Assembly: GCA_025617745.1 (NCBI GenBank)
Contig: CM046863.1
Coordinates: forward strand, 9,784,935 to 9,848,934
Source: Heliocidaris erythrogramma
Taxonomy: Eukaryota; Echinodermata; Echinoidea; Camarodonta; Echinometridae
Direction of reading: 5' to 3'
DNA length: 64,000 nt
Shown here: piece by piece, positions 1-64,000 of the stretch
How positions within the stretch are numbered: position 1 is the stretch's first letter
How the letters are laid out: each line of letters starts with the position of its first letter
The notes under the pieces: generated by a model
What the model was told of the DNA's origin: nothing
Databases searched by the model: none
What the model saw: only the letters and a program-made list of their open reading frames with translations
Made by a program: the position numbers and the translations under genes

Positions 1-175
1 GGAACCTTGTTATAACAAACTCCTTGGGACTATTAAAGGAAATTACCTCTTTATATCGAAACCATGTTGTATCAGAGCTAAAAAACACTAGAATAAAAAG
101 AAGTGGGACCAGTAAAATCACCTTGTTATAACGAGAGTTTGTTACTACAGTGTTCTTTATAACAAGGTTCAACTG
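1..175. mobile_element. MITE of the GGAAC-TTGTTATAAC family, left end cut by window
   Basis: The sequence starts inside a terminal repeat reading GGAACCTTGTTATAACAAAC and ends near 175 with its inverted complement (TATAACAAGGTTCAACTG). Internal text (accagtaaaat, ttataacgag) matches copies at 4837, 12755, 13789, 32741, 44140 and 49626. The CAGTGGAAC-type ends and TA flanks suggest a non-autonomous Tc1/mariner- or pogo-like element; the superfamily is inferred. It lies in the intron upstream of the first visible Pur-alpha exon. Confidence 0.7.
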
Positions 176-247
176 TAGGTTTTCATGAAGACCATCCCTT
201 GAGTTTACATGCCAAGATCCAATGCCATCTCTCCATTTTCTTGACAG

Positions 248-2355
248 GTGTCACAGACAGTGAACAGAGGTCCAAGAACACAGATTGCCGTGCCTGCCCA
301 AGGTCTTGTAGAATTCAAAAATGCCCTCACAGAGTTACTAGATGAATTTGGAATGGAAAGCACAGGTAAGTGTTCGATGAGGAATTAGATCAGAATTTGA
401 AAATGGGAATGAACCAGCCCAGGTTCGTGTCAAATTTGAAAATTCCCTCGCAAGATCAAACTATTAATTTAGAATGAAAATCCTAAGTTTTAAATTGCAA
501 TGAATTGTTATTGGGAAATTGGAATATAGAAATGGGAGTGATGAAAAGATAGATTACAGTGCCTGTGAATCTCTTGTTGATCTAAGTGCTTTCACAGAGT
601 TACTAGATGAATTTGGAATGGAAAGCGCAGGTAAGACATGGAAATGAATGGGGATTTGGAAATGAAGGGGAATTGGAAATGAATGGGGATTTGGAAATAA
701 ATGGGATTTGGAAATGAATGGGGATTTGGAAATGAATGGGGATTTGGAATTGAATGGGATTTGGAAATGAGAATGATGACAGGATAGATGATTACCATTC
801 CAGGGTCATTTCCAGATTTTTTTTTAAATCCCGTACAAAATTACTAGATGAATTTGGAAATGGGAATGAGATGACTTATGATTGGATAGATTCGTGTGCC
901 TCCCCAATGGTCTTGTGGAATTCAAAAATGTCTTCACAGATTTACTAGGTGAACTTGGAATGGAAAGCTCAGGCAAGACATGGATATGAATTGGAATTTA
1001 GGATTTTGGGAATGACGTATCATATGATAGGATAGATTCTTGCGCCTACCCAGATTCTTTCAGAATCAAAATATGCATTGACATATTTATTCCCCTTATC
1101 ACTAGTGTAAAACCAGAAACGTTCACGACATAAACCTTTCGCGAATCGTTAATGACAGCCAATTTTGCAGTAAGAAACTTTCGCGAATCTCTACCACTCA
1201 CAAAATTTGCGAAAGTTTCATGCACGCATAATTTCTGGTTTTCCAGTACCCTTTAATATCGGGTAGATTATACCCTGGGCATTGTGTTCTGAATGAAGTC
1301 CCTATGTTTGGTATATGCACCAAGGGTGTTATGCTCTGGCGAGAACCCTGGTTGTGATCCTCGTTAACGCCTAAACTTTTGATTTGTTTGTATTGATTGC
1401 AGAGGAAGGTCAAGGAAATGTACCGGAGAGCAAATCATTTAGGGTAGAAAATAAGAATTTCTACTTTGACATTGGTCAGAACTTCCGTGGGGTATACATG
1501 CGGGTCAGTGAAGTACAGGTGAGATATCAACTGGGTTATTCGCAGTTGTAATTTTGATGAATTGATATAGAAAAATTTCATTGGCGGGGGTGATCGTAAC
1601 GTGTAGTTTAAGCTTCTACCAACCTTAAAATTGAAGTAGGCAAGTTTTCATCAACTCCTGTGGACTTTCTTTCAAGCCAAGCAAGTGATTCTTGCTGTCT
1701 ACTGCCTCAAGATCACTGGAGCAAACTAAGATAGGTGACAGTGAATAGCCAGATTCTATTTAGTGAAGATTAATGCTTTTGAACCAAGTGGATTCTTTCA
1801 CCGTTCTTGGCCAGAATGGTGTTTCAAAATCAATAATTTTATGTTCAATTTCTACTTGTGTCAGTTTAACATCATACGAATCATTGAGCTTGGCTGAGTA
1901 AAATGGCTTAAAGTGGTATGTAGGTCACATGAAGTCCTGTGTTTGGCAATTCAAAAATACTAATTTGACATCATATACATTTGTCCTTTAGTGGCAGCCT
2001 TCTTCTAGATATATATGTGTATTGAAATTATTGTATCCCTAACATCAGGGGCAGATCCAGGATTTTGTAAAAGAGGGGGCACAGTGCCGTAAAAGTACAC
2101 CATAAAGGGGGCAATTTTTAAAAATTGTGTACTTAGGTATGCCAGTAGGGTTTCAAAAGGGGGGGGGGGGGGGGCACTGGCCAGGGTTTACCCCTATGTA
2201 TATTGGCCTATCATCATTACTAAACTTGTTGTCTTTAGCATCACCACATGTGATCACCATAATTACAATCGTTGTCATCATATTTTATCACCAGCATTGT
2301 CATACCTATCATTATCATCATCACCACCACGAACCTCCTCCTCATCATCCTTTTC

Positions 2356-2405
<50 letters not shown>

Positions 2406-3017
2406 TATCATCATCATCATCATTATCATCATCATCATCATCATCATTATCATCATCATTACAGACATGCCAACTAGTACGATTTCCTCACCCAGTTTCG
2501 CTCCTATTACACTTGATAAGGGGGTACCAACATCTATGGATGTCTGGAATTAATTTGGAACACAACATTACCATAATGCATCGGACCTGTCTCCTCGAAC
2601 AACCTTTTGTTGTCCAGTGGCATTAACTATTTATGGCTCTGGGTTACAAGAACTGTTCTAAATTTTTGTCTGTGATACACAATGCCATACCCCCTTATCA
2701 ACCGTAAAAGGTAAGGAATACGATTTTAGGTTGGCAGCACTGATCATTATCATCATCATCATCATCATCATTATCATCATCATTATCATCATCATCAACA
2801 TCATCATCACTGACATTATAAAGATCATACTTGTGTTAATACAATGTCTCTCTTCTCTTATCTCCCTCTCTGCCAGCCTCGAAATCAATTCCGCACATCC
2901 GTCACGATTCCCGAGCGATCCTGGGCCCGTTTCCGCGACATCTTCTCAGAATACGTCGACAGGATGAAAGAGATAAGAGCAGGCGAGGGAGGAGGGCAAG
3001 GGGATGAAGGAGATTAG
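248..3017 (+). CDS. PURA: Pur-alpha-like protein, last three coding exons
   Basis: Pur-alpha family proteins bind purine-rich single-stranded DNA and RNA through PUR repeats and act in transcription, replication and mRNA transport. Exons are 248-365, 1403-1518 and 2877-3017 (stop TAG 3015-3017); donors GTAAGT and GTGAGA, acceptors CAG, and phases all agree. Exon A encodes SQTVNRGP followed by [19 protein letters not shown], the end of PUR repeat 1 and the start of the next. Exon B gives [20 protein letters not shown], the signature beta-strand block of repeat 3. Exon C gives [18 protein letters not shown] and a short Gly/Glu/Asp tail. The vertebrate Gln-rich tail is absent. Upstream exons lie outside the window. 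The gene could equally be named PURB or PURG; invertebrates usually have one Pur gene. No frameshift is seen. Confidence 0.93.
540..1080 (+). pseudogene. Decayed tandem copies of the Pur-alpha exon inside its own intron
   Basis: Sequence resembling the 3' half of exon 248-365 and its donor recurs about 548-640, 785-870, 888-985 and 1030-1080. The first copy is identical over about 33 bases (CACAGAGTTACTAGATGAAT onward) and keeps GTAAG. The copy at 888-985 restores more of the exon (tcttgtggaattcaaaaatg) but its donor reads GCAAG and a TAG interrupts it. Each copy is preceded by a gggaatga..gatagatt block. I infer tandem segmental duplication of exon end plus intron start, about 100-250 bases per unit, now degenerating. 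Confidence 0.75.
640..775. repeat. Minisatellite, GGGATTTGGAAATGAAT unit
   Basis: About seven imperfect copies of a 16-18 base unit (gggatttggaaatgaat) lie inside the exon-derived tandem block. They probably expanded from the intronic gaatttgg / ggaaatg text. Confidence 0.85.
1108..1244. mobile_element. Short palindromic MITE with GCGAAAGTTT motifs
   Basis: Ends are inverted: AAAACCAGAAA near 1109 and TTTCTGGTTTT near 1233. The interior carries several CGCGAA/TTCGCG motifs. It sits in the Pur-alpha intron just before exon 1403-1518. Confidence 0.65.
2046..2195. mobile_element. Poly-G 'GGGCAGATCCAGGATTTT' element
   Basis: It starts with a gcagatccaggattt block and holds a G tract near 2159-2174. 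The same block recurs, in either orientation, near 28.3, 30.4, 37.1, 38.5, 40.0 and 40.5 kb. Confidence 0.6.
2296..2470. repeat. (ATC/ATT)n microsatellite
   Basis: This is a nearly pure trinucleotide tract in the Pur-alpha intron. A second tract of the same type lies at 2734-2815, directly upstream of the last exon's polypyrimidine tract. Reading frames through it (poly-His, poly-Ile, poly-Ser, poly-Met) are artefacts. Confidence 0.95.
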
Positions 3018-4836
3018 GATAATCCAATGCTCATCTTAATCCCCTCAAATCCTCATCCCCTCACCGGAAAAAAAAAATGGAAAAAAAAAGAACTCGACAC
3101 CCTCTGCCTCAAGAAGACGGGACAAAAACTACAAGAAAAAAAAAACGGAGACAAGAATTTTTTGACGGATGTTTATTACAGTGTGTGTATTCAGATAAGG
3201 GCTACAGACATATAACGTGAGATGGGTATACGTTTGAAGGAGACGGTGACAAAAAAAAAATAATTTATATAAATCTAAAGATTTTATCATATTCAAATGG
3301 ATTTTTTGTATCAATGAAATTTGAGGAGTGATTTTTGCGAATGTGCAGGAAAAACAGGAAGCTGTTGGAGGAATGAATTTGTTACAATAAACCAGCAAAA
3401 AAATGTAGAAAAAATTGTTGAGTATATGAATTCCAAATTTTTGTACGCTACCAAAGCTGAAAGTTTTCTTTTTGTTTTTGTTTTGTGTACACATCAATAA
3501 GACCATGAAATGAATTCGGAAAAGTTGAAAGGAAGATATTGATTTTTTTGCAGAATTTGAAAGATGGAACGGAAACAAATTGACCCTAATATGTATAGAA
3601 TGGTAATAAATCCAACTTAAAGGAATACATGCAATATGAAATTCTAGTTTTGAAATTGCTGAAGAAATATTGATTGCTGTAAAAAGCAGCCAAAGCTAAT
3701 TGTCAAGGATTAAATATTCACTTTAATGGAAGTGATAGGTCCACAAGAAAGAAAAGAGAATATATAATTAAAAGTAGGGACAAATGACAACAATTGATAT
3801 CTGAAGAAAATTATATAAGCAACAAAAAATGTGTGGTGCTTGTATAAGAAAGAAATAAGCACTGAATGGGATATAAATATTGTAATGAAAAAATGAAATT
3901 CAGAGTTATGGTTTTGAAATTTGTGAGGAAACAAAAGCTAAGTAGGGGTCATAGTATTCTAATGTGTGTACAAAAGCAGAAAACCCAAGATGAGTGGTGA
4001 GATCGGAATATATGGTGTGATTTCTAAATGTCACGAAAAGTCAAGGAATAAACTGTACCTCAACGAATACTGTCCTTTGAGTAAAACTGGTAACCAGATT
4101 GTGATCATAACTACATGCTGATGCACCGGATGGGGATACGCCGCACCAAGAGGGGATGGATTTATGAACGGATGGCAGGATTTACCGGAGGAGACGAGGA
4201 ACGGAGAGACTGCTTCTGGCGGTCCTTTCTTCGATCGAAAGACGTGTAGAGATCTAAAAGCTTGTGTGATTGCATATAAAAATAGAGCTATTTAATAACT
4301 TTGATGGAAAGAGGAGGGAGGTTATTTGCTAGATAAAGCAAGATATTCTTGTACATGTGTTTTATGATAGAAAGCCTTTTCTTACATGAGAGTTTGATTT
4401 TTTTTTCTCTATTTTTCTGGACGTCTGACTCCTCTTTCTCTTGAATTCAGACTTCATTTACAGGAATAAGCATACGATTGATTTACCACACTCTATTGTG
4501 AACTAGTTTTCTAATCATTAACTTAATGCATAACACTTATTACTCAATCAGTCAGCATTTGTCGTTCTACCAAAACTGGTGATAACCCATTCTTGTGCTC
4601 CCTGGTTTTTGAACGATTATGAATTAACTTCAAATGCTTGTTACATTGGGTATAAAATATATCCCATAAATTTGACAATGAGGATATCTGTTACTGTTAG
4701 AGTAATAAAATTGTAGCCTCTTTTCATCTCAACAACAAATTGTTCAACACAAAGACTCTTGGCACTGAAGGGGTTAAACACCTATCTCTTAGTCCACACC
4801 AACATGTCCTGTTCATTACACTACTGTTTAATGATA
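3018..4836 (+). other. Pur-alpha 3' UTR and flank, no gene
   Basis: AT-rich noncoding sequence follows the stop codon, with candidate AATAAA signals near 3605 and 4049. No coding exon is recognisable. Long 3' UTRs are usual for Pur-alpha genes, so the transcript may run well beyond the first signal; the true end cannot be set from sequence. Confidence 0.5.
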
Positions 4837-4995
4837 CAGTGGAACATCGTTATAACAAACTCCTTGGGACCAAGGAAAATACCTCTTTATATTGAAACCT
4901 TGTTATATCAGGGCTAAAAAACAATAGTATACATAGAAGAGGGACCAGTAAAATTACCTTGTTATAACAGTGTTCTTTATAACGAGGTTCCGCTT
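4837..4995. mobile_element. MITE, CAGTGGAAC family
   Basis: Left end CAGTGGAACATCGTTATAAC after TA; right end TTTATAACGAGGTTCCGCT is its inverted complement. The interior matches the copy at 1-175 (ccttgggacc, acctctttatat, accagtaaaat). Confidence 0.8.
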
Positions 4996-4999
4996 TGCC

Positions 5000-7900
5000 T
5001 ACATGAAGAGGATTTTGTGTTTTCGTTTACACTGGGTGTCTCAGCCGACATCAAACCTAATGTAATGTTGAGATGTGTATAAAGCACTCTTGTGCATGAC
5101 CCCTGAAGATTTACACCAATCACCCATCAAGCATAACACCTTCCATATTCTATCATCTCTTCCATATATGTATGTATTTCAATTGTATGCTTGTCCCTAA
5201 ACTAGCATGTACAAATTGCCAGAACTGTTTTGAAAAATCTGGGCCTTCACCATCTAGAGGAGAAAAAAACAGAGATAAATATAAGAGAGTTATATTGACA
5301 TTTTTTCACATGTGTTATGCTTATATATATATGAATATTGGATATTTTGTCTTATTTTTCTTCTCTTTGTTTAACTATAGAACTCTGCACAGTTTCTTTT
5401 CTTTTTAATATGTTTCTGAATCCAATGACTAGAAGACGCTTCATAGAGTTGTTTATAATCCTAGAGAGCGCACTCTTTGTGCTTGATGGCCCATGTGGTT
5501 TCTACTCGTATTGAAAGAGAATGGAATGACTTTTGCCCGATCTGTTAAGTGTTTGTTGAGTGTTTGTTTGCTAGCTAGGATGCAATTTAATGCCCCACTG
5601 ATGAGTCTCGCATGGATAGCTCATTGATGCATGAAGGTGATCTATGAGGGTAAATTGGCGGCCCCTTTGCTTCTCCACTGCTACTGATAAATGCTGTAGC
5701 ATTCCTTTTATAACGCAAGGTACCCTGACGATATGTTCTTATTCCTACTGTTAAATCAAGCAGTTGATAGTTGATCAACATTTAAGACTTGTGGAATAAA
5801 ATGAAAATAAATATATATATGCAATGGGATAGGTAAAATGGCTGCCTGGTTGTTTAACCTGCCATGCTTCAAAGAGAGAACTATCCATGTATAGAGATCA
5901 ATGGTATGACCTGTAATTCAGTCTTTGCTGAACGCCCCCCTCCCCCGACAAAAAAGGGGGTAAACATTTTTAAAGAAAAAAAACAACAGTTTATGGAGGT
6001 ATGGGATTTTAAGCATTTTCAAAATATTAGAAATGTATATATCGTCTGGAGTAGGTAGGGTGTTAAATCTTCATTAAAGTACATGAATGAATGCCCCTCT
6101 GGTTCTAAACAGACAATAAGCTTTCAGATGGGATACCAGATTAGACACTTTACAATTTAGATAAACGTGTAAAATCATAATAGCATTTCCTCTGTTGTTG
6201 TTTTTTCTGGAAGAAAATGTGAGAAATATGTTTTGGTTGAGAAGATACAAGTGAAGACAAAAGCATTATTTCCCAATAAATGGAAGAAAAAAGATCATTA
6301 AAAATCGCTTGTGTACATGCATGAAAGAAGTAAGATTTGTACCCAACTTAGAATGCCTTTTAGAATGATTAATCCAATAATTCATAGGTTTTTTTATGGC
6401 ACTGCGGGAGAGCAAGGATAGAATATTGAGTTGAGGGTTTTAGCCGAGGAAGGGAATGATATGTGAATGGAAGGTCTGTAGTAGATTTGTGTGTTTGTGT
6501 TATTATTTTTTTTCTGTATATGTACATGTAGAGAACGTAGAGGCACAAACAATGCTACATTTGATCCCAAGTCCTGCATTGAGATTGGGAAGGGAATTAA
6601 TGAAAGACAGTCCGAAGCTTTGGAATTCTCAAACATTTATCATCACTTATCCGTTACTACTAGCAACCAAACAAGCCTTCATTTTATAAATAGTGACACA
6701 AGTGACTATCTTCCAACCAGACCACCCCTGTTAGTATAATGGTATAGTCCTTGGATGTAATTAATATTCATGGTCATATTGAAGGGCAGAAAGAGAGGAT
6801 CTTGTAAAGAAGCTGCATTGCATCATGCTTGCTTCCGGCAAAGAAACTCTTCAAACCAGACATCTTAGATCCATAAGTAGGGCTCAAAGGTTCATAGCCT
6901 TTCCTCTTTTGTTGTCTTTTGGCACTCTTGTCCAGAAAGCTGGGTCTATGCTCATTAATGCTTCTTATCCGACGACGGCCGGAGATAGCTAGTTCTGGAG
7001 TGTGATTTTGTCTTTGAAACAATCTAATGAATGTCAGACTTCTCATCTCCTAACCTTGCCTCAAATTGAGAAAGGTACTTGACTAGCTTGTATTAAGGTA
7101 ATTGCACAAATTTGATTATTTTGTTGATTGTACGAAGAGTATCGATCTATTTGAAGTGTATTTGCTATTGATTTTACTTCACAGGTATTGTACAGGCCCA
7201 TATAAATGGCAGAAAGGTATATATCCAGTTTAAAGAAAAAAAAAAGATATGTGTGTCTTGGTAGAGTATATGTTTCCCTTTCCATTGCACTTGTTGTTCC
7301 ACCGTTCATTAATTAGAGAAGAGAGAGATATTGAGTCTTATTTTACACTGAAAATACTCTTTAGTTACCAGCAAATCAAACATGTTACACATATTTGGAA
7401 TGATTGAAATATGCCTTTCATTATAAAGCATTCAACTCTAGAGAAGGTTGAGCTCTGGGAAAGGTGAAAAGAAATTTGTGAGCTGTGTCATTCCTTTTAT
7501 GTCAGTTTGGAAGAACATTATAGTAGAAATGTCCCCTGAAAAGGATTGCTCTTCAAATGCCCTCATATTTAAAGTTTGACCCCCCAAAAAAGCTGAAGTG
7601 TTCAGGCCGGAACATTTATGCCACATGTGTGTGCAGTCCCATATACCTTTTTTTGTGTGTGTGGAGTGCATGTGCTTTTCAGTGAAATTGGGTCAATCTT
7701 GTTTATCATTTTGATGATTCCAAAACCTCACAGTATATACACATTCTTGTGTAGACATGACCAACCTTCCCTAATTGCTTTAAGAGAGTTTCTTTCACAT
7801 TGTAATCACATTCCTAGAACTCAACCTTCTCTTTAACATTGTTTACAAAATAAATCAATTCACATCCTTTTTCATTCAAAATTGATAATTGATCTTGAAA

Positions 7901-8480
7901 TTCCCTATGGTTTGTCAGTTCAGACGTCATGTAAAGATGGTAGAAAACTTTGTACGTAAAGCAGAAAACATTGAAAATGTTGCGGCAGGATGTAAATTAC
8001 ATCGGGATAGAATAATGCTCCATTTTCTCAAGTGGATAGATGTGTATCTCTCTCTCTCATTTCTCTAACAAGCTTTCTAGTTTTTCATTCTTTCGTAAAG
8101 CATCTCCATAGTGAAAAGAATCCTAAAACCATTTTAGGACTAGAGCACTTTAGAATGAAAACAGCTTTGGCTTGTTTTTGAATTTTTTGTGAAAGTGAGA
8201 ATGTTGAAGTGACATTTATAAAAAGGAAAAAAAAATGTGTAAGACGACATTGTATTATCGTGTATCCTGTTTGCATGTCAAGATTTAAAGGCATATATGT
8301 TTGGAGGTTAAAGAGTGTTTGAGGCATAGGTTATGGTGTTTGTAATGGCCTAATGAATTTTTAAACGGTTTAAGGATTTCTGTTGAGCTAGTTTTGATCA
8401 GATTTATATCCATGAAGTGTAGCAGAGAGTATCCCACTTGCATGTTATTTTTGCTAGTTATCACCACTTTTGATTGAGTT
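5000..8480. other. AT-rich intergenic or 3' UTR sequence without recognisable genes
   Basis: Only short ORFs are present and none resembles a known domain. It may belong to a very long Pur-alpha 3' UTR or be intergenic. Confidence 0.5.
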
Positions 8481-8489
8481 CAAAGTTCA

Positions 8490-9380
8490 GTAGGAGTAAC
8501 TATTAAGGAGTCTTTGAGATTGAATGGTTAAAGGATTAGGTGATTGTTTATCTTAATATGATATCTGTGAGATTGAATGGTTAACAGATTATTTAATGGA
8601 TTATCATAAAATGATTAAGTGTTAAGTGTAAAGGCATCTTCGAGATTTAACGGTTAAAGGATTAGTTAATGGTTAACCATAACATGATTAGGTATAGAGG
8701 CATCTTCTGGATTGAATAGTTAACGGTTTAGATGATTGGTATGAGCTTGGCTACTAAGGCAGAATTGCGTTTGCGTGTTCCGTTCTTTATTACTAGTTAT
8801 AAATGGTTTAAGCACTGTTTGGTCACTTTGTCAAGTACTGTGAAATAAATAAGAGTTTGACAGACTGCATCAGGATTAATGGTTTGAAATAGATTATCTC
8901 TGGTTAAAAGGATTAATGCTGGAGTATCTCTGCATATAATGCTAAATAATGTTACGGTTTGAAAAATTGGAATTGGGTTACTCGAGTTCGAATTATAAAA
9001 CTGGATTGGTTTTCGTTAAGGTTAATAACAGGTTACCTCTAGTTAAAAATATATTGAACAAGATTAAGTCAGGTTTCAGTGTTTTTGGCTGGATTATCTT
9101 TGGTTAAAATGTTAATGCCGGATTGAATTTAAGAGAGCAAATTTTCGCTGACACTGGTTAGGAAAGAATTCATTTTAAACCGATCATATATGTTAAACAG
9201 ATGGTTATCTTATTACCTCTGGTTAATGTACAGTGTAATTCATACTGGATTCTAACCAGAGTCCTGTGATAAATGTCTGAGTTAACACAAGTTATTGATT
9301 GGTTTATTGGTTTTCAATCAGTTAAGTATTTAAACTTTAATGCAGATTACCTCAAAAGTAAATAAGCAGATAGGTTTCTC
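8490..9380. repeat. Degenerate tandem repeats rich in GATTGAATGGTTAA and TCTGGTTAA
   Basis: From 8508 to 8745 a unit near 65-70 bases recurs about 3.5 times, each with gagatt(g/t)aa(t/c)ggttaa followed by ggatta and an aaggcatctt block. From 8860 to 9380 a looser series of ggattatct(c/t)tggttaaaa blocks recurs roughly every 60-90 bases. Divergence is high, so this is an old satellite-like array. Confidence 0.6.
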
Positions 9381-9399
9381 ATGCAGGTTATTATGCATG

Positions 9400-12180
9400 A
9401 AGTATACAGAATGGATTCGTTTCCATGAGAAACGTTTGAAACCAGAATTTGCGCGGTGAGACTGATGGGTCCAAAATTAAGCAAAGATGGTCAAACGCTG
9501 CGTAAGCATAACCAAGAAAGATTGTCTTCTATTATGTCCTGCGTACATTTTCTTTTGTTTCAGTTGTAGAGAGCGTGACATTTTGCAGTTTCCTGCCATA
9601 ATTGGATGGAATAAGAAGCATATTTGAAGAGATAAACATTGCTTTGTGTGTTCGCATAATTTCTTGGCTTGAATAATACATATATAGTCAAAGGTTTGGC
9701 AATGGGTCAATGATATAAGTATTACGATGAATGCAGAATGCGGCATTGCTTTAAAAATTAAGAGTTATAAGGAAATACAACGGGCATTTCTAGAGCTTTA
9801 AGACAAGAATGGAACAGTGAGATTTTCTAATGGCTAAAAGTAAAAATAATAAAATGGTTGGTTTCAAAATATGAGCAGCAAGTTAAAAGGGTTAGTGACC
9901 AGATAGGCATAATGAGGGATTTTAAGAGATATATATATTTTTTGCTATTTTTTTATATATGCTGCAAGTACGATAAAAAAAAGCTTCGTAGATGTTTGCA
10001 GGGGGTCTTCTTACAGTGCAATTATGGTATCTCGCAAGGTAGGTAACATATCTTGGAAATTCTAGAGAACACATATCGTCCAGTGAGAGTCAGAAGGACG
10101 TTGCTGCTATTGAATTTATTGAAGAATGTGAGTTAATGTCCTTTGGCTCTCAAACAGTTAATATAATGTTGTAACATCTTATGCTTAACATACGATGTAA
10201 TGCTGAATTCTTGAGCAAAGATGTAATCTGCGGAAGAACATCTTTTAACCTTAGTTCATTTTTAAAATCTAATAAAATAAAATAATTTGGAGTGCATTTT
10301 GTTTTTAAGGAAGAAGAGCAATACATATCTTTATTTTGCTCATTTGTGCAAGCTTATGCGAAGTGTACACACAAAGAATCCTGCAGCAACTTGTAAAAAT
10401 TGCTAAAGAAGGTACTTATGTACTAATAAATACATTTTCCCGGATACATTCGTAGCCATTGCCAAAGCCATTAGACTTTATTTAAGTGATCCAACCATAT
10501 TGACACTCCTTAGCTCAGCTCTTGTATGCAATATTTTTGAAATGAACCTTGATAATATGGAGTTATACTTTAAGCAAGTGCTTGCAAACAAAATCTTTTT
10601 ATTGAAAAATCTGTATACATTAAAAAAGGGGATGGGAGGGAGCTAGTTTAAATTATTTGATGGTAAAACGGTAACATCATGTACTCTGAAGAGACTGGGG
10701 ATAAGTAACAATGTTATGTAACAAGTTAACCCTCTGACTCATTCTCAAATTTCAATAGGCTTAATACAGAGAGCACCCAGTTGCCACAGGTAACGGGTTA
10801 ATATCACCGCGGAGCAACGGTTATTCTTATTGATTGAGGGAGGGGGGCGGGTAGGCATCTACAAGAGTTATCTTCGGAATTTTCAAACTTATTTCAAACT
10901 CAACAGTTTATGCATTATCAACCAAGAAAAGTAGCATGCTATTTGACCACACCAAAATATGTTCATTTTAAATCTGTAACTCACTACAATGTAGTTTTGT
11001 CATTACATCAACTTCATCCCATCTTTTATCCAGTCCTATGTTTGAGAAGAATTCTAAAAAAAAAAATTGGGGGCACTTGCAACTAGACATGGAGTGTTAA
11101 TCCTTTCTTAATCTTGTACCTCATGAGATTAACTAATGCCAGCTCGAAAAATAATCCTACTAACAAAAAAAAATATATAATTGTTTTTTAAAGAGATGAT
11201 GCTGTTTGAGAAACAAAGCTACGTAATATAGAGGAAGATATATATTTTAAAGATTGGGATTAAATAAAGTTTTTAAATCTCTTTTTCGTTTGTTGTGAAA
11301 AAAAATCTTTCGACTCTAACATGAAGCTTAGCTTCGGAATTCCATGAATTCAAACTGATATTAATGTATGTGTAGCATAGTATTGTAATGACATCCAGAA
11401 TTTTAAGAAAGAAAACAAAAAAAGTAGATGTAATAATACTTGTTATTTATAAAGAATTGTATTTTCTTTTTCTTTTATTTTTGTTTATGTTCCTTGTTGC
11501 TTGTATAAACCCTTGAATTGGTGGCTTTTTGGGTCATTTGAAAAATGTGTTTTTTTTAATTGTTTTCTTTTTATTTGTTGAGATTCAACAAAGTAGCCAT
11601 ATTGGATTTGTTTGTTTGAGAAATTTAATCACTCCAGTGAGCCAGCATTGATCAGCGAGTTTCCAGCATACTATTATGGTTTCCATCTTGTGCATATTCA
11701 TGATGCAGTGTGGCTTTGTATTAATATTCATGTTTGTCCATTCAGAGAAAACGAGCTGATTGGCTGCTCACTGGAGATGATGTCATAAATGAATATTCAT
11801 TCTAGAAGCTTTTGAGATACACACTGACTGATGTGACTGTAGAAGCTTCACCACTGTGTGTGAGTTTTTGAGTCAGTTGCTGCCTACAACATGAATATAT
11901 ATACATAAACATGAGCACATACAAATATATGAATACGAATTAGCCTGTAGACTTCAAGTACAGGCTATTGTGTTTTTTCTTCTGTACAATGCATTTATGT
12001 AAACAAAGAGCATTTATTATCGGATTATATAGAATGACCCAAAAAGTTTTAAGGTATTATTGTATTTTTGTACTATGTAGGATGTTCACTGATGTTCATT
12101 AAATGGAGGAAAAGATAAGAAGTTTAAATAGAAATCATCCATGTTGTGTATGAGCAACAGAAACAATTTTTTTAAAAAGG
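9400..12180. other. AT-rich noncoding sequence
   Basis: No ORF with recognisable content. Candidate regulatory motifs near 11800-11850 are listed separately. Confidence 0.45.
11790..11852. promoter_or_regulatory. Heat-shock-element-like inverted GAA/TTC motifs
   Basis: TTCTAGAAGCTTTT at about 11800 and AGAAGCTTCA at 11841 both fit alternating nTTCnnGAAn / nGAAnnTTCn units. No transcription start is evident nearby, so function is conjectural. Confidence 0.25.
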
Positions 12181-12320
12181 ATATGAGAGAGAGAGAGAGG
12201 GAGGGAGAGAGATAGAGAAGCCAGATGGACTTTTATATGGAGGATTTTAGACTGGGAGGGGAGATATACTGAGAGGTTGTCAGAGACAGAGAGAAGGGAG
12301 GGAGTGAGAAAGCGAGTAAA
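12180..12320. repeat. GA-rich microsatellite
   Basis: A (GA)n/(GGGA)n purine-rich tract, densest at 12185-12220. Confidence 0.85.
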
Positions 12321-12751
12321 AGAAAAGGAGAGATGTAGGAAGATAATAGACAGGGGAATGGTAGATAATAAGGGGATTCAGTAACTTTGTGGAGGCTTGA
12401 TTTAATAAATTGTTGAATTTTGATATCTGTCTTGTATAATGATGTTCAAGATAAATAAATAGCCAGACATAGAAAGGTTCTAAAATATAAGATATCTATG
12501 ACTGAATACTCCCATTTACAAAAGTGTATGGCCATAGTCTAACACTGAGTCTATGGGGGGAAATGAGTCTGGCATTTCCGGTCACTTGCTTACTTTTGTA
12601 AAGGATACAATGATTTTGAAGTGCTTTTTTCCCCCTGGGCTTCATTTTTACACCATATTACATACACTGACAGCATGTAAGGCCAGGCAGCTCAGATTTT
12701 TTCAAGCCTCTACAAAGTTACCAAATCACTTTATGAGAAAGAGATACCGGT

Positions 12752-12843
12752 ATAGAAAGGAATCTCGTTATAAAGAACATTGTTATAACAAACTCGTCAT
12801 AACAAGGTGATTTTACTGGTCCCTCTTCTTTGGATTCTTTTAA
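12752..12843. mobile_element. Truncated CAGTGGAAC-family MITE
   Basis: GGAATCTCGTTATAAAGAAC followed by the accagtaaaat motif in reverse order identifies the family. The distal end is missing where the foldback element begins near 12843. Confidence 0.7.
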
Positions 12844-13372
12844 AGGCCAAGTCCACCTCAATATCAAGTTGATTTGAATAAACAGAGTAACAAGCATAAC
12901 AGTAAAAATTTCACTGAAATCGGATGTAAAATAAGAAAGTTATGGCATTTTGAAGTTTTGCATTATTTCATGAAACAGTGATATGCATAGCATGGGCGGT
13001 ATGCAAATGAGTGAACCGATGATGTCACACACTATGTATTTTATTATATGAAATATCATATATTTAATTTTTTTGCTACAATAATGTAAAACATGGTTTG
13101 ACTCCAAATGGAACATGTAAAATCATCATTATTGTAACTTATTTTCATACAAGGAAGGGATTCTTTATTATCACATCTATAAAAATTGAAATATTTGAAA
13201 TTTCGTATAAAATACATAAGGAAAAGTGAGTGTGTGACATCATCGGTTCACTCATTTGCATACCGCCCATGCTATGCATATCACTGTTTCATGAAATAAT
13301 GCAAAACTTCAAAATGCCATAACTTTCTTATTTTACATCCGATTTCAGTTTGTTATCCATCAATTTTTTTCA
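12843..13372. mobile_element. Foldback element with about 118-bp near-perfect inverted arms
   Basis: Left arm 12914-13032 (CTGAAATCGGATGTAAAATA onward, through GGGCGGTATGCAAATGAG) is repeated inverted at 13230-13348 with almost no mismatches. The loop of about 200 bases is AT-rich. The left flank carries an extra aggccaagtccacctc block. It would form a long hairpin in RNA or single-stranded DNA. Confidence 0.9.
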
Positions 13373-13788
13373 TACTTACTTTCTCATCTACCACTGACCG
13401 ATAGACTGCCAAAAAAAAAAAATTCTTGCATTTCTTTTTCTCTTTTCAAAATACATGTAGATTTTATGCATACATGTACTAGTACTATACAAATTATTTC
13501 TTGAGGAGACAAGTCCACTTCAGTGTACATTACATGAAACTAACAAAGCACTCAAGCAGCGAGATTTGATTTCCATTTGTGGAATAAAGATATTTATTTC
13601 ATAAATTCTTATATAAACCCTGTGTATACAAAAATACTATAATCATATGTAATCATCAAATTTACTCAATTGAGAAAAAGTAAATCGCTCATACAAGTTG
13701 TGCTTCTATAATACAATGCTTGGCAGAGACTTTGATAACGATTTTCAGAACAAGATTATAAACTCTTAATATATAAACCATTCAACAA

Positions 13789-13970
13789 TACAATGGAAAC
13801 TCGTTATGAAGAGCTCTCTGATATAACAAGATTCTTGATATAACGAGGTAGTTTTGCTGGTCCCAGGTCTCTGTGTTCTTTTGGTTTTTTACCTTGATAT
13901 AAGGAGATTCCTGAAATAACAAGGTAATTTTCATAGTCCGAAGGTCCTCATTATAGCGAGATTCCACTGT
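13789..13970. mobile_element. MITE, CAGTGGAAC family
   Basis: Left end CAATGGAAACTCGTTATGAA after TA; right end TATAGCGAGATTCCACTG before TA. The internal tggtccc and cttgatata motifs match the family. Confidence 0.8.
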
Positions 13971-14883
13971 ACTGCAATCATATTTACTTGATTTCACAAA
14001 AATAGTGGGGTCTGTTAGTGACAAATATACCGATAATCGTTACACGGCGGACAAAAGCATTTTTTTCACCAAACCTTTGTACATGTATAAGGATTAAAAT
14101 TAGGGTCGGCTCCAAAAAATCTGATCACATGAATGGTAAGAAATTAGGTCCAATTTTCATGATTTTATTAATGCCACCTATATAGCAAACTGTCTGCATT
14201 CACAGACTAACACAACAGGAAGTCCTTTCATTGATGAAATGCTCGCGTCTGATTGGTCAAAACTTCTGTGTGTGGCCTGCTGTCATGGTTGCAGTAAAAG
14301 TGACAATGCCATGTAATGGCAGTCCATTTTGCTATCTTATTTGGATTCATCTTTGGATCAGTCTACTTTGTTCCAGGCATATCCTTAAATTTCAGTAAGT
14401 AAATCCTTGTAGTACTGTTTTAGAAAACTTACTTTTCTTAATGTTCATTCCACTGCTTGATGTTAATTAGTATTGCAAATTAACAACTCAAGACAAAAGC
14501 CAGTCCCACAAATGTAAAATGGTGTTGGAATGAAAAGGATAATTTTTGACAATCTGGATGAACAAAACTAATTCAAAAAACTGATTTTAGCACCACTATA
14601 AACATAAATATGATTCTTTGTTTTCATCTTCCTTGGTTTTTCCAATTGTTATGCTGTTTATCTTTATAATTATATCATATTGGAAAAAAACATGGGAAAG
14701 TGAAATTGAGATGAGAAATGTATTTGCTAGGCTAGTCTAATTTGATATTTTTTGTGTTTGTGCTGAATTACTGACACAACAAAATATATTTTAAATTAAT
14801 ATTTATCCCTATTGATAAAGTCAGAATTTTTTAAAGGCCAAATTGATATAGTATAGTGGCATAGTAGTAGAATAAGAATATAA

Positions 14884-15507
14884 GTGCCACACGCCCCCAA
14901 CGCCCAACTGCGTTGGACTACCGATGATTCTATTTTCTTGGAGTTCATTAAAGAGGTACACAATGAAGACAGAGAAAGACTTCTCATTTCCACAAGACGC
15001 CATGCCATGGACAGGATATATCTCATAGAACTCATCCGGAAATATGCACGTTGGCAAGCAATTGGCAATAGACTAACCCGCCAAATGGGGAAAGTGAACA
15101 ACCAGATCAAGGACAAACTCAAGAAGTACAATACCAAGTGGAACAAGCAAGGCTTCTGCTTGTTATTTGAGCAGGTAGCCCAACCTGATGATCCAATTAA
15201 TACAGAGCATCTGCTTCCTGTGTGTCAAGTGAAACCTGGCATTCCAACATCCATATTCGAAAGAGCTGATTCCTTGCAGAACAGAATTCAGCGTAGTGTG
15301 GAGGAGATGGACATGACAAAGATCGAGATGAATTAAATGCTTTCATGGCAAAACAAGCAAGAGAAAATCCTCCTAGAAAAGATTTATGACTTGTGTCAAA
15401 CAAATAAATATGAGATGGGTCTGTCCATAATCTTGTGGATGAAGGTTAAAGAAATTAGAGAACATCTTCATGTCGTGCACAGTTCAGAGATTATCTTTAA
15501 AGGAGAA
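14884..15507 (+). pseudogene. Helical ORF, possibly the C-terminal part of a KDZ-type transposase
   Basis: The frame opens at 14884 (150 codons), has one TAA at 15334-15336, and continues in the same frame to TGA at 15505-15507, about 207 codons in all. The translation is charged and helical (for example RERLLISTRRHAMDRIYLIE and KVNNQIKDKLKKYNTKW). Its heptad-like pattern recalls the region that ends Kyakuja-Dileera-Zisupton transposases, but this is from memory and weak; no catalytic motif is visible. It ends inside a ttaaaggagaatgaa block that looks like the start of another small repeat, which may explain the abrupt change of content before the RT segment. Confidence 0.4.
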
Positions 15508-15598
15508 TGAACCCTTGATGGAAACTTTGCTTCCTGTAGATGCAGGAAATCAATAGAACCCATTAATGAAAGTTTGAGATAAATCAGATAATAATAAA

Positions 15599-16690
15599 AA
15601 AGATGGAGGAGTCCGATGGTGCATTGACTACCGCAAGCTGAACAATGTGGCCAAGAAGGACGTCTATCCTCTACCATGTATTGAAGAATGCCTTGATACT
15701 CTGGCTGGCAATAAATGGTATTCAAAACTTGATGCTAATGCCGCCTATTGGCAAATCAAGGTAAGCGAATCCGACAGAGACAAAACAGCCTTTGTTACTA
15801 AACATGGACTGTATGCATTCGTCCGCATGGGATTTGGCCTGTGCAACGCACCGGCCACATTCCAGCACGTGATGAACTTAGTCTTGAGAGGTCTGACATG
15901 GGACGTGGCACTTGCGTTCTTGGATGATGTTCTTGTATGATGTTCTTGTATTAGGTAAATCATTCCCAGATCATATCCAGAACCTAAGAGCAGTTATGAG
16001 ACCTTTCAAAGACTACAAACTTAAACTGAAACCCAAGAAGTGTGCCCTATTTCAAGAAAGGGTAGAGTTCTTGGGTAGAGAAGTTGATGCTGCAGGATTG
16101 CATCTACCAGAAGAGAACATTCAAAGGGTAGTTGAATGGCCTACTCCTATTTCCACCAAAGCAGTAGAACAATTTCTTGGGCTAGCCAACTACCATAGGG
16201 TGTTCATGAAGAATTATGCACGGGTGGCTGGACTGTTATATGAGCTTACAGGTAGTAATGCATTTTGCTGCACCAATCTGCATTTGAACAGATTAAAGCT
16301 CTACTAACATCTGATCCGTTCATCTTATATACTGATGCATCGAGCACAGCGATTGGAGCAGAACTATTGCAAGTTCAGAACGGCGAGGAGAAGGTTATCG
16401 CCTATGGCAGTTTATCCCTTTCTCCACAGCAAAGGAATTACTGCATTACTCGTCGTGAGCTTTTAGCGCTGGTGCTCTTTTATAGACAGTAAAGGCACTA
16501 TCTTTTAGGTAGGCCATTTACTGTGAGAACGGATCATGGCAGTTTAACGTGGCTGCTCAACTTCAAAACGCCGACAGGACAGTTGTCTCGCTGGCTTGAG
16601 GAGTTGGGGCAGTATGACATGCAAATTGAACACCGGCCTGGTAGGCGTCATTCGAATGCCGACTCTCTTTCTCGCATTGCGGACACTCAG
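15599..16690 (+). pseudogene. Ty3/gypsy-type reverse transcriptase and RNase H, disrupted
   Basis: The RT starts abruptly at KKDGGVRWCIDYRKLN, so gag, protease and the RT N-terminus are missing. KLDANAAYWQIKV carries the first catalytic Asp, and AFLDDVLV at about 15915-15940 is the F/Y-x-DD box. A 13-base tandem duplication (15926-15938 and 15939-15951) then shifts the frame. The connection domain follows (FLGREVDAAG; FLGLANYHRVF). RNase H begins near 16290 with LYTDASSTAIGAEL and has an in-frame TAA near 16490, then resumes with RTDHGSLTWLL and HRPGRRHSNADSLSR. Divergent frames and stops mean it makes no full protein. Order and motifs are those of a gypsy pol gene. Confidence 0.9.
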
Positions 16691-16841
16691 CCGGTTTGTG
16701 AGGGGTATGAGCTTGGTGTGCGAATACAAGACTTGCCATGTGGCGGGTGCTCATATTGCACCAAAAGACACAGAGAATGGGCACATTTCGTCGATTGCAT
16801 AGACGATGTTGTGCCATTGAGCCAAAGCCAACGGGTCTCAA

Positions 16842-18183
16842 GTGTGGCTGTTGAGTGTTTCCCTGTCACACATGGAAATATCCTTTAATACAGCCCATTC
16901 ATTTGAGATCAGAAGTATTTCAGTTGGTGGCCCCGACAGGGTGGCAGAGGACCCGCCTTCTGACAATTTAGTCAAGCAAGAGCAGGAAAAAGACCAACTC
17001 CTCATGCCCCTACGTAAATGGTTATCCGACAAGGAAAAATTGGATGAAGGGACCTTGTTTCTCCTCCCACCCGAAGGTAAGTTTTTGTGGATAAACAGGG
17101 ACCTCTTTTTCCTAAAGGAAGGTGTTATCTGGAGAAAGAAGGATGAAGGTGATGTCATGGTGGTTCCTGAGTCACTGAGACGTGACATCATCCGGCTGAA
17201 TCACGATCCTCCTTCAGCAGGTCATGCTGGAATCAATCGTACTCGGGCTAAGTTAAAGTCAAAGTACTATTGGTACGGCATGTCGGAAGATATACGAATC
17301 TATATAGCAGGATGTGCTATTTGCAATCAAAACAAGAAGGCCACACGTCATGGGAGGCATCCTATGAAGAATTATCATGCTGGTGCGCCCATGGAGTGTG
17401 TCCATCTCGACTTTATGGGTCCACTGCCAAAGTCCTCACAGGGTAATGAGCAGATCTTGGTTATGATAGACCAATTCACTAAATGGGTGGAATGCGTACC
17501 CCTGCCTTCCCAAACGGCGGAGACGACGGCTCATGCAGCTGTGAGCATTTTTTTCATCCTATGAAGAATTATCGTGCTGGTGCGCCCATGGAGCGTGTCC
17601 ATCTCGACTTTATGGGTCCACTGCCAAAGTCCTCACAGGGTAATGAGCACATCTTGGTTATGATAGACCAATTCACTAAGTGGGTGGAATGTGTACCCCT
17701 GCCTTCCCAAACAGCGGAGACGACGGCTCAAGCAGTTTTTTCTCCCGATTTGGATATCCATTTCAAATCTTCACGGATCAGGGCAGGAATTTTGAAAGTA
17801 TCCTTTTCAAGGACATGTGTCGTGTCCTTGACATTCATAAATCCAAAACTACCGCTTTCCGCCCCCAAGCAAATTCGCAAGTTGAGAGAGCAAATAGGAC
17901 CTTGATGGATGCGGTGCGATGCTATGTCTCTAAGTCTCAAAGAGACTGGGATAAACATCTGCAGCAAATCGCAGGTGCTATTCGTTCTACCGTCAATCGT
18001 ACGACTGGATTTACCCCTAACAAGCTGATGCTGGGTCGGGAGGTAAATCTACCCGCTGATCTCGTATTCTCGGTTCCCCAACGAACGCAAGAGCAGACTA
18101 AAGAAGAATTTGTTGCCGAGCTGACTTGTGCTATGCGGAAGGCCCACATTTCAGGTAGGGCAGCAATTAAAGCCGCTCAATGA
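16842..18183 (+). pseudogene. Gypsy-type integrase with internal 197-bp tandem duplication
   Basis: A zinc-binding HHCC module is clear (H in AGHAGINRTR, then CAICNQ). The catalytic core gives VHLDFMGPL (first Asp), FTDQGRNF (second Asp) and QVERANRTLMDAV (Glu). A direct repeat of about 197 bases (17358-17554 and 17555-17735) duplicates the first core segment and breaks the frame; a second shift occurs near 17740. The ORF from 17680 then runs to TGA at 18181. Integrases of this type insert cDNA for gypsy elements, and relatives act as transposases in Ginger DNA transposons, which is relevant because this copy lies between inverted repeats. Confidence 0.88.
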
Positions 18184-18186
18184 AGA

Positions 18187-18615
18187 ATGAAACGAGATTA
18201 CGACGTCAGACAATATACAAGAGAATTTGAAGTAAATGACCGTGTATATATCAGGGATACGGCTAGTGTCAAGGGGAGATCACGTAAGTTGAGCCCCCCT
18301 TGGAAAGGACTTGCGGTCATTGTGGAAAAAAGGTCGCCTTATCTCTATCGAGTAGCCTCCAAAAGAACAATAGCCACTTATAATCACGATCGTTTGAAAA
18401 AATGTACGGATCGAAGTAAGGCTATTGTTGAGACTCCTGGCAAAGACAAACTTTACTGTCTTTGCCGGAAGCCTGATGATGGCTCTTTGATGATTTGTTG
18501 CGACAAATGTCTGCAATGGTATCATGGAGCATGTGTGGGAATTACCCAATCAGGAGGGCTAGAAGATCTTAAATGGTTTTGCCCCTTTGTGCCAGGGGGA
18601 GATAGACCAAGGTGA
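18187..18615 (+). CDS. Integrase C-terminal domain fused to a PHD finger
   Basis: The segment continues the integrase after one stop. The first part (residues about 1-75) has the GPY/F-like fold region, with KLSPPWKGLAVI and a YRV strand. Residues about 90-136 form a PHD finger: YCLC, ICCDKC, WYHGAC and WFCPFV. Seven of the eight zinc ligands of the C4HC3 pattern are present; the last Cys reads Val. PHD fingers usually read histone H3 tails, often H3K4me3, so this could guide insertion to active chromatin, a role chromodomains play in other gypsy lineages. The frame ends exactly at CAAG|GTGAGT, which looks like a splice donor rather than a natural C-terminus. Confidence 0.8.
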   Translation: MKRDYDVRQYTREFEVNDRVYIRDTASVKGRSRKLSPPWKGLAVIVEKRSPYLYRVASKRTIATYNHDRLKKCTDRSKAIVETPGKDKLYCLCRKPDDGSLMICCDKCLQWYHGACVGITQSGGLEDLKWFCPFVPGGDRPR

Positions 18616-18732
18616 GTATAATGAGTGATCCTTCCAGTATGGTTGATTATAATTATGCAAATCATTAACTCGCTAGTCTTTTGCCCACCACACATGCTGT
18701 AATCTGATCATTAACTGTTTTTATCTTATGCA

Positions 18733-19215
18733 GTGAGAGGGATGTCAGGACCACAAGACCTCCCACCGCCTCCAGGGGAAGAGGAAGTGTGGCACCCAGT
18801 TAATATTTCTTCTGAGATTACTCTTAAAAAGGTACTCAGCTCGGCTTCGGAGCAGGCTTCTCCGGGCAATCCACCTCTTGCTCCAGCAGAGGGGACTGCC
18901 CAGGGTAAAGCCCTCTCTGAGGCCGAGCGAGAAAAGAAAAGAACAGCAAATCGGAAGAGAAGAGAGCACGAGAGACGGGCCAAAAAAGCCAAAAGGGAGC
19001 AGGAACAAAAAACTGCCCCTGGCCCACTTCCCGGGCTCTCTTCTGGACCTTCTCCCACCGGAAGTTTTGCCGTGGGGATTGGTCGTGGCCGTGGACTCTG
19101 GCCAGGGCCTAGATCACTCCACATGGCGGGATTCTCTGGTGGGAGAGGACGGGGCATGACCCCCCAATTTGTTAAGCAAGCCCTTCGCGAACTTGTACCC
19201 GAAGGACCAACTTAA
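18733..19215 (+). CDS. Basic, Gly/Arg-rich ORF between PHD and TatD modules
   Basis: A 160-codon open frame follows an acceptor-like ttatcttatgcag at 18733. It starts with an acidic, Pro-rich part (PPPPGEEEVWHP), then a strongly basic stretch (EREKKRTANRKRREHERRAK) that could be a nuclear localisation or DNA-binding basic region, then a Gly/Arg part (GIGRGRGLW; GGRGRG). Joined directly to the PHD exon at the first AG it is out of frame; using AG at 18736-18737 it would be in frame. I do not recognise a family. An alternative frame at 18878-19159 also stays open, so the true frame is uncertain. Confidence 0.45.
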   Translation: MRGMSGPQDLPPPPGEEEVWHPVNISSEITLKKVLSSASEQASPGNPPLAPAEGTAQGKALSEAEREKKRTANRKRREHERRAKKAKREQEQKTAPGPLPGLSSGPSPTGSFAVGIGRGRGLWPGPRSLHMAGFSGGRGRGMTPQFVKQALRELVPEGPT

Positions 19216-19250
19216 GGGGAAAAAGTGGGTCGTCTTGCCCGCAGCCACTG

Positions 19251-19830
19251 ATGAAAGGGTTCGATGCCCATTACCATCCAGATAGGATCGCAATAAAAGA
19301 AGCGAAATCGGAGCTCCAGGGGAAACCTGTGCACCCTGTCGAGGTGGCTGTGGGCATACACCCCAAACAAGCCTTTGGCCTGAAGAATACTCATTTTGAG
19401 GCCTTGAGATCGGCCCTTGCCGATCCGAGGGTTCGAGGCATCTCGGAGGTGGGGTTTGATTGGACCACGGACGACTCTGAGTGGGAGGCACAGGAGAAGC
19501 TCTTTGAGCGGCTCCTGGGGCTTTCCACGGGCCGATTCCAAGGTCGGTACACAAATTGGCATGGGATGCCATCTGGCGACACAGCGAATCCACCTTCACT
19601 GTTTTATGGGTTCGCCGGACATTGTCGACGAGTGGACATCAGTGTTTCGACATGCCTATTTTGGAATTACAGGCAATGTTTCTCATTACTGTGGATTGGG
19701 TGCCCATCTTAAACTGTTGGGGATCCAATCCATCCCAAGCAACCGTCTTGTTGAGAAGGACGCCCCCTACCTGCCTGTCCGCCCGTCGGCCCGTGAAACA
19801 GACCTATCAGGTACTTCAGTGATTTCCAGA
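19251..19830 (+). pseudogene. TatD-family metal-dependent nuclease domain, frameshifted
   Basis: TatD proteins are TIM-barrel metal-dependent DNases. Here GFDAHYHPDR gives the HxH metal motif, VAVGIHPKQA the next strand, and VRGISEVGFDWT the metal-binding Glu with its usual context. TNWHGMPSGDT probably carries the next His. Near 19575 the frame shifts (to the frame read from 19417), where HLHCFMGSPDIVDEW gives another metal His and IPSNRLVEKDAPYLP the terminal Asp motif. All expected TatD landmarks are therefore present in order over about 185 codons, with one frameshift. Its position downstream of the integrase-PHD segment and inside the TIRs suggests it is element-encoded rather than a host TATDN gene; it has no host-like intron pattern. 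Confidence 0.8.
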
Positions 19831-19839
19831 GGTGATTGT

Positions 19840-19998
19840 GAGCCTATGTCAGACTGCACACATGAAGAAGCAGACACACAGATCATTGTTCATCTTCGTT
19901 CAGCTTCAGCTTCCAAAGGGTTTGGATATTATTACCCTGGCTTTAGCCCCGGCAGCCGTAATCAGCGCTAGTGCATTTCAAGGAATAAATCCTGCCAG
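19840..19998 (+). pseudogene. HEEADT-motif segment of a transposon-associated protein
   Basis: THEEADTQIIVHL is a motif I know from large families of unannotated, repeat-linked proteins of marine invertebrates, where it precedes a Gly-Trp segment and a CXC cluster, as here. The acidic EEAD resembles the internal motif of XPG/PIN-type nucleases, but that link is inference. A frameshift occurs near 19918 (KGLDIITLALAP in the other frame). The segment ends at a donor-like CCAG|GTACCC at 19999. Confidence 0.5.
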
Positions 19999-20207
19999 GT
20001 ACCCATTATCACTTTGCAACCCATGTTATCACTTTGCTACTGAATTTGTGGAATCGTGCATTGGCTGATGCTCAATTTGATTATCCTTTTTTACTTGCAA
20101 TTTATGTTACCTCTGAATAAGGTTTATCCTAAAATCTAAAATTATTCTTATTACCTGATCATCTAACTCTGTTATTTATTTTTTCTATTTTCCTCATTAT
20201 AATTAGG

Positions 20208-20500
20208 ATGCCTTGCTCCAGCACATCAAGAGAGTTGTCAACCAAGGTGGTATCTGGACAACAAGTTGTCATGCACAGCCTTCAGTACCTTCCCCAGAGG
20301 GGTGGGGATGGACAATGGAGAGTGGTCATTGGGTACCCGTTTGGATGACCGTCCCTGAATCAGCTGAAGCTTGTAAGGAGCTCATCAAATGTGGCTGCAA
20401 ATCCGAAGCTGGTTGTGTCAGTCGCTGCAAGTGCACAAAGGCACAGAACTTTGCAATTGCAACTGCCAGAAGTAATATCTTTACCAGCTACAATGTATAG
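20208..20500 (+). CDS. Tesmin-like CXC cysteine-cluster exon
   Basis: After an acceptor-like tataattag the frame reads DALLQHIKRVVNQ, then PSPEGWGW, HWVPVWMTVPE and the cysteine cluster CKELIKCGCKSEAGCVSRCK followed by C. Such CXC clusters bind DNA in tesmin/TSO1 proteins and are common at the C-terminus of HEEADT-type ORFs. The cluster is shorter than usual: the second half (CT.LC.C) is lost to ATARSNI and a stop. It is probably the last exon of the element's gene, joined to 19840-19998 across a gap of about 210 bases. Confidence 0.6.
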
Positions 20501-20738
20501 CAATGCAAATTCTTTGGTGGTGAGGGCAACATTTACAAAGAAGCTGATGACGCCATTATGCAGACCTTTAACATACCAGGACTGCTATAGGCACTTTCTA
20601 CATTGGAAGCGTTTTTTGTGAGCTACATGAGTAGCACTATTATAGATCTAGTCCGTGTTGACAGTGTATATTATACTAGTAATCTGCACCTCAACATATC
20701 GAGTGATAAGTCTACAAGGCAGATCTATGGCCTTGGCA

Positions 20739-21143
20739 CTTGAACCCTAATTTGAGAAGATGAATCATAAAGATGCTTTGGTGAAAATGTCATGGTTGTG
20801 TCTACCTTGTACATGTATCAACTGATTTCACGCATAAATTAGCATAAAATAGTAATAAAGACATCATTTTAACCCCTTTCCATCATTAATTTTCTTGGAG
20901 CCAACCCTAATTTGGGAAGGTGCATCATAACGAGGCTTTGGTGAAAATTTCATGCTTGTGTCCACCTTGTATCGACAGTCTACAGCAAAAATCTTATTTT
21001 ATGCATAAATTAGCATAAATTAGTAATGACATAATTTTGACCCCTTCCGTCATCAATTTTCTTGGAGCCGACCCTAATTTGAGAAGGCGCATCATAACAG
21101 TGCTTTGGTGAAAAATTCATGCTTTTGTCCACCGTGTAACGAT
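20739..21143. repeat. Triplicated subterminal repeat at the right end of the composite
   Basis: The block ccctaatttg(a/g)gaag(a/g) ... tttggtgaaaa ... catgcttttgtccacc recurs at about 20747, 20906 and 21072, spaced 159 and 166 bases. Copies are separated by a gcataaattagcataaa(a/t) block. The last copy ends in the terminal inverted repeat. Multiplied subterminal motifs are typical transposase-binding arrays. Confidence 0.85.
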
Positions 21144-21351
21144 GTTTTCGCTAAGCCACCCCATCTCCAGTAGAAACAAATGCTTTTATAAAAGGTGAAA
21201 ACAATTTTATTGAAAACTGGAATGTCTTGAGAGGTACATTTTTATTTGCATAGTGAGTTACATTCACATAAAAGTGTACATACTACATTTCTGGACATTA
21301 CCAAAATCATGTACATAAATTCAAATCTCTATTAAGAAATACCCACACAGG

Positions 21352-21612
21352 GAGTAACCTCGCTAGTCATAAGGACAGCTATTCATAAAGACCACTTATT
21401 CATAAGTGGACTAAATGAATAGCAATTTTGTATGAATATCAATTTTGTATGAATAGCAGTCTTTATGAATAGCGAGCAAACCATAGACAAATTACTGCGC
21501 TATTCATAAGGACCTCCGTTCATAAGTACCACCGTTTATAACTGTTCATAAGGACTGCTATTCATAACACGTGTTAATGAATAGCGGTTTTCTATGAATA
21601 GCGAGTGTACCC
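21352..21612. mobile_element. Palindromic element built of CTATTCATAA/TTATGAATAG motifs
   Basis: At least ten direct or inverted copies of the ctattcataa / ttatgaatag decamer alternate with aaggac and accac blocks. Outer ends (cctcgctagtcata and tatgaatagcgag) are inverted. A non-coding MITE is likely. Confidence 0.75.
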
Positions 21613-21872
21613 GCCACACAGTATACTGCAAAGTTTTTTCATTGGCAGGGCTGATAAATGTAGATATGACACGAAGAAAAACTATTCTGAAGCATGTATT
21701 TTAAACATATTAAGTTACTTGACTGAAACAAAAAAATTATTGCAATAGAGAACATGAAAAATAATGGGTCATAAAGTTCACCATAATATCCTTGTGTAAA
21801 TCTACAAACAAAAATGTGTACTTTACTTAACATTTGGTCCAGGTATTTGCGCAAGTCCATGTTATTTTGTCC

Positions 21873-22012
21873 AGGGGAGCGTTTCATCAAGTGTTTTGTC
21901 AGTGATTTTTGCTGACAAATTTGCTCTCAGCCAATCAGATGCAAGGATTTCAGTAGCTTATAACAGTTGTCAGTAAAAATCACTGACAAAACACTTGATG
22001 TAACGCTCCCCA
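21873..22012. mobile_element. 140-bp palindromic element with CTCAGCCAATCAGATGCAAG core
   Basis: Arms GGGGAGCGTTTCATCAAGTG and CACTTGATGTAACGCTCCCC are inverted. The core (gacaaatttgctctcagccaatcagatgcaagg) recurs at 31117-31266 and 46926-47068. Confidence 0.9.
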
Positions 22013-23114
22013 GATGTTACCGACTTCAACAAAGACTTCAGTATTCCTGCAAAAAGTATTAGTGTGAAAGCTTTGCTACAGCTCGTATCAGACCAAATAT
22101 GGAGAAATGATTTAATAAATAATTTAAGTACATGTATTTATTCATTAAACTTTCACATATTCATCAATATTTTGGTCAAATATAACATCAATAATCAGAA
22201 CAATGATAAGAGTAACACATGAAAACAGTACAGAACAATACCCATGTACAGTACTGCAAAGAAAGTTTGTTCATTGACAGGGTAAATAAATATATTTTAA
22301 AAAAATATATACTGAAAGGCTTAATACTCTGAACCCTCGTGAAATCACATTCATATCACGTAGTGAGTATATCATTCAAAACAAACAAGAACAAAACACT
22401 CATAAATGATCACCTACACATGCTCTTTCATCAGATTATGTACAAGTAGGTGATGAGAAAAAGAACCATTAAAAAGAATACATATATTGATGCACTATAT
22501 ATAAATATGCCTGATAATAAAGAATTTAAAGGTTAATGTTAATGTAAATTCTGTTTAGTATTCCATGAAACATACACATGTAGAAATACATAGGACATGC
22601 CAATTTATAAAATCAGGTTTTTGAGATAACTTTAAACACCGAAGGAAAGGCACATAGTAAGTAGTGGTCATAGCTTTTCAGGTTTTTAAACATGTAAGAT
22701 CTTTCCTTTACAGACCATTGCAAAGGAATAACTTTTCTTCAATGACCATTATAAAACTATGTTATCAATTAAAATATTGTAGAAATATAGTACTTATATG
22801 ATGTCTCTAAGCACTTTTTGCACTTAAAATTAACTGTTAAAACAGGTAATTTTTACCCCAGCAATCAGTTTCAAGTTTCCCAGGGAACATTTTCTACTCC
22901 CTGTGGAGCATTCAAGCTACATTTGAAGTTGCCATTTAACAGACAAGTGCATGCTTATCAGACCATGATGATATTCAAATCCAAATGGGTAACCATTTAA
23001 CACCTGGATGGAGAGAAGCAATGCGGATGAAATGCCTTGCTAAAAGAGATAAATGCCGTGTCCAAATTCAAACCCAGAATCTTCGTAACTCCAGTCGAGT
23101 GTATAAAATACTAG
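22013..23114. other. AT-rich intergenic sequence
   Basis: Nothing recognisable beyond short ORFs. Confidence 0.4.
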
Positions 23115-23150
23115 CCTACAATGGAAACACGTTATAGAGAGCTCCAAAAT
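23115..23150. mobile_element. Fragment of a CAGTGGAAC-family MITE end
   Basis: TACAATGGAAACACGTTATAGAGAGCTC matches only the left end of the family. Confidence 0.5.
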
Positions 23151-23429
23151 GAGATTGCATTCGATCTGTACACCGAATACCACACACAATAGACGACATA
23201 ACAACACGACATGCTACACAACAAATGGCAAAAAAAAACAGTGCACACCGCTCACGGGTCATGTCCGGAAGATAACGATATTTGATGATGAAAATGTTTG
23301 ATGATGAAAATATAGTGGAAAACATTTTTACAACAGTTACACTCCATAGTAATCAAAATGGTGGTCAAACGCCTTGACAACGACATTCTCGTATTGTGTG
23401 GCTTATACAAATGGTAGCAGGCAAGCAGA

Positions 23430-23700
23430 GGATCTGAGTGCACGATATTAACCATAAAAGAAATGATGCGGGAGAATACCCAGCACTTGTCAAGGAATTG
23501 TATTCACACAAAGACAAATTCTATAATTATTTTATAATGTCAGAGGATCAATTTCAATACATCCTCGACGTCATCAAGGACGACGACATAAGGAAACTCA
23601 ATACCAATTACAGGCCTGGGACTGAATCCTTCCAACGGAACGTCTTGCCTTGTCCATCAGGTTTGTATTCCTTTTGATTTTTGCTCGCTCACTAGGTGAG
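23430..23700 (+). pseudogene. Harbinger-type transposase N-terminal fragment
   Basis: The frame reads HDINHKRNDAGEYPALVKEL, then FYNYFIMSEDQFQYILDVIK and LNTNYRPG, the N-terminal helical part typical of HARBI1/Harbinger nucleases (usual text: FRMS..QFD.LL..I, then TN.R). A one-base shift near 23635 moves the conserved ERLALSIRF text into another frame. The DDE catalytic core is absent, so this is a fragment. The text continues into a donor-like AG|GTTTGT. Confidence 0.75.
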
Positions 23701-23758
23701 GGTGATGTGGCAATTTAAAAGTTATATTATTTTCAAACACTTTGACACTTTATTTGCA

Positions 23759-25168
23759 GGAAGAAGCAGCACAGTTTAGAAATAACCCAGACCTTGTTCC
23801 CCTTGTGGCCGAGACTGCTGAAGCTGTGGAAATACCAGATACCCAGTGCCCTATTGCACTAGCTGAAGACCAGATGGCCTACCTCCAGGAACAGTTGAGA
23901 ATTCTAAATGATGAGGACCCAGGTGGTGTCTTCAGTGATCAAGCATATCTTAATAGTCTTGCTGTTATGAAATACTTTAGTGGGGATGGGCTTGAGAGAG
24001 TTTTTATGCCTCTGCCCCATCAAAGAGTGGATGCAGTGAGTAGTCTTGGCAATGACGAGAAGGAGAAGTTATATGTACTTACTTAATGCCAGTACTGGAA
24101 TTTGTTTACGAAAAAAATAATATTATTCTGAATTTTTATGGAACGGAGGGAGAAAGGGACAAGATAAAAAGGGACACTCTTTATCTGGAAGGTTCTAGTA
24201 CTCTGAAGATGGCAGCAATACGTCACCGTGTAGAGATAAGATTGTCCCTGCCAACCAGGTCATGGGGCCTGACGGGGTTTTACAGCAGAAACTTTTTCTG
24301 CTAGATGTAATACCAAGGTTAGCTACCGTCGAAGGCTGTATCAAGTTTTTGGTCGAGAGGGGTCTCTTGGCCAGCAGTCACATCTGTGACGTCTGCAACG
24401 AGGCAGCCACACTGCAACCAGCGGAGAGAGTTGATGGCTACATCTGGCGATGCGGCAACGCATGCAGAAGGAAAAAGAGCATACGACATGGGACATGGGA
24501 GCTTTTTTACGAGATCCAAGCTATCCCTGGGGCAGCTGGCGTTGTTCATCTACCTTTGGTCTCACGACCTACCACTAGGATTCATCCAGGCAAAGACAGG
24601 CTGCAACGACCAAACTGCAACAACCTGGGCGAATTTCCTTAGAGATTTTTGCAGCCAGGTCATCCTCGCCAATGCAAGGCCTCTCGGGGGTTTCGATGAG
24701 AACGGCGAGCCGGTGATCGTCGAGATCTATGAGAGCAAGTACTTCCATCGAAAGTACCATCGTGGGGCCTATCGAGAGGGCCACTGGGTCTTTGGTGCTG
24801 TGGAGCGAGAGAGCGGGAGGTTCCGGATGCGCATCGTCGACCATCGAGATCGGGCAACACTGTAACTGATAACAGAGGAATGGTGCCTTCCCGGCACCCA
24901 TGTGATCAGCGATGGATGGGCAGCATATAACAACGTGGCAGTCCTCAATGGAGGCGTGTATCTAAACGACGTCGTGGTGCACGAGGATCAGTTCATGGAT
25001 CCAGACCAAGATTGGCTACATACCAACACAATAAAGGGGAAGTGGATGCACACCAAGAGAAAACTCCGACGACAGTGCGGCACCAATCGTCACCTTCTCC
25101 CCACGTACTTGGACGAGTTCATGTGGAGGAACGAAGTAGGCAGCAATAAATTTGGGGAGATCATGTAG
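23759..25168 (+). pseudogene. Merlin / IS1595-like (ISXO2-type) transposase, broken
   Basis: The part 23759-24080 is an acidic open frame of unknown role after an acceptor-like tttgcag. From about 24300 a zinc ribbon is clear (ICDVCNEA ... WRCGNACRRKKSIRHGTW). A frameshift near 24515 moves to the frame read from 24386, giving GFIQAKTGCNDQTATTW, VIVEIYESKYFHRKYHRG, GHWVFGAVERESGRF and, after one stop at 24863, HVISDGWAAY and LHTNTIKGKW, then YLDEFMWR. These are ISXO2/Merlin catalytic landmarks, with the first Asp replaced (VEIYES for VEIDES) and HTNxIEG altered to HTNTIKG. The copy is therefore inactive. Merlin elements cut and paste DNA; no TIRs were located. Confidence 0.85.
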
Positions 25169-25296
25169 GCAATCCGGCAATTCTACCCAGTTGGTTAAAG
25201 GTAAACAAGCACCCCAAAGACCACCTCAAGAAAAAAAAAACGAATTAAGTTTAACTTAATTAATCAATTATTTGTAAACTTCTTTATGTTCTTGTG

Positions 25297-25458
25297 ATGG
25301 AGGAGGAGGAGGCTGCAGTTGAACAGGAGGAGGAGAAGGTGGATACAGTTGAACAGGAGATAAAGGAGAAGGCGGCAGCTGGTGAGCAGGGGGAAGAGGA
25401 GGATAGGGCGGTAGAGGAGAGTGAAGTGGGCAAGAATGAGGAGGGTGAGGATGAGTAG
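25297..25458 (+). CDS. Short acidic Glu-rich ORF
   Basis: A 53-codon frame rich in Glu and Gly starts at ATG 25297 and stops at TAG 25456, with further open frame and one more TAG beyond. It is low-complexity; whether it is expressed is doubtful. It may be the acidic N-terminal part of the protein whose BEN-like part follows in another frame. Confidence 0.25.
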   Translation: MEEEEAAVEQEEEKVDTVEQEIKEKAAAGEQGEEEDRAVEESEVGKNEEGEDE

Positions 25459-25599
25459 GACGATATCTAGGACGATATCGAAGACGAGGAGCCGATTGCG
25501 GGACCATTGCTAGTAGAGCTTAGGGCAATTAAAAGCCTACTTGTAAGAGTAGTGGATAGTTTGGAAGGCCGGAATTCCAGTAAGAGAGGGTCTGTTGTA

Positions 25600-25745
25600 G
25601 GTGAAGGGGTTCGGGGGAATGGGGAGGTTAGGAGGGATGAGGGTGGGGGAGGTTAGGAGGGTGGGGGGAGGTTAGGAGGGAGGAGGGTGGGGGTGACGGA
25701 GGGTTAGAGGGCGAGGGTTCAGGTGGGGTTCACTTCGGGGGGGAG
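25600..25745. repeat. G-rich minisatellite (GGGGAGGTTAGGAGGG)
   Basis: Several imperfect copies of ggggaggttaggagggatgagggt lie here; the same tract reappears at 26772-26850 in the duplicated block. Confidence 0.85.
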
Positions 25746-25752
25746 GCTAGGG

Positions 25753-26063
25753 ACCTAACAAGGGAGGAATTGATCTTGATGAGAAGTAAATCGAGTAGTA
25801 TGAGTGTATTCGCACGAGAGGTCCTTAAATACTATATTCCTGAAGAGGAGCTCATGAAATCTAATTGTTCAGGTAAATCCAACAAATTATCAAAGAGGAA
25901 AGACGTTAAAGCAATCAATCCCGTCGTCCTCTCCAGGTGCATGGACATCGCCTGCAATATGTATGGTGTCCATGCACAGGAGAGGACGAAGGCATTTGCA
26001 ACAATTAGCCGCGCAGTTGACACCTACTGCAGGAACATGTTCAGACAAAAAAAGAATGATTAG
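25753..26063 (+). pseudogene. BEN-like domain, first copy
   Basis: The frame gives VFAREVLKYYIPEEELMKSN, then SGK...LSKRKDVKAINPVV and CMDIACNMYGV, which fits the helical BEN domain pattern (FS.EEL..SN..GK ... L....V..I). BEN domains bind DNA or chromatin and occur in host regulators and some transposons. The frame ends in RQKKND. A second copy at 26881-27150 is almost identical, so the pair arose by recent duplication. Neighbouring piggyBac pieces suggest element origin. Confidence 0.6.
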
Positions 26064-26159
26064 ATGAATACTTACAGAAATCAGTCAAAATTTTCAAGTA
26101 CAATCTTGAGTACTTTGTTTTTTCAAACTTTTTAGCCCTACATTTTACAGCTCATTGAA

Positions 26160-26770
26160 ATAGTGAGGAACGTAGTCCAGAATGTTATGAGGTTCATGAA
26201 ATAGATGAAGTGGAGGACAGGACCTATGCTATGTCTTCAGTCTAAATAAAAAGTTTCTCTACATTAAAGGACAAAAGTGCAGATTGATGAATTTACAATA
26301 AGCAATTGCCTTTACTAATCAGCCATTTGATATTGTTCAATATTTAAAAGCCAAGAAAATGGATATGTTGAATCAATGAACCAGCCAAGAAGAATATGAA
26401 GCCGACATTTTAGATGCGGCAGAAAAGAATGATGGATTCAACGACATACAACCAAGTAGTGGGACAGGTCACCATATCTTTATGGGCAATCTCTTCAGCT
26501 CTCAAGCCCTGTTTGCAGAGTTATGGGAGAACTCCACTGGGGCATGTGGTACATTTAAGATCAATCGTAGAAAATGGCCTAACACCATCAAGCATACACA
26601 ACTAGGAAGAGGAGATTTACCTGTGTACTTCATATCCTAGGTGGACAAAAAGCATGTAAACCTCGTCCCATCTTTGCATAGCACTGGAATGATGGACAAA
26701 CGGATTAGTGGCAAGCCGGGAATTGTCACCATCAAAAAACTTAAGCCATAGATCAATACAACATGTTCAT
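26160..26770 (+). pseudogene. piggyBac transposase C-terminal fragment, first copy
   Basis: In one frame near 26400-26640 the text HHIFMGNLFSSQALFAELWE, ACGTFKINRRKWP and LGRGDLP is followed after a stop by DKKHVNLVPSLHS and IVTIKKLKP. This is the piggyBac order 'DNFYSS..L', 'GT.R.NRK..P', 'G......DKK', 'KP...YN'. The usual DN is GN here, so the third catalytic Asp is lost. Confidence 0.7.
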
Positions 26771-26771
26771 T

Positions 26772-27375
26772 GGGGGGGGAGGTTAGGAGGGAGGAGGGTG
26801 GGGGTGACGAAGGGTTAGAGGGCAAGGGTGAGGGTTCAGGTGGGGTTCACTTCGGGCCTATTGTAATATTTCTCCGGGGGGAGAAATTGATCTTGATGAG
26901 AAGTAAATCGAGTAGTATGCATGTATTCGCGCGAGAGGTCCTTAAATACTATATTCCTGAAGAGGAGCTCATGAAATCTAATTGTTCAGGTAAATCCAAC
27001 AAATTATCTAAGAGGAAAGACGTAAAAAAAATCAATCCCGTCGTCCTCTCCAGGTGCATGGACATCGCCTGCAATATGTATGGTGTCCATGCACAGGAGA
27101 GGACGAAGGCATTTGCAACAATTAGCCGCGCAATTGACATGATTGGCTATGTCTTCAGTCTAAATAAAAAGTTTTTCTACATTAAAGGACAAAAGTGCAG
27201 ATTTGTAGAGGAAGTAAAAAAGCGTGTAAACCCTGTCACATCTTTGCCGAGCATCCAAATGATGGACAAGCAGGTTCGGCGTAAGAGGGAAACTGTCACC
27301 ATCCAAAAACCTCAAGCAACTGACCAATACAACATGTTCAAGGGAGGAGTTGCTGAGAGTAAGTTTCCTTTTCCA
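26772..27375 (+). pseudogene. Second copy of the BEN-like domain fused to piggyBac remnant
   Basis: A 203-codon frame (26770-27381) begins in the G-rich minisatellite, repeats the BEN-like text (VFAREVLKYYIPEEELMKSN, CMDIACNMYGVHAQERTKAF) and then runs into GYVFSLNKKFFYIKGQKC and piggyBac-like VNPVTSLPSIQMMDKQVRR and TVTIQKPQATDQYNMFKGG. Sequence from 26235 to 26770 aligns with 27150-27345, showing the tandem relation of the two blocks. Whether the open frame is translated is unknown. Confidence 0.6.
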
Positions 27376-27739
27376 TGGTAACAGAAATAGGAAAAATAAA
27401 CATACAATTTTGGAGACACCACCAACTACCCCAAATACACCCCAAAACAGTTTCCGATGTGGTGTATGCACCCCCTAGATATAATTGTAGGCATGTCATC
27501 ACGCATTATAAAATGTAGAGTGTGCTTGCCTTCCCACAACTTTCAGAGCACAGCATAACCCTGTGTGGGAAGAAGGATACCGTAACTGTAAACAAGACCA
27601 AACGGCAGAAGACTGTATTAACTGAATTTACCGCTCCACCAGCATCGAGGAATGCAGTGCAGTCCACAGGCAATCCAAATTCATCAAGCCTTTGGACTAT
27701 GGTATCAATGCACTTTGGGAACGAAATGTACATAGATGC

Positions 27740-27995
27740 TACAAATTCCCTTTGGATGCAATCAGTGGCATATCATCCAAACCTTTATTGTTTTGTATAC
27801 ATATTTTATACATTTTTATTTGTTGTCTATATAATTTTCGCAATATTTTTAGGGAACTATGATTGAAGAAGGCCCAAGGGCTTTATTTATGTAGTTCCCC
27901 ATTTCATTTTCTAATTTTGTTTGACATATTTTGTATTTGTTTTGAATGTACTTTTTAATTGAAAATGACATAAATTGAATTGAATTGAATACAGG
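27740..27995 (+). mobile_element. LINE 3' end with (AATTG)n tail
   Basis: A hairpin (gaaggcccaagggctttatttatgtagttccc region) is followed by aattgaattgaattgaatac, the pentamer tail typical of CR1/L2-like elements. The reverse complement of a similar tail starts at 39415. Confidence 0.6.
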
Positions 27996-28389
27996 TCAGC
28001 TAACACTGCTTTCACCCCTTTCCAAGACATACCATGCATGGAGCTTAAGCCACTTACGAGTTGACGAATACCTTAAACCTAACCCTGGCCTAACCCACAA
28101 TTTGCCGTCGGATGGAGAAGACCAACAGTGGTGGGTACTCAGTGGACATGAATGTCATTTTAAAGATTTTTCACGAGTATGCAAATTTAGTCACATTTCA
28201 TGCTGTCGCCAACAATGAAAGTTCTTAATTAATATCCGGAACATCATGGGATTCAAACCCATCCGACATTGCAAATTCAAATGGTTATTTTTGGATGTAA
28301 TCAGTGGCGGATATAAGGGGGGGCAGAAATTAATGTGAGATTTCTTATATTCCAAGGTTGGCTTCTAATTATTTTCTTTTGTTGTGATA

Positions 28390-30204
28390 GGCCTCAACTG
28401 GACTGATGACCCAAAGCAGTGACCGCAGCTGTTTGACTTTACGGGATCACTAGGTGTCAACCCAGAGTGTGGATTGAATGAACAGTCCTCACCACTCGAC
28501 TGTTTCTTCAAATTTGTGTCACCAAGTACCTTTGAAGATATCGCAGAGGAAAGCAAGAAGTACGCAAGATCTGTGTTAGCTGTCAATCCACGATTTTGGT
28601 ATGAACTTTTTTCACGGTCATGTCATATCTAGCATATAAAACAACAATCGACTTTGAGACCTCACCCATCACTGGTACATTTTTAATGAATGAATAAATA
28701 GGTATTTTGCCTATTGCAATTCCTACATGATGTGTGTTTGCGTACATAACTGTAGGACATGAAGAGGCATAAGCGCAAATTATTTTTAAAAAAGAGCAAG
28801 AATTTTTTTTTTCATTAATCATTTGATTACTCGTGTCTAAAATTGGTCATACATGACACGATGGGATTGCTGTATGACATTTACGTAGGGCTACAAATTC
28901 AGTCGCCAAAATGTAGGACATCGAGTGATGCACACAAACCATATTTTTGAAAGTCACAAAATCATGACCATACAAGGTTATTTCATCAACGTAACAATGT
29001 ATCTAAACATTAACAGCTGAACATGCCTGCAATCCACCTGTACTGGTCAACACGTCGCATACTACTCACACCATTCTTCGGATTAACCATGGTAAGAGAT
29101 TGCTTCATCCTACTTCTCCGTTTCCTTCACTTCAATGATAGTTCAACCGTAAAACCTCAGGACGATCTTGAATTTGATCCCCTTCACAAACTCTGTCCCT
29201 TCTATGATAAAGTCACCACTGCTTTCCACACGGTATTCACTCCATTTCGATCAATTTCCATTGACGAGGCTCTCATCCGTTTTTTATGGTCGCCTAATCT
29301 TCAAGACCTACAATCCCTGCAAGCCTGCCAAATATGGGATGAAAGCCTACAAGATTTGTGACACATCCGGCTACACATGGAAGTTTAGGCTCTATACTGG
29401 ACGCACTGGTGGGGAAACCATCCTGGAACTTATTATTTCGATGATGACGGGTCTTCTCGACAAAGGATATCATTTGTTTATGGATAATTGGTACTTATCC
29501 CCATCACTTTTCTTAGCGTTATTTAGGAGGAGAACCCATGCTTGTGGAACAGTCCGGATGAACAGAGTGAATATGGAAGGGCTAGAGAGACGTCACAATG
29601 CTTTCAACGATGCACACCGATCAGTTTGACCTTACCGGGAAGAAAGACCGTGGAACTGGAGAGGACATCAGAAAGCCCAAATATGTCCTGGACTACAAAC
29701 GGTATATGGATATATGAAAGGTATCGATTTGTCCGATTACCTGATCGGCAGATATGCTGATTTGCGCAAATCGTTAAAGTGGTACAGAAAGTTTCACGTT
29801 TCACCTAAATGTTTGAGTCACTAATGCTTACATTGTCTTCTGTTATGTGACAAGGAAGAAGATCACGCACCTGAACTTTGTTTTAGACCTTATTGAACAG
29901 CTCATTGCGCATGGAGGCATGTTGGCTCAAGACGGACCAAGAACCAGGGAGGGGGGGAAGAAACGTCACGAGGCTTGAATATCCGAATTCAATGCATTGG
30001 CCCAGCTTCATACCGGTGACTATGCAAAAGGAAAATCCAACTCTACCATGTGTTGTTTGTAAGCCACCTCCATTGGGAAGAAAGGAGAACGGAGAGCATG
30101 TCAAACGTCCAGAGACTCGGTATATGTGTAAGAGGTGTGATGTTCCTCTACATCCATCGTGCTTTGAGGCATACCACACAAAGCGGGATTACCATACTCG
30201 ATAG
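28390..30204 (+). pseudogene. piggyBac (PGBD4-like) transposase pseudogene
   Basis: The N-terminal part at 28430-28600 reads FTGSLGVNP and SPLDCFFKFVSPSTFEDIA. A second block from 29023 gives AIHLYWSTRRILLTPFFGLT, RFLHFND, and SISIDEALIRF (catalytic Asp). A frameshift near 29283 leads to KAYKICDTSGYTWKFRLYTG, LFMDNWYLSPSLF (catalytic DN) and ACGTVRMNR. Further on, KPKYVLDYKRYMD precedes a stop, and an ORF at 29893-30204 ends with the cysteine-rich finger CVVCKPPP ... YMCKRCDVPLHPSCFEAYH. All major domains of a full-length piggyBac are present but broken by at least three shifts or stops, and 28600-29020 looks like inserted non-coding sequence. Confidence 0.88.
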
Positions 30205-30332
30205 TAGCTTTGGCAAAGATTTGCATGAATATTTGACATTCAACATACAAATCTCATAGATGCATAATGACCGTTTTTTCCCTAGCAATTCAAATTTTAA
30301 AATTTGAATTAATAATAATAGACATTGGATCT

Positions 30333-30412
30333 GGGGCCGTTTGTTAGAAAAGTTTCAGACATTCGTGTGCCCCCCCCCCCCCCTTTAAAAAATCCTGGAT
30401 CCACCCCTGAAT
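30333..30412. mobile_element. Poly-C element of the GGATCC(A/G)CCCCTG family
   Basis: Contains aagtttcagacattcgtgtg, a C tract and aatcctggatccacccctg, matching copies near 40.4 kb and 2.05 kb. Confidence 0.65.
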
Positions 30413-31116
30413 GTAATTATAGTAGCTTGCGTGAAGCTGAGGTAATAGTTAGTTTACACAGCATTTAGAGACATCAGTAAAGTGCTACACACCAAAAAAA
30501 AACACTATTCTACTATCAGTATTAGTAATATTAACATTTTGTCTTTCTCCTGCTCAAACATGCAATGCTAACGGTTGGCTTTGCTCTTTTAGCCAGATAA
30601 ATACCCCATTTAATTTATCTTAAGGCCCCATACATTCTTTACATTCAGAAGCCTGACAAAGACACGTACAGAGTGTTGTCAGAGCCTGAAAACTAACCCT
30701 AAAAAAATAGTTTCAAATTATAGTTTATTGCTCACAGATAGTAAAGTCTACATCAATAAACCTCCTATTACATCTTGCTATATTTCTCCTTGGTTTCACC
30801 CAAACCTGATACTTCCCCGACTTCGACCGAGTTGAGTTTCCAGCTGTACGGCTTGTAACCTATCTTAACCTCTGACCCTGCCTCCTTTGCTTTGAGTAGC
30901 TCCTCCACTTGTGCTGCCTTCTCCCTTTCGAGGAATGGAACGGTCCATCTGCAATGTTAATGCAATCAATATATAGTTACCCTCAAAGGCTTCTTCAAAG
31001 ATGTCGCAGTAAACCACCTAAAAAAAAAGTAGTTGTTTTTTGTAATACTATGTCAAATGATCACAAAAATTGCCTCATGAAAGCTTAGTAATTGCATTAT
31101 ATAGTTGTAAATACTA

Positions 31117-31266
31117 TACCTGGGGAGCGTTTCATCAAACGTTTTGTCAGTGATTTTTAATGACAAATTTGCTCTCAGCCAATCAGATGCAAGGATTTCA
31201 GTAGCTTATAACAGTTGTCGGTAAAAATCACTGACAAAAACGCTTGATGAAACGCTCCCCAGGTAT
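31117..31266. mobile_element. Palindromic element, second copy of the CTCAGCCAATCAGATGCAAG family
   Basis: ATACCTGGGGAGCG at the left is perfectly inverted at the right (CGCTCCCCAGGTAT). The core equals that at 21873. It sits in the last intron of the DUF547 gene. Confidence 0.9.
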
Positions 31267-31299
31267 ACTGTAATCCTCCAGATTCATTCAAAAGCAGAC

Positions 31300-31440
31300 T
31301 AAAAACTTACTTGTTCATTATTATTACATTCTTCTCTTGTCTTTCTGCTCTTTTCTTTATCCTACACTGCGCCTAGAGCACTCTACAGAGTGGCATTTGT
31401 TGCATTATAAATCATATCTATTATTATTATATAAAATCAT
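31300..31440 (+). mobile_element. SINE-like 3' end with (ATT)n tail
   Basis: The block actgcgcctagagcactctacagagtggcatttgttgcattataaatcat followed by attattattat resembles the tail of tRNA-derived SINEs of invertebrates; assigned from general look only. Confidence 0.4.
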
Positions 31441-32740
31441 ACATGATAAATACTATGTCCTATAAATCTAAGCCATATATTGAAATGGTTGAGGGCACAA
31501 ACAACCCTCTATCATAAACCAACAACATACCTCACAACTTCCATGTCTGTTTCAGCAGCATCGCTACCATACCACTTTAATAGTGATGGCAAATTGATCT
31601 ACGCATACAAAACAGAGAGAAAATAAAAACAGGAAACACAAAAATAAGTGGCTATCTAGATACCAACATTAGTGCAGTGCAGTGAAAAAAAAGAAAAAAA
31701 AAACCTGTGATTTTTTTTGAATTCCTGTGAAGTTTTAGTGAAAAAGGTGTAAGAGATTATGTTTTTCTGTTCAAAAAGGGGTAGTAAATAACTTTAAAAG
31801 ATATAAAATAGTCATTGTTATGCTGGTGGCAATTGGTAGTAAACAGTGGCTGTCCTTTTTGTTATCCCCCCCCCCCCCCCCATTGATAATGAGATCCTGG
31901 AGATTAACAGCAGAAAACTCCTTTCTGGGCCAGGGGCACAGGAAGTCTGCTATTGTGAAGGGCAAATAAAATACAGGCGTAGCAAAAATCTAAATATACA
32001 CACTGGAGCCAAGAGAAATTTGGCTCTGAAAGCCTAAATCATAGAATTCTTGAAAAAAGATAATAAAATAGATGTGGGGAAAAAATGAAAATCATGGAAG
32101 GGCAAATGTCACTTTTCCCCTAATACCCAAGTTACATCAACGAAACCCGCCAACTGGACCGACAACAGACAAACAAAACATTAGATTATAAATCCCAATG
32201 AAAAAGAATAGTCAATTTGAATTGGTGTGGAGTCGGTTGGCAGTGTGACTACGGTAATTAAAGACACACACAAAACTTCTGGGGACTATGTAACTCTTGT
32301 ATACTGTAACAAGGTAATAAATATGGACACAACTACAGACAAATTACCTGTTAGAGTCAGTATCCACAGTGATCTCTTGATCAAGTAGTTCTTTGAAGCC
32401 ATCTGTAAGGCTCTCTCAAGGTTCTGCTCTGTGTATACACCGATAGGTGGACAGGACTTGGAAAGAAAAGGAAAGACACAGATATGGATTCAAGATCACA
32501 TCCACTATAAGTTTGGTCAGATTTGTTTCATTTTAGATGATTAATCTAGTATACAACTTCTAAGCTGCAGTGATGAAGTTTTTTCTCTTTTATTTGGTTG
32601 CACGTAGTGCTCAGAAGCTCAGGTGACAACCATTCTGCATTCATTTCCCAAGACTGACATACGGTAACGTAGGGACGAAAAAGCTTTGTCTTGCCCATTC
32701 AGGATTTGATGAGAAAACAAATGTTCCAGGGAAACAATTA

Positions 32741-33074
32741 CAGTGAAACTTGCTATAAAAAGCTCTGATATAACAAGAATTCCTGACATAACAAGGTCAT
32801 TTTGCTGCTCCCTGGGTGGTATTCTGAGATATATTTTATCTTGATTTTAATTGTCATAACAAAATGTATGCATCAATGGTAAATGACCATGCAAAAGTGG
32901 CTGCGTATGCGGAATTCCAAATTTGTTATGACAAAATCTTTTCACTAAAATCAAGATAAAAAAAATTCTCAGAATACCACCCCTGGTCTTTATGTTCATT
33001 TTTTTTCCCCACCCTGATATAACAAATAAATTTTAATTGTCCCCAATGGTCCTCATTATAGTGTGTTTCCACTG
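32741..33074. mobile_element. CAGTGGAAC-family MITE interrupted by another MITE
   Basis: The left end CAGTGAAACTTGCTATAAAA and right end CATTATAGTGTGTTTCCACTG are both flanked by TA. Inside, 32816-32980 is a second element. The outer element's right end lies 6-8 bases from the 5' splice site of DUF547 exon 4. Confidence 0.85.
32816..32980. mobile_element. Nested 165-bp palindromic MITE with 6-bp target duplication
   Basis: Ends GTGGTATTCTGAGA and TCTCAGAATACCAC are inverted, extended by tttatcttgattttaattg and its complement. CCCTGG occurs immediately before (32810-32815) and after (32981-32986), a clear target-site duplication. Confidence 0.92.
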
Positions 33075-35035
33075 TACATACCTCTGCACCGCAGTTGAGC
33101 GCAAAGTGTATCCTGGCATCTAAGCAGTCAACCATGCATGGTAACCTGGGGTCATTGTCATGGAAACAGCTTTTTCTTGGTAGAAGGGTGCGGCTTGTTC
33201 CTGTGGTGAGGAGATAAATTTGAAAGAGGACAGACGAGCATTGTTGATCATCTAGAAAGGGACATTAGAGCCTGATCGGTTAGTTACGGAAGGCCATTTG
33301 ACAAATTTTGAAAAGTTTGAATGCCTGTAGAAAATACGTTTTTAATGCAGAGAGATATGTTTCATTCTGAAGGGCATCACTGAAGGAGTTGAAATTTGAT
33401 AACAAATGGGTTGCCATGGTAATCTACTAAAGTTATAATCCATAAAATATTCAATGTCAGGACGGACAAATGCCTACTCTTAACCGATCATCTCATTATA
33501 TCAAATTCAGGACTTGCCCTCTACAATTATCTCAAAGGACTTACTTCTTAAGATGCCATGTTCGATGTCATCCAAAGAATAGACCTGGCCAGCGATGACG
33601 TAGGAACTGTCTTCCAGAAGTCCTGGACCTCTAGACAGTGCTAGGCAGCTCCGGCTGAGCTGCTAAGGCGTGGATCGTTAGAGCATTGTAAATGTCTGAT
33701 TAGAATCAATGACAGAGTCAATGGGAAATAAAATAATTAAAGCTTACAGCAAAGGGAAGGTGTAGATTGTGGTTAACAATTTTAACTTTCTGAAAAAATT
33801 TTGTTACCATGAACTCTTTTACAATTTTCCAACATTTTTAGAATTTCTTTAAAAAGGACTTTGTATATTTTAAAACTTGTGTTTTGAGCTTTCCTGCAAT
33901 ATGGTTTTAACTCCCATGGCTCCAACATACCCTTGACAGCATGCCATATTGTAGGAACTACATGTATATATCACAGATATTTAACCATCATCAAATAAAC
34001 ACTGGGAATCTTTTCGCCATACCTATCGTTCTTTCTTGTCCCTATCACTATTTGGCAAAGGATACTGATAAAGAATGCTTTTCTCTGATCTGATGTCAAA
34101 TGTCGAAGTCAATGCTCTGAAGTTCTCTTGCTTTAGCCTGGTAGTCAATGTACAGGTCACTCTGGCGTAGTTTGGAATAGTCAACGCGGGATCCGTCTTC
34201 TGACATACAGGAAGCTTTGATTCTAAAGAAATTCATGCAACAAGATGAATGCTCTCCTGTATGTACATGTATATGCCTCCACCTAAATTCAGTGAAGTTC
34301 ACGACTCAAACTGTTCTTGAAATATTGCGATAACCAGAATAAGAAGCCTACAACTGCATGTTAATTGACCTCTTTGACCTTTGACTTTTAACCTAACAAA
34401 CCGAAAGTCCAATCATTTTATCTCCTACTCATGTTTACAAAATAGTTGAGATATGGTGATAAGTTACAAAAGCAACAAATCTTCAATTTCATGCATATTT
34501 TATTGACCATATGATCTTTGACCTACATGTACGTAAACAAAAATCTGATCAGTTTTCTCACTTCATGCGATGATGCATACTACATGTACATATAGCACCA
34601 AGTATGAAGTTAATACATCAAAAGTGTTCAAGAGAATATACAAAAAGTAGGCTAAAAAACCCGAAATTTCATGGTAAATGACCCCTGTGACCTTCGACCT
34701 TGACCTACTCAACCTAAAATCTTGTCAGATTGTCTACTTACTACAGTGATGTATGCGAGCAATATTCTTCTTTATTTTGCAGAACGAGTAACTGAAGAAA
34801 AACAGAATGCAAAAAATTTAAAACATCAAATATTGTACCCGAGAATGTTCCACAATGTAGACCTTAACTAAAAGGACTTCAATCATGTTCATGTCAATGG
34901 TAATTTTCATTTACTATTTATGGGTCATGACATTGTCATGGACATTTATTCAAAGTGGTTTAATTTTTGCTCTTTTTGATGAAGTAGGGCATACTGCAAA
35001 TTTTTATTTGAAACGATGTTGATTTATAAGAATAA

Positions 35036-35158
35036 TTCTATCATCTACGGCGAAAAGAATAAATTCATCTTGATCTATGGCGAAAAGAATAAATTCATTG
35101 GCGAAAAGAATAAATTCTATGGCGAAAAGAATAAATTCTACAGCAAAAAGAATTGTCA
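35036..35158. repeat. Minisatellite, GGCGAAAAGAATAAATTC unit
   Basis: Five imperfect copies of ggcgaaaagaataaattc with 0-12 base spacers lie in intron 1 of the DUF547 gene. Confidence 0.9.
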
Positions 35159-35484
35159 TTGATGGATTGCTTATGCTCGTCATTGTGTATAAACTTACTT
35201 GAGGATACATCTCTGCAGTGCAACAGCAAGATCTAGAGCAGATTGAGGTTTATTGAGGATGTTGTGTTGACTTTGAATTCAGACTCGGTCTCTGCCATGA
35301 TTACAAAGCCTAGCGAAACCCCTACAGCTGTACAGGCTAGTGCTAGCTGCAACAATCAATCTCTATTAAATTTTAAAGTTCCTTGAATTCTTTTGCTTGT
35401 CCAATCCTTAGATCCAATGGCCACCATGCACCTTGCTGGAATTTGTTCTAAATTATGATAAATGAAAAGAAATAATTTTACAAA

Positions 35485-35757
35485 ATGGCTTTGCAGGGCC
35501 TAAAAAATGGAGGGGAGAATCAGCATTGCAAGGGGAGCTGGTCTAATACAGAAGATCATTTAGATCTTTCCTTTAATATTTTTACTCCTACATGTACTCT
35601 TAGTCTTAGTGCACCTGTTGGATGGAAAAATGAGCATGATGAGAGACAGCTCAACGGCATGAAATATGAAGAATTATACGGAAAGTCCACTGCCCTGCAA
35701 GTTGATTTAAAGAAGAAGGTTCGAGCAAAATACGACAAGAAAAATAAGGAGTTATGA
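35485..35757 (+). CDS. Short Lys-rich ORF, doubtful
   Basis: A 90-codon frame ends in a charged helical stretch (KYEELYGKSTALQVDLKKKV then RAKYDKKNKEL). The first codons follow ctttgcag, which could be an acceptor. It lies antisense-adjacent to the DUF547 start. No family is recognised; it could be a remnant exon or chance. Confidence 0.2.
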   Translation: MALQGLKNGGENQHCKGSWSNTEDHLDLSFNIFTPTCTLSLSAPVGWKNEHDERQLNGMKYEELYGKSTALQVDLKKKVRAKYDKKNKEL

Positions 35758-35759
35758 AC

Positions 35760-37080
35760 AGGCCTAGGACTATTTGAAGTTGTTATCAATCAAACACAAA
35801 CTGGCAACTCTGTGATGTATCTTGCGAGTCCTGTAGACGTGGTAGACCCTACCCAAAAGAAAAATCATTATTAAATTTCTGTTTTCTTGAAAGAAAATAC
35901 CGGTAGTAAATTTATACATTATTACAAACATGCCTTAGAATAATCATTGCTCATGCATAATCATGTATAAAACCTGTATGAAACAAATCTAGAAGACTAG
36001 ACAAAATTAGAATTTATTCCTCCATAGTAAAACTTTAATTTTTAGAAAATGACCATTTATGAGATTTTCTGTACTACTGAGCAAATGGGAAAGTTAAAAC
36101 GTCACAGAATTGCCAATTTATGTTTGATTGATTACAACTTTCCTACTTCTTGTCGGATTTTGCTCAAACTTACACTTAGACCGAAAAATCAGTCTATTTC
36201 GTTCGGGGATATGCTCCGCTGAGACGTCTGGCTTCTCGGAATCCCTCTCCTACATAGACTACTGTCTCTACTGTCTGACTGTCTTCATCATGTTTCATAA
36301 TTTCTAGTCACTATCAGTATCACTATCAGTATACTATCAGTATCAGTATCACTGCACTGACTCATCAGTCACTGTCCCAATTTGCGGTGCCTAGACTCTA
36401 GAACTAAGACATGTAGGCTACAGATGTAAGATGAAATTAAATATTACGGCTTTTCAGCCATAAACATGTCAGCAGTCAAAATTAACACTTGACAATCAAA
36501 CTTCAGCGCCAGGCATTACCAATAATACCCGTCAGACAGGCTTCCCCTTCCCTCGGCCCTCCGGATCCTCCACTGCACTTATTTCAGAAGATTTCAATAA
36601 GATGACTCGGCCGGCTCTCATTCTCATTCTTCGGATAGGCCTACATGCATGTGTACCCTAGTAGTGTACAGCTAGCTCAGCTCAGCTCAGCGTTGCTGCA
36701 TCCTCACAACATATGCTCACGTGATCAATCACATGATCAACTGACCTGAAGTAACCGCCATCATTCAGCACAATGTCATTCAGTCGCTGATATGTTGTCA
36801 TATTTATGGAAATCAAAACGAAAATGAATATTAAAAAGAAATATAGTCCAGGTCGTTGCCTGAGCCACTTCAGATTAGAAAGTCTAAAGTTAGAACAGAT
36901 CTAGCTAGAAAAATCCGCAGACCGAATTGGTACCCATGCTCGTTCAATGATCCCTAGATTTATCAAAAACTTTGAATGTTAATTAGACTGAAAAACACCC
37001 CGTTTTCCAAAAAAACCGTCGAAGGTCAGACCGAATAACACCCCTTTCCCAGAAACATCGAATAAAGCCTGAAAACACCC
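35760..37080. other. Intergenic sequence, possible upstream region of the DUF547 gene
   Basis: No ORF of interest. A (TATCAG/TATCAC)n microsatellite lies at 36308-36352 and a (CTCAG)n tract at 36672-36690. Confidence 0.45.
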
Positions 37081-37082
37081 CT

Positions 37083-37372
37083 TTCAGGGGCGGATCTAGC
37101 TTTTCTCCAAGGGGGTGGTTTGACCTTTGGAAAAGGTAGACCCGTATTTTGTTATTCGCTCATCAGGGGGGGGGGGGGGGTTATGGGGCCGGTTCCAGTT
37201 TGCATCCATAATTCCCTGACAAGCAAAAAAAAAAAAAAAAAAGGTCTTCATTCTAAAAGGGGGGGGGGGGCACAATCGACAAAATGGCGGGTCGTCTATG
37301 GTCAAAATGCATACTTTTCTTCCAAAAGGGGGGCACGGGCCGGAAGTGCCCCCTGGATCCGCCAATGGACCC
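37083..37372. mobile_element. Poly-G element with CAGGGGCGGATCTAG end
   Basis: It runs from caggggcggatctag through a G tract, ccataattccctgacaagc-poly(A), a second G tract and ends in ctggatccgcc. Copies of the same order lie at 38545-38720 (inverted) and 39960-40155. Confidence 0.75.
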
Positions 37373-37624
37373 AACGACGATGCAGAGCATCGTCCACAAG
37401 CTGCAATTAAAGCGACGATGTCTGCGAGCCGATTTTTTTCACTATTCAAAGTTGAACCCCCGTAAGTGATGATTTCCTGGCATCTACTAACGCAATGGAG
37501 ATCATAAAAAGCAGTCCTGTGCTATATAGGAACGTATACTGTGTGGGTCTGGACATATTGATGGCGTTTTTCTATGCTCATTAAATTTTTACTTGCAGCC
37601 CAAGGGGGGGGGGGGGGCCCTTGG

Positions 37625-38542
37625 TGTGACTGCCTCACTTCGCGCGATTCGCCAAGTGAGGAGTTTCGGTCGAAATACTACATATATATGAAATATATTC
37701 ACAGAGCCCAGAATTGTTGGTCGAAACTGTTTTAATACCAATCCGTTCTCCGAGATAAAATACTGTAACATAACAAAACGAAAACAACAACAAATTAGTA
37801 ACAATATACTAATGAGAACAACAGCATAGCTATATATATAATATACTAATATACGATCTGTTACAAAATTCCAACAGATAATTTAAGAACTTACTCATTT
37901 TCGAAATATAATAACATAAAGAAGACATAAATTCATACGAATTATAAACACAATCTTGGCCAAAGAGTTAATCAATTAACTATTCGGTTTAAAAGGTATA
38001 ATGAAATTATGTTACAAAGAAATTATGTATTAAGCTAAACATGTATAAATTCTGTTTCAATTCAAAAATATTATTCAGTATCAATAAACAATAAATGAAG
38101 TACTGATAAACTATAAGGGTGAATTAACCAAATATATAGTTAGCAACTAAAATATATTTAATGACATTGAAGCTGTAAACATGTATATTTTATATCTTAT
38201 AAAATAATGAAAGGTTTAATAATGAACTTACCAATTGCATGGAGGCTATGAGCCTTTTACACTGGATACTAAACGAAAATCGAAAAAGCCAAAACTACGA
38301 AAGACGATCGAACGAAAGCCAACTTCTAGTGACTTGACGCAACGAAATCTAAAACGAATCTGATTAGTTTGGCTGCATGTGGCTTGACCAGAGCAAAAGG
38401 TACCAGCATAAGTTCTAGCTTAGACAAAGCAATAGGGGTGACACACATGGGACCATTGTCCCTCTCCTAGCCCGGAGTAAATTAACTACCAATAAAGACG
38501 TCTACTGGCCACCTTATGAACAATAAGCATCCTACAAGGCAG
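37625..38542 (-). mobile_element. Possible solo LTR of a BEL-like element
   Basis: The start TGTGACTGCCTCACTTCG, followed by a cctcac..gtgagg hairpin and gagtttcg, closely parallels the outer end of the BEL LTR at 52683 (TGTGGCTGCCTCAACTTAGAGG then gagtttcg). The interior is AT-rich and non-coding. The other end is set only by the return of poly-G repeat at about 38545, so the boundary is a guess. Confidence 0.35.
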
Positions 38543-38544
38543 TG

Positions 38545-38678
38545 CGGATCCAGGGGGGGGGGGGGGGGCACAGCCGGCCCGTGCCCCCCGTTTTGGAAGA
38601 GAAGTATGAATTTTTACCATAGACGATTCGCCATTTTCTCGATTGTGCCCCCCCCCCCCCCTTTTTAGAGTGAAGACC

Positions 38679-38709
<31 letters not shown>

Positions 38710-39290
38710 TGTCAAGGAATTATGGAGGGAAACTGTACCCCATAACCCCTTACTGAGCGATTTTGAAGGTTTGGCGAATTTTTTTTTTTGTTCCCTAGCC
38801 CCCCCCCCCCCCCCCCCCCCCCCCCACCCCCCCCTGGCCGAACGCATTTAGGGGGTATATTTTCACTTTGGCACCAATATGTAAATGGGACATTTTCTGA
38901 TATTTTCAGGGATTTTCACGGGATTTACAGCCCGATTTCAGTTCAGGAAGTGACGCGCGGCAGTGCATGCAGATGGATGCAAAAAAGAGAGGAGAATCGG
39001 GAGCGGAGAGTTCTTACCGACGCAGCCATATAGTGCACTGAAATGGTCCCCCCCCCCCCCCCCCCCTCTGAAATGTGTTTGTTGCTAATAGCGCGCGCTG
39101 TTTAGGGGGTAAAATTTAAGTCAAACCTGTTTAGGGGGGTGGATGAGGAAAAACCTCGTTTAGGGGTCAGGTTTTTATCCAAGTAAGTTGTTTAGGGGGT
39201 ATTTTGAAAACCCATGCATGCATGGACACGCATGTGTACACCATGATTGCCCCCCCCCCCCCCCCCCGTAGATACGCCACTTTCTTGGAT
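38545..39290. mobile_element. Cluster of poly-G/poly-C elements
   Basis: From 38545 to about 38760 lies an inverted copy of the 37083 element. A C tract of about 35 bases is at 38790-38825. From about 39085 to 39270 comes a different family (tttagggggt repeats, cctcgtttaggggtcaggttttt, catggacacgcatgtgtacacc, C tract) that matches 52540-52682 in reverse. Confidence 0.7.
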
Positions 39291-39411
39291 ACGCCATGGG
39301 TACCACTTCAGTCTGCAAGTGACTCCCTTGGGTAGGATTGGTTCTTGACCCAAAAAGGAAGAGTTAAAGACAAATATTTACTTTGGAAGTCATTATGATT
39401 ACAGAATGATG

Positions 39412-39895
39412 CTTTCAATTCAATTCAATTCAGTTTCGGTTTATTATAAAATAGGCCTACACAATGCAGTATATAGTCCAATGATGAATGATCAATGATG
39501 CAATGTTTACATAAAATGGACATCAGAACAGGAATAATTATATACAATTAAAATTATATACAATTAAAATTATTATAGAATTTAAATTATTATAAAAGTG
39601 CGTACACCAAACTATTGATATTGTAATAAAATGATTATAATTAAAAATGAGTATCAGGCTACAAAAGCAGTATTGCATGAATTAAAGAGGTGATTTTTAA
39701 AACAAAATTATGTAAATAAAATCTTAGTTGGAATATTATGAAGTAAATGATGGCTAATTAATATGCCATAAAAGGTAAAATATCAAGCGAAGTTAAATTA
39801 TTTATTTCAAGAAGCAAAGTAAATTCAAAAATGAAAGAATAGAAAAGAACTTTTTTGGATAGTATGTAAAAATTTATATCCACTGGGAGATTTTC
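39412..39895 (-). mobile_element. AT-rich sequence beginning with (TTCAA)n, probable LINE tail
   Basis: ttcaattcaattcaattcag is the complement of the pentamer tail at 27978. The rest is AT-rich without ORFs. Confidence 0.4.
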
Positions 39896-39959
39896 AGATG
39901 CCGAATGGTACTGTCAACTCAAATTTCTTAACCTTCTTTCCTTTCTTCACTAGTGAATT

Positions 39960-40515
39960 TTATACCCTTTTTTCTGAATGGGGGGTGGGGAGGGGGGGGG
40001 GTGACTTTTTTTTGCCAGACCTCCAAAATTCGCTCAGTTGGGGGGAGGGGGGGGGGGGGGGGTGTTATGGGGTTCCAGTTACCCTTCATAATTCTCTGAC
40101 AAGCAAAAATCAAAATACAAAAAAAAGCACACAAAAAAGGTTTCCGTTCTAAAAAGGCAATATCAATAGCTGTGTTAACATTACAATTAGCCTGTACATA
40201 ATCCGAACCTGATTTCTATGGGCAGAACCATAGGCCTTTGAAATTGCCCTCTTTATTTTTCGAAAGTAGTTTTTATCGTGTTCAGTGTGCATTGTGCCCA
40301 CCCCCTCCCCTTTTGAAATGATAACCTTTTTTTTTAATTTTATTTTTTGCTTGTAAGAGAATTCAGGAGGAAAAGTGGATCCAAACAATCCGATAACTTT
40401 CTCTTTTTTTTTTTTTTTTTTGCTTGTCAGAAAATTTTCAGAGATTTGTGTGCCTCCCCACTCCCCCCCCCCCCCCCCCCCCCCATTAAAAAAGTATTCC
40501 TGGATCCGCCCCTGC
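39960..40515. mobile_element. Two poly-G family elements
   Basis: 39980-40155 repeats the G tract, ggttccagtt, cataattctctgacaagcaaaa block. 40275-40515 contains two tgcttgtcagaaaat/tgcttgtaagagaatt blocks, a C tract near 40465 and the end tcctggatccgcccctg. Confidence 0.7.
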
Positions 40516-40797
40516 CCTAACTATTCATTAATTCTATCAAATTCGATTGGCTGATAACTTAATTCGTCTGATCTACAGTAGGCCTAGGCATATAATTATT
40601 CGATTGGAAACCGGAATTTATTTTCATTTATGTTCAGCTTTTTCAAAAAGACCTTTTCGTAATTAGTGAAAAATCAATTTTGTTCTGTTACTTCAGTTCA
40701 GAACTAATTTTTGCCGTGTCCCACTCGTATGATTTGTTGTGGGAAGAATATGCCGTAATTATCTCCGTCATTTTATGTTGATTTGTCACATTAGACT

Positions 40798-41952
40798 ATG
40801 GATGATGCGGTCCCTGAATCATCAATAGAGAAATATTACATAAAGTCTGAGAGAGACACAGAACTAGGTGAAAATTCTGTTGGAAAACGTCAAAAACCGA
40901 GATTCACTTGCATCGTGGACTCGTCCGAAATTCTGAGTGAGGTAGAAATCCGTCTAGAAACCGCACAGCTTGAGCGGATCACATTGGTGCAGGTGACACA
41001 AAATGAGTCGCCTGCTGGATGGAAGATTTTGAGTGATGTTTGCAAGGATATGCTTACTTGTATACAGTGGATGGCCAGAAAGAGATTGATTTCAAACACT
41101 TTCATCTGTCCAAAGTGCAAGCAAAATTGTACATTTCAGCTGCGTCGTGATCGAACAGACAAATACAATTGGACGTGCAACCCCTGCAACTTTAAGAAGA
41201 GCCTGAGAGAAGGGTCATTTTTTGCAGGAAGTCACCTCAGCTTGCCAACGATCCTTCAGCTCATTAATTTATGGGCTGTGAAAACAAAGCGTGACGACGT
41301 CCAAGACAGGCTTTGCATAAAGCAGCGACATACCATCGTTGATTGGTTTGCATTCATCCGAGAAATTTGTGCTCGTAAAGTTCTTGACAGTCCGCAGCAC
41401 ATTGGAGGATTGCATGAGGAATCCCTCGAAGGCATCATTGTTTATTTTGATGTCTTTAACTTCACCCACTTGCGGGATAAAAAAGAAGAATCCTACTGGG
41501 TTGTGCTAGGTATCGAAAGTGGCACGGATCGCTGTTTCGTGGTCCCGATCGATACATGCAATCCTAGGGCAATAGTTGCAGTTTTACGTCAGTACGTTGA
41601 GCCTGGCTCTATCCTCACCAGTAGACCATTTGAACACAACACTGCTGCTACTGCAACCGATTACCCAATACCTCATGAGTTTGTGCAATTTGCTGCTGAT
41701 TACTCCATTACTTTAGACCTGAATTCCGATTATCCATCCTCGATATCGTCGGTCTACGACGCTCAGGAGACAGAGCTTTGGAAATTGATCCAGCGTCGTT
41801 ATAAGAGCAAGAGTGATCTGTTCTGTGAAGAACCAACGAGCACTTCTCTCTTTCAGTCTTACATTCAGGAAGCCATCTGGAGGCAGATGCACAACTCGGA
41901 AGATCTTTTCTCGGCAGTGATTGCAGATATTGGCAATTATTATCCAGTTTAG
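40798..41952 (+). CDS. Merlin-derived protein with degenerate catalytic site, candidate domesticated gene
   Basis: This uninterrupted 384-codon ORF (ATG 40798, stop TAG 41950-41952) resembles the Merlin/IS1595 transposase. Residues 103-131 form a zinc ribbon (ICPKC at 103-107, WTCNPC at 125-130), then SLREGSFFAGSHLSLP (135-150) and a helical region as in active relatives. In the catalytic part IIVYFDVFNF (213-222) keeps an Asp, SYWVVLGIESGTDRCFVV matches the WVFG...E.GT block, and VEPGSILTS (268-275) sits where PGT.I.SDGW belongs, but the Asp is gone. HTNxIEG is not seen. The first 100 residues are unrelated acidic sequence. An open frame with lost catalysis suggests selection for another role, such as DNA binding. 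AATAAA lies near 42130. It is on the same strand as TBC1D7, 530 bases upstream. Confidence 0.75.
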   Translation: MDDAVPESSIEKYYIKSERDTELGENSVGKRQKPRFTCIVDSSEILSEVEIRLETAQLERITLVQVTQNESPAGWKILSDVCKDMLTCIQWMARKRLISNTFICPKCKQNCTFQLRRDRTDKYNWTCNPCNFKKSLREGSFFAGSHLSLPTILQLINLWAVKTKRDDVQDRLCIKQRHTIVDWFAFIREICARKVLDSPQHIGGLHEESLEGIIVYFDVFNFTHLRDKKEESYWVVLGIESGTDRCFVVPIDTCNPRAIVAVLRQYVEPGSILTSRPFEHNTAATATDYPIPHEFVQFAADYSITLDLNSDYPSSISSVYDAQETELWKLIQRRYKSKSDLFCEEPTSTSLFQSYIQEAIWRQMHNSEDLFSAVIADIGNYYPV

Positions 41953-42482
41953 AAGAAAACCCGTAGCATTGCCACTAAATCTTATAGTACAAAAGAAGAA
42001 TACTGTGAAAACAATGAAGTACCAGCTGTTTTTTCACCTTTTCCACTGTAAAATTTTGTGAAGTATTCAGCCAGAAATTACAGACCTGTAGATCATTAAC
42101 AATTTACGTACAGGTACTTTGTAATTTGAAATAAATAGCAAAATACTTGGCAAATTTTATTTGTGAATAGTGCAATTCAAAGATGAGCCTTTTGCTTGAT
42201 ATCTTGAAATTGAAACTTTGAAAGGATTCTGAGATTTTCTTTATTCTTGTGACCAGAGCCATTATATAGCTCTGGGAAAAACTGATGGTTAAAATTACAT
42301 GTATCTCTATCGTCAGTTAGAGAAAAGTGAGAAGGAAAAATACAAGTTTTTATCATCTAAATTCAGAAGGAAAGATTAAGATTATCTAAAAAGGATAAAA
42401 TCTTCTTTGCCATCATCTGAAAGAAAGATTTAGGAGGTCTTACATTTCTTGTAGAGCAGTAAGATCCCGGACAGAGTCTAAG

Positions 42483-42610
42483 ATGAGTGACAGAAGGAAC
42501 TTTCGATCTCATTACTATGAGAAGGTGGGATTCAGAGGAGTAGAGGAGAAGAAGTCTTTGGAAATCCTTCTCGGTGAAGATCCAGTTGGTAAGATGTGAA
42601 CATGGTGGGT

Positions 42611-42653
<43 letters not shown>

Positions 42654-45600
42654 ACTCACACTAGTGCGAGGTTATTATAGATTTAATAACCTCGCACTCC
42701 ATACCTTCATACCACCTAGAAAATTGCCTCCCATAAAGAGTGTGTTATCTCTGGCACATATGTGTGCTGGAAAGGAGCAAGATCGCCAGCCAATAGCCTG
42801 ACAATTTTCACTTGATCAAGATGATAAAGATTCTATAGAAGAATCTGGCATATATTCTATGAATCCTAAATTGATAAAATGCAATAGGAAGCATTTTCTC
42901 AAAATTTTGCTGATTATAATTGGTCAATTTACAATGTACCTCTTCAACTTGGAGGTTGTGACCGCTGCCGAAATTGACCGAACCCCACGTAGTGATGGTT
43001 CCGCCATTCACCTACAATGTATGATGCGTTGAATTATCTAAACTGGTTTCAAAACTTTCAATGGGATGTCTTTCACACCAGGTGGGGATATCTTTAGAGT
43101 CTGTAGACCCTCCAAGCTTCTTGCAAGAAGAGGTCATAAAGGCATATAAGGTCAAACAACTTTCATGAATTTGGGGCCTTGAATCACTATGAACATGACG
43201 GACAAAGAGAGTGGATAAAATAACCCCTCGTTCTACCCTTCACAGTGGTTCTGGTAGTCAAAAGAACATCCCTTCACTGCGACATGTATGCTCTAAAAAT
43301 ATGTACATGTTGAAGTGTAAAACTGGTTTGTCATGCATATTCACCTGTTACAGTATGGATACTTATTTTACATAATAGCAATGAAGGGATATTCTTTTGT
43401 CTACCAGAACAATTGTGGAGGGTAGAATGAGACGTTGTTTATTTTGTCTACTCTCTTTGTCCGTCATGTTCATAGTGAATGTAAGTGAATAAAGGAATGA
43501 ATAGATTAAACAGATATTGTTCTTTTGATCAAAGTTTTAATTTGCTTTAAATGACTAAATTTGTTATTGAATTAAATTACATTGATCTGTTTCTTTTTTT
43601 TTGCTCCAGACATTGATAAGCTGAGTACATTCTGTGCCAGGTTCTCAGTTCCGGCTATGTTCAGGCCACTTGTCTGGAAATTAATATTGGGTAAGTTCAA
43701 TGTTGTTCGTTTGTTCCTGGAGTGACATACACGTTTATCTTGGGCCAATATTATTTTGCATAGATCTGATTGCTTACTATGCCATGTACATGTAATACCA
43801 TCTTTCTGGTAAGGTTTTCTTTGAATTATTCATACACAATATTCTCCATGAATATCTTTTGTATTATGTTATAGAGGTGCTTTGTTTTTTACTTTTGTTT
43901 TTGATTAGTGTAAAGGGCTAAGGCCTATCCAGGACTCTCCTTGTGGGGACTGCTGGCTTACCCAGCTGTCAACAATCATCTGTTGATACCAGCAGTGGCT
44001 ATTGTTTGCAATTGTATAATATACAAAAAAAAAAAACCAACACTACAAAACAATTTGTTGAGTATAATACTACATTTGTTTCATTGTCTTGTTCTTTTCA
44101 TATTTTTTTTTTATTAGCGGGGAAGCAAATCCATGTAATAAAGTGGAACCTTGTCATAACGAAGTCATTTGGACCAAGAAAATTACCTCTTTATATCAAA
44201 ACCTTGTTTTATCAGGCCTAAAGAACAATAGAATACAAAGACGTGGGACCAGTAAAATTAGCTTGTTCTGATGAGAGTTTGTTATAACAGTGTTCTTTAT
44301 AATGACGTTCCACTGTATATTTAAGGAAAGAAATTCCATGCATTTATATGATTCTTCATTCTTCTGAGTGCTTGTCTACATTCTTTTCCAACTATCAGGA
44401 TTGCTTGTCATGAAAATATTTCTATCATTGGAATTCTGTCTGCAGGTATTTTACCTCCTCACCCGAGCATCCATGAGTTTGTCTGGCAGCAGCGGACAGA
44501 ACAGTTCAATGACCTTCATCAGGGGTTAAAGGTCATGTCAGCCATCAACGACCAGACTCCCATGAGTCTCTGCTTCCTCAAGATGTTTTTGTTGGAGGAA
44601 GGGAGGCTACCTCTTGAAGAGGAGAAACTTGTGAGTGCTTTTTTTTACATTTTAAAGGGCCGTTGTAGAAAGGAGTTGGGCTCAACCAAATGAAAATATG
44701 TTTGAAGACAATGCATAATTTTGGCAGAGTTACAGTGATGACAAAAAACATAAGCAAGTAGAAATATATAGTATGAAATCTGTTGTGTAAACTAAAGAAT
44801 TGCCTTGCTTCAAATAGAGGGGTATGAACTTTGAAGGTACACACAGCCCTGAAAGATTGTATGTAAGCAGTTGATTTTTCACGGGTTATTATCTTTATGC
44901 ACTCCAAGAACTTGAAGAAGCAAACAACTTTGCAACTTTTATGACTGCAGGTATTTGGTATTTGCCAGCTAAAATAAAAGCTCACAGCAATTTTAAAGGG
45001 GCTGTCTATAAAGTTGCATCAGGAGGATGTAGACTGCCTCTCCTCACTGGAGAGATGAGATAGTTTGTGTTCTCTGAATTTGGCACATGACTTGTCTGCT
45101 GAGGGTCTAGTCAGAAGAGTGTTCAGTGATCATTCTACATAAACATACATGGTTCGGTCGGTTTGATGGTTTATTTTACTTGACTGCTAAGAAAGCAGAT
45201 ATGAGAGACAGTCTTCTTGAGCACTTTCCAGAGGATGCTCATATAGTGCTGACAAGGTTCACAGATGCAGACATCCATCTAGCTAGAACCAGACTTATCC
45301 TCCTGGGTGTAATCAACAATGTCTTGTACCAATTCCCTGACTTTCATCCCGTTACCTTACAATTCGTTTTTGAGATACATCACGTAAGACAACGCTTTGT
45401 AGACTAAGCTGCTGCACATCATCACTAGTAACAGTCTGACACATCATGTATTTGTTCCCTCTGCAATGCAAAGGATTGCAGTTCTCCAGTAAACGGAGGA
45501 AGGCAACAGAGAAGAAGAAGAAGATTGTAAGTAAGCAACCAGAGGACCGACGGCTTTAAGTTCTCTCCGAGGACTTAAAACGATGTTCATTGTTTTCAGC

Positions 45601-48600
45601 AGATGTGTAGCCTTCATTTTTTACTCCATCTTGTTTTGTATTGCAGCCTGAAACTGATGAGCATGATCTGTTTGTCACCGTAGCGACCGCATCCATTGAG
45701 ATGAATGATGAAGACGACCTAGAATCTTACTGGACAGCCGTCTGTGTCTTCAGGCATGGATGTAAGATCAAAGACCAGATAAGGATTATGGTAAGACAGA
45801 CGGCATTCTCTTCAAGAATTTGTTAAAACCTATGGTCCTCATTGAGTTAGCTGGTATTGCTTTATCCCTGGGATAATAGTTTAAAGATATTTGTGACCCT
45901 TGTTGCGTACCTTGTCCGGAGGAAATTCACCCATGATATTATTTTTCGGAAGTCCTTCCTGCTTGGTATTTCCATAATGTGTTCAGCATAATGATTTCTG
46001 TTAAACCCCTTCAGTGCGGTAGATGGCGAATCATGCCAAAGAATATTCATTGGTGTCCTGAATGCTTGATCTGAGAATAGCTATTTGTTGTATTACCATC
46101 AAAAAGAATAATAAAACACTGAAATTTTGAGTCTTGAAAGTTCCTTCATGGTAAATGTTTAAAAGTAAAAACTTACTATTGCACATTACACTCAAGGTTG
46201 ATGTTCTTATTACCGTACTCATCTCCTCTACTTTGTTGCATTGGCCGAGTTTTATTGGTTTCTTATAACAAACTCTGATTTTGAATCCGATGTCGCTGTG
46301 TGTCATCTCTCAGTCATTGTTAGTTTTCTCCCAGGTATTTGTGTCTGGTTCTGTTCTTTCTGTGTTATAAGAAAAACATGCTGTATTGCATGGTTTTAAT
46401 ACTCTTGTTACGTTGATTCTCCTCTCATCTCTGTGTATAGCCCAGTACATTCAAGACTATTCTGAAGAAGGAGGACCCAGCGCTATACAACCATCTTCTT
46501 GTAATCAACAGCCTGGAGAGACTGCCCTACACTTCCTGGTTCAATGCACTCTTTGCTGGGGTGCTTCCCACAGATCCATTGAAGAGGTGTGTATTACCAT
46601 TTTTTTTAATTCAGAAAAATTGTCCACTAAATATGGTTTAGCTATGTAAATAACTTTTGTTTCAGAGCCCTGAAAAATATACCAGGCTAATGTGTAGCGA
46701 CAGCAAACATTTCTGCACACCAAAAAATTTGTAATATTATGTGCTTTTGAAATGTACAGTTATTACTTCCTCCTGATAAAATTTGGTCTATGGGCTTTGA
46801 GGGGAAAAAAACTTGACCTGTTTTTCGTAGGAGCATCTAAAAACCCTTTCTTGCCAGGTAGATAGGCAAAACCGACCCAATATGGGGGTCTCCTTCAGGG
46901 GCTCTTGGGGCCAAACCTGTGCCCTGATTCATAAAACTTGTTATCAGTAACAACTGCCCCATTTCTATGACAAATTTGCTCTCAGCCAATCAGATTCAAG
47001 GATTTCAGTTGCTTATAACAATTATTGTAACTTGTTATTGATAACAAGTTTTATGAAATGGGGCCCAGATGTGTATGGTCAGACTGATTACCTTTTTCGA
47101 TAGTTTAAAGCCGCACAGTCATCAGTGTCCATGTGCATTGCATCATCATTTGCTGACATCAAATTTTGGTTGAATTACCAATTACAGTCAAACCTGCTTT
47201 AGTGACCACCTGTATAGAAAGACCACAATTTTTGTTTCCCTTGAAAAGTGTTTCTCATTGAAACGTGTATTAAAAGAACCTGTACATAAAGACCACCTGC
47301 TCATAAAGACCGCTTTTCTTGTCTCCCTTGAGCGGTCTTCATAGACAGGTTTGTACATGTAACATGTGTGAGGTCTCCCAGGCAGGCAGCGAAACCAGGG
47401 AGATGGGTCTGTCCCACCATAAAATTACTTGAGCAGGGGAGATTTATGATGATGATATTTCCTTACACTGTACTATGAAGGGGGCATAATGCATTACATA
47501 AGAACCGACTCTCTTTTATTAAAGTGAAGTCCACTCTCTGTGACTGGCAACACCTGTTATAAGGTAAACAACCAATTGGTGTCAAATTCCCTTAATAATC
47601 TACGACTATGTTAACTTAAAGTTAACTTTGAGGGGTGAAATCTTATGAGGTAGCTAGTTCAGGACAGGACCCAAGACTATTGGTTTTAAATAACATTACC
47701 CTTGTTGCATACATGTAGTTCCAGAATTGGAGATTTACATGCCATACATTACAATCTCTCTCTTTTTGTTTGCTGCCCTCAGGGTTTGGGATCGAGTACT
47801 AGGAGGAGCCAGTCGAGTCCTGGTCTATGTAGCCCTCACTCAGCTGCTCACACACCGTCATACTCTCCTGGGTATAAGCACATCAGATCTTGTAGTCCAG
47901 TATTTACAGAAGGTAAGATCACATTCAAACACAGATAGTTTTCTCTCCAGCTGTTTGGAATATTTGTTAAGCCTTTTGTGACAAGAATTATTGAAGGGCT
48001 AAATTGATCACATTTTGTTCTTCAAATTGGCAACAATGATATTTTTGTCTTAGTGCGACACGGTTCTAATGAGATGTAATGTCTTTGAAAACAACTTAAT
48101 ATGGTTATGAACTTTGTGAAAAAGTTGAAAAGATGGTTAACTTTGATTAAACAACAATGATTTTGAACCTTTCAATGTCTTGCCAATTTAAGGATTTTAA
48201 TGCTTATCCTCCTGTTTAAAATTCCGGGCATCAAATGTGCAGAAATTTTTTGCTCTTTCTACTCATGCATCTGGTATATTTTTAGAGCTCTGAATAAAAA
48301 ATATTGAAAGGGTTAAAGCCTTTTTCCCATATGACTCGCTAAACCACCTCAAAAAATAGCCTCGGCAAAGTAAAACCATGTATGTGAAAATGAATGGCAG
48401 GTTGGGATAAAGAAGAAAGGATCTGCATGCAACAATCACCCTATGCATTTTACTTAAATCTGTGTGATATGAGATGCAGAAACGTGAAGCACTCTATGCT
48501 TATGTCATTTTATTAAGGCTTCAAACGATATACAAAGTACACTGTAGTATTATTAGCTCACCTGAGCCTAAGGCTCGAGTGAGCTATTGCGATGGAAATT

Positions 48601-49864
48601 TGTCCATCGTCCGTCGTCCGTCGTGCGTCGTGCGTCGTCCGTTAACTTTTTACATTTTCATCTTCTTCTCCAAAACCCATGATCGGAATTCAACCAAACG
48701 TGGTAGGAATCATCCTTAGGGGTAGGGGACCCAAAGTTGCTAAAATGGTACATGTGGCCCCCAGGGGGGCCCAGGGGGAGGGCCCCCAATTGAAAAAGCT
48801 ATGTAAATTTCAAATATCTTCTTCTCCAGAACCAGGCATAGCTCAGACTTGGTATTGTGTATGGAGATACCTCTATAGATGAAGAATGAATGTTGTTCAT
48901 GAAATTTCTCTGAGTGGCCCTATAGGGCCCTGTGGGGTAATATACTGGAGGGGGGGGGGGGGGCGCTACCAGGCAAAGTGTACATTCTGATCTTCTTCTC
49001 CAAAACACATGATCGGAATTCAACCAAACTTGGTAGGAATCATCCTTAGGGGTAGGGGACCCAAAGTTGCTAAAATGGTACATGTGGCCCCCACGGGGGC
49101 CCAGGGGGAGGGCCCCCAAGTGTAAAAGCTATGTAAATTTCAAACATCTTCTTCTCCAGAACCAGGAATAGCTCAGACTTGGTATTGTGTATGGAGATAC
49201 CTCTATAGACGAAAAATGAAAGTTGTTCATGAATTTTTTCTGGGTGGCCCTATAGGGGGTCAGGGGGGGGGGGGGGTAACATACTGGAGGGGGGGGGGGG
49301 ATGGGGGAGCAAGTTGTCCACCATCCATAAACTTTTTACATTTTCAGCTTCTTCTCCAAAACCCATGATTGGAATTTAACCGAACTTGGTAGGAAGCTCA
49401 GACGTGGTATTGTGTATAGAGATACCTCTATAGATAAAGAATGAAAGTTGTTCATGAAATTTTTATGGGTGGCCTTATAGGGGCCCTGCACCAGATGTGA
49501 ATTGATCCACCTCAGGTGAGCGTCGTGCCCCCTGGGGCTCTTGTTTAATTATTGTAATTTAGTCTTTAATTTGCAACATTGGGTCCAAACATGAATGAGT
49601 GATCCATTTTCCTGTGTACACAGTACAGTGGAACAAAATAACGAGGACCTTGGGACCATGAAAATTACCTTGTTATATCAGGAATCTCGTTATATCAGAG
49701 CTGTTTCTAGTGAGCTTCCACTGTATATCAAATACTAAACTATTTGTGCCAACTTTCTCCTTGGACAGATGCCACTAGACAATGCTGAAGTCCTCGTCAA
49801 CGAAGCCATTGAATTCTGGGAAAAGGATGGAAGTCATCTGAGACCAGAGCAGTCGGTCACATGA
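42483..49864 (+). CDS. TBC1D7: TBC1D7, third subunit of the TSC1-TSC2 complex
   Basis: TBC1D7 stabilises the TSC complex, the GAP for Rheb that restrains mTORC1. Seven exons: 42483-42588, 43610-43690, 44446-44630, 45647-45790, 46441-46586, 47783-47912, 49769-49864. All introns are GT-AG and the phases sum to 296 codons including the stop, giving 295 aa (the human protein is 293). The N-terminus [20 protein letters not shown] matches the family hallmark. Others are [22 protein letters not shown], broken by an intron after LG, and [31 protein letters not shown] and the final [11 protein letters not shown]. No frameshifts or stops. As in other TBC1D7 proteins the canonical TBC Arg finger is not evident. 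Introns carry several MITEs. Possible AATAAA at 50660. Confidence 0.97.
42610..42651. repeat. About 40-base poly-G tract beside TBC1D7 exon 1 donor
   Basis: It starts about 20 bases after the 5' splice site of exon 1 and ends at cccactcacac. Such a run could form G-quadruplexes in DNA or pre-mRNA. Confidence 0.95.
43184..43478. mobile_element. MITE with about 100-bp inverted arms in TBC1D7 intron 1
   Basis: TCACTATGAACATGACGGAC at the left is exactly inverted at the right (GTCCGTCATGTTCATAGTGA). Similarity continues through ttctaccct, gttctggtag and tcccttca(c/t)tgc with about 10-15% mismatch. Confidence 0.9.
44140..44315. mobile_element. CAGTGGAAC-family MITE in TBC1D7 intron 2
   Basis: Left AAGTGGAACCTTGTCATAAC, right TTTATAATGACGTTCCACTG followed by TA. 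The interior matches the family. Confidence 0.85.
46926..47068. mobile_element. Palindromic element sharing the CTCAGCCAATCAGAT core, different arms
   Basis: Arms TTCATAAAACTTGTTATCAG and CTGATAACAAG-type complement (gataacaagttttatgaa) differ from those at 21873 and 31117, yet the core gacaaatttgctctcagccaatcagat(t/g)caagg is the same. It lies in TBC1D7 intron 5. Confidence 0.85.
47185..47355. mobile_element. MITE, CAGTCAAACCTG family
   Basis: CAGTCAAACCTGC follows TA; the right end reads acaggtttgta. Internal aaagaccac blocks alternate in both orientations. It is similar in plan to the CAGTGGAAC family but distinct in sequence. Confidence 0.75.
48553..49546. mobile_element. 1-kb non-coding element with AGCTCACCTGAGC ends and internal repeats
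   Basis: It starts with ttagctcacctgagcctaaggctcgagtgagct, a hairpin, and ends with cacctcaggtgagcgtcgtgccccctggggctcttgtt. Inside, a unit of about 330 bases (cttcttctccaaaac, gatcggaattcaaccaaac, ggggacccaaagttgc, tagctcagacttggtattg) occurs twice nearly intact (about 48650 and 48985) and once truncated (about 49340). It interrupts TBC1D7 intron 6. Confidence 0.8.
49626..49723. mobile_element. Short CAGTGGAAC-family MITE before TBC1D7 exon 7
   Basis: CAGTGGAACAAAATAACGAG after TA; right end GAGCTTCCACTG before TA. It ends 45 bases before the exon. Confidence 0.8.
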
Positions 49865-50264
49865 TAGTCACATGGTTATCACATGGTTATCACATGGTCA
49901 TCACATGATCAGGGATGCCTAATGTTAGGATACATTCATTACCGTTTCTTCTGTCAGACCATGTATGTAGATGCAAATGATGCAAGCATTCAGATTTTAT
50001 TCAGCATCCTGAATCCATGTGGGCGTGAGATGCATACATGGACTTTTTCGCAACAGCCGTAATTTGGGGAATTTCTATGCATTGTTATCTTTTGGACATC
50101 GTGAGAAGAGATTTCGGAGGGGGGGGGTTTCTGTATATTTCATCAAAATCATATCAGTAATTTACTCAAATTTATGCATATTTCTTCTCTGAGCACCTAG
50201 TGACGAGCTTTTCCATTAACCTGCTTTTTATAAATGAGCCTCAATGCTTCGAATCCAGTTTGCA

Positions 50265-50585
50265 TACCGTAAATGCAGAGATATTCGCGGTATATAAATT
50301 TTCGCGGATTTCGCGCTATTTTCGGCAGGCGCGAATTCTAGAACACGCGAAAATATTAGCCTGATTCCCTATGCGGGTTGAATTGCGCGCTTCAGCACAT
50401 TAATATGTGTGTGTGTCCAACTCATTTTTTAGCGCGTGTGTGTAGTTGCGCATGCCGTATGCAATTGAATGGACTGCGTGTGTGTAAAATAATAATTGGA
50501 GTGGATGTACATACGTGCGTGTAATTGTGCCGCGCGAATATGTTTTGGGGTCGCTCAGCGCGAAAATAACAGCGTTTACAGTACA
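50265..50585. mobile_element. MITE with TTCGCGG motifs in TBC1D7 3' region
   Basis: Left end ACCGTAAATGCAGAGATATTCGCGG is inverted loosely at the right (GCGCGAAAATAACAGCGTTTACAGTA). The interior is CpG-rich. Confidence 0.7.
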
Positions 50586-51774
50586 TCCTTGTTGCTACGT
50601 CCTGCAAGCCTCGGGCAAGCTTTCGGGTTGTCAAGAACAACCTTTGTTTGAAAAGTATGAATAAAATTTGAATACATTACCAGACCGGTTTATTGGAACA
50701 AACCTCAAATCTTTCCCTACTTTCAAATTCAGTTTTTTGTGAAAACTCTCTCTCGCAATCTTGTAATAAAGTTGCTCTCCGCCATTTGAATGCAATGATG
50801 GCTGTAGCTTGGAACAAATGGGACAGTTGTCTGGTCTACTGCTTCATCACAGTGACGTTACCGCTTTGGCCAATTTGAAAATCCCAAATATACTTGATAG
50901 TAATTACAATGTTCTAATATTCATAACTGTTTTGTCTGATGTAGATATTGCAGTCATGTGTGCTTATTTTGTTAAGTAAATTTTAAATTTTCAGTATGAA
51001 TTGTAGAGCAAACTATTGTATCATTTTTTTGCATGAGAAAAAGCTAGAGCTAAGATACCAAACCAAATTTTTCAATGATTTGATAATTTTACTATGTATT
51101 TGAAAATGTTGATAATTATTAAAATATATTCATTGGATCAAGTGAACAATTATTATTATACATATGAATTGTATATGGCATGCAAGTAAGTTTATAAAAA
51201 GTATCATCAAATTTTCATTTACATCTTTTTATCTGAGATAAAATGCAGAATCAAGATGTTCATGTTACTACTACACTACTACAGTCCCCCTTTTTAAGAA
51301 TTTGTTTGTAGTTGAAGGCACCCATACTGCCTAAGCAGACTGAATTACACATGTATATTTATTTCACGAATGGTCGTGAATGTTATTGAAGATATTTTAA
51401 AAACCGAGAGAAAATAAACACGAACATTATTGTTAAGTTGTTGTGTGAAGTAAACTGAGAAAAAATTCAAAAGATTAAAATTCTTCCAATTGTTGGACTT
51501 GTCTTATTTGAGTTATTTGAGTTACTAGTCTCAGTTAATACATGTATATTGTACTTCATTAAAATGACTTAAAATTCTTTCAGCTATTCAATATTACCAA
51601 AAATGAATATAGAAAAGCTCATAATACGAGGTCTCCATTAATGATATTTGTTTATATAGTGATATGTTACTGACTGTAATTACAATGATTTGAAAGTTAT
51701 TTGAGTTTTAAATTGATTTATATATTTCTACTACATTGACTAGCTGAGTGATTGAATGTATGTCTTGTTGATTA

Positions 51775-51905
51775 ATTGACAGAATTGATTGCTTTCCTGG
51801 GTGATGGAGAAAGTGATTGATTTATTAGTTGACTGTATGTTTGATCGATTGATCGATCAATTGATTGATTGATTGAATGATTGAATGAATGAATTAATGA
51901 CTGAA
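51775..51905. repeat. (TTGA)n/(ATTG)n microsatellite
   Basis: Tetranucleotide tract with gatcgattgatcgatcaattgattgatt at its centre. The surrounding 50.6-52.4 kb is otherwise AT-rich with no gene. Confidence 0.85.
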
Positions 51906-52682
51906 GGACTAAAACCAAATGTTTAAAACCTTTCTGGGCCTTTAGGTTAGAGGGCTGGTGGGATTCCCTTGTAAAACACTGTGGACACCCCCCCCCCTTC
52001 TCTGGCAGGTGTGGGCCGATGGGATTCCCGAAATGATATTCCCCGAAAGTTTTACGTCGCGAGCCACCCACCCCTTACAAACCTGGATCTGCCCTCAATC
52101 TAGGGTGCAAACTCCATGATACCCGCATACCATATATAGTATACTACAACGAATACTGCCAACTAGCTGATGAGGAGTTGACCGTTGTATTGAGGTCCAC
52201 CATATTCCATTTTTCAGAGGAGTCAGTGCTGCTCGAGGAAGGTAGACAAAGGTGGATGTATACCAAGAGAGACAGAGAGCGAGAGGAGAGAACAGAACAA
52301 AATCCAGACAAGACATCAAATCGGAACAGAACAAAACACAAAAAAAAATAATAGGTTTATCAATAGATAATACTCATCAACAACAAATAAACGATCAGTG
52401 ATATAGCGTGCATGTGCCCGGTCATTAAGTTGGCACTAGCCACGGGAGGGGGTGGTTGACTGTTTTCCGAGGATTTATACAAAGTGGGTAAAGTCCATGT
52501 AAGTCAACAAGGTCATTGATCTCTACAATCCCGGAGGGGGGGGGGGGGGGGGGGGCACTCAGATATATGGGTGTACACATGCGTGTCCATGGGTTTTCAA
52601 ATACCCCTAAACAGGTTTTATACTTGGATGAAAAAAGACCCTAAACGAGGATTTTTGCACGGTTTTTCATCATCAACCCCCC

Positions 52683-53370
52683 TGTGGCTGCCTCAACTTA
52701 GAGGAGTTTCGTGTCACCATGAAATCATCATTCACACTCCGATTGTACTTGTAAATGAGTGTTAATAACTTTTATTAACATGAATCAACATAGGAATGCG
52801 GTATATACGTAGTGAGTACAGACTATATATGGAGTGAGTACAGACTATGGAGTGAGTACAGACTATGGAGTGAGTACAGACTATGGAGTGAGTACAGACT
52901 ATGGAGTGAGATGACAATCTGTAATAATAAAGTATAAAGAAACAAAATACATGGAACATTTAAACATTGATTCTACATACGAGGATCACAGTGTCTATTA
53001 TTATAATATGATGCTTAATCGATAAATCAAAACATGGAGTATAATAATATTAAGTGATTGAGTTAAATTATTCTACTTACTATTTTGGTGCTTGAATTTG
53101 AGTTCCAAGACTTCTAGTCTGTATGTAAAAACAACTTGCTATCCGTCCAAACACAGATTTCGATAAAAACACGTTTACATCGAAGAAACTGAAAACTTAA
53201 ACTATAACCGTTAAAAGAGGAAAGTAATCTTTTCAAAACAAATCAGAAATTAAGCGCGCTTATTAATATTATTATGAGTACGCAATTAAGACTGTCGCGC
53301 GTTTTCATAAATTGAACAATCATTATTGCGTCACAATAAAATATATCATTTCTGCATCACTGCAGTAACA
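52683..53370 (-). repeat. BEL/Pao 3' LTR with 18-bp tandem repeats
   Basis: 688 bases. It contains about five copies of tatggagtgagtacagac at 52820-52912; the 5' LTR has one more. These repeats lie near the 3' end of the LTR in element orientation and could be regulatory. Confidence 0.95.
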
Positions 53371-53869
53371 TGGCTCCTTTAACTGCTAACTATAATGCAG
53401 TTACTTTAAAATAAAAGTTGAATCAAAAATATATAATAAAATCAAATTGAATAATTTAGAACGATAAAGAAATCATAAAATCGATTTCAATAAATCGAAA
53501 TATTTACAACAGCAAACATATTTCAAGAATGTCATATCCTGAAATGTAGCAATCCAATAAACTTTCCATAAGTTTTCTACAATCAATTTAAAATGCGTTA
53601 TGAGAGTCGCATTTTATTACTTGCATTGACTGTTTTCTCAGTGTTTATAATCTGATAACGAAAAAACTATTTTCCAGTTTTTCAAAGAATTTCAAAGAAT
53701 TTGTCAAATTTCATAACATAAAATGAATAACATAGCATTGTTTATTCTGACTCTATCAAATATAAATATCATGCAGGTTCAGCAAAATAAACATTATTTC
53801 ATTTAGAGTTCGTAAGGCTCCTTGAGGGGGAATCCCCTTATACGGTCTTCTGCGTGCATGCGTTAATGT

Positions 53870-55810
53870 CTATAGTTCAGATGGCAAAACAAGCACGACT
53901 TTGTGTATTGGTCTTTCCAAAAAGGTTGGAGAGCGTTTACGTATACCATCTTTATTCAGTTCTCGACTTGCTATCTGCAGTTTGACCTTACGTATTGAAC
54001 CATCATCACTCGGGTAGGTTTCTGCTACTCTTCCAAGAGGCCACTGGCTGCGGGTAGAGTCGTCTTCTTTCACGATGACGATGTCTCCGACTGCGATATT
54101 CCTCTTTGGTTGAACCCATTTCTGTCGCTGTTGCAGCTCTTGGAGGTATTCGCGTCGCCATCTGACCCAGAATTCATTGACGAGATACTGCACCCGTCTC
54201 CACCACTTGTGAGCATAGACATCTTCGCGTTGAAACTTTCCAGGGGGTGGCAGGACAACACGTTCCTTCATCGTGAGTAGATGATTTGGGGTAAGTGGCT
54301 CTGGGGCATCTGCGGCACAGAGATTTGACGTGGTAAGGGGCCTGGCATTTACGATAGCTTCTGCCTCGGTTAAGAACGTCTGGAACGATTCATCGTCTAG
54401 TTGGGATCCAGAAGATTTTAGGAGAGGTTCGAGTACTCTTCGTACTGTAGCAATTTGTCGTTCCCACACACCTCCCATATGTGACGATCGGGGTGTGTTC
54501 ATTTGAAATGGTATCCAATCTGTACCATTTTCCGTCAGGTACTTTTGAACTGCCTCTTGATCCATTTCTGCCATGGCTTGTCGCAATTCATTTCTAGCAC
54601 CAACAAATGCAGTACCTCTGTCAGATCGGATTTGTCGCACCGATCCTCGTCGGTTGAGAAAGCGTCTTAGGCAGTTTATGAAGCTGCTGCTACTGAGACT
54701 GTTTGCAGCTTCCAGATGGATCGCTCTGGATGCCATGCACGTAAAGAGCACGCCGTATCTCTTTACACTGCTCCTCTTCTCTTTGATCAGAAATGGTCCG
54801 AAAAGGTCAACGGCACAGTATGTGAATGGCGGGGCAGGATCAAGTCGGTCTTTGGGCAAATCTGACATCTTTTGCTGCTGGAACGTTCCTCTCAGCTTCT
54901 TGCATGTGACACATTTGGAGATGACCCTTGAAACAGCTGAGGATCCTCCGATCACCCAATATCCTGTCTGTCGTAGTTCATTATGGGTGATTCCTCGCCC
55001 CATGTGAATTACTTTCACATGCTTGTGTCTCACAAGGAGTGTCGTCAAATGAGAACTTTTCGGCATTATCATGGGATGCTTCACCTTCAGTGGGACGTCA
55101 GCTCTCTTTATTCTTCCACCGATTCTCATAATACCGTCATTGTCAACATATGGATCTAGTCGGTACAAGGCACTAACTGGTTTGATACCGTCTTTCTTTT
55201 GCTTCGTCGCCATTCTATCACTCTTCTCGGGTAACTTCAAGTTGTTTAGGACTTTCAATTCCTCATGAAAGTGTTTGGCTTGTAGACTTCGCACTATTTC
55301 CTTTTCGGCTTCTTCGAGCTCGGCAACACTTAGTGCAAGTCTTTTGAGTGGACGTTGTACATCTGCGTGCCTTTTGACTTTTCTGTTACGTAGTTTGCAT
55401 TTGAATCTCAAGCAAATGGCAATTGCTCTCTTGGCACGCTGCCAACTTGAAATGTGCTCCAATCGGCTGGGTTCGAAAGTTTTGGTCTCGTTGGTCACGG
55501 TAGAGAAGGCATGTACTTTCCTCACTTCAGGATCACTTTCACATGTGGAACTGTTGTCTTGTTTTGGATTCTGGAACTCTCCTCTTTCTTGGAGAAATTT
55601 TGGACCTCTCATCCATCGGGTACTTTGCAAAAGTTCCTTGGCCGTCATTCCACGTGAGGCTTCGTCTGCAGGGTTTGACTCAGTGTTAATGTAGAACCAA
55701 CTTTCTGGGCTTGAATTATCATGTATTTGCTGCACTCTGTTTGCCACATACACATGGAATCTCCTTGCTTCATTGTTTATATATCCCAGGACAATCTTGC
55801 TGAAAGAAGA
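53870..55810 (-). CDS. BEL/Pao pol: RNase H end, integrase and DUF5641
   Basis: The open frame (735 codons from 56077) is meaningful from about 55810, where the gag frame is joined by deletion. KIVLGYINNEARRFHVYVAN and ESNPADEASRG are the C-terminal RNase H of BEL elements. An HHCC zinc module follows (H..H in VRHKHVKVIHM, CVTCKK), then the integrase core YCAVDLFGPF (Asp), IRSDRGTAF (Asp) and VWERQIATVRRVLE (Glu). The end has GDIVIVKEDD, WPLGRVAETYPSDDG and VRKV-like text, the DUF5641 domain typical of BEL/Pao. The first 93 codons of the ORF are an out-of-frame reading of gag. No stops occur through the integrase, so this part decayed little. Confidence 0.92.
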   Translation of the reverse strand, partial: SSFSKIVLGYINNEARRFHVYVANRVQQIHDNSSPESWFYINTESNPADEASRGMTAKELLQSTRWMRGPKFLQERGEFQNPKQDNSSTCESDPEVRKVHAFSTVTNETKTFEPSRLEHISSWQRAKRAIAICLRFKCKLRNRKVKRHADVQRPLKRLALSVAELEEAEKEIVRSLQAKHFHEELKVLNNLKLPEKSDRMATKQKKDGIKPVSALYRLDPYVDNDGIMRIGGRIKRADVPLKVKHPMIMPKSSHLTTLLVRHKHVKVIHMGRGITHNELRQTGYWVIGGSSAVSRVISKCVTCKKLRGTFQQQKMSDLPKDRLDPAPPFTYCAVDLFGPFLIKEKRSSVKRYGVLFTCMASRAIHLEAANSLSSSSFINCLRRFLNRRGSVRQIRSDRGTAFVGARNELRQAMAEMDQEAVQKYLTENGTDWIPFQMNTPRSSHMGGVWERQIATVRRVLEPLLKSSGSQLDDESFQTFLTEAEAIVNARPLTTSNLCAADAPEPLTPNHLLTMKERVVLPPPGKFQREDVYAHKWWRRVQYLVNEFWVRWRREYLQELQQRQKWVQPKRNIAVGDIVIVKEDDSTRSQWPLGRVAETYPSDDGSIRKVKLQIASRELNKDGIRKRSPTFLERPIHKVVLVLPSEL

Positions 55811-57114
55811 ATGATTTCCTCTCATACATAGGCTTACGATTGAAATGGTTACATACGTCGATGTTGTGGTCTCCCTTGCAGAATGGGCATTCCGAGTACA
55901 ACCCGTGCTTAGCACGGGTTGGGTTTCCATTTTTACCTTGCGATTCAGATTTGCCACTTGTACTGAATGTTCGGGCTTTTGCACTTCCGGTACCTTGGTG
56001 TCTGGCCATTGGAGCTGTACTCTTGGGTGTCTCTCGCAGAGATTCCAACTCTGGAATTGTTGCCAGGCTTGCTGCATTGTTCACAAAGTGTGCGAACTTC
56101 TCAAATGGAGGGGTAGCTTTCCGGGCAAACCTTTCTCGCCATCTTTGGATTTCATCTCTCCATTTGTTTTCCATGTAGTTCGGCAACTTTTCAACGAGCT
56201 TCACGTTTTTCCGCAGGATAGTCTAAGATTCCCAGACTTGGGATGGTTCTCTTCGCTGCTACAATCTTGTGAAGGAAGTCAGAAAAGTCCCTCGTACCTT
56301 TGGCGTCTCGATTTCCAATCTTTCGCCATGAGCCAAGTCTTTCCATGAACGCTACACTGACGCTACTTGGGTTCCCATATCTCTCAGCAAGAGCTTCACG
56401 TGCATTCTGGTATCCATCAGTGGCATTGAGTAGCTGATAATGTTCAACTATTTCCTTGGGCGATCCGGTTACAAAGCTGCTAAGAAAGTTCAACTTCGTG
56501 GAGCAATCGAGCGGTTTGGAGTCTACCAGCGCATCGAACGCATTTCGCCATATGGGATACTGGAGTGGATCACCGGAGAAGATTGGAACTTCAACCTTCG
56601 GCAACTGGTTTAAGGCTGCTGACTGCTGGGCACTGAGTATTTGTTGCATGTTTACTTTAGTCAGTTGAGCCATGCATGCTTCCAGCGATGCTGCTATATT
56701 ATTCCAATCATTACTTGCAGCTAGGGGACTTGAGTTGATCATCACTGGCGGCTCGTCAGGTTGGAGTATTGGAGGCGCTTCTTTTCCATCTTGTGATTGG
56801 AAGAATCTATTCAGCCCTTCTTCTTTGGTTTCTTCGTCAATTTCCAGACGATTTTCACTCGAGCAGTCACTCTCGAACTCCTCGATTATTTTTTCCTGTG
56901 CCTTCAAGCGAGCTTCTTCTTCTGTTTCATCAATTCTCGTTTCCTTCTTCGCATCTCTAATTCGAGTAACTCTTCCTCTTCCAAACTTTCTGTCAGATTG
57001 TGATGCTGCTCGTTGGATGTTGATTTTCATTCTTTCACTTCGGATTGACTTTGAACTCACTCTGCTCTTCACACTAGGAGCGGCGGGTCCTGACATTTTC
57101 GTCGAGGATTCCAT
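55800..57114 (-). pseudogene. BEL/Pao gag with zinc knuckle, one frameshift
   Basis: The first ORF (57114-56191) starts MESSTKMSG and holds a charged N-terminal coil and the DUF1759-type capsid text LPKVEVPIFSGDPLQYPIWR then LSSFVTGSPKEIVEHY. At about 56200 a shift in an A-run changes frame; the second ORF (56204-55770) continues KLVEKLPNYMENKW and ends with the zinc knuckle CPFCKGDHNIDVC. The join to the RNase H part near 55805 is the deletion point, after KPMYERKSFFF. Gag packages element RNA; this copy would yield only a truncated Gag without frameshifting. Confidence 0.9.
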
Positions 57115-57196
57115 TTTTATGCAGAACTTACTGCGTAACTTTTATGACGGACGGGACGGGACATACGTTCAGTTGAATTTACAAAATAATTGTCAT

Positions 57197-57901
57197 TGTG
57201 GCTGCCTCAACTTAGAGGAGTTTCGTGTCACCATGAAATCATCATTCACACTCCGATTGTACTTGTAAATGAGTGTTAATAACTTTTATTAACATGAATC
57301 AACATAGGAATGCGGTATATACGTAGTGAGTACAGACTATATATGGAGTGAGTACAGACTATGGAGTGAGTACAGACTATGGAGTGAGTACAGACTATGG
57401 AGTGAGTACAGACTATGGAGTGAGTACAGACTATGGAGTGAGATGACAATCTGTAATAATAAAGTATAAAGAAACAAAATACATGGAACATTTAAACATT
57501 GATTCTACATACGAGGATCACAGTGTCTATTATTATAATATGATGCTTAATCGATAAATCAAAACATGAGTATAATAATATTAAGTGATTGAGTTAAATT
57601 ATTCTACTTACTATTTTGGTGCTTGAATTTGAGTTCCAAGACTTCTAGTCTGTATGTAAAAACAACTTGCTATCCGTCCAAACACAGATTTCGATAAAAA
57701 CACGTTTACATCGAAGAAACTGAAAACTTAAACTATAACCGTTAAAAGAGGAAAGTAATCTTTTCAAAACAAATCAGAAATTAAGCGCGCTTATTAATAT
57801 TATTATGAGTACGCAATTAAGACTGTCGCGCGTTTTCATAAATTGAACAATCATTATTGCGTCACAATAAAATATATCATTTCTGCATCACTGCAGTAAC
57901 A
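57197..57901 (-). repeat. BEL/Pao 5' LTR
   Basis: 705 bases, same sequence as 52683-53370 with six 18-base units (57335-57440). It is followed by CCCCC, the target duplication. Confidence 0.95.
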
Positions 57902-58122
57902 CCCCCTAAAGGGTTGGACTCGGCCAGATTAGTCAAAAGCACCCTTTTTGTTGAAAATCAGTGCGTTACGCGTTCCACCTGAAAAAAGAATATCCTCTAA
58001 AAAACACACACACAACTGACGGGTTTGCCGGCGGAGGGGGTTGAAGGGGGGGGGGGGGGGGGGATCAGGGTAAAAGAAAACTGAACTCTCCCCCCCCCCC
58101 CCCCCCCGGGAATATGTATGAT

Positions 58123-58750
58123 GGGGTGTCCAAACTTCGCGGACATTTTGGCCTTTTATGACGTTACAACACAATTTGATAGATATACATTAAAAATGTA
58201 ATATCAAATGAAGCAGAATATACCGTAAAATAATGTCATACAAAAATGTTTGAAAATTTTATCTTATAAACTCTCATTTTAAGGCCAAATCCAATCGCTC
58301 ACCATCAGCTTTTGCCCACCACAGACGAGTCCATACTTCGTGGATTATGTTTGGTGCCCTCTTTTGGCCCTATTTGTGCAGATTAATTACGATAAATAAT
58401 AAATAAGACGTCAGAATACACTCGTCTACGGAACCCGACAGCGCATAGGCCTAGAGCCGAACGCTAATTTATTGGGGGTAAGAATTTGATAATTTAGGGG
58501 AATTTTAAATGCGGTACAAAATTATAATTTTAAGCTTGATTATACTAAAATTGACAAGATTCTCATCAATATATTGACTAAATTATACATTTACTTACAT
58601 TTTTTCGTCGCATTTTGCCTCTTTTGGGTTCTTTCCGTATTGTAGAACGATTTTCCGCAGTCCCACATACAGTAGCGCGTACAATGTACTTTTTATCGCG
58701 TATTTAGTACTGATACGCGAAGTATGGACATCCGCGAAGTTTGGACACGC
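58123..58750. mobile_element. DNA transposon remnant or MITE with GTGTCCAAACTTCGCGGA ends
   Basis: Left GTGTCCAAACTTCGCGGACA and right ATCCGCGAAGTTTGGACAC are inverted. Internal echoes tccatacttcgtggat and cgcgaagtatggaca support subterminal repeats. No coding capacity in about 620 bases. Confidence 0.85.
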
Positions 58751-59186
58751 TGCCATACTGGTCTAAAAAACAATCCTGAAAGGGGGGGGGGGGGGGTGGT
58801 CACCATAAAGCCCAGCCCTTTTTTCAAGTCTTTCTTCTTCTTTGTTCTGAATAGATGTTGAGGGCAAAGGCGCCGTCTTTCTTCTTCTTCTTCTTCTTCC
58901 AGTAGTGTGCGTAAACCTCCAAGGAGTATTGTCGCACAGCAGTTGGTTGTCTATCAGCCGATCAAACGTGTCGGGAGAGGAGTGGGGTGGGGTGGTGGAT
59001 CTGATCAAAGACCGGTCCCTGTATTGCACATTTCCTAGATCCTCGCCGATATGGTCCTCGACCATGATGACAATGACAATGACAATGACAATGAATTTTT
59101 TATTTGCTTATGTAACCCTTAGTCGGGCATTGAAGAAAATCAAGCAAGTTACATATTACAAGTATATGGCAAGGGTGGGGTCTAAA

Positions 59187-59545
59187 GCTACGGGGTCCTA
59201 AAGCTACGCACCATACAAATCACATACACGCGCAATGCAACGCGTTCAAATCAGGCTAAAACACACACACGCGATACACACAGTCAATTTCAATATCAAT
59301 TTGCATTCATTTATTGCATGTGCGTAGCTTTAGGACCCCTTCATTTTTAAGAACAAAATTTGACATCGGCATTGATATCGACCTGACTCGTGCATTATTG
59401 ACATTCACCCATCGTAATTTTCTCCACAAATCAACTTTAGAATATCCAGAATCAGGATATGGAATGAAATTGGTGACAAGCCAGTGATTTCTGTGACCTT
59501 TTAGCTGCTGAAAACAAAGTGCGTAGCTTTAGGTCCCCCCATCAT
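59187..59545. mobile_element. MITE cluster with GGTCCTAAAGCTACGCAC ends
   Basis: GGGGTCCTAAAGCTACGCAC at 59191 is inverted at 59321 (GTGCGTAGCTTTAGGACCCC) and again at 59519 (gtgcgtagctttaggtcccc). Two overlapping elements or one with a duplicated end lie here, just before the 59714 gene. Confidence 0.8.
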
Positions 59546-59713
59546 ACAGTGTCCGGAAATGCTACCCCATCCTACATTATACAGACGTTATACATGCAGA
59601 CAAATACGCGCGTATTAATTAAGCGTTTCAAAAAATTAATTTATAACGCGCCTATAGACCATTTCAAAACCTACGGTCAAAATGCGCATGAAAATACGTG
59701 AGAAAAGGGAAAT

Positions 59714-59862
59714 ATGGCTCTCCGAAAAGTTAAACTGCTTGCTTCTTTCTTGATATTAATCCGTTTGGTTGATTGTTCTTTTGGAGAGGTGATAAATCGA
59801 CATGAATTAATCGAAATAACAGCAGAGTTAACTGCCACAGGTAGCCTAACTTGCCGGGGTGG

Positions 59863-59894
<32 letters not shown>

Positions 59895-59971
59895 TATCAT
59901 AACTAAAAAGGATTGTGGTAATTTAGCTGTTGCTGCTGATGCGGTGATGGTAATAACAATTTTGATAAAGG

Positions 59972-60002
<31 letters not shown>

Positions 60003-63000
60003 AATGTGATGATGATAATTATAGTGATAATGTCATGATATTATGCTGGTGAATGATAACGTCGATAGAGTTGGTGAGGATGATGATAATTGTGAGGGTG
60101 ACGATTTTGATGATGTTGAATTGATGGTGGTGATTATGATGATGAATAAAATTGACGGTGGTGATGATGATGACGATGAACAGTGGCGCAAATCTATTTT
60201 GAAATTCGGGGGGGGGGGGGGGACACCACATGATTTAACTGTCGGAAATGTTGACAAAAAAAAAAATTGGTCTATTTTTTCCTCCAAAATCTCTGACAAG
60301 AAAAAAAAAAAAGTTCTTCAAAACATTGGCCTATCTTCAGAAGGTGAGAGGTGGGGCGCCCCCCTTCCCCCCCCCCCCCCTTGGATTTGCGCCCATGATG
60401 ATGAACGATGCTTCTGACAATATTATGTCAATATTGATGATGATTCCTATAAAGATCTTTTTCCCTCTACAGAGTGTGACGAACTTATGGACGCACTTGA
60501 GGCCCATTCATTCGACTGGTCTAAGCATCCTATAGAACACACTCAGGACCAAGACCAGTCATCATGCCTTGACAGACTCGAACACTGGACCAAGGGGGAC
60601 ACTGGTTCTTGGTCCTATCTCTTTCTTGGTCTTCAAGAGATAGATCGAAAAGAATTAGCCCAGAGTAAGTGTCTCAAAATTCTCTAATCCAATACCCCCC
60701 CCCCCCGAAGCAATGAAGAACTAGAATCTGAGTATATAGGCCTACATTGTATAAAAATTCTACTTGTATAGGCGCATTGTCTCTCATCTTCTCATTCTAA
60801 ATAAACTTTATAGGCCCTACATTAAAGTGACAGTAAATTGAAGCTCCTAATGGCGCCATCTTTCAACAGGATTGATAAGTGTCTCAGTACCTCTAAATTT
60901 CTCATCATGCCCCATTAATATAAAATAATAGTTTGAAATATAAAATGTGCCTATTTTCCAAACAGCTGTTTGTCGAAATTCAAAATAAAATGCAATTAAT
61001 TTTCAAATTATAATCTCAATTTAGCAGTTTACTGTAAGGTGGCGCTGTTCAAGTTTTTGCCAGTTAATGCCATTTTAATCTATGTTCCTTTTTTGAATTG
61101 TTCAATTTGTATTCTTTTTAAAAATTACTTTTTTTTCAAATTAATATTGTATTGAGAAATAATCAATGGGATGACAAGACTTCAAAATCAATATACCTGT
61201 AAATAAAGTTAGTGAAATAAATAAAACATGTTCCATCTGAACTATTAAACATACTTTAACATATCTAATATCAGTTTTATGAATCTCAAGATAGGAAAAA
61301 CAGAAAACAATAACAAACAAACAAAAAAAAACAGACACGCACAAAAAAATGCGTCCTTGATGTTTTATGGTTGCGATTGCTTGTTCTTAGGACCCCCATT
61401 GCTCGGTCGCTTTGCTCTCTGTCAACATAAAATGTCAACGAAATCCGCGCGCGCATCATGACGCGCATGTACGCGCGCGTCAAAATTTAGAAATGCTCAA
61501 AATCACTTTTTAAGCAAATTACAGTACAGTTCAGGACATTTTAAGCATTTCACAATTTTCCGTCCGTGTGCGTCCGCGAGCGCGTTATGCGCACGCGCAG
61601 CGCGTACAGAGCGTAAAAACGCCGTTTTTCGCATGGTTTGTCTTCCTGACACTATTCTTGAAAATTTCCAAATATTTACAGTCATTCTCGACCTTCCATA
61701 ATGCCACACGCGCGCGTCAATGGGCATTGACGTGCGCGTGTCAATGGGCATTCTAATGTAAAAAGTGGTAAAAACATGCCTATCTAGAATTCGCCATAGC
61801 TCCCTCAGAATGCGAATTTCTTTACATATTCTGAAAGCCTGTGAGTTGTAGATTTGAATTCATGCAGAATTTTTGCCGATCGCATGTTCTGACGTCATCA
61901 TATTTGCATATGAACTCAAAAATATGGTTTTGAAAAAAATGACGTCATCAGTTTTGTATTCATTTGATAATATTTCAGTAATAAGTGGTCGATTTTCTTC
62001 CAAATTTTGATATGTTATAGCTGAGCCAATTCTCTACAAGATCAATCGCCACCATTTTTCATTTTGATGACGTCATCATAGTGAAATTTTCAATTAAATA
62101 TATCACGTGTCAGAATTTTCCCTATTTGCGTGTTATGTCTATGGAAGATGATCTTTTTTCTAATCATGAATCTACATGACATTGTTCTCTGAGCAGTATC
62201 TCAGTTATGTTTGGTGTATTTTCTTCCAGGTTTTAGTATGTTATAGCTGAGACTATAAGCTTTAATAAATTTTTGATCAGATGTCGGGATCATGCCTAAT
62301 TTTTTACTACAAAATGTGATTTGAGAATCCCGTTTTTCGTTTACGAGTTATCTCTATGGGAAATATTTTGGTATATTGGTTAAAGCACTTGCCTTCCATT
62401 CCGGTGACCCAGGTTTGATCCCCGATGGGTCCATTAAAAAAATAGTTTTTTTGCTTCTTTTTGCCTTCCATTTTACCATCTTCTTCGAATATTATAACAT
62501 ACACAATCACAAACCATGTAATAAACTGCCGTATTTTGCGTGTTATGTCTATATGAATGTAGTGTGCAGCAGTTTGTGTACAACTGTATATGGAAATTCT
62601 GATTCCCTGTCGTGTATTAGAGCTAAAATATCTCCACCTATCCTACAATATAAAAGAGTCTGATATGTTATCATGATTTCTCAAATTTTCGTCAGTCATC
62701 AGTCCTAATAAGGTCAAGTTACCGCATATTTGGTCATCAGGTTATCGTGACGTCATCCAGGCGCCATTTTGTACAAATCAACTTATGGTCGTATATCTTC
62801 ATAACGAAATGTCATGTCTCTTTCATATTTTTGGCATGGTTACGGTCAATGCCATTCCAGTCATGGTCATCATTACCATCATCACCATCACCATCCTCAT
62901 CATCATCATCATCACTGTCATCGCCATTATCATGATCATTCTTTGTCTATTGTTTTTTATTTCGTAATTATTTTCATGATTCTATCATCTCCTAATTTCA

Positions 63001-63817
63001 CAGTATGCACATTATTTTCTCCCATCTTATCTTATATCATGGTTTATACCATGCATATCTTTATATTTAACCTGTCAACTCGCGCCGGAAGCAGTTTGGG
63101 ATTGGGGGGGGGGGGGGCAAACATTCAAGGGGGCTCACCTTTCAAGGGCTCGTGTCTTCTCACCCCTAAAAAAAAACCCACACACGCTTTCCCACCCTCT
63201 CACAACAATACAGATTTACTTTCTTTTTGGTTCCCCCTCCAATTTTACTCCTTTACTACTGATTTTTTTTTTAATGGGGATGGGGGGCTTTGGGGGGGGG
63301 GGGGGGCGAAAATGCATTTGCCCCCACTTCCGGCGCCTATGATCGTCATTGTTTATATGAGCATCATATCATTGACATTGTCAACATTATCATGATTGTT
63401 ATCTTGCACAAATATTATCACATCTTACAATGACCGTTTCACACATTTTTCTACATTCCTGTCCTCAAGAAGCATCTCCATTCATGGCATTCTTGACTTC
63501 CTATCTTCAGTTTAGTATTTCCCCATTATTATGATCATCCTGATTACAATCATGATCATATACAAATTGAAAGACAGACCACCTAATTCGTCCTCATGAC
63601 GAATTAAATTCTAGTTTTAAATTTTCATTTCATTTTATTTTTTTTTAATTTTTTACATTCAGGGTTCGCTCAAGAAGTATCCGCTGACGTCATCTCAAGA
63701 TTACGCTCCATACCTAAGGGTGGGAGAGAGAGAAAGAGAAGGAAGAGAGGAATTATGTTAAGAAGAAAACCGAAAATGACAGAGAAGCGGAAGAATAGAA
63801 AGAGAACGGGGAAGTAG
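59714..63817 (+). CDS. Small three-exon gene: signal-peptide-like start, death-fold-like domain, basic tail
   Basis: Exons 59714-59840, 60473-60664 and 63663-63817 (stop TAG 63815) join in phase with CACAG|GTAG, ACAG, CAGA|GTAAGT and TTCAG sites, giving 157 aa. Exon 1 starts MALRKVKLLASFLILIRLVD, a plausible signal peptide or anchor. The joined middle part (ELIEITAELTAT / ECDELMDALEAHSFDW and CLDRLEHWTKGDTGSWSYLF, LGLQEIDRKELAQ) follows the death-domain pattern L..W....G..W..L...L..I.R..LA. The last exon begins RFAQEVSADVISRL and ends in a Lys/Arg-rich tail. No family was recognised. A death-fold domain behind a signal peptide would be odd, so exon 1 may be an anchor or the assignment may be wrong. 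The 3-kb second intron is full of repeats. Confidence 0.6.
59858..60380. repeat. Poly-G tract, (GAT)n microsatellite and poly-G element in intron 1
   Basis: G tract 59863-59894; (GATGAT)n at 59975-60002 and loosely to 60180; a poly-G family element (gcgcaaatctattttgaaattcgggggg, ctctgacaagaaaaa, C tract, ttggatttgcgcc) at 60183-60390. Confidence 0.85.
60665..61440 (+). other. Intron sequence of the 59714 gene, no feature
   Basis: AT-rich; nothing recognisable apart from a short C tract near 60697. Confidence 0.45.
61440..61760. repeat. CpG-rich alternating GCGCGC block
   Basis: Runs such as cgcgcgcgcatcatgacgcgcatg and gcgcacgcgcagcgcg lie in an otherwise AT-rich intron. They look like the end of a repeat rather than a CpG-island promoter. 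Confidence 0.5.
61860..62760. repeat. Repeat region with recurring TGACGTCATCA motifs
   Basis: TGACGTCA occurs at 61890, 61940, 62068 and 62748, mostly followed by TCA. The phrase tatgttatagctgag occurs at about 62010 and 62230. This appears to be an old duplicated repeat. Confidence 0.6.
62366..62440 (+). mobile_element. tRNA-like SINE head
   Basis: tggtatattggttaaagcac resembles an A box and ggtttgatccc a B box at tRNA-like spacing. The flanks do not form an acceptor stem, so a tRNA-derived SINE is more likely than a tRNA gene. Confidence 0.4.
62855..62945. repeat. (CAT/ATC)n microsatellite
   Basis: Trinucleotide tract of the same class as 2296-2470. Confidence 0.9.
63095..63345. mobile_element. 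Poly-G element
   Basis: From cgccggaagcagtttggg through G tracts at 63105 and 63293 to cacttccggcgcc; the ends (cgccggaag and cttccggcg) are inverted. Confidence 0.6.
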
Positions 63818-64000
63818 GATACAACGAGGATGAAGAGGGGAATATCGGAAGAAATAATCGGAGAGGAGGAATTAAGAAGAACAAAAATGAGAGTAAGGAA
63901 ACCGTCACGAAGAACAGAGAAAAAGAAGAAGAAGAAGAGGAATTAAGAGGAAGAAAAAGAAGAGGAAGAAGGAGGAGGAGGAAGAAGGAAGAAGAAGAAG
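63818..64000 (+). repeat. Purine-only GAA/GAG-rich tract at window end
   Basis: Almost pure purine from the basic tail exon onward, ending in (GAAGAAGAG)n. It is probably 3' UTR with an expanding microsatellite. Confidence 0.7.

Follow-up and report, generated by a model that had tools for sequence, protein, structure and literature searches.

The window (the whole 64,000-nucleotide stretch of Heliocidaris erythrogramma DNA analysed here) holds, between positions 14003 and 21163, parts of a DNA transposon and of an LTR retrotransposon. Comparison with other copies in the genome (1.06 Gb in 26 contigs) divides this region as follows:

14003-14851, + strand: 5' end of an Academ-like transposon (TIR and non-coding 5' part); 14002-14854 shows 87-88% identity to the copies on contigs C2 and C11, and the outer terminus was placed by comparison of ends.
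14852-14906, + strand: first 55 bp of the retrotransposon 5' LTR (TATAGTGGC...), matched by the LTRs of the C12 and C21 copies and by 28 further LTR starts in the genome.
14907-15595, + strand: segment with most of a 150-residue open frame (14884-15336), matched by neither partner.
15596-16888, + strand: Gypsy-type RT and RNase H, frames broken and RT N-terminus missing (Pfam); 15596-16924 shows 93.7% identity to copy L070.
16821-18183, + strand: integrase (H2C2, rve; Pfam) containing a tandem duplication.
18457-18585, + strand: C-terminal PHD finger of the integrase frame (PF00628, 1.6e-10).
18742-19785, + strand: basic low-complexity region and TatD DNase, frame-shifted, last 43 residues missing (TatD_DNase; tblastn).
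19786-19800, + strand: 15 bp making up the right junction, past the last retrotransposon match and before the first transposon match.
19801-19899, + strand: piece of a putative XPG/FEN-like nuclease exon of the transposon, with the motif HEEADT (98% identity to the C2 and C11 copies).
19900-20022, + strand: foreign piece replacing about 730 bp of the transposon, not found in the C2 and C11 copies.
20023-21163, + strand: transposon 3' end with CXC-tail exon (20207-20500), subterminal repeats (20744-21138) and TIR (21049-21143); about 90% identity to the C2 and C11 copies.

The gypsy pol, PHD and TatD modules that the first-pass annotation had read on the plus strand are present, with RVT_1 (1.8e-18), RT_RNaseH (6.4e-9 and 2e-16), Integrase_H2C2 (5e-20), PHD (1.6e-10) and TatD_DNase (3e-10) above their Pfam cut-offs and rve (2.5e-4) below its own. 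HEEADT (at about 19862-19879) and the Cys-rich, CXC-like stretch in frame 20207-20500, both also recognized earlier, are there as well; the latter gave no Pfam match. The reading frames of the modules are broken. The integrase carries a tandem duplication of 181 bp (17358-17538 and 17555-17735, 96% identity), a possible GT...AG intron is seen in the sequence 3' of the PHD finger at 18612-18733, and a tblastn alignment with the TatD part of a 448-residue frame from another copy (L062) extends to residue 395 of 438. The segment behind the LTR start had no other match across the genome from 14907 to 15496 (about 590 bp) and only weak ones (75-84%, five places) from 15497 onwards, and a protein search with its 150-residue frame (14884-15336) returned no relatives. 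Within the foreign piece, 19910-20006 is 79% similar to one place in L015/L016, a pair of transposon ends on C8.

The diverged inverted repeats previously reported at 14036 and 21143 are real: 14036-14128 aligns with the reverse complement of 21049-21143 at 78% over 97 bp (E 1.6e-12), and a local alignment of the 130-bp ends scored 55.5, whereas none of 1000 pair-shuffles exceeded 20.5. They extend beyond the positions first given: the other copies end in TAGTGGGG...CCCCACTA, which places the left terminus at 14003 and the right one at about 21163, the final bases of the window copy being different from those of the others. The 5' repeat has 11 matches in the genome. Besides the window there are three two-ended copies, one of 9.75 kb on C2 and two of 8.7 and 9.6 kb on C11, and since the C11 copies have common flanks in opposite orientation, they were counted as a single insertion that was later duplicated. 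Inspection of these sites for a target duplication found TTA on both sides of the C2 and C11 insertions (two of two readable insertions); for the window copy the duplication is unreadable because the start at 14003 follows AAA and the 3' end at 21163 is altered. The remnants are two 5' ends on C8, inverted relative to each other at a distance of 69 kb, and a single 5' end on C13. Transposon ends occur as inverted, flank-sharing pairs both on C8 (L015/L016, 69 kb apart) and on C11 (L011-L014, 17 Mb apart), and these pairs are segmental or assembly duplicates. In the window (20744-21138) and in the C2 and C11 copies, the 3' end contains subterminal direct repeats, each with an inner TIR motif and spaced by about 173 bp in the C11 copies, which perhaps serve as transposase-binding sites.

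Could a DNA transposon have captured the pol, PHD and TatD of a retroelement and moved with them? This composite, one of two readings offered by the first-pass annotation, would accommodate the fact that all modules lie inside the TIRs in one orientation, but the pol-PHD-TatD block is absent from the three sister TIR copies. Searches of these two-ended copies (six loci) by tblastn at E 1e-3, using the RT, RNase H, integrase and PHD frames of the window, the RT of L070 and the TatD of L062 as queries, yielded no match to RT, RNase H, integrase, PHD or TatD, and blastn likewise found no pol, PHD or TatD in any of the three. What the C2 and C11 copies do hold are long frames with a Cys-rich N-terminus, a DUF6589-like part (5e-6 on C2, under the Pfam cut-off; 1e-6 on C11, over it) and a part with the motifs HEEADT, DTDV and GCDTT. 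Evidence for the CXC-tail exon comes from frame 20207-20500 of the window, which aligns with the end of a related protein, P0006. HEEADT and the CXC stretch thus belong to the DNA transposon and RT, integrase, PHD and TatD to a retrotransposon, and the assignment of all modules to one element does not hold.

The same copies bear on a second class of elements. Ginger1 resembles the locus in its Gypsy-type integrase; the difference is that here the integrase comes from an LTR element that also has RT, and the TIRs from a separate one. One Ginger1 family, Ginger1-9_HM, lists a PHD domain in the accessible text of PMC2836005. A Ginger-like element, with TIRs around an integrase that acts as its own transposase and without RT, was considered and rejected, as none of the three two-ended TIR copies has an integrase match.

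A search with the DUF6589-like part scored 7994 candidates and gave 356 relatives; names among the 120 listed include records of fish, cnidarian, sponge, crustacean, sea spider and moth origin as well as a single bacterial bin. The best named transposase relative among the matches listed is from Strongylocentrotus purpuratus (79%). The motif GCD[TS]T is found in 10 of the 120 listed relatives, nine of which also contain EEADT. A structure model of P0006 (41 sequences, pLDDT 83.7) was compared with the PDB, and the best 12 of 286 matches are Xrn1, Rat1 complexes, Rad2, XPG and T5 FEN with probabilities of 0.84-1.00, the best E value being 2.5e-3 and none reaching 0.001 or lower. Because these top matches of the model are 5'-nucleases, the HEEADT module is most likely an XPG/FEN-like nuclease part of the transposon gene. 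In the model of a second protein, P0034, made to look for the DDE core of the transposase, the N-terminal part is poor (mean pLDDT 66.2) and its PDB matches are not meaningful.

Academ elements encode a protein that includes an XPG-type nuclease and an Academ-type DDE transposase core. The TIR element is similar to them, and to the AcademX lineage in particular, in its TIRs, its predicted nuclease-encoding transposase gene and its 3-bp flanking duplication (TTA). According to the accessible text of PMC10045372, AcademX elements encode a nuclease and have target duplications of 3 or 4 bp, and a link between the Academ nuclease and duplication length is offered there as a suggestion. The element is longer, at 8.7-9.75 kb, than the mean of 5565 bp given for a curated bivalve Academ set in the available part of PMC10294476. 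We therefore describe it as an Academ-like DNA transposon, a placement by nuclease part and target duplication in which the transposase core is known as a DUF6589-like match only.

The RT-INT-PHD-TatD block is a Gypsy-type LTR retrotransposon with the order gag-PR-RT-RNaseH-INT-PHD followed by a TatD ORF. The window segment 18430-19801 has at least 96 genome matches (from the best 40 of 75 candidates scored). Outside the window the PHD piece was found at 20 places, and at all 20 a TatD piece lies no more than 3 kb away on that strand; the count is biased towards such places because the query contained both. In the copies, TatD is followed on its 3' side by a purine-rich tract and then by TATAGTGGC, and the same sequence stands upstream as a 5' LTR of 355 bp on C12 and 342 bp on C21; the 5' and 3' LTRs are 99.7% identical in each copy, and a 4-bp duplication, GTAT, lies on both sides of the LTR pair in both copies examined. 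LTR starts (28 matches outside the window) form nine same-strand pairs 5.4-14.2 kb apart, and a PHD or TatD match is enclosed by all nine; for two of these pairs the sequence of both ends was inspected. The block thus has its own LTRs elsewhere, which again speaks against the composite.

The 5' part of the retrotransposon is seen in L070 (C3:38222600-38229608), a copy that carries TatD. In addition to RT (1.6e-22), it has three weaker matches 5' of RT, all under the Pfam cut-offs: gag-like (0.0084), zinc knuckle (6.7e-4) and protease (1.7e-5). In a related copy, L079, the protease is above threshold (3e-8). The gag of L070 is interrupted by extra frames, which we take to resemble a DIRS-type RT and recombinase. 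The retrotransposon shares with Ty3/Gypsy elements the LTRs with a short target duplication, a gag-like part, protease, RT, RNase H and an H2C2/rve integrase after RT. It differs from them by the PHD finger after the integrase and by the extra TatD nuclease ORF before the 3' LTR.

At the left junction the sequence reads GATATAGTATTTC in the transposon copies, GATATAGTATAGTGGC in the window and TATAGTGGC in the LTR. The breakpoint is ambiguous by 3 bp, since TAT is common to transposon and LTR, and the retrotransposon part starts at the first base of the LTR, 14852, which indicates that the retrotransposon was inserted into the transposon. A query covering 14700-15620 gave 40 genome matches among the best candidates scored, a search that a very diverged second copy could escape, and the window was the only one to span the junction: six of the others are pieces of the three transposon copies that stop by query position 155, 28 are LTR pieces that start at query 141-153, and the remaining five are weak matches elsewhere, around query 798-906. 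On the right side retrotransposon similarity ends at 19785 and transposon similarity starts at 19801. Here an open frame (19408-19971) links the TatD part and HEEADT across the junction, as a composite would lead one to expect; we read it as a chance product because the TatD frame is shifted farther upstream and lacks its final 43 residues. The second LTR and the retrotransposon's target duplication are absent inside the transposon, and the insertion is therefore seen from one side only.

With the left junction found once and the sister copies free of pol, the composite was rejected, and we regard it as very improbable. The two findings that the first-pass annotation had named as refuting it, TIR copies free of the block and gypsy LTRs around the block at other loci, were both obtained. 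That the combination was found once is also what an error in the assembly would produce. Such an error is just as improbable in our estimation, as both transposon ends flank the block in the correct order and orientation and the left breakpoint is an LTR terminus, which is what an insertion predicts. Very probably, then, 14003-21163 is a dead nested relic, an LTR retrotransposon inside an Academ-like DNA transposon. Nested remnants had been the fallback in the first-pass annotation, and it is this reading that agrees with a left junction at the LTR start and with both partners found separately, the TIR copies without the block and the block between LTRs.

The order of events may be reconstructed from these boundaries. 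An Academ-like transposon of about 9-10 kb, with a gene ending in the putative XPG/FEN-like nuclease part and the CXC tail, would have inserted here first, and the Gypsy-type retrotransposon with PHD finger and TatD would then have integrated at 14851/14852. Later losses would have removed most of the 5' LTR and gag, the 3' end of the retrotransposon with its 3' LTR, and the body of the transposon gene, joining TatD (ending at 19785) to the nuclease exon (starting at 19801). Both partners presumably once moved by the mechanisms typical of their classes: the transposon by cut-and-paste with its own transposase, the nuclease part perhaps processing ends or intermediates, and the retrotransposon by reverse transcription and its own integrase. 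The PHD finger could plausibly read histone marks for site choice, and flaps, RNA:DNA hybrids or linear DNA may be the substrates of TatD. The relic in the window has no mechanism of its own.

Elsewhere in the genome the TatD gene is better preserved. In five copies (C2, C6, C12, C16 and C21) a separate INT-PHD frame is followed by an intact 448-residue frame that encodes a basic region and TatD; TatD_DNase reaches 1.7e-32 in the C21 copy. In six more distant or broken copies (L073-L078), PHD and TatD are found in four, and TatD only in L077 and L078. Among three sub-lineages, dN/dS of TatD is 0.18, 0.13 and 0.17 (NG86, 244-273 codons), with YN00 values of 0.16 and 0.10 for two of the three pairs; dS, at 1.2-1.9, is near saturation. 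The motifs that we take to form the metal site of the TatD family are present in L062 and L075, while in L077 the last D is changed to G. The TatD protein has at least 106 genome matches (from the best 96 of 559 candidates scored) at no fewer than 89 distinct places including the window, a count of TatD places for part of which the retrotransposon setting is established. Its best named relatives are from Lytechinus variegatus (67%) and L. pictus (78% over 63% of the query).

Other arrangements of TatD also occur. In L079 (C14:25641700-25646400, minus strand) a single 1488-residue frame, open at the end of the sequence taken, encodes protease, RT, RNase H and also TatD, and a search of three pieces of this frame against Pfam at E 0.01 gave no integrase; frames of comparable length that contain TatD occur on C20 and C9 as well. 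This type is possibly a lineage that lost its integrase, or one that spreads as a spliced form. L080 (C1:8265900-8269300, minus strand) has a 968-residue frame with TatD at the C-terminus and no other Pfam domain, and the TatD matches scored include three more frames of 965-968 residues.

These observations are consistent with a diverse Gypsy-type clade that has acquired TatD as a permanent gene where env would lie, beside a PHD-bearing integrase, and maintains it under purifying selection; TatD would then have a function in the life cycle, such as the trimming of cDNA flaps or RNA:DNA hybrids. We advance this tentatively, giving it slightly less than even weight. The literature searched, which covered titles and the beginnings of abstracts with subscription journals and Repbase reports outside its scope, held no description of a TatD-carrying retrotransposon or of a conserved TatD nuclease as LTR retrotransposon cargo, and an earlier description elsewhere is possible. 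In the available text of PMC6962438, a gene is merely labelled TATDN2.

Our analysis eliminates a candidate for a new class of mobile element and assigns an origin to each of its parts, and the TatD-carrying retrotransposon lineage is more interesting than the composite that had been supposed. If the TatD nuclease does act in reverse transcription or integration, it would be a cargo enzyme with a directly testable role.
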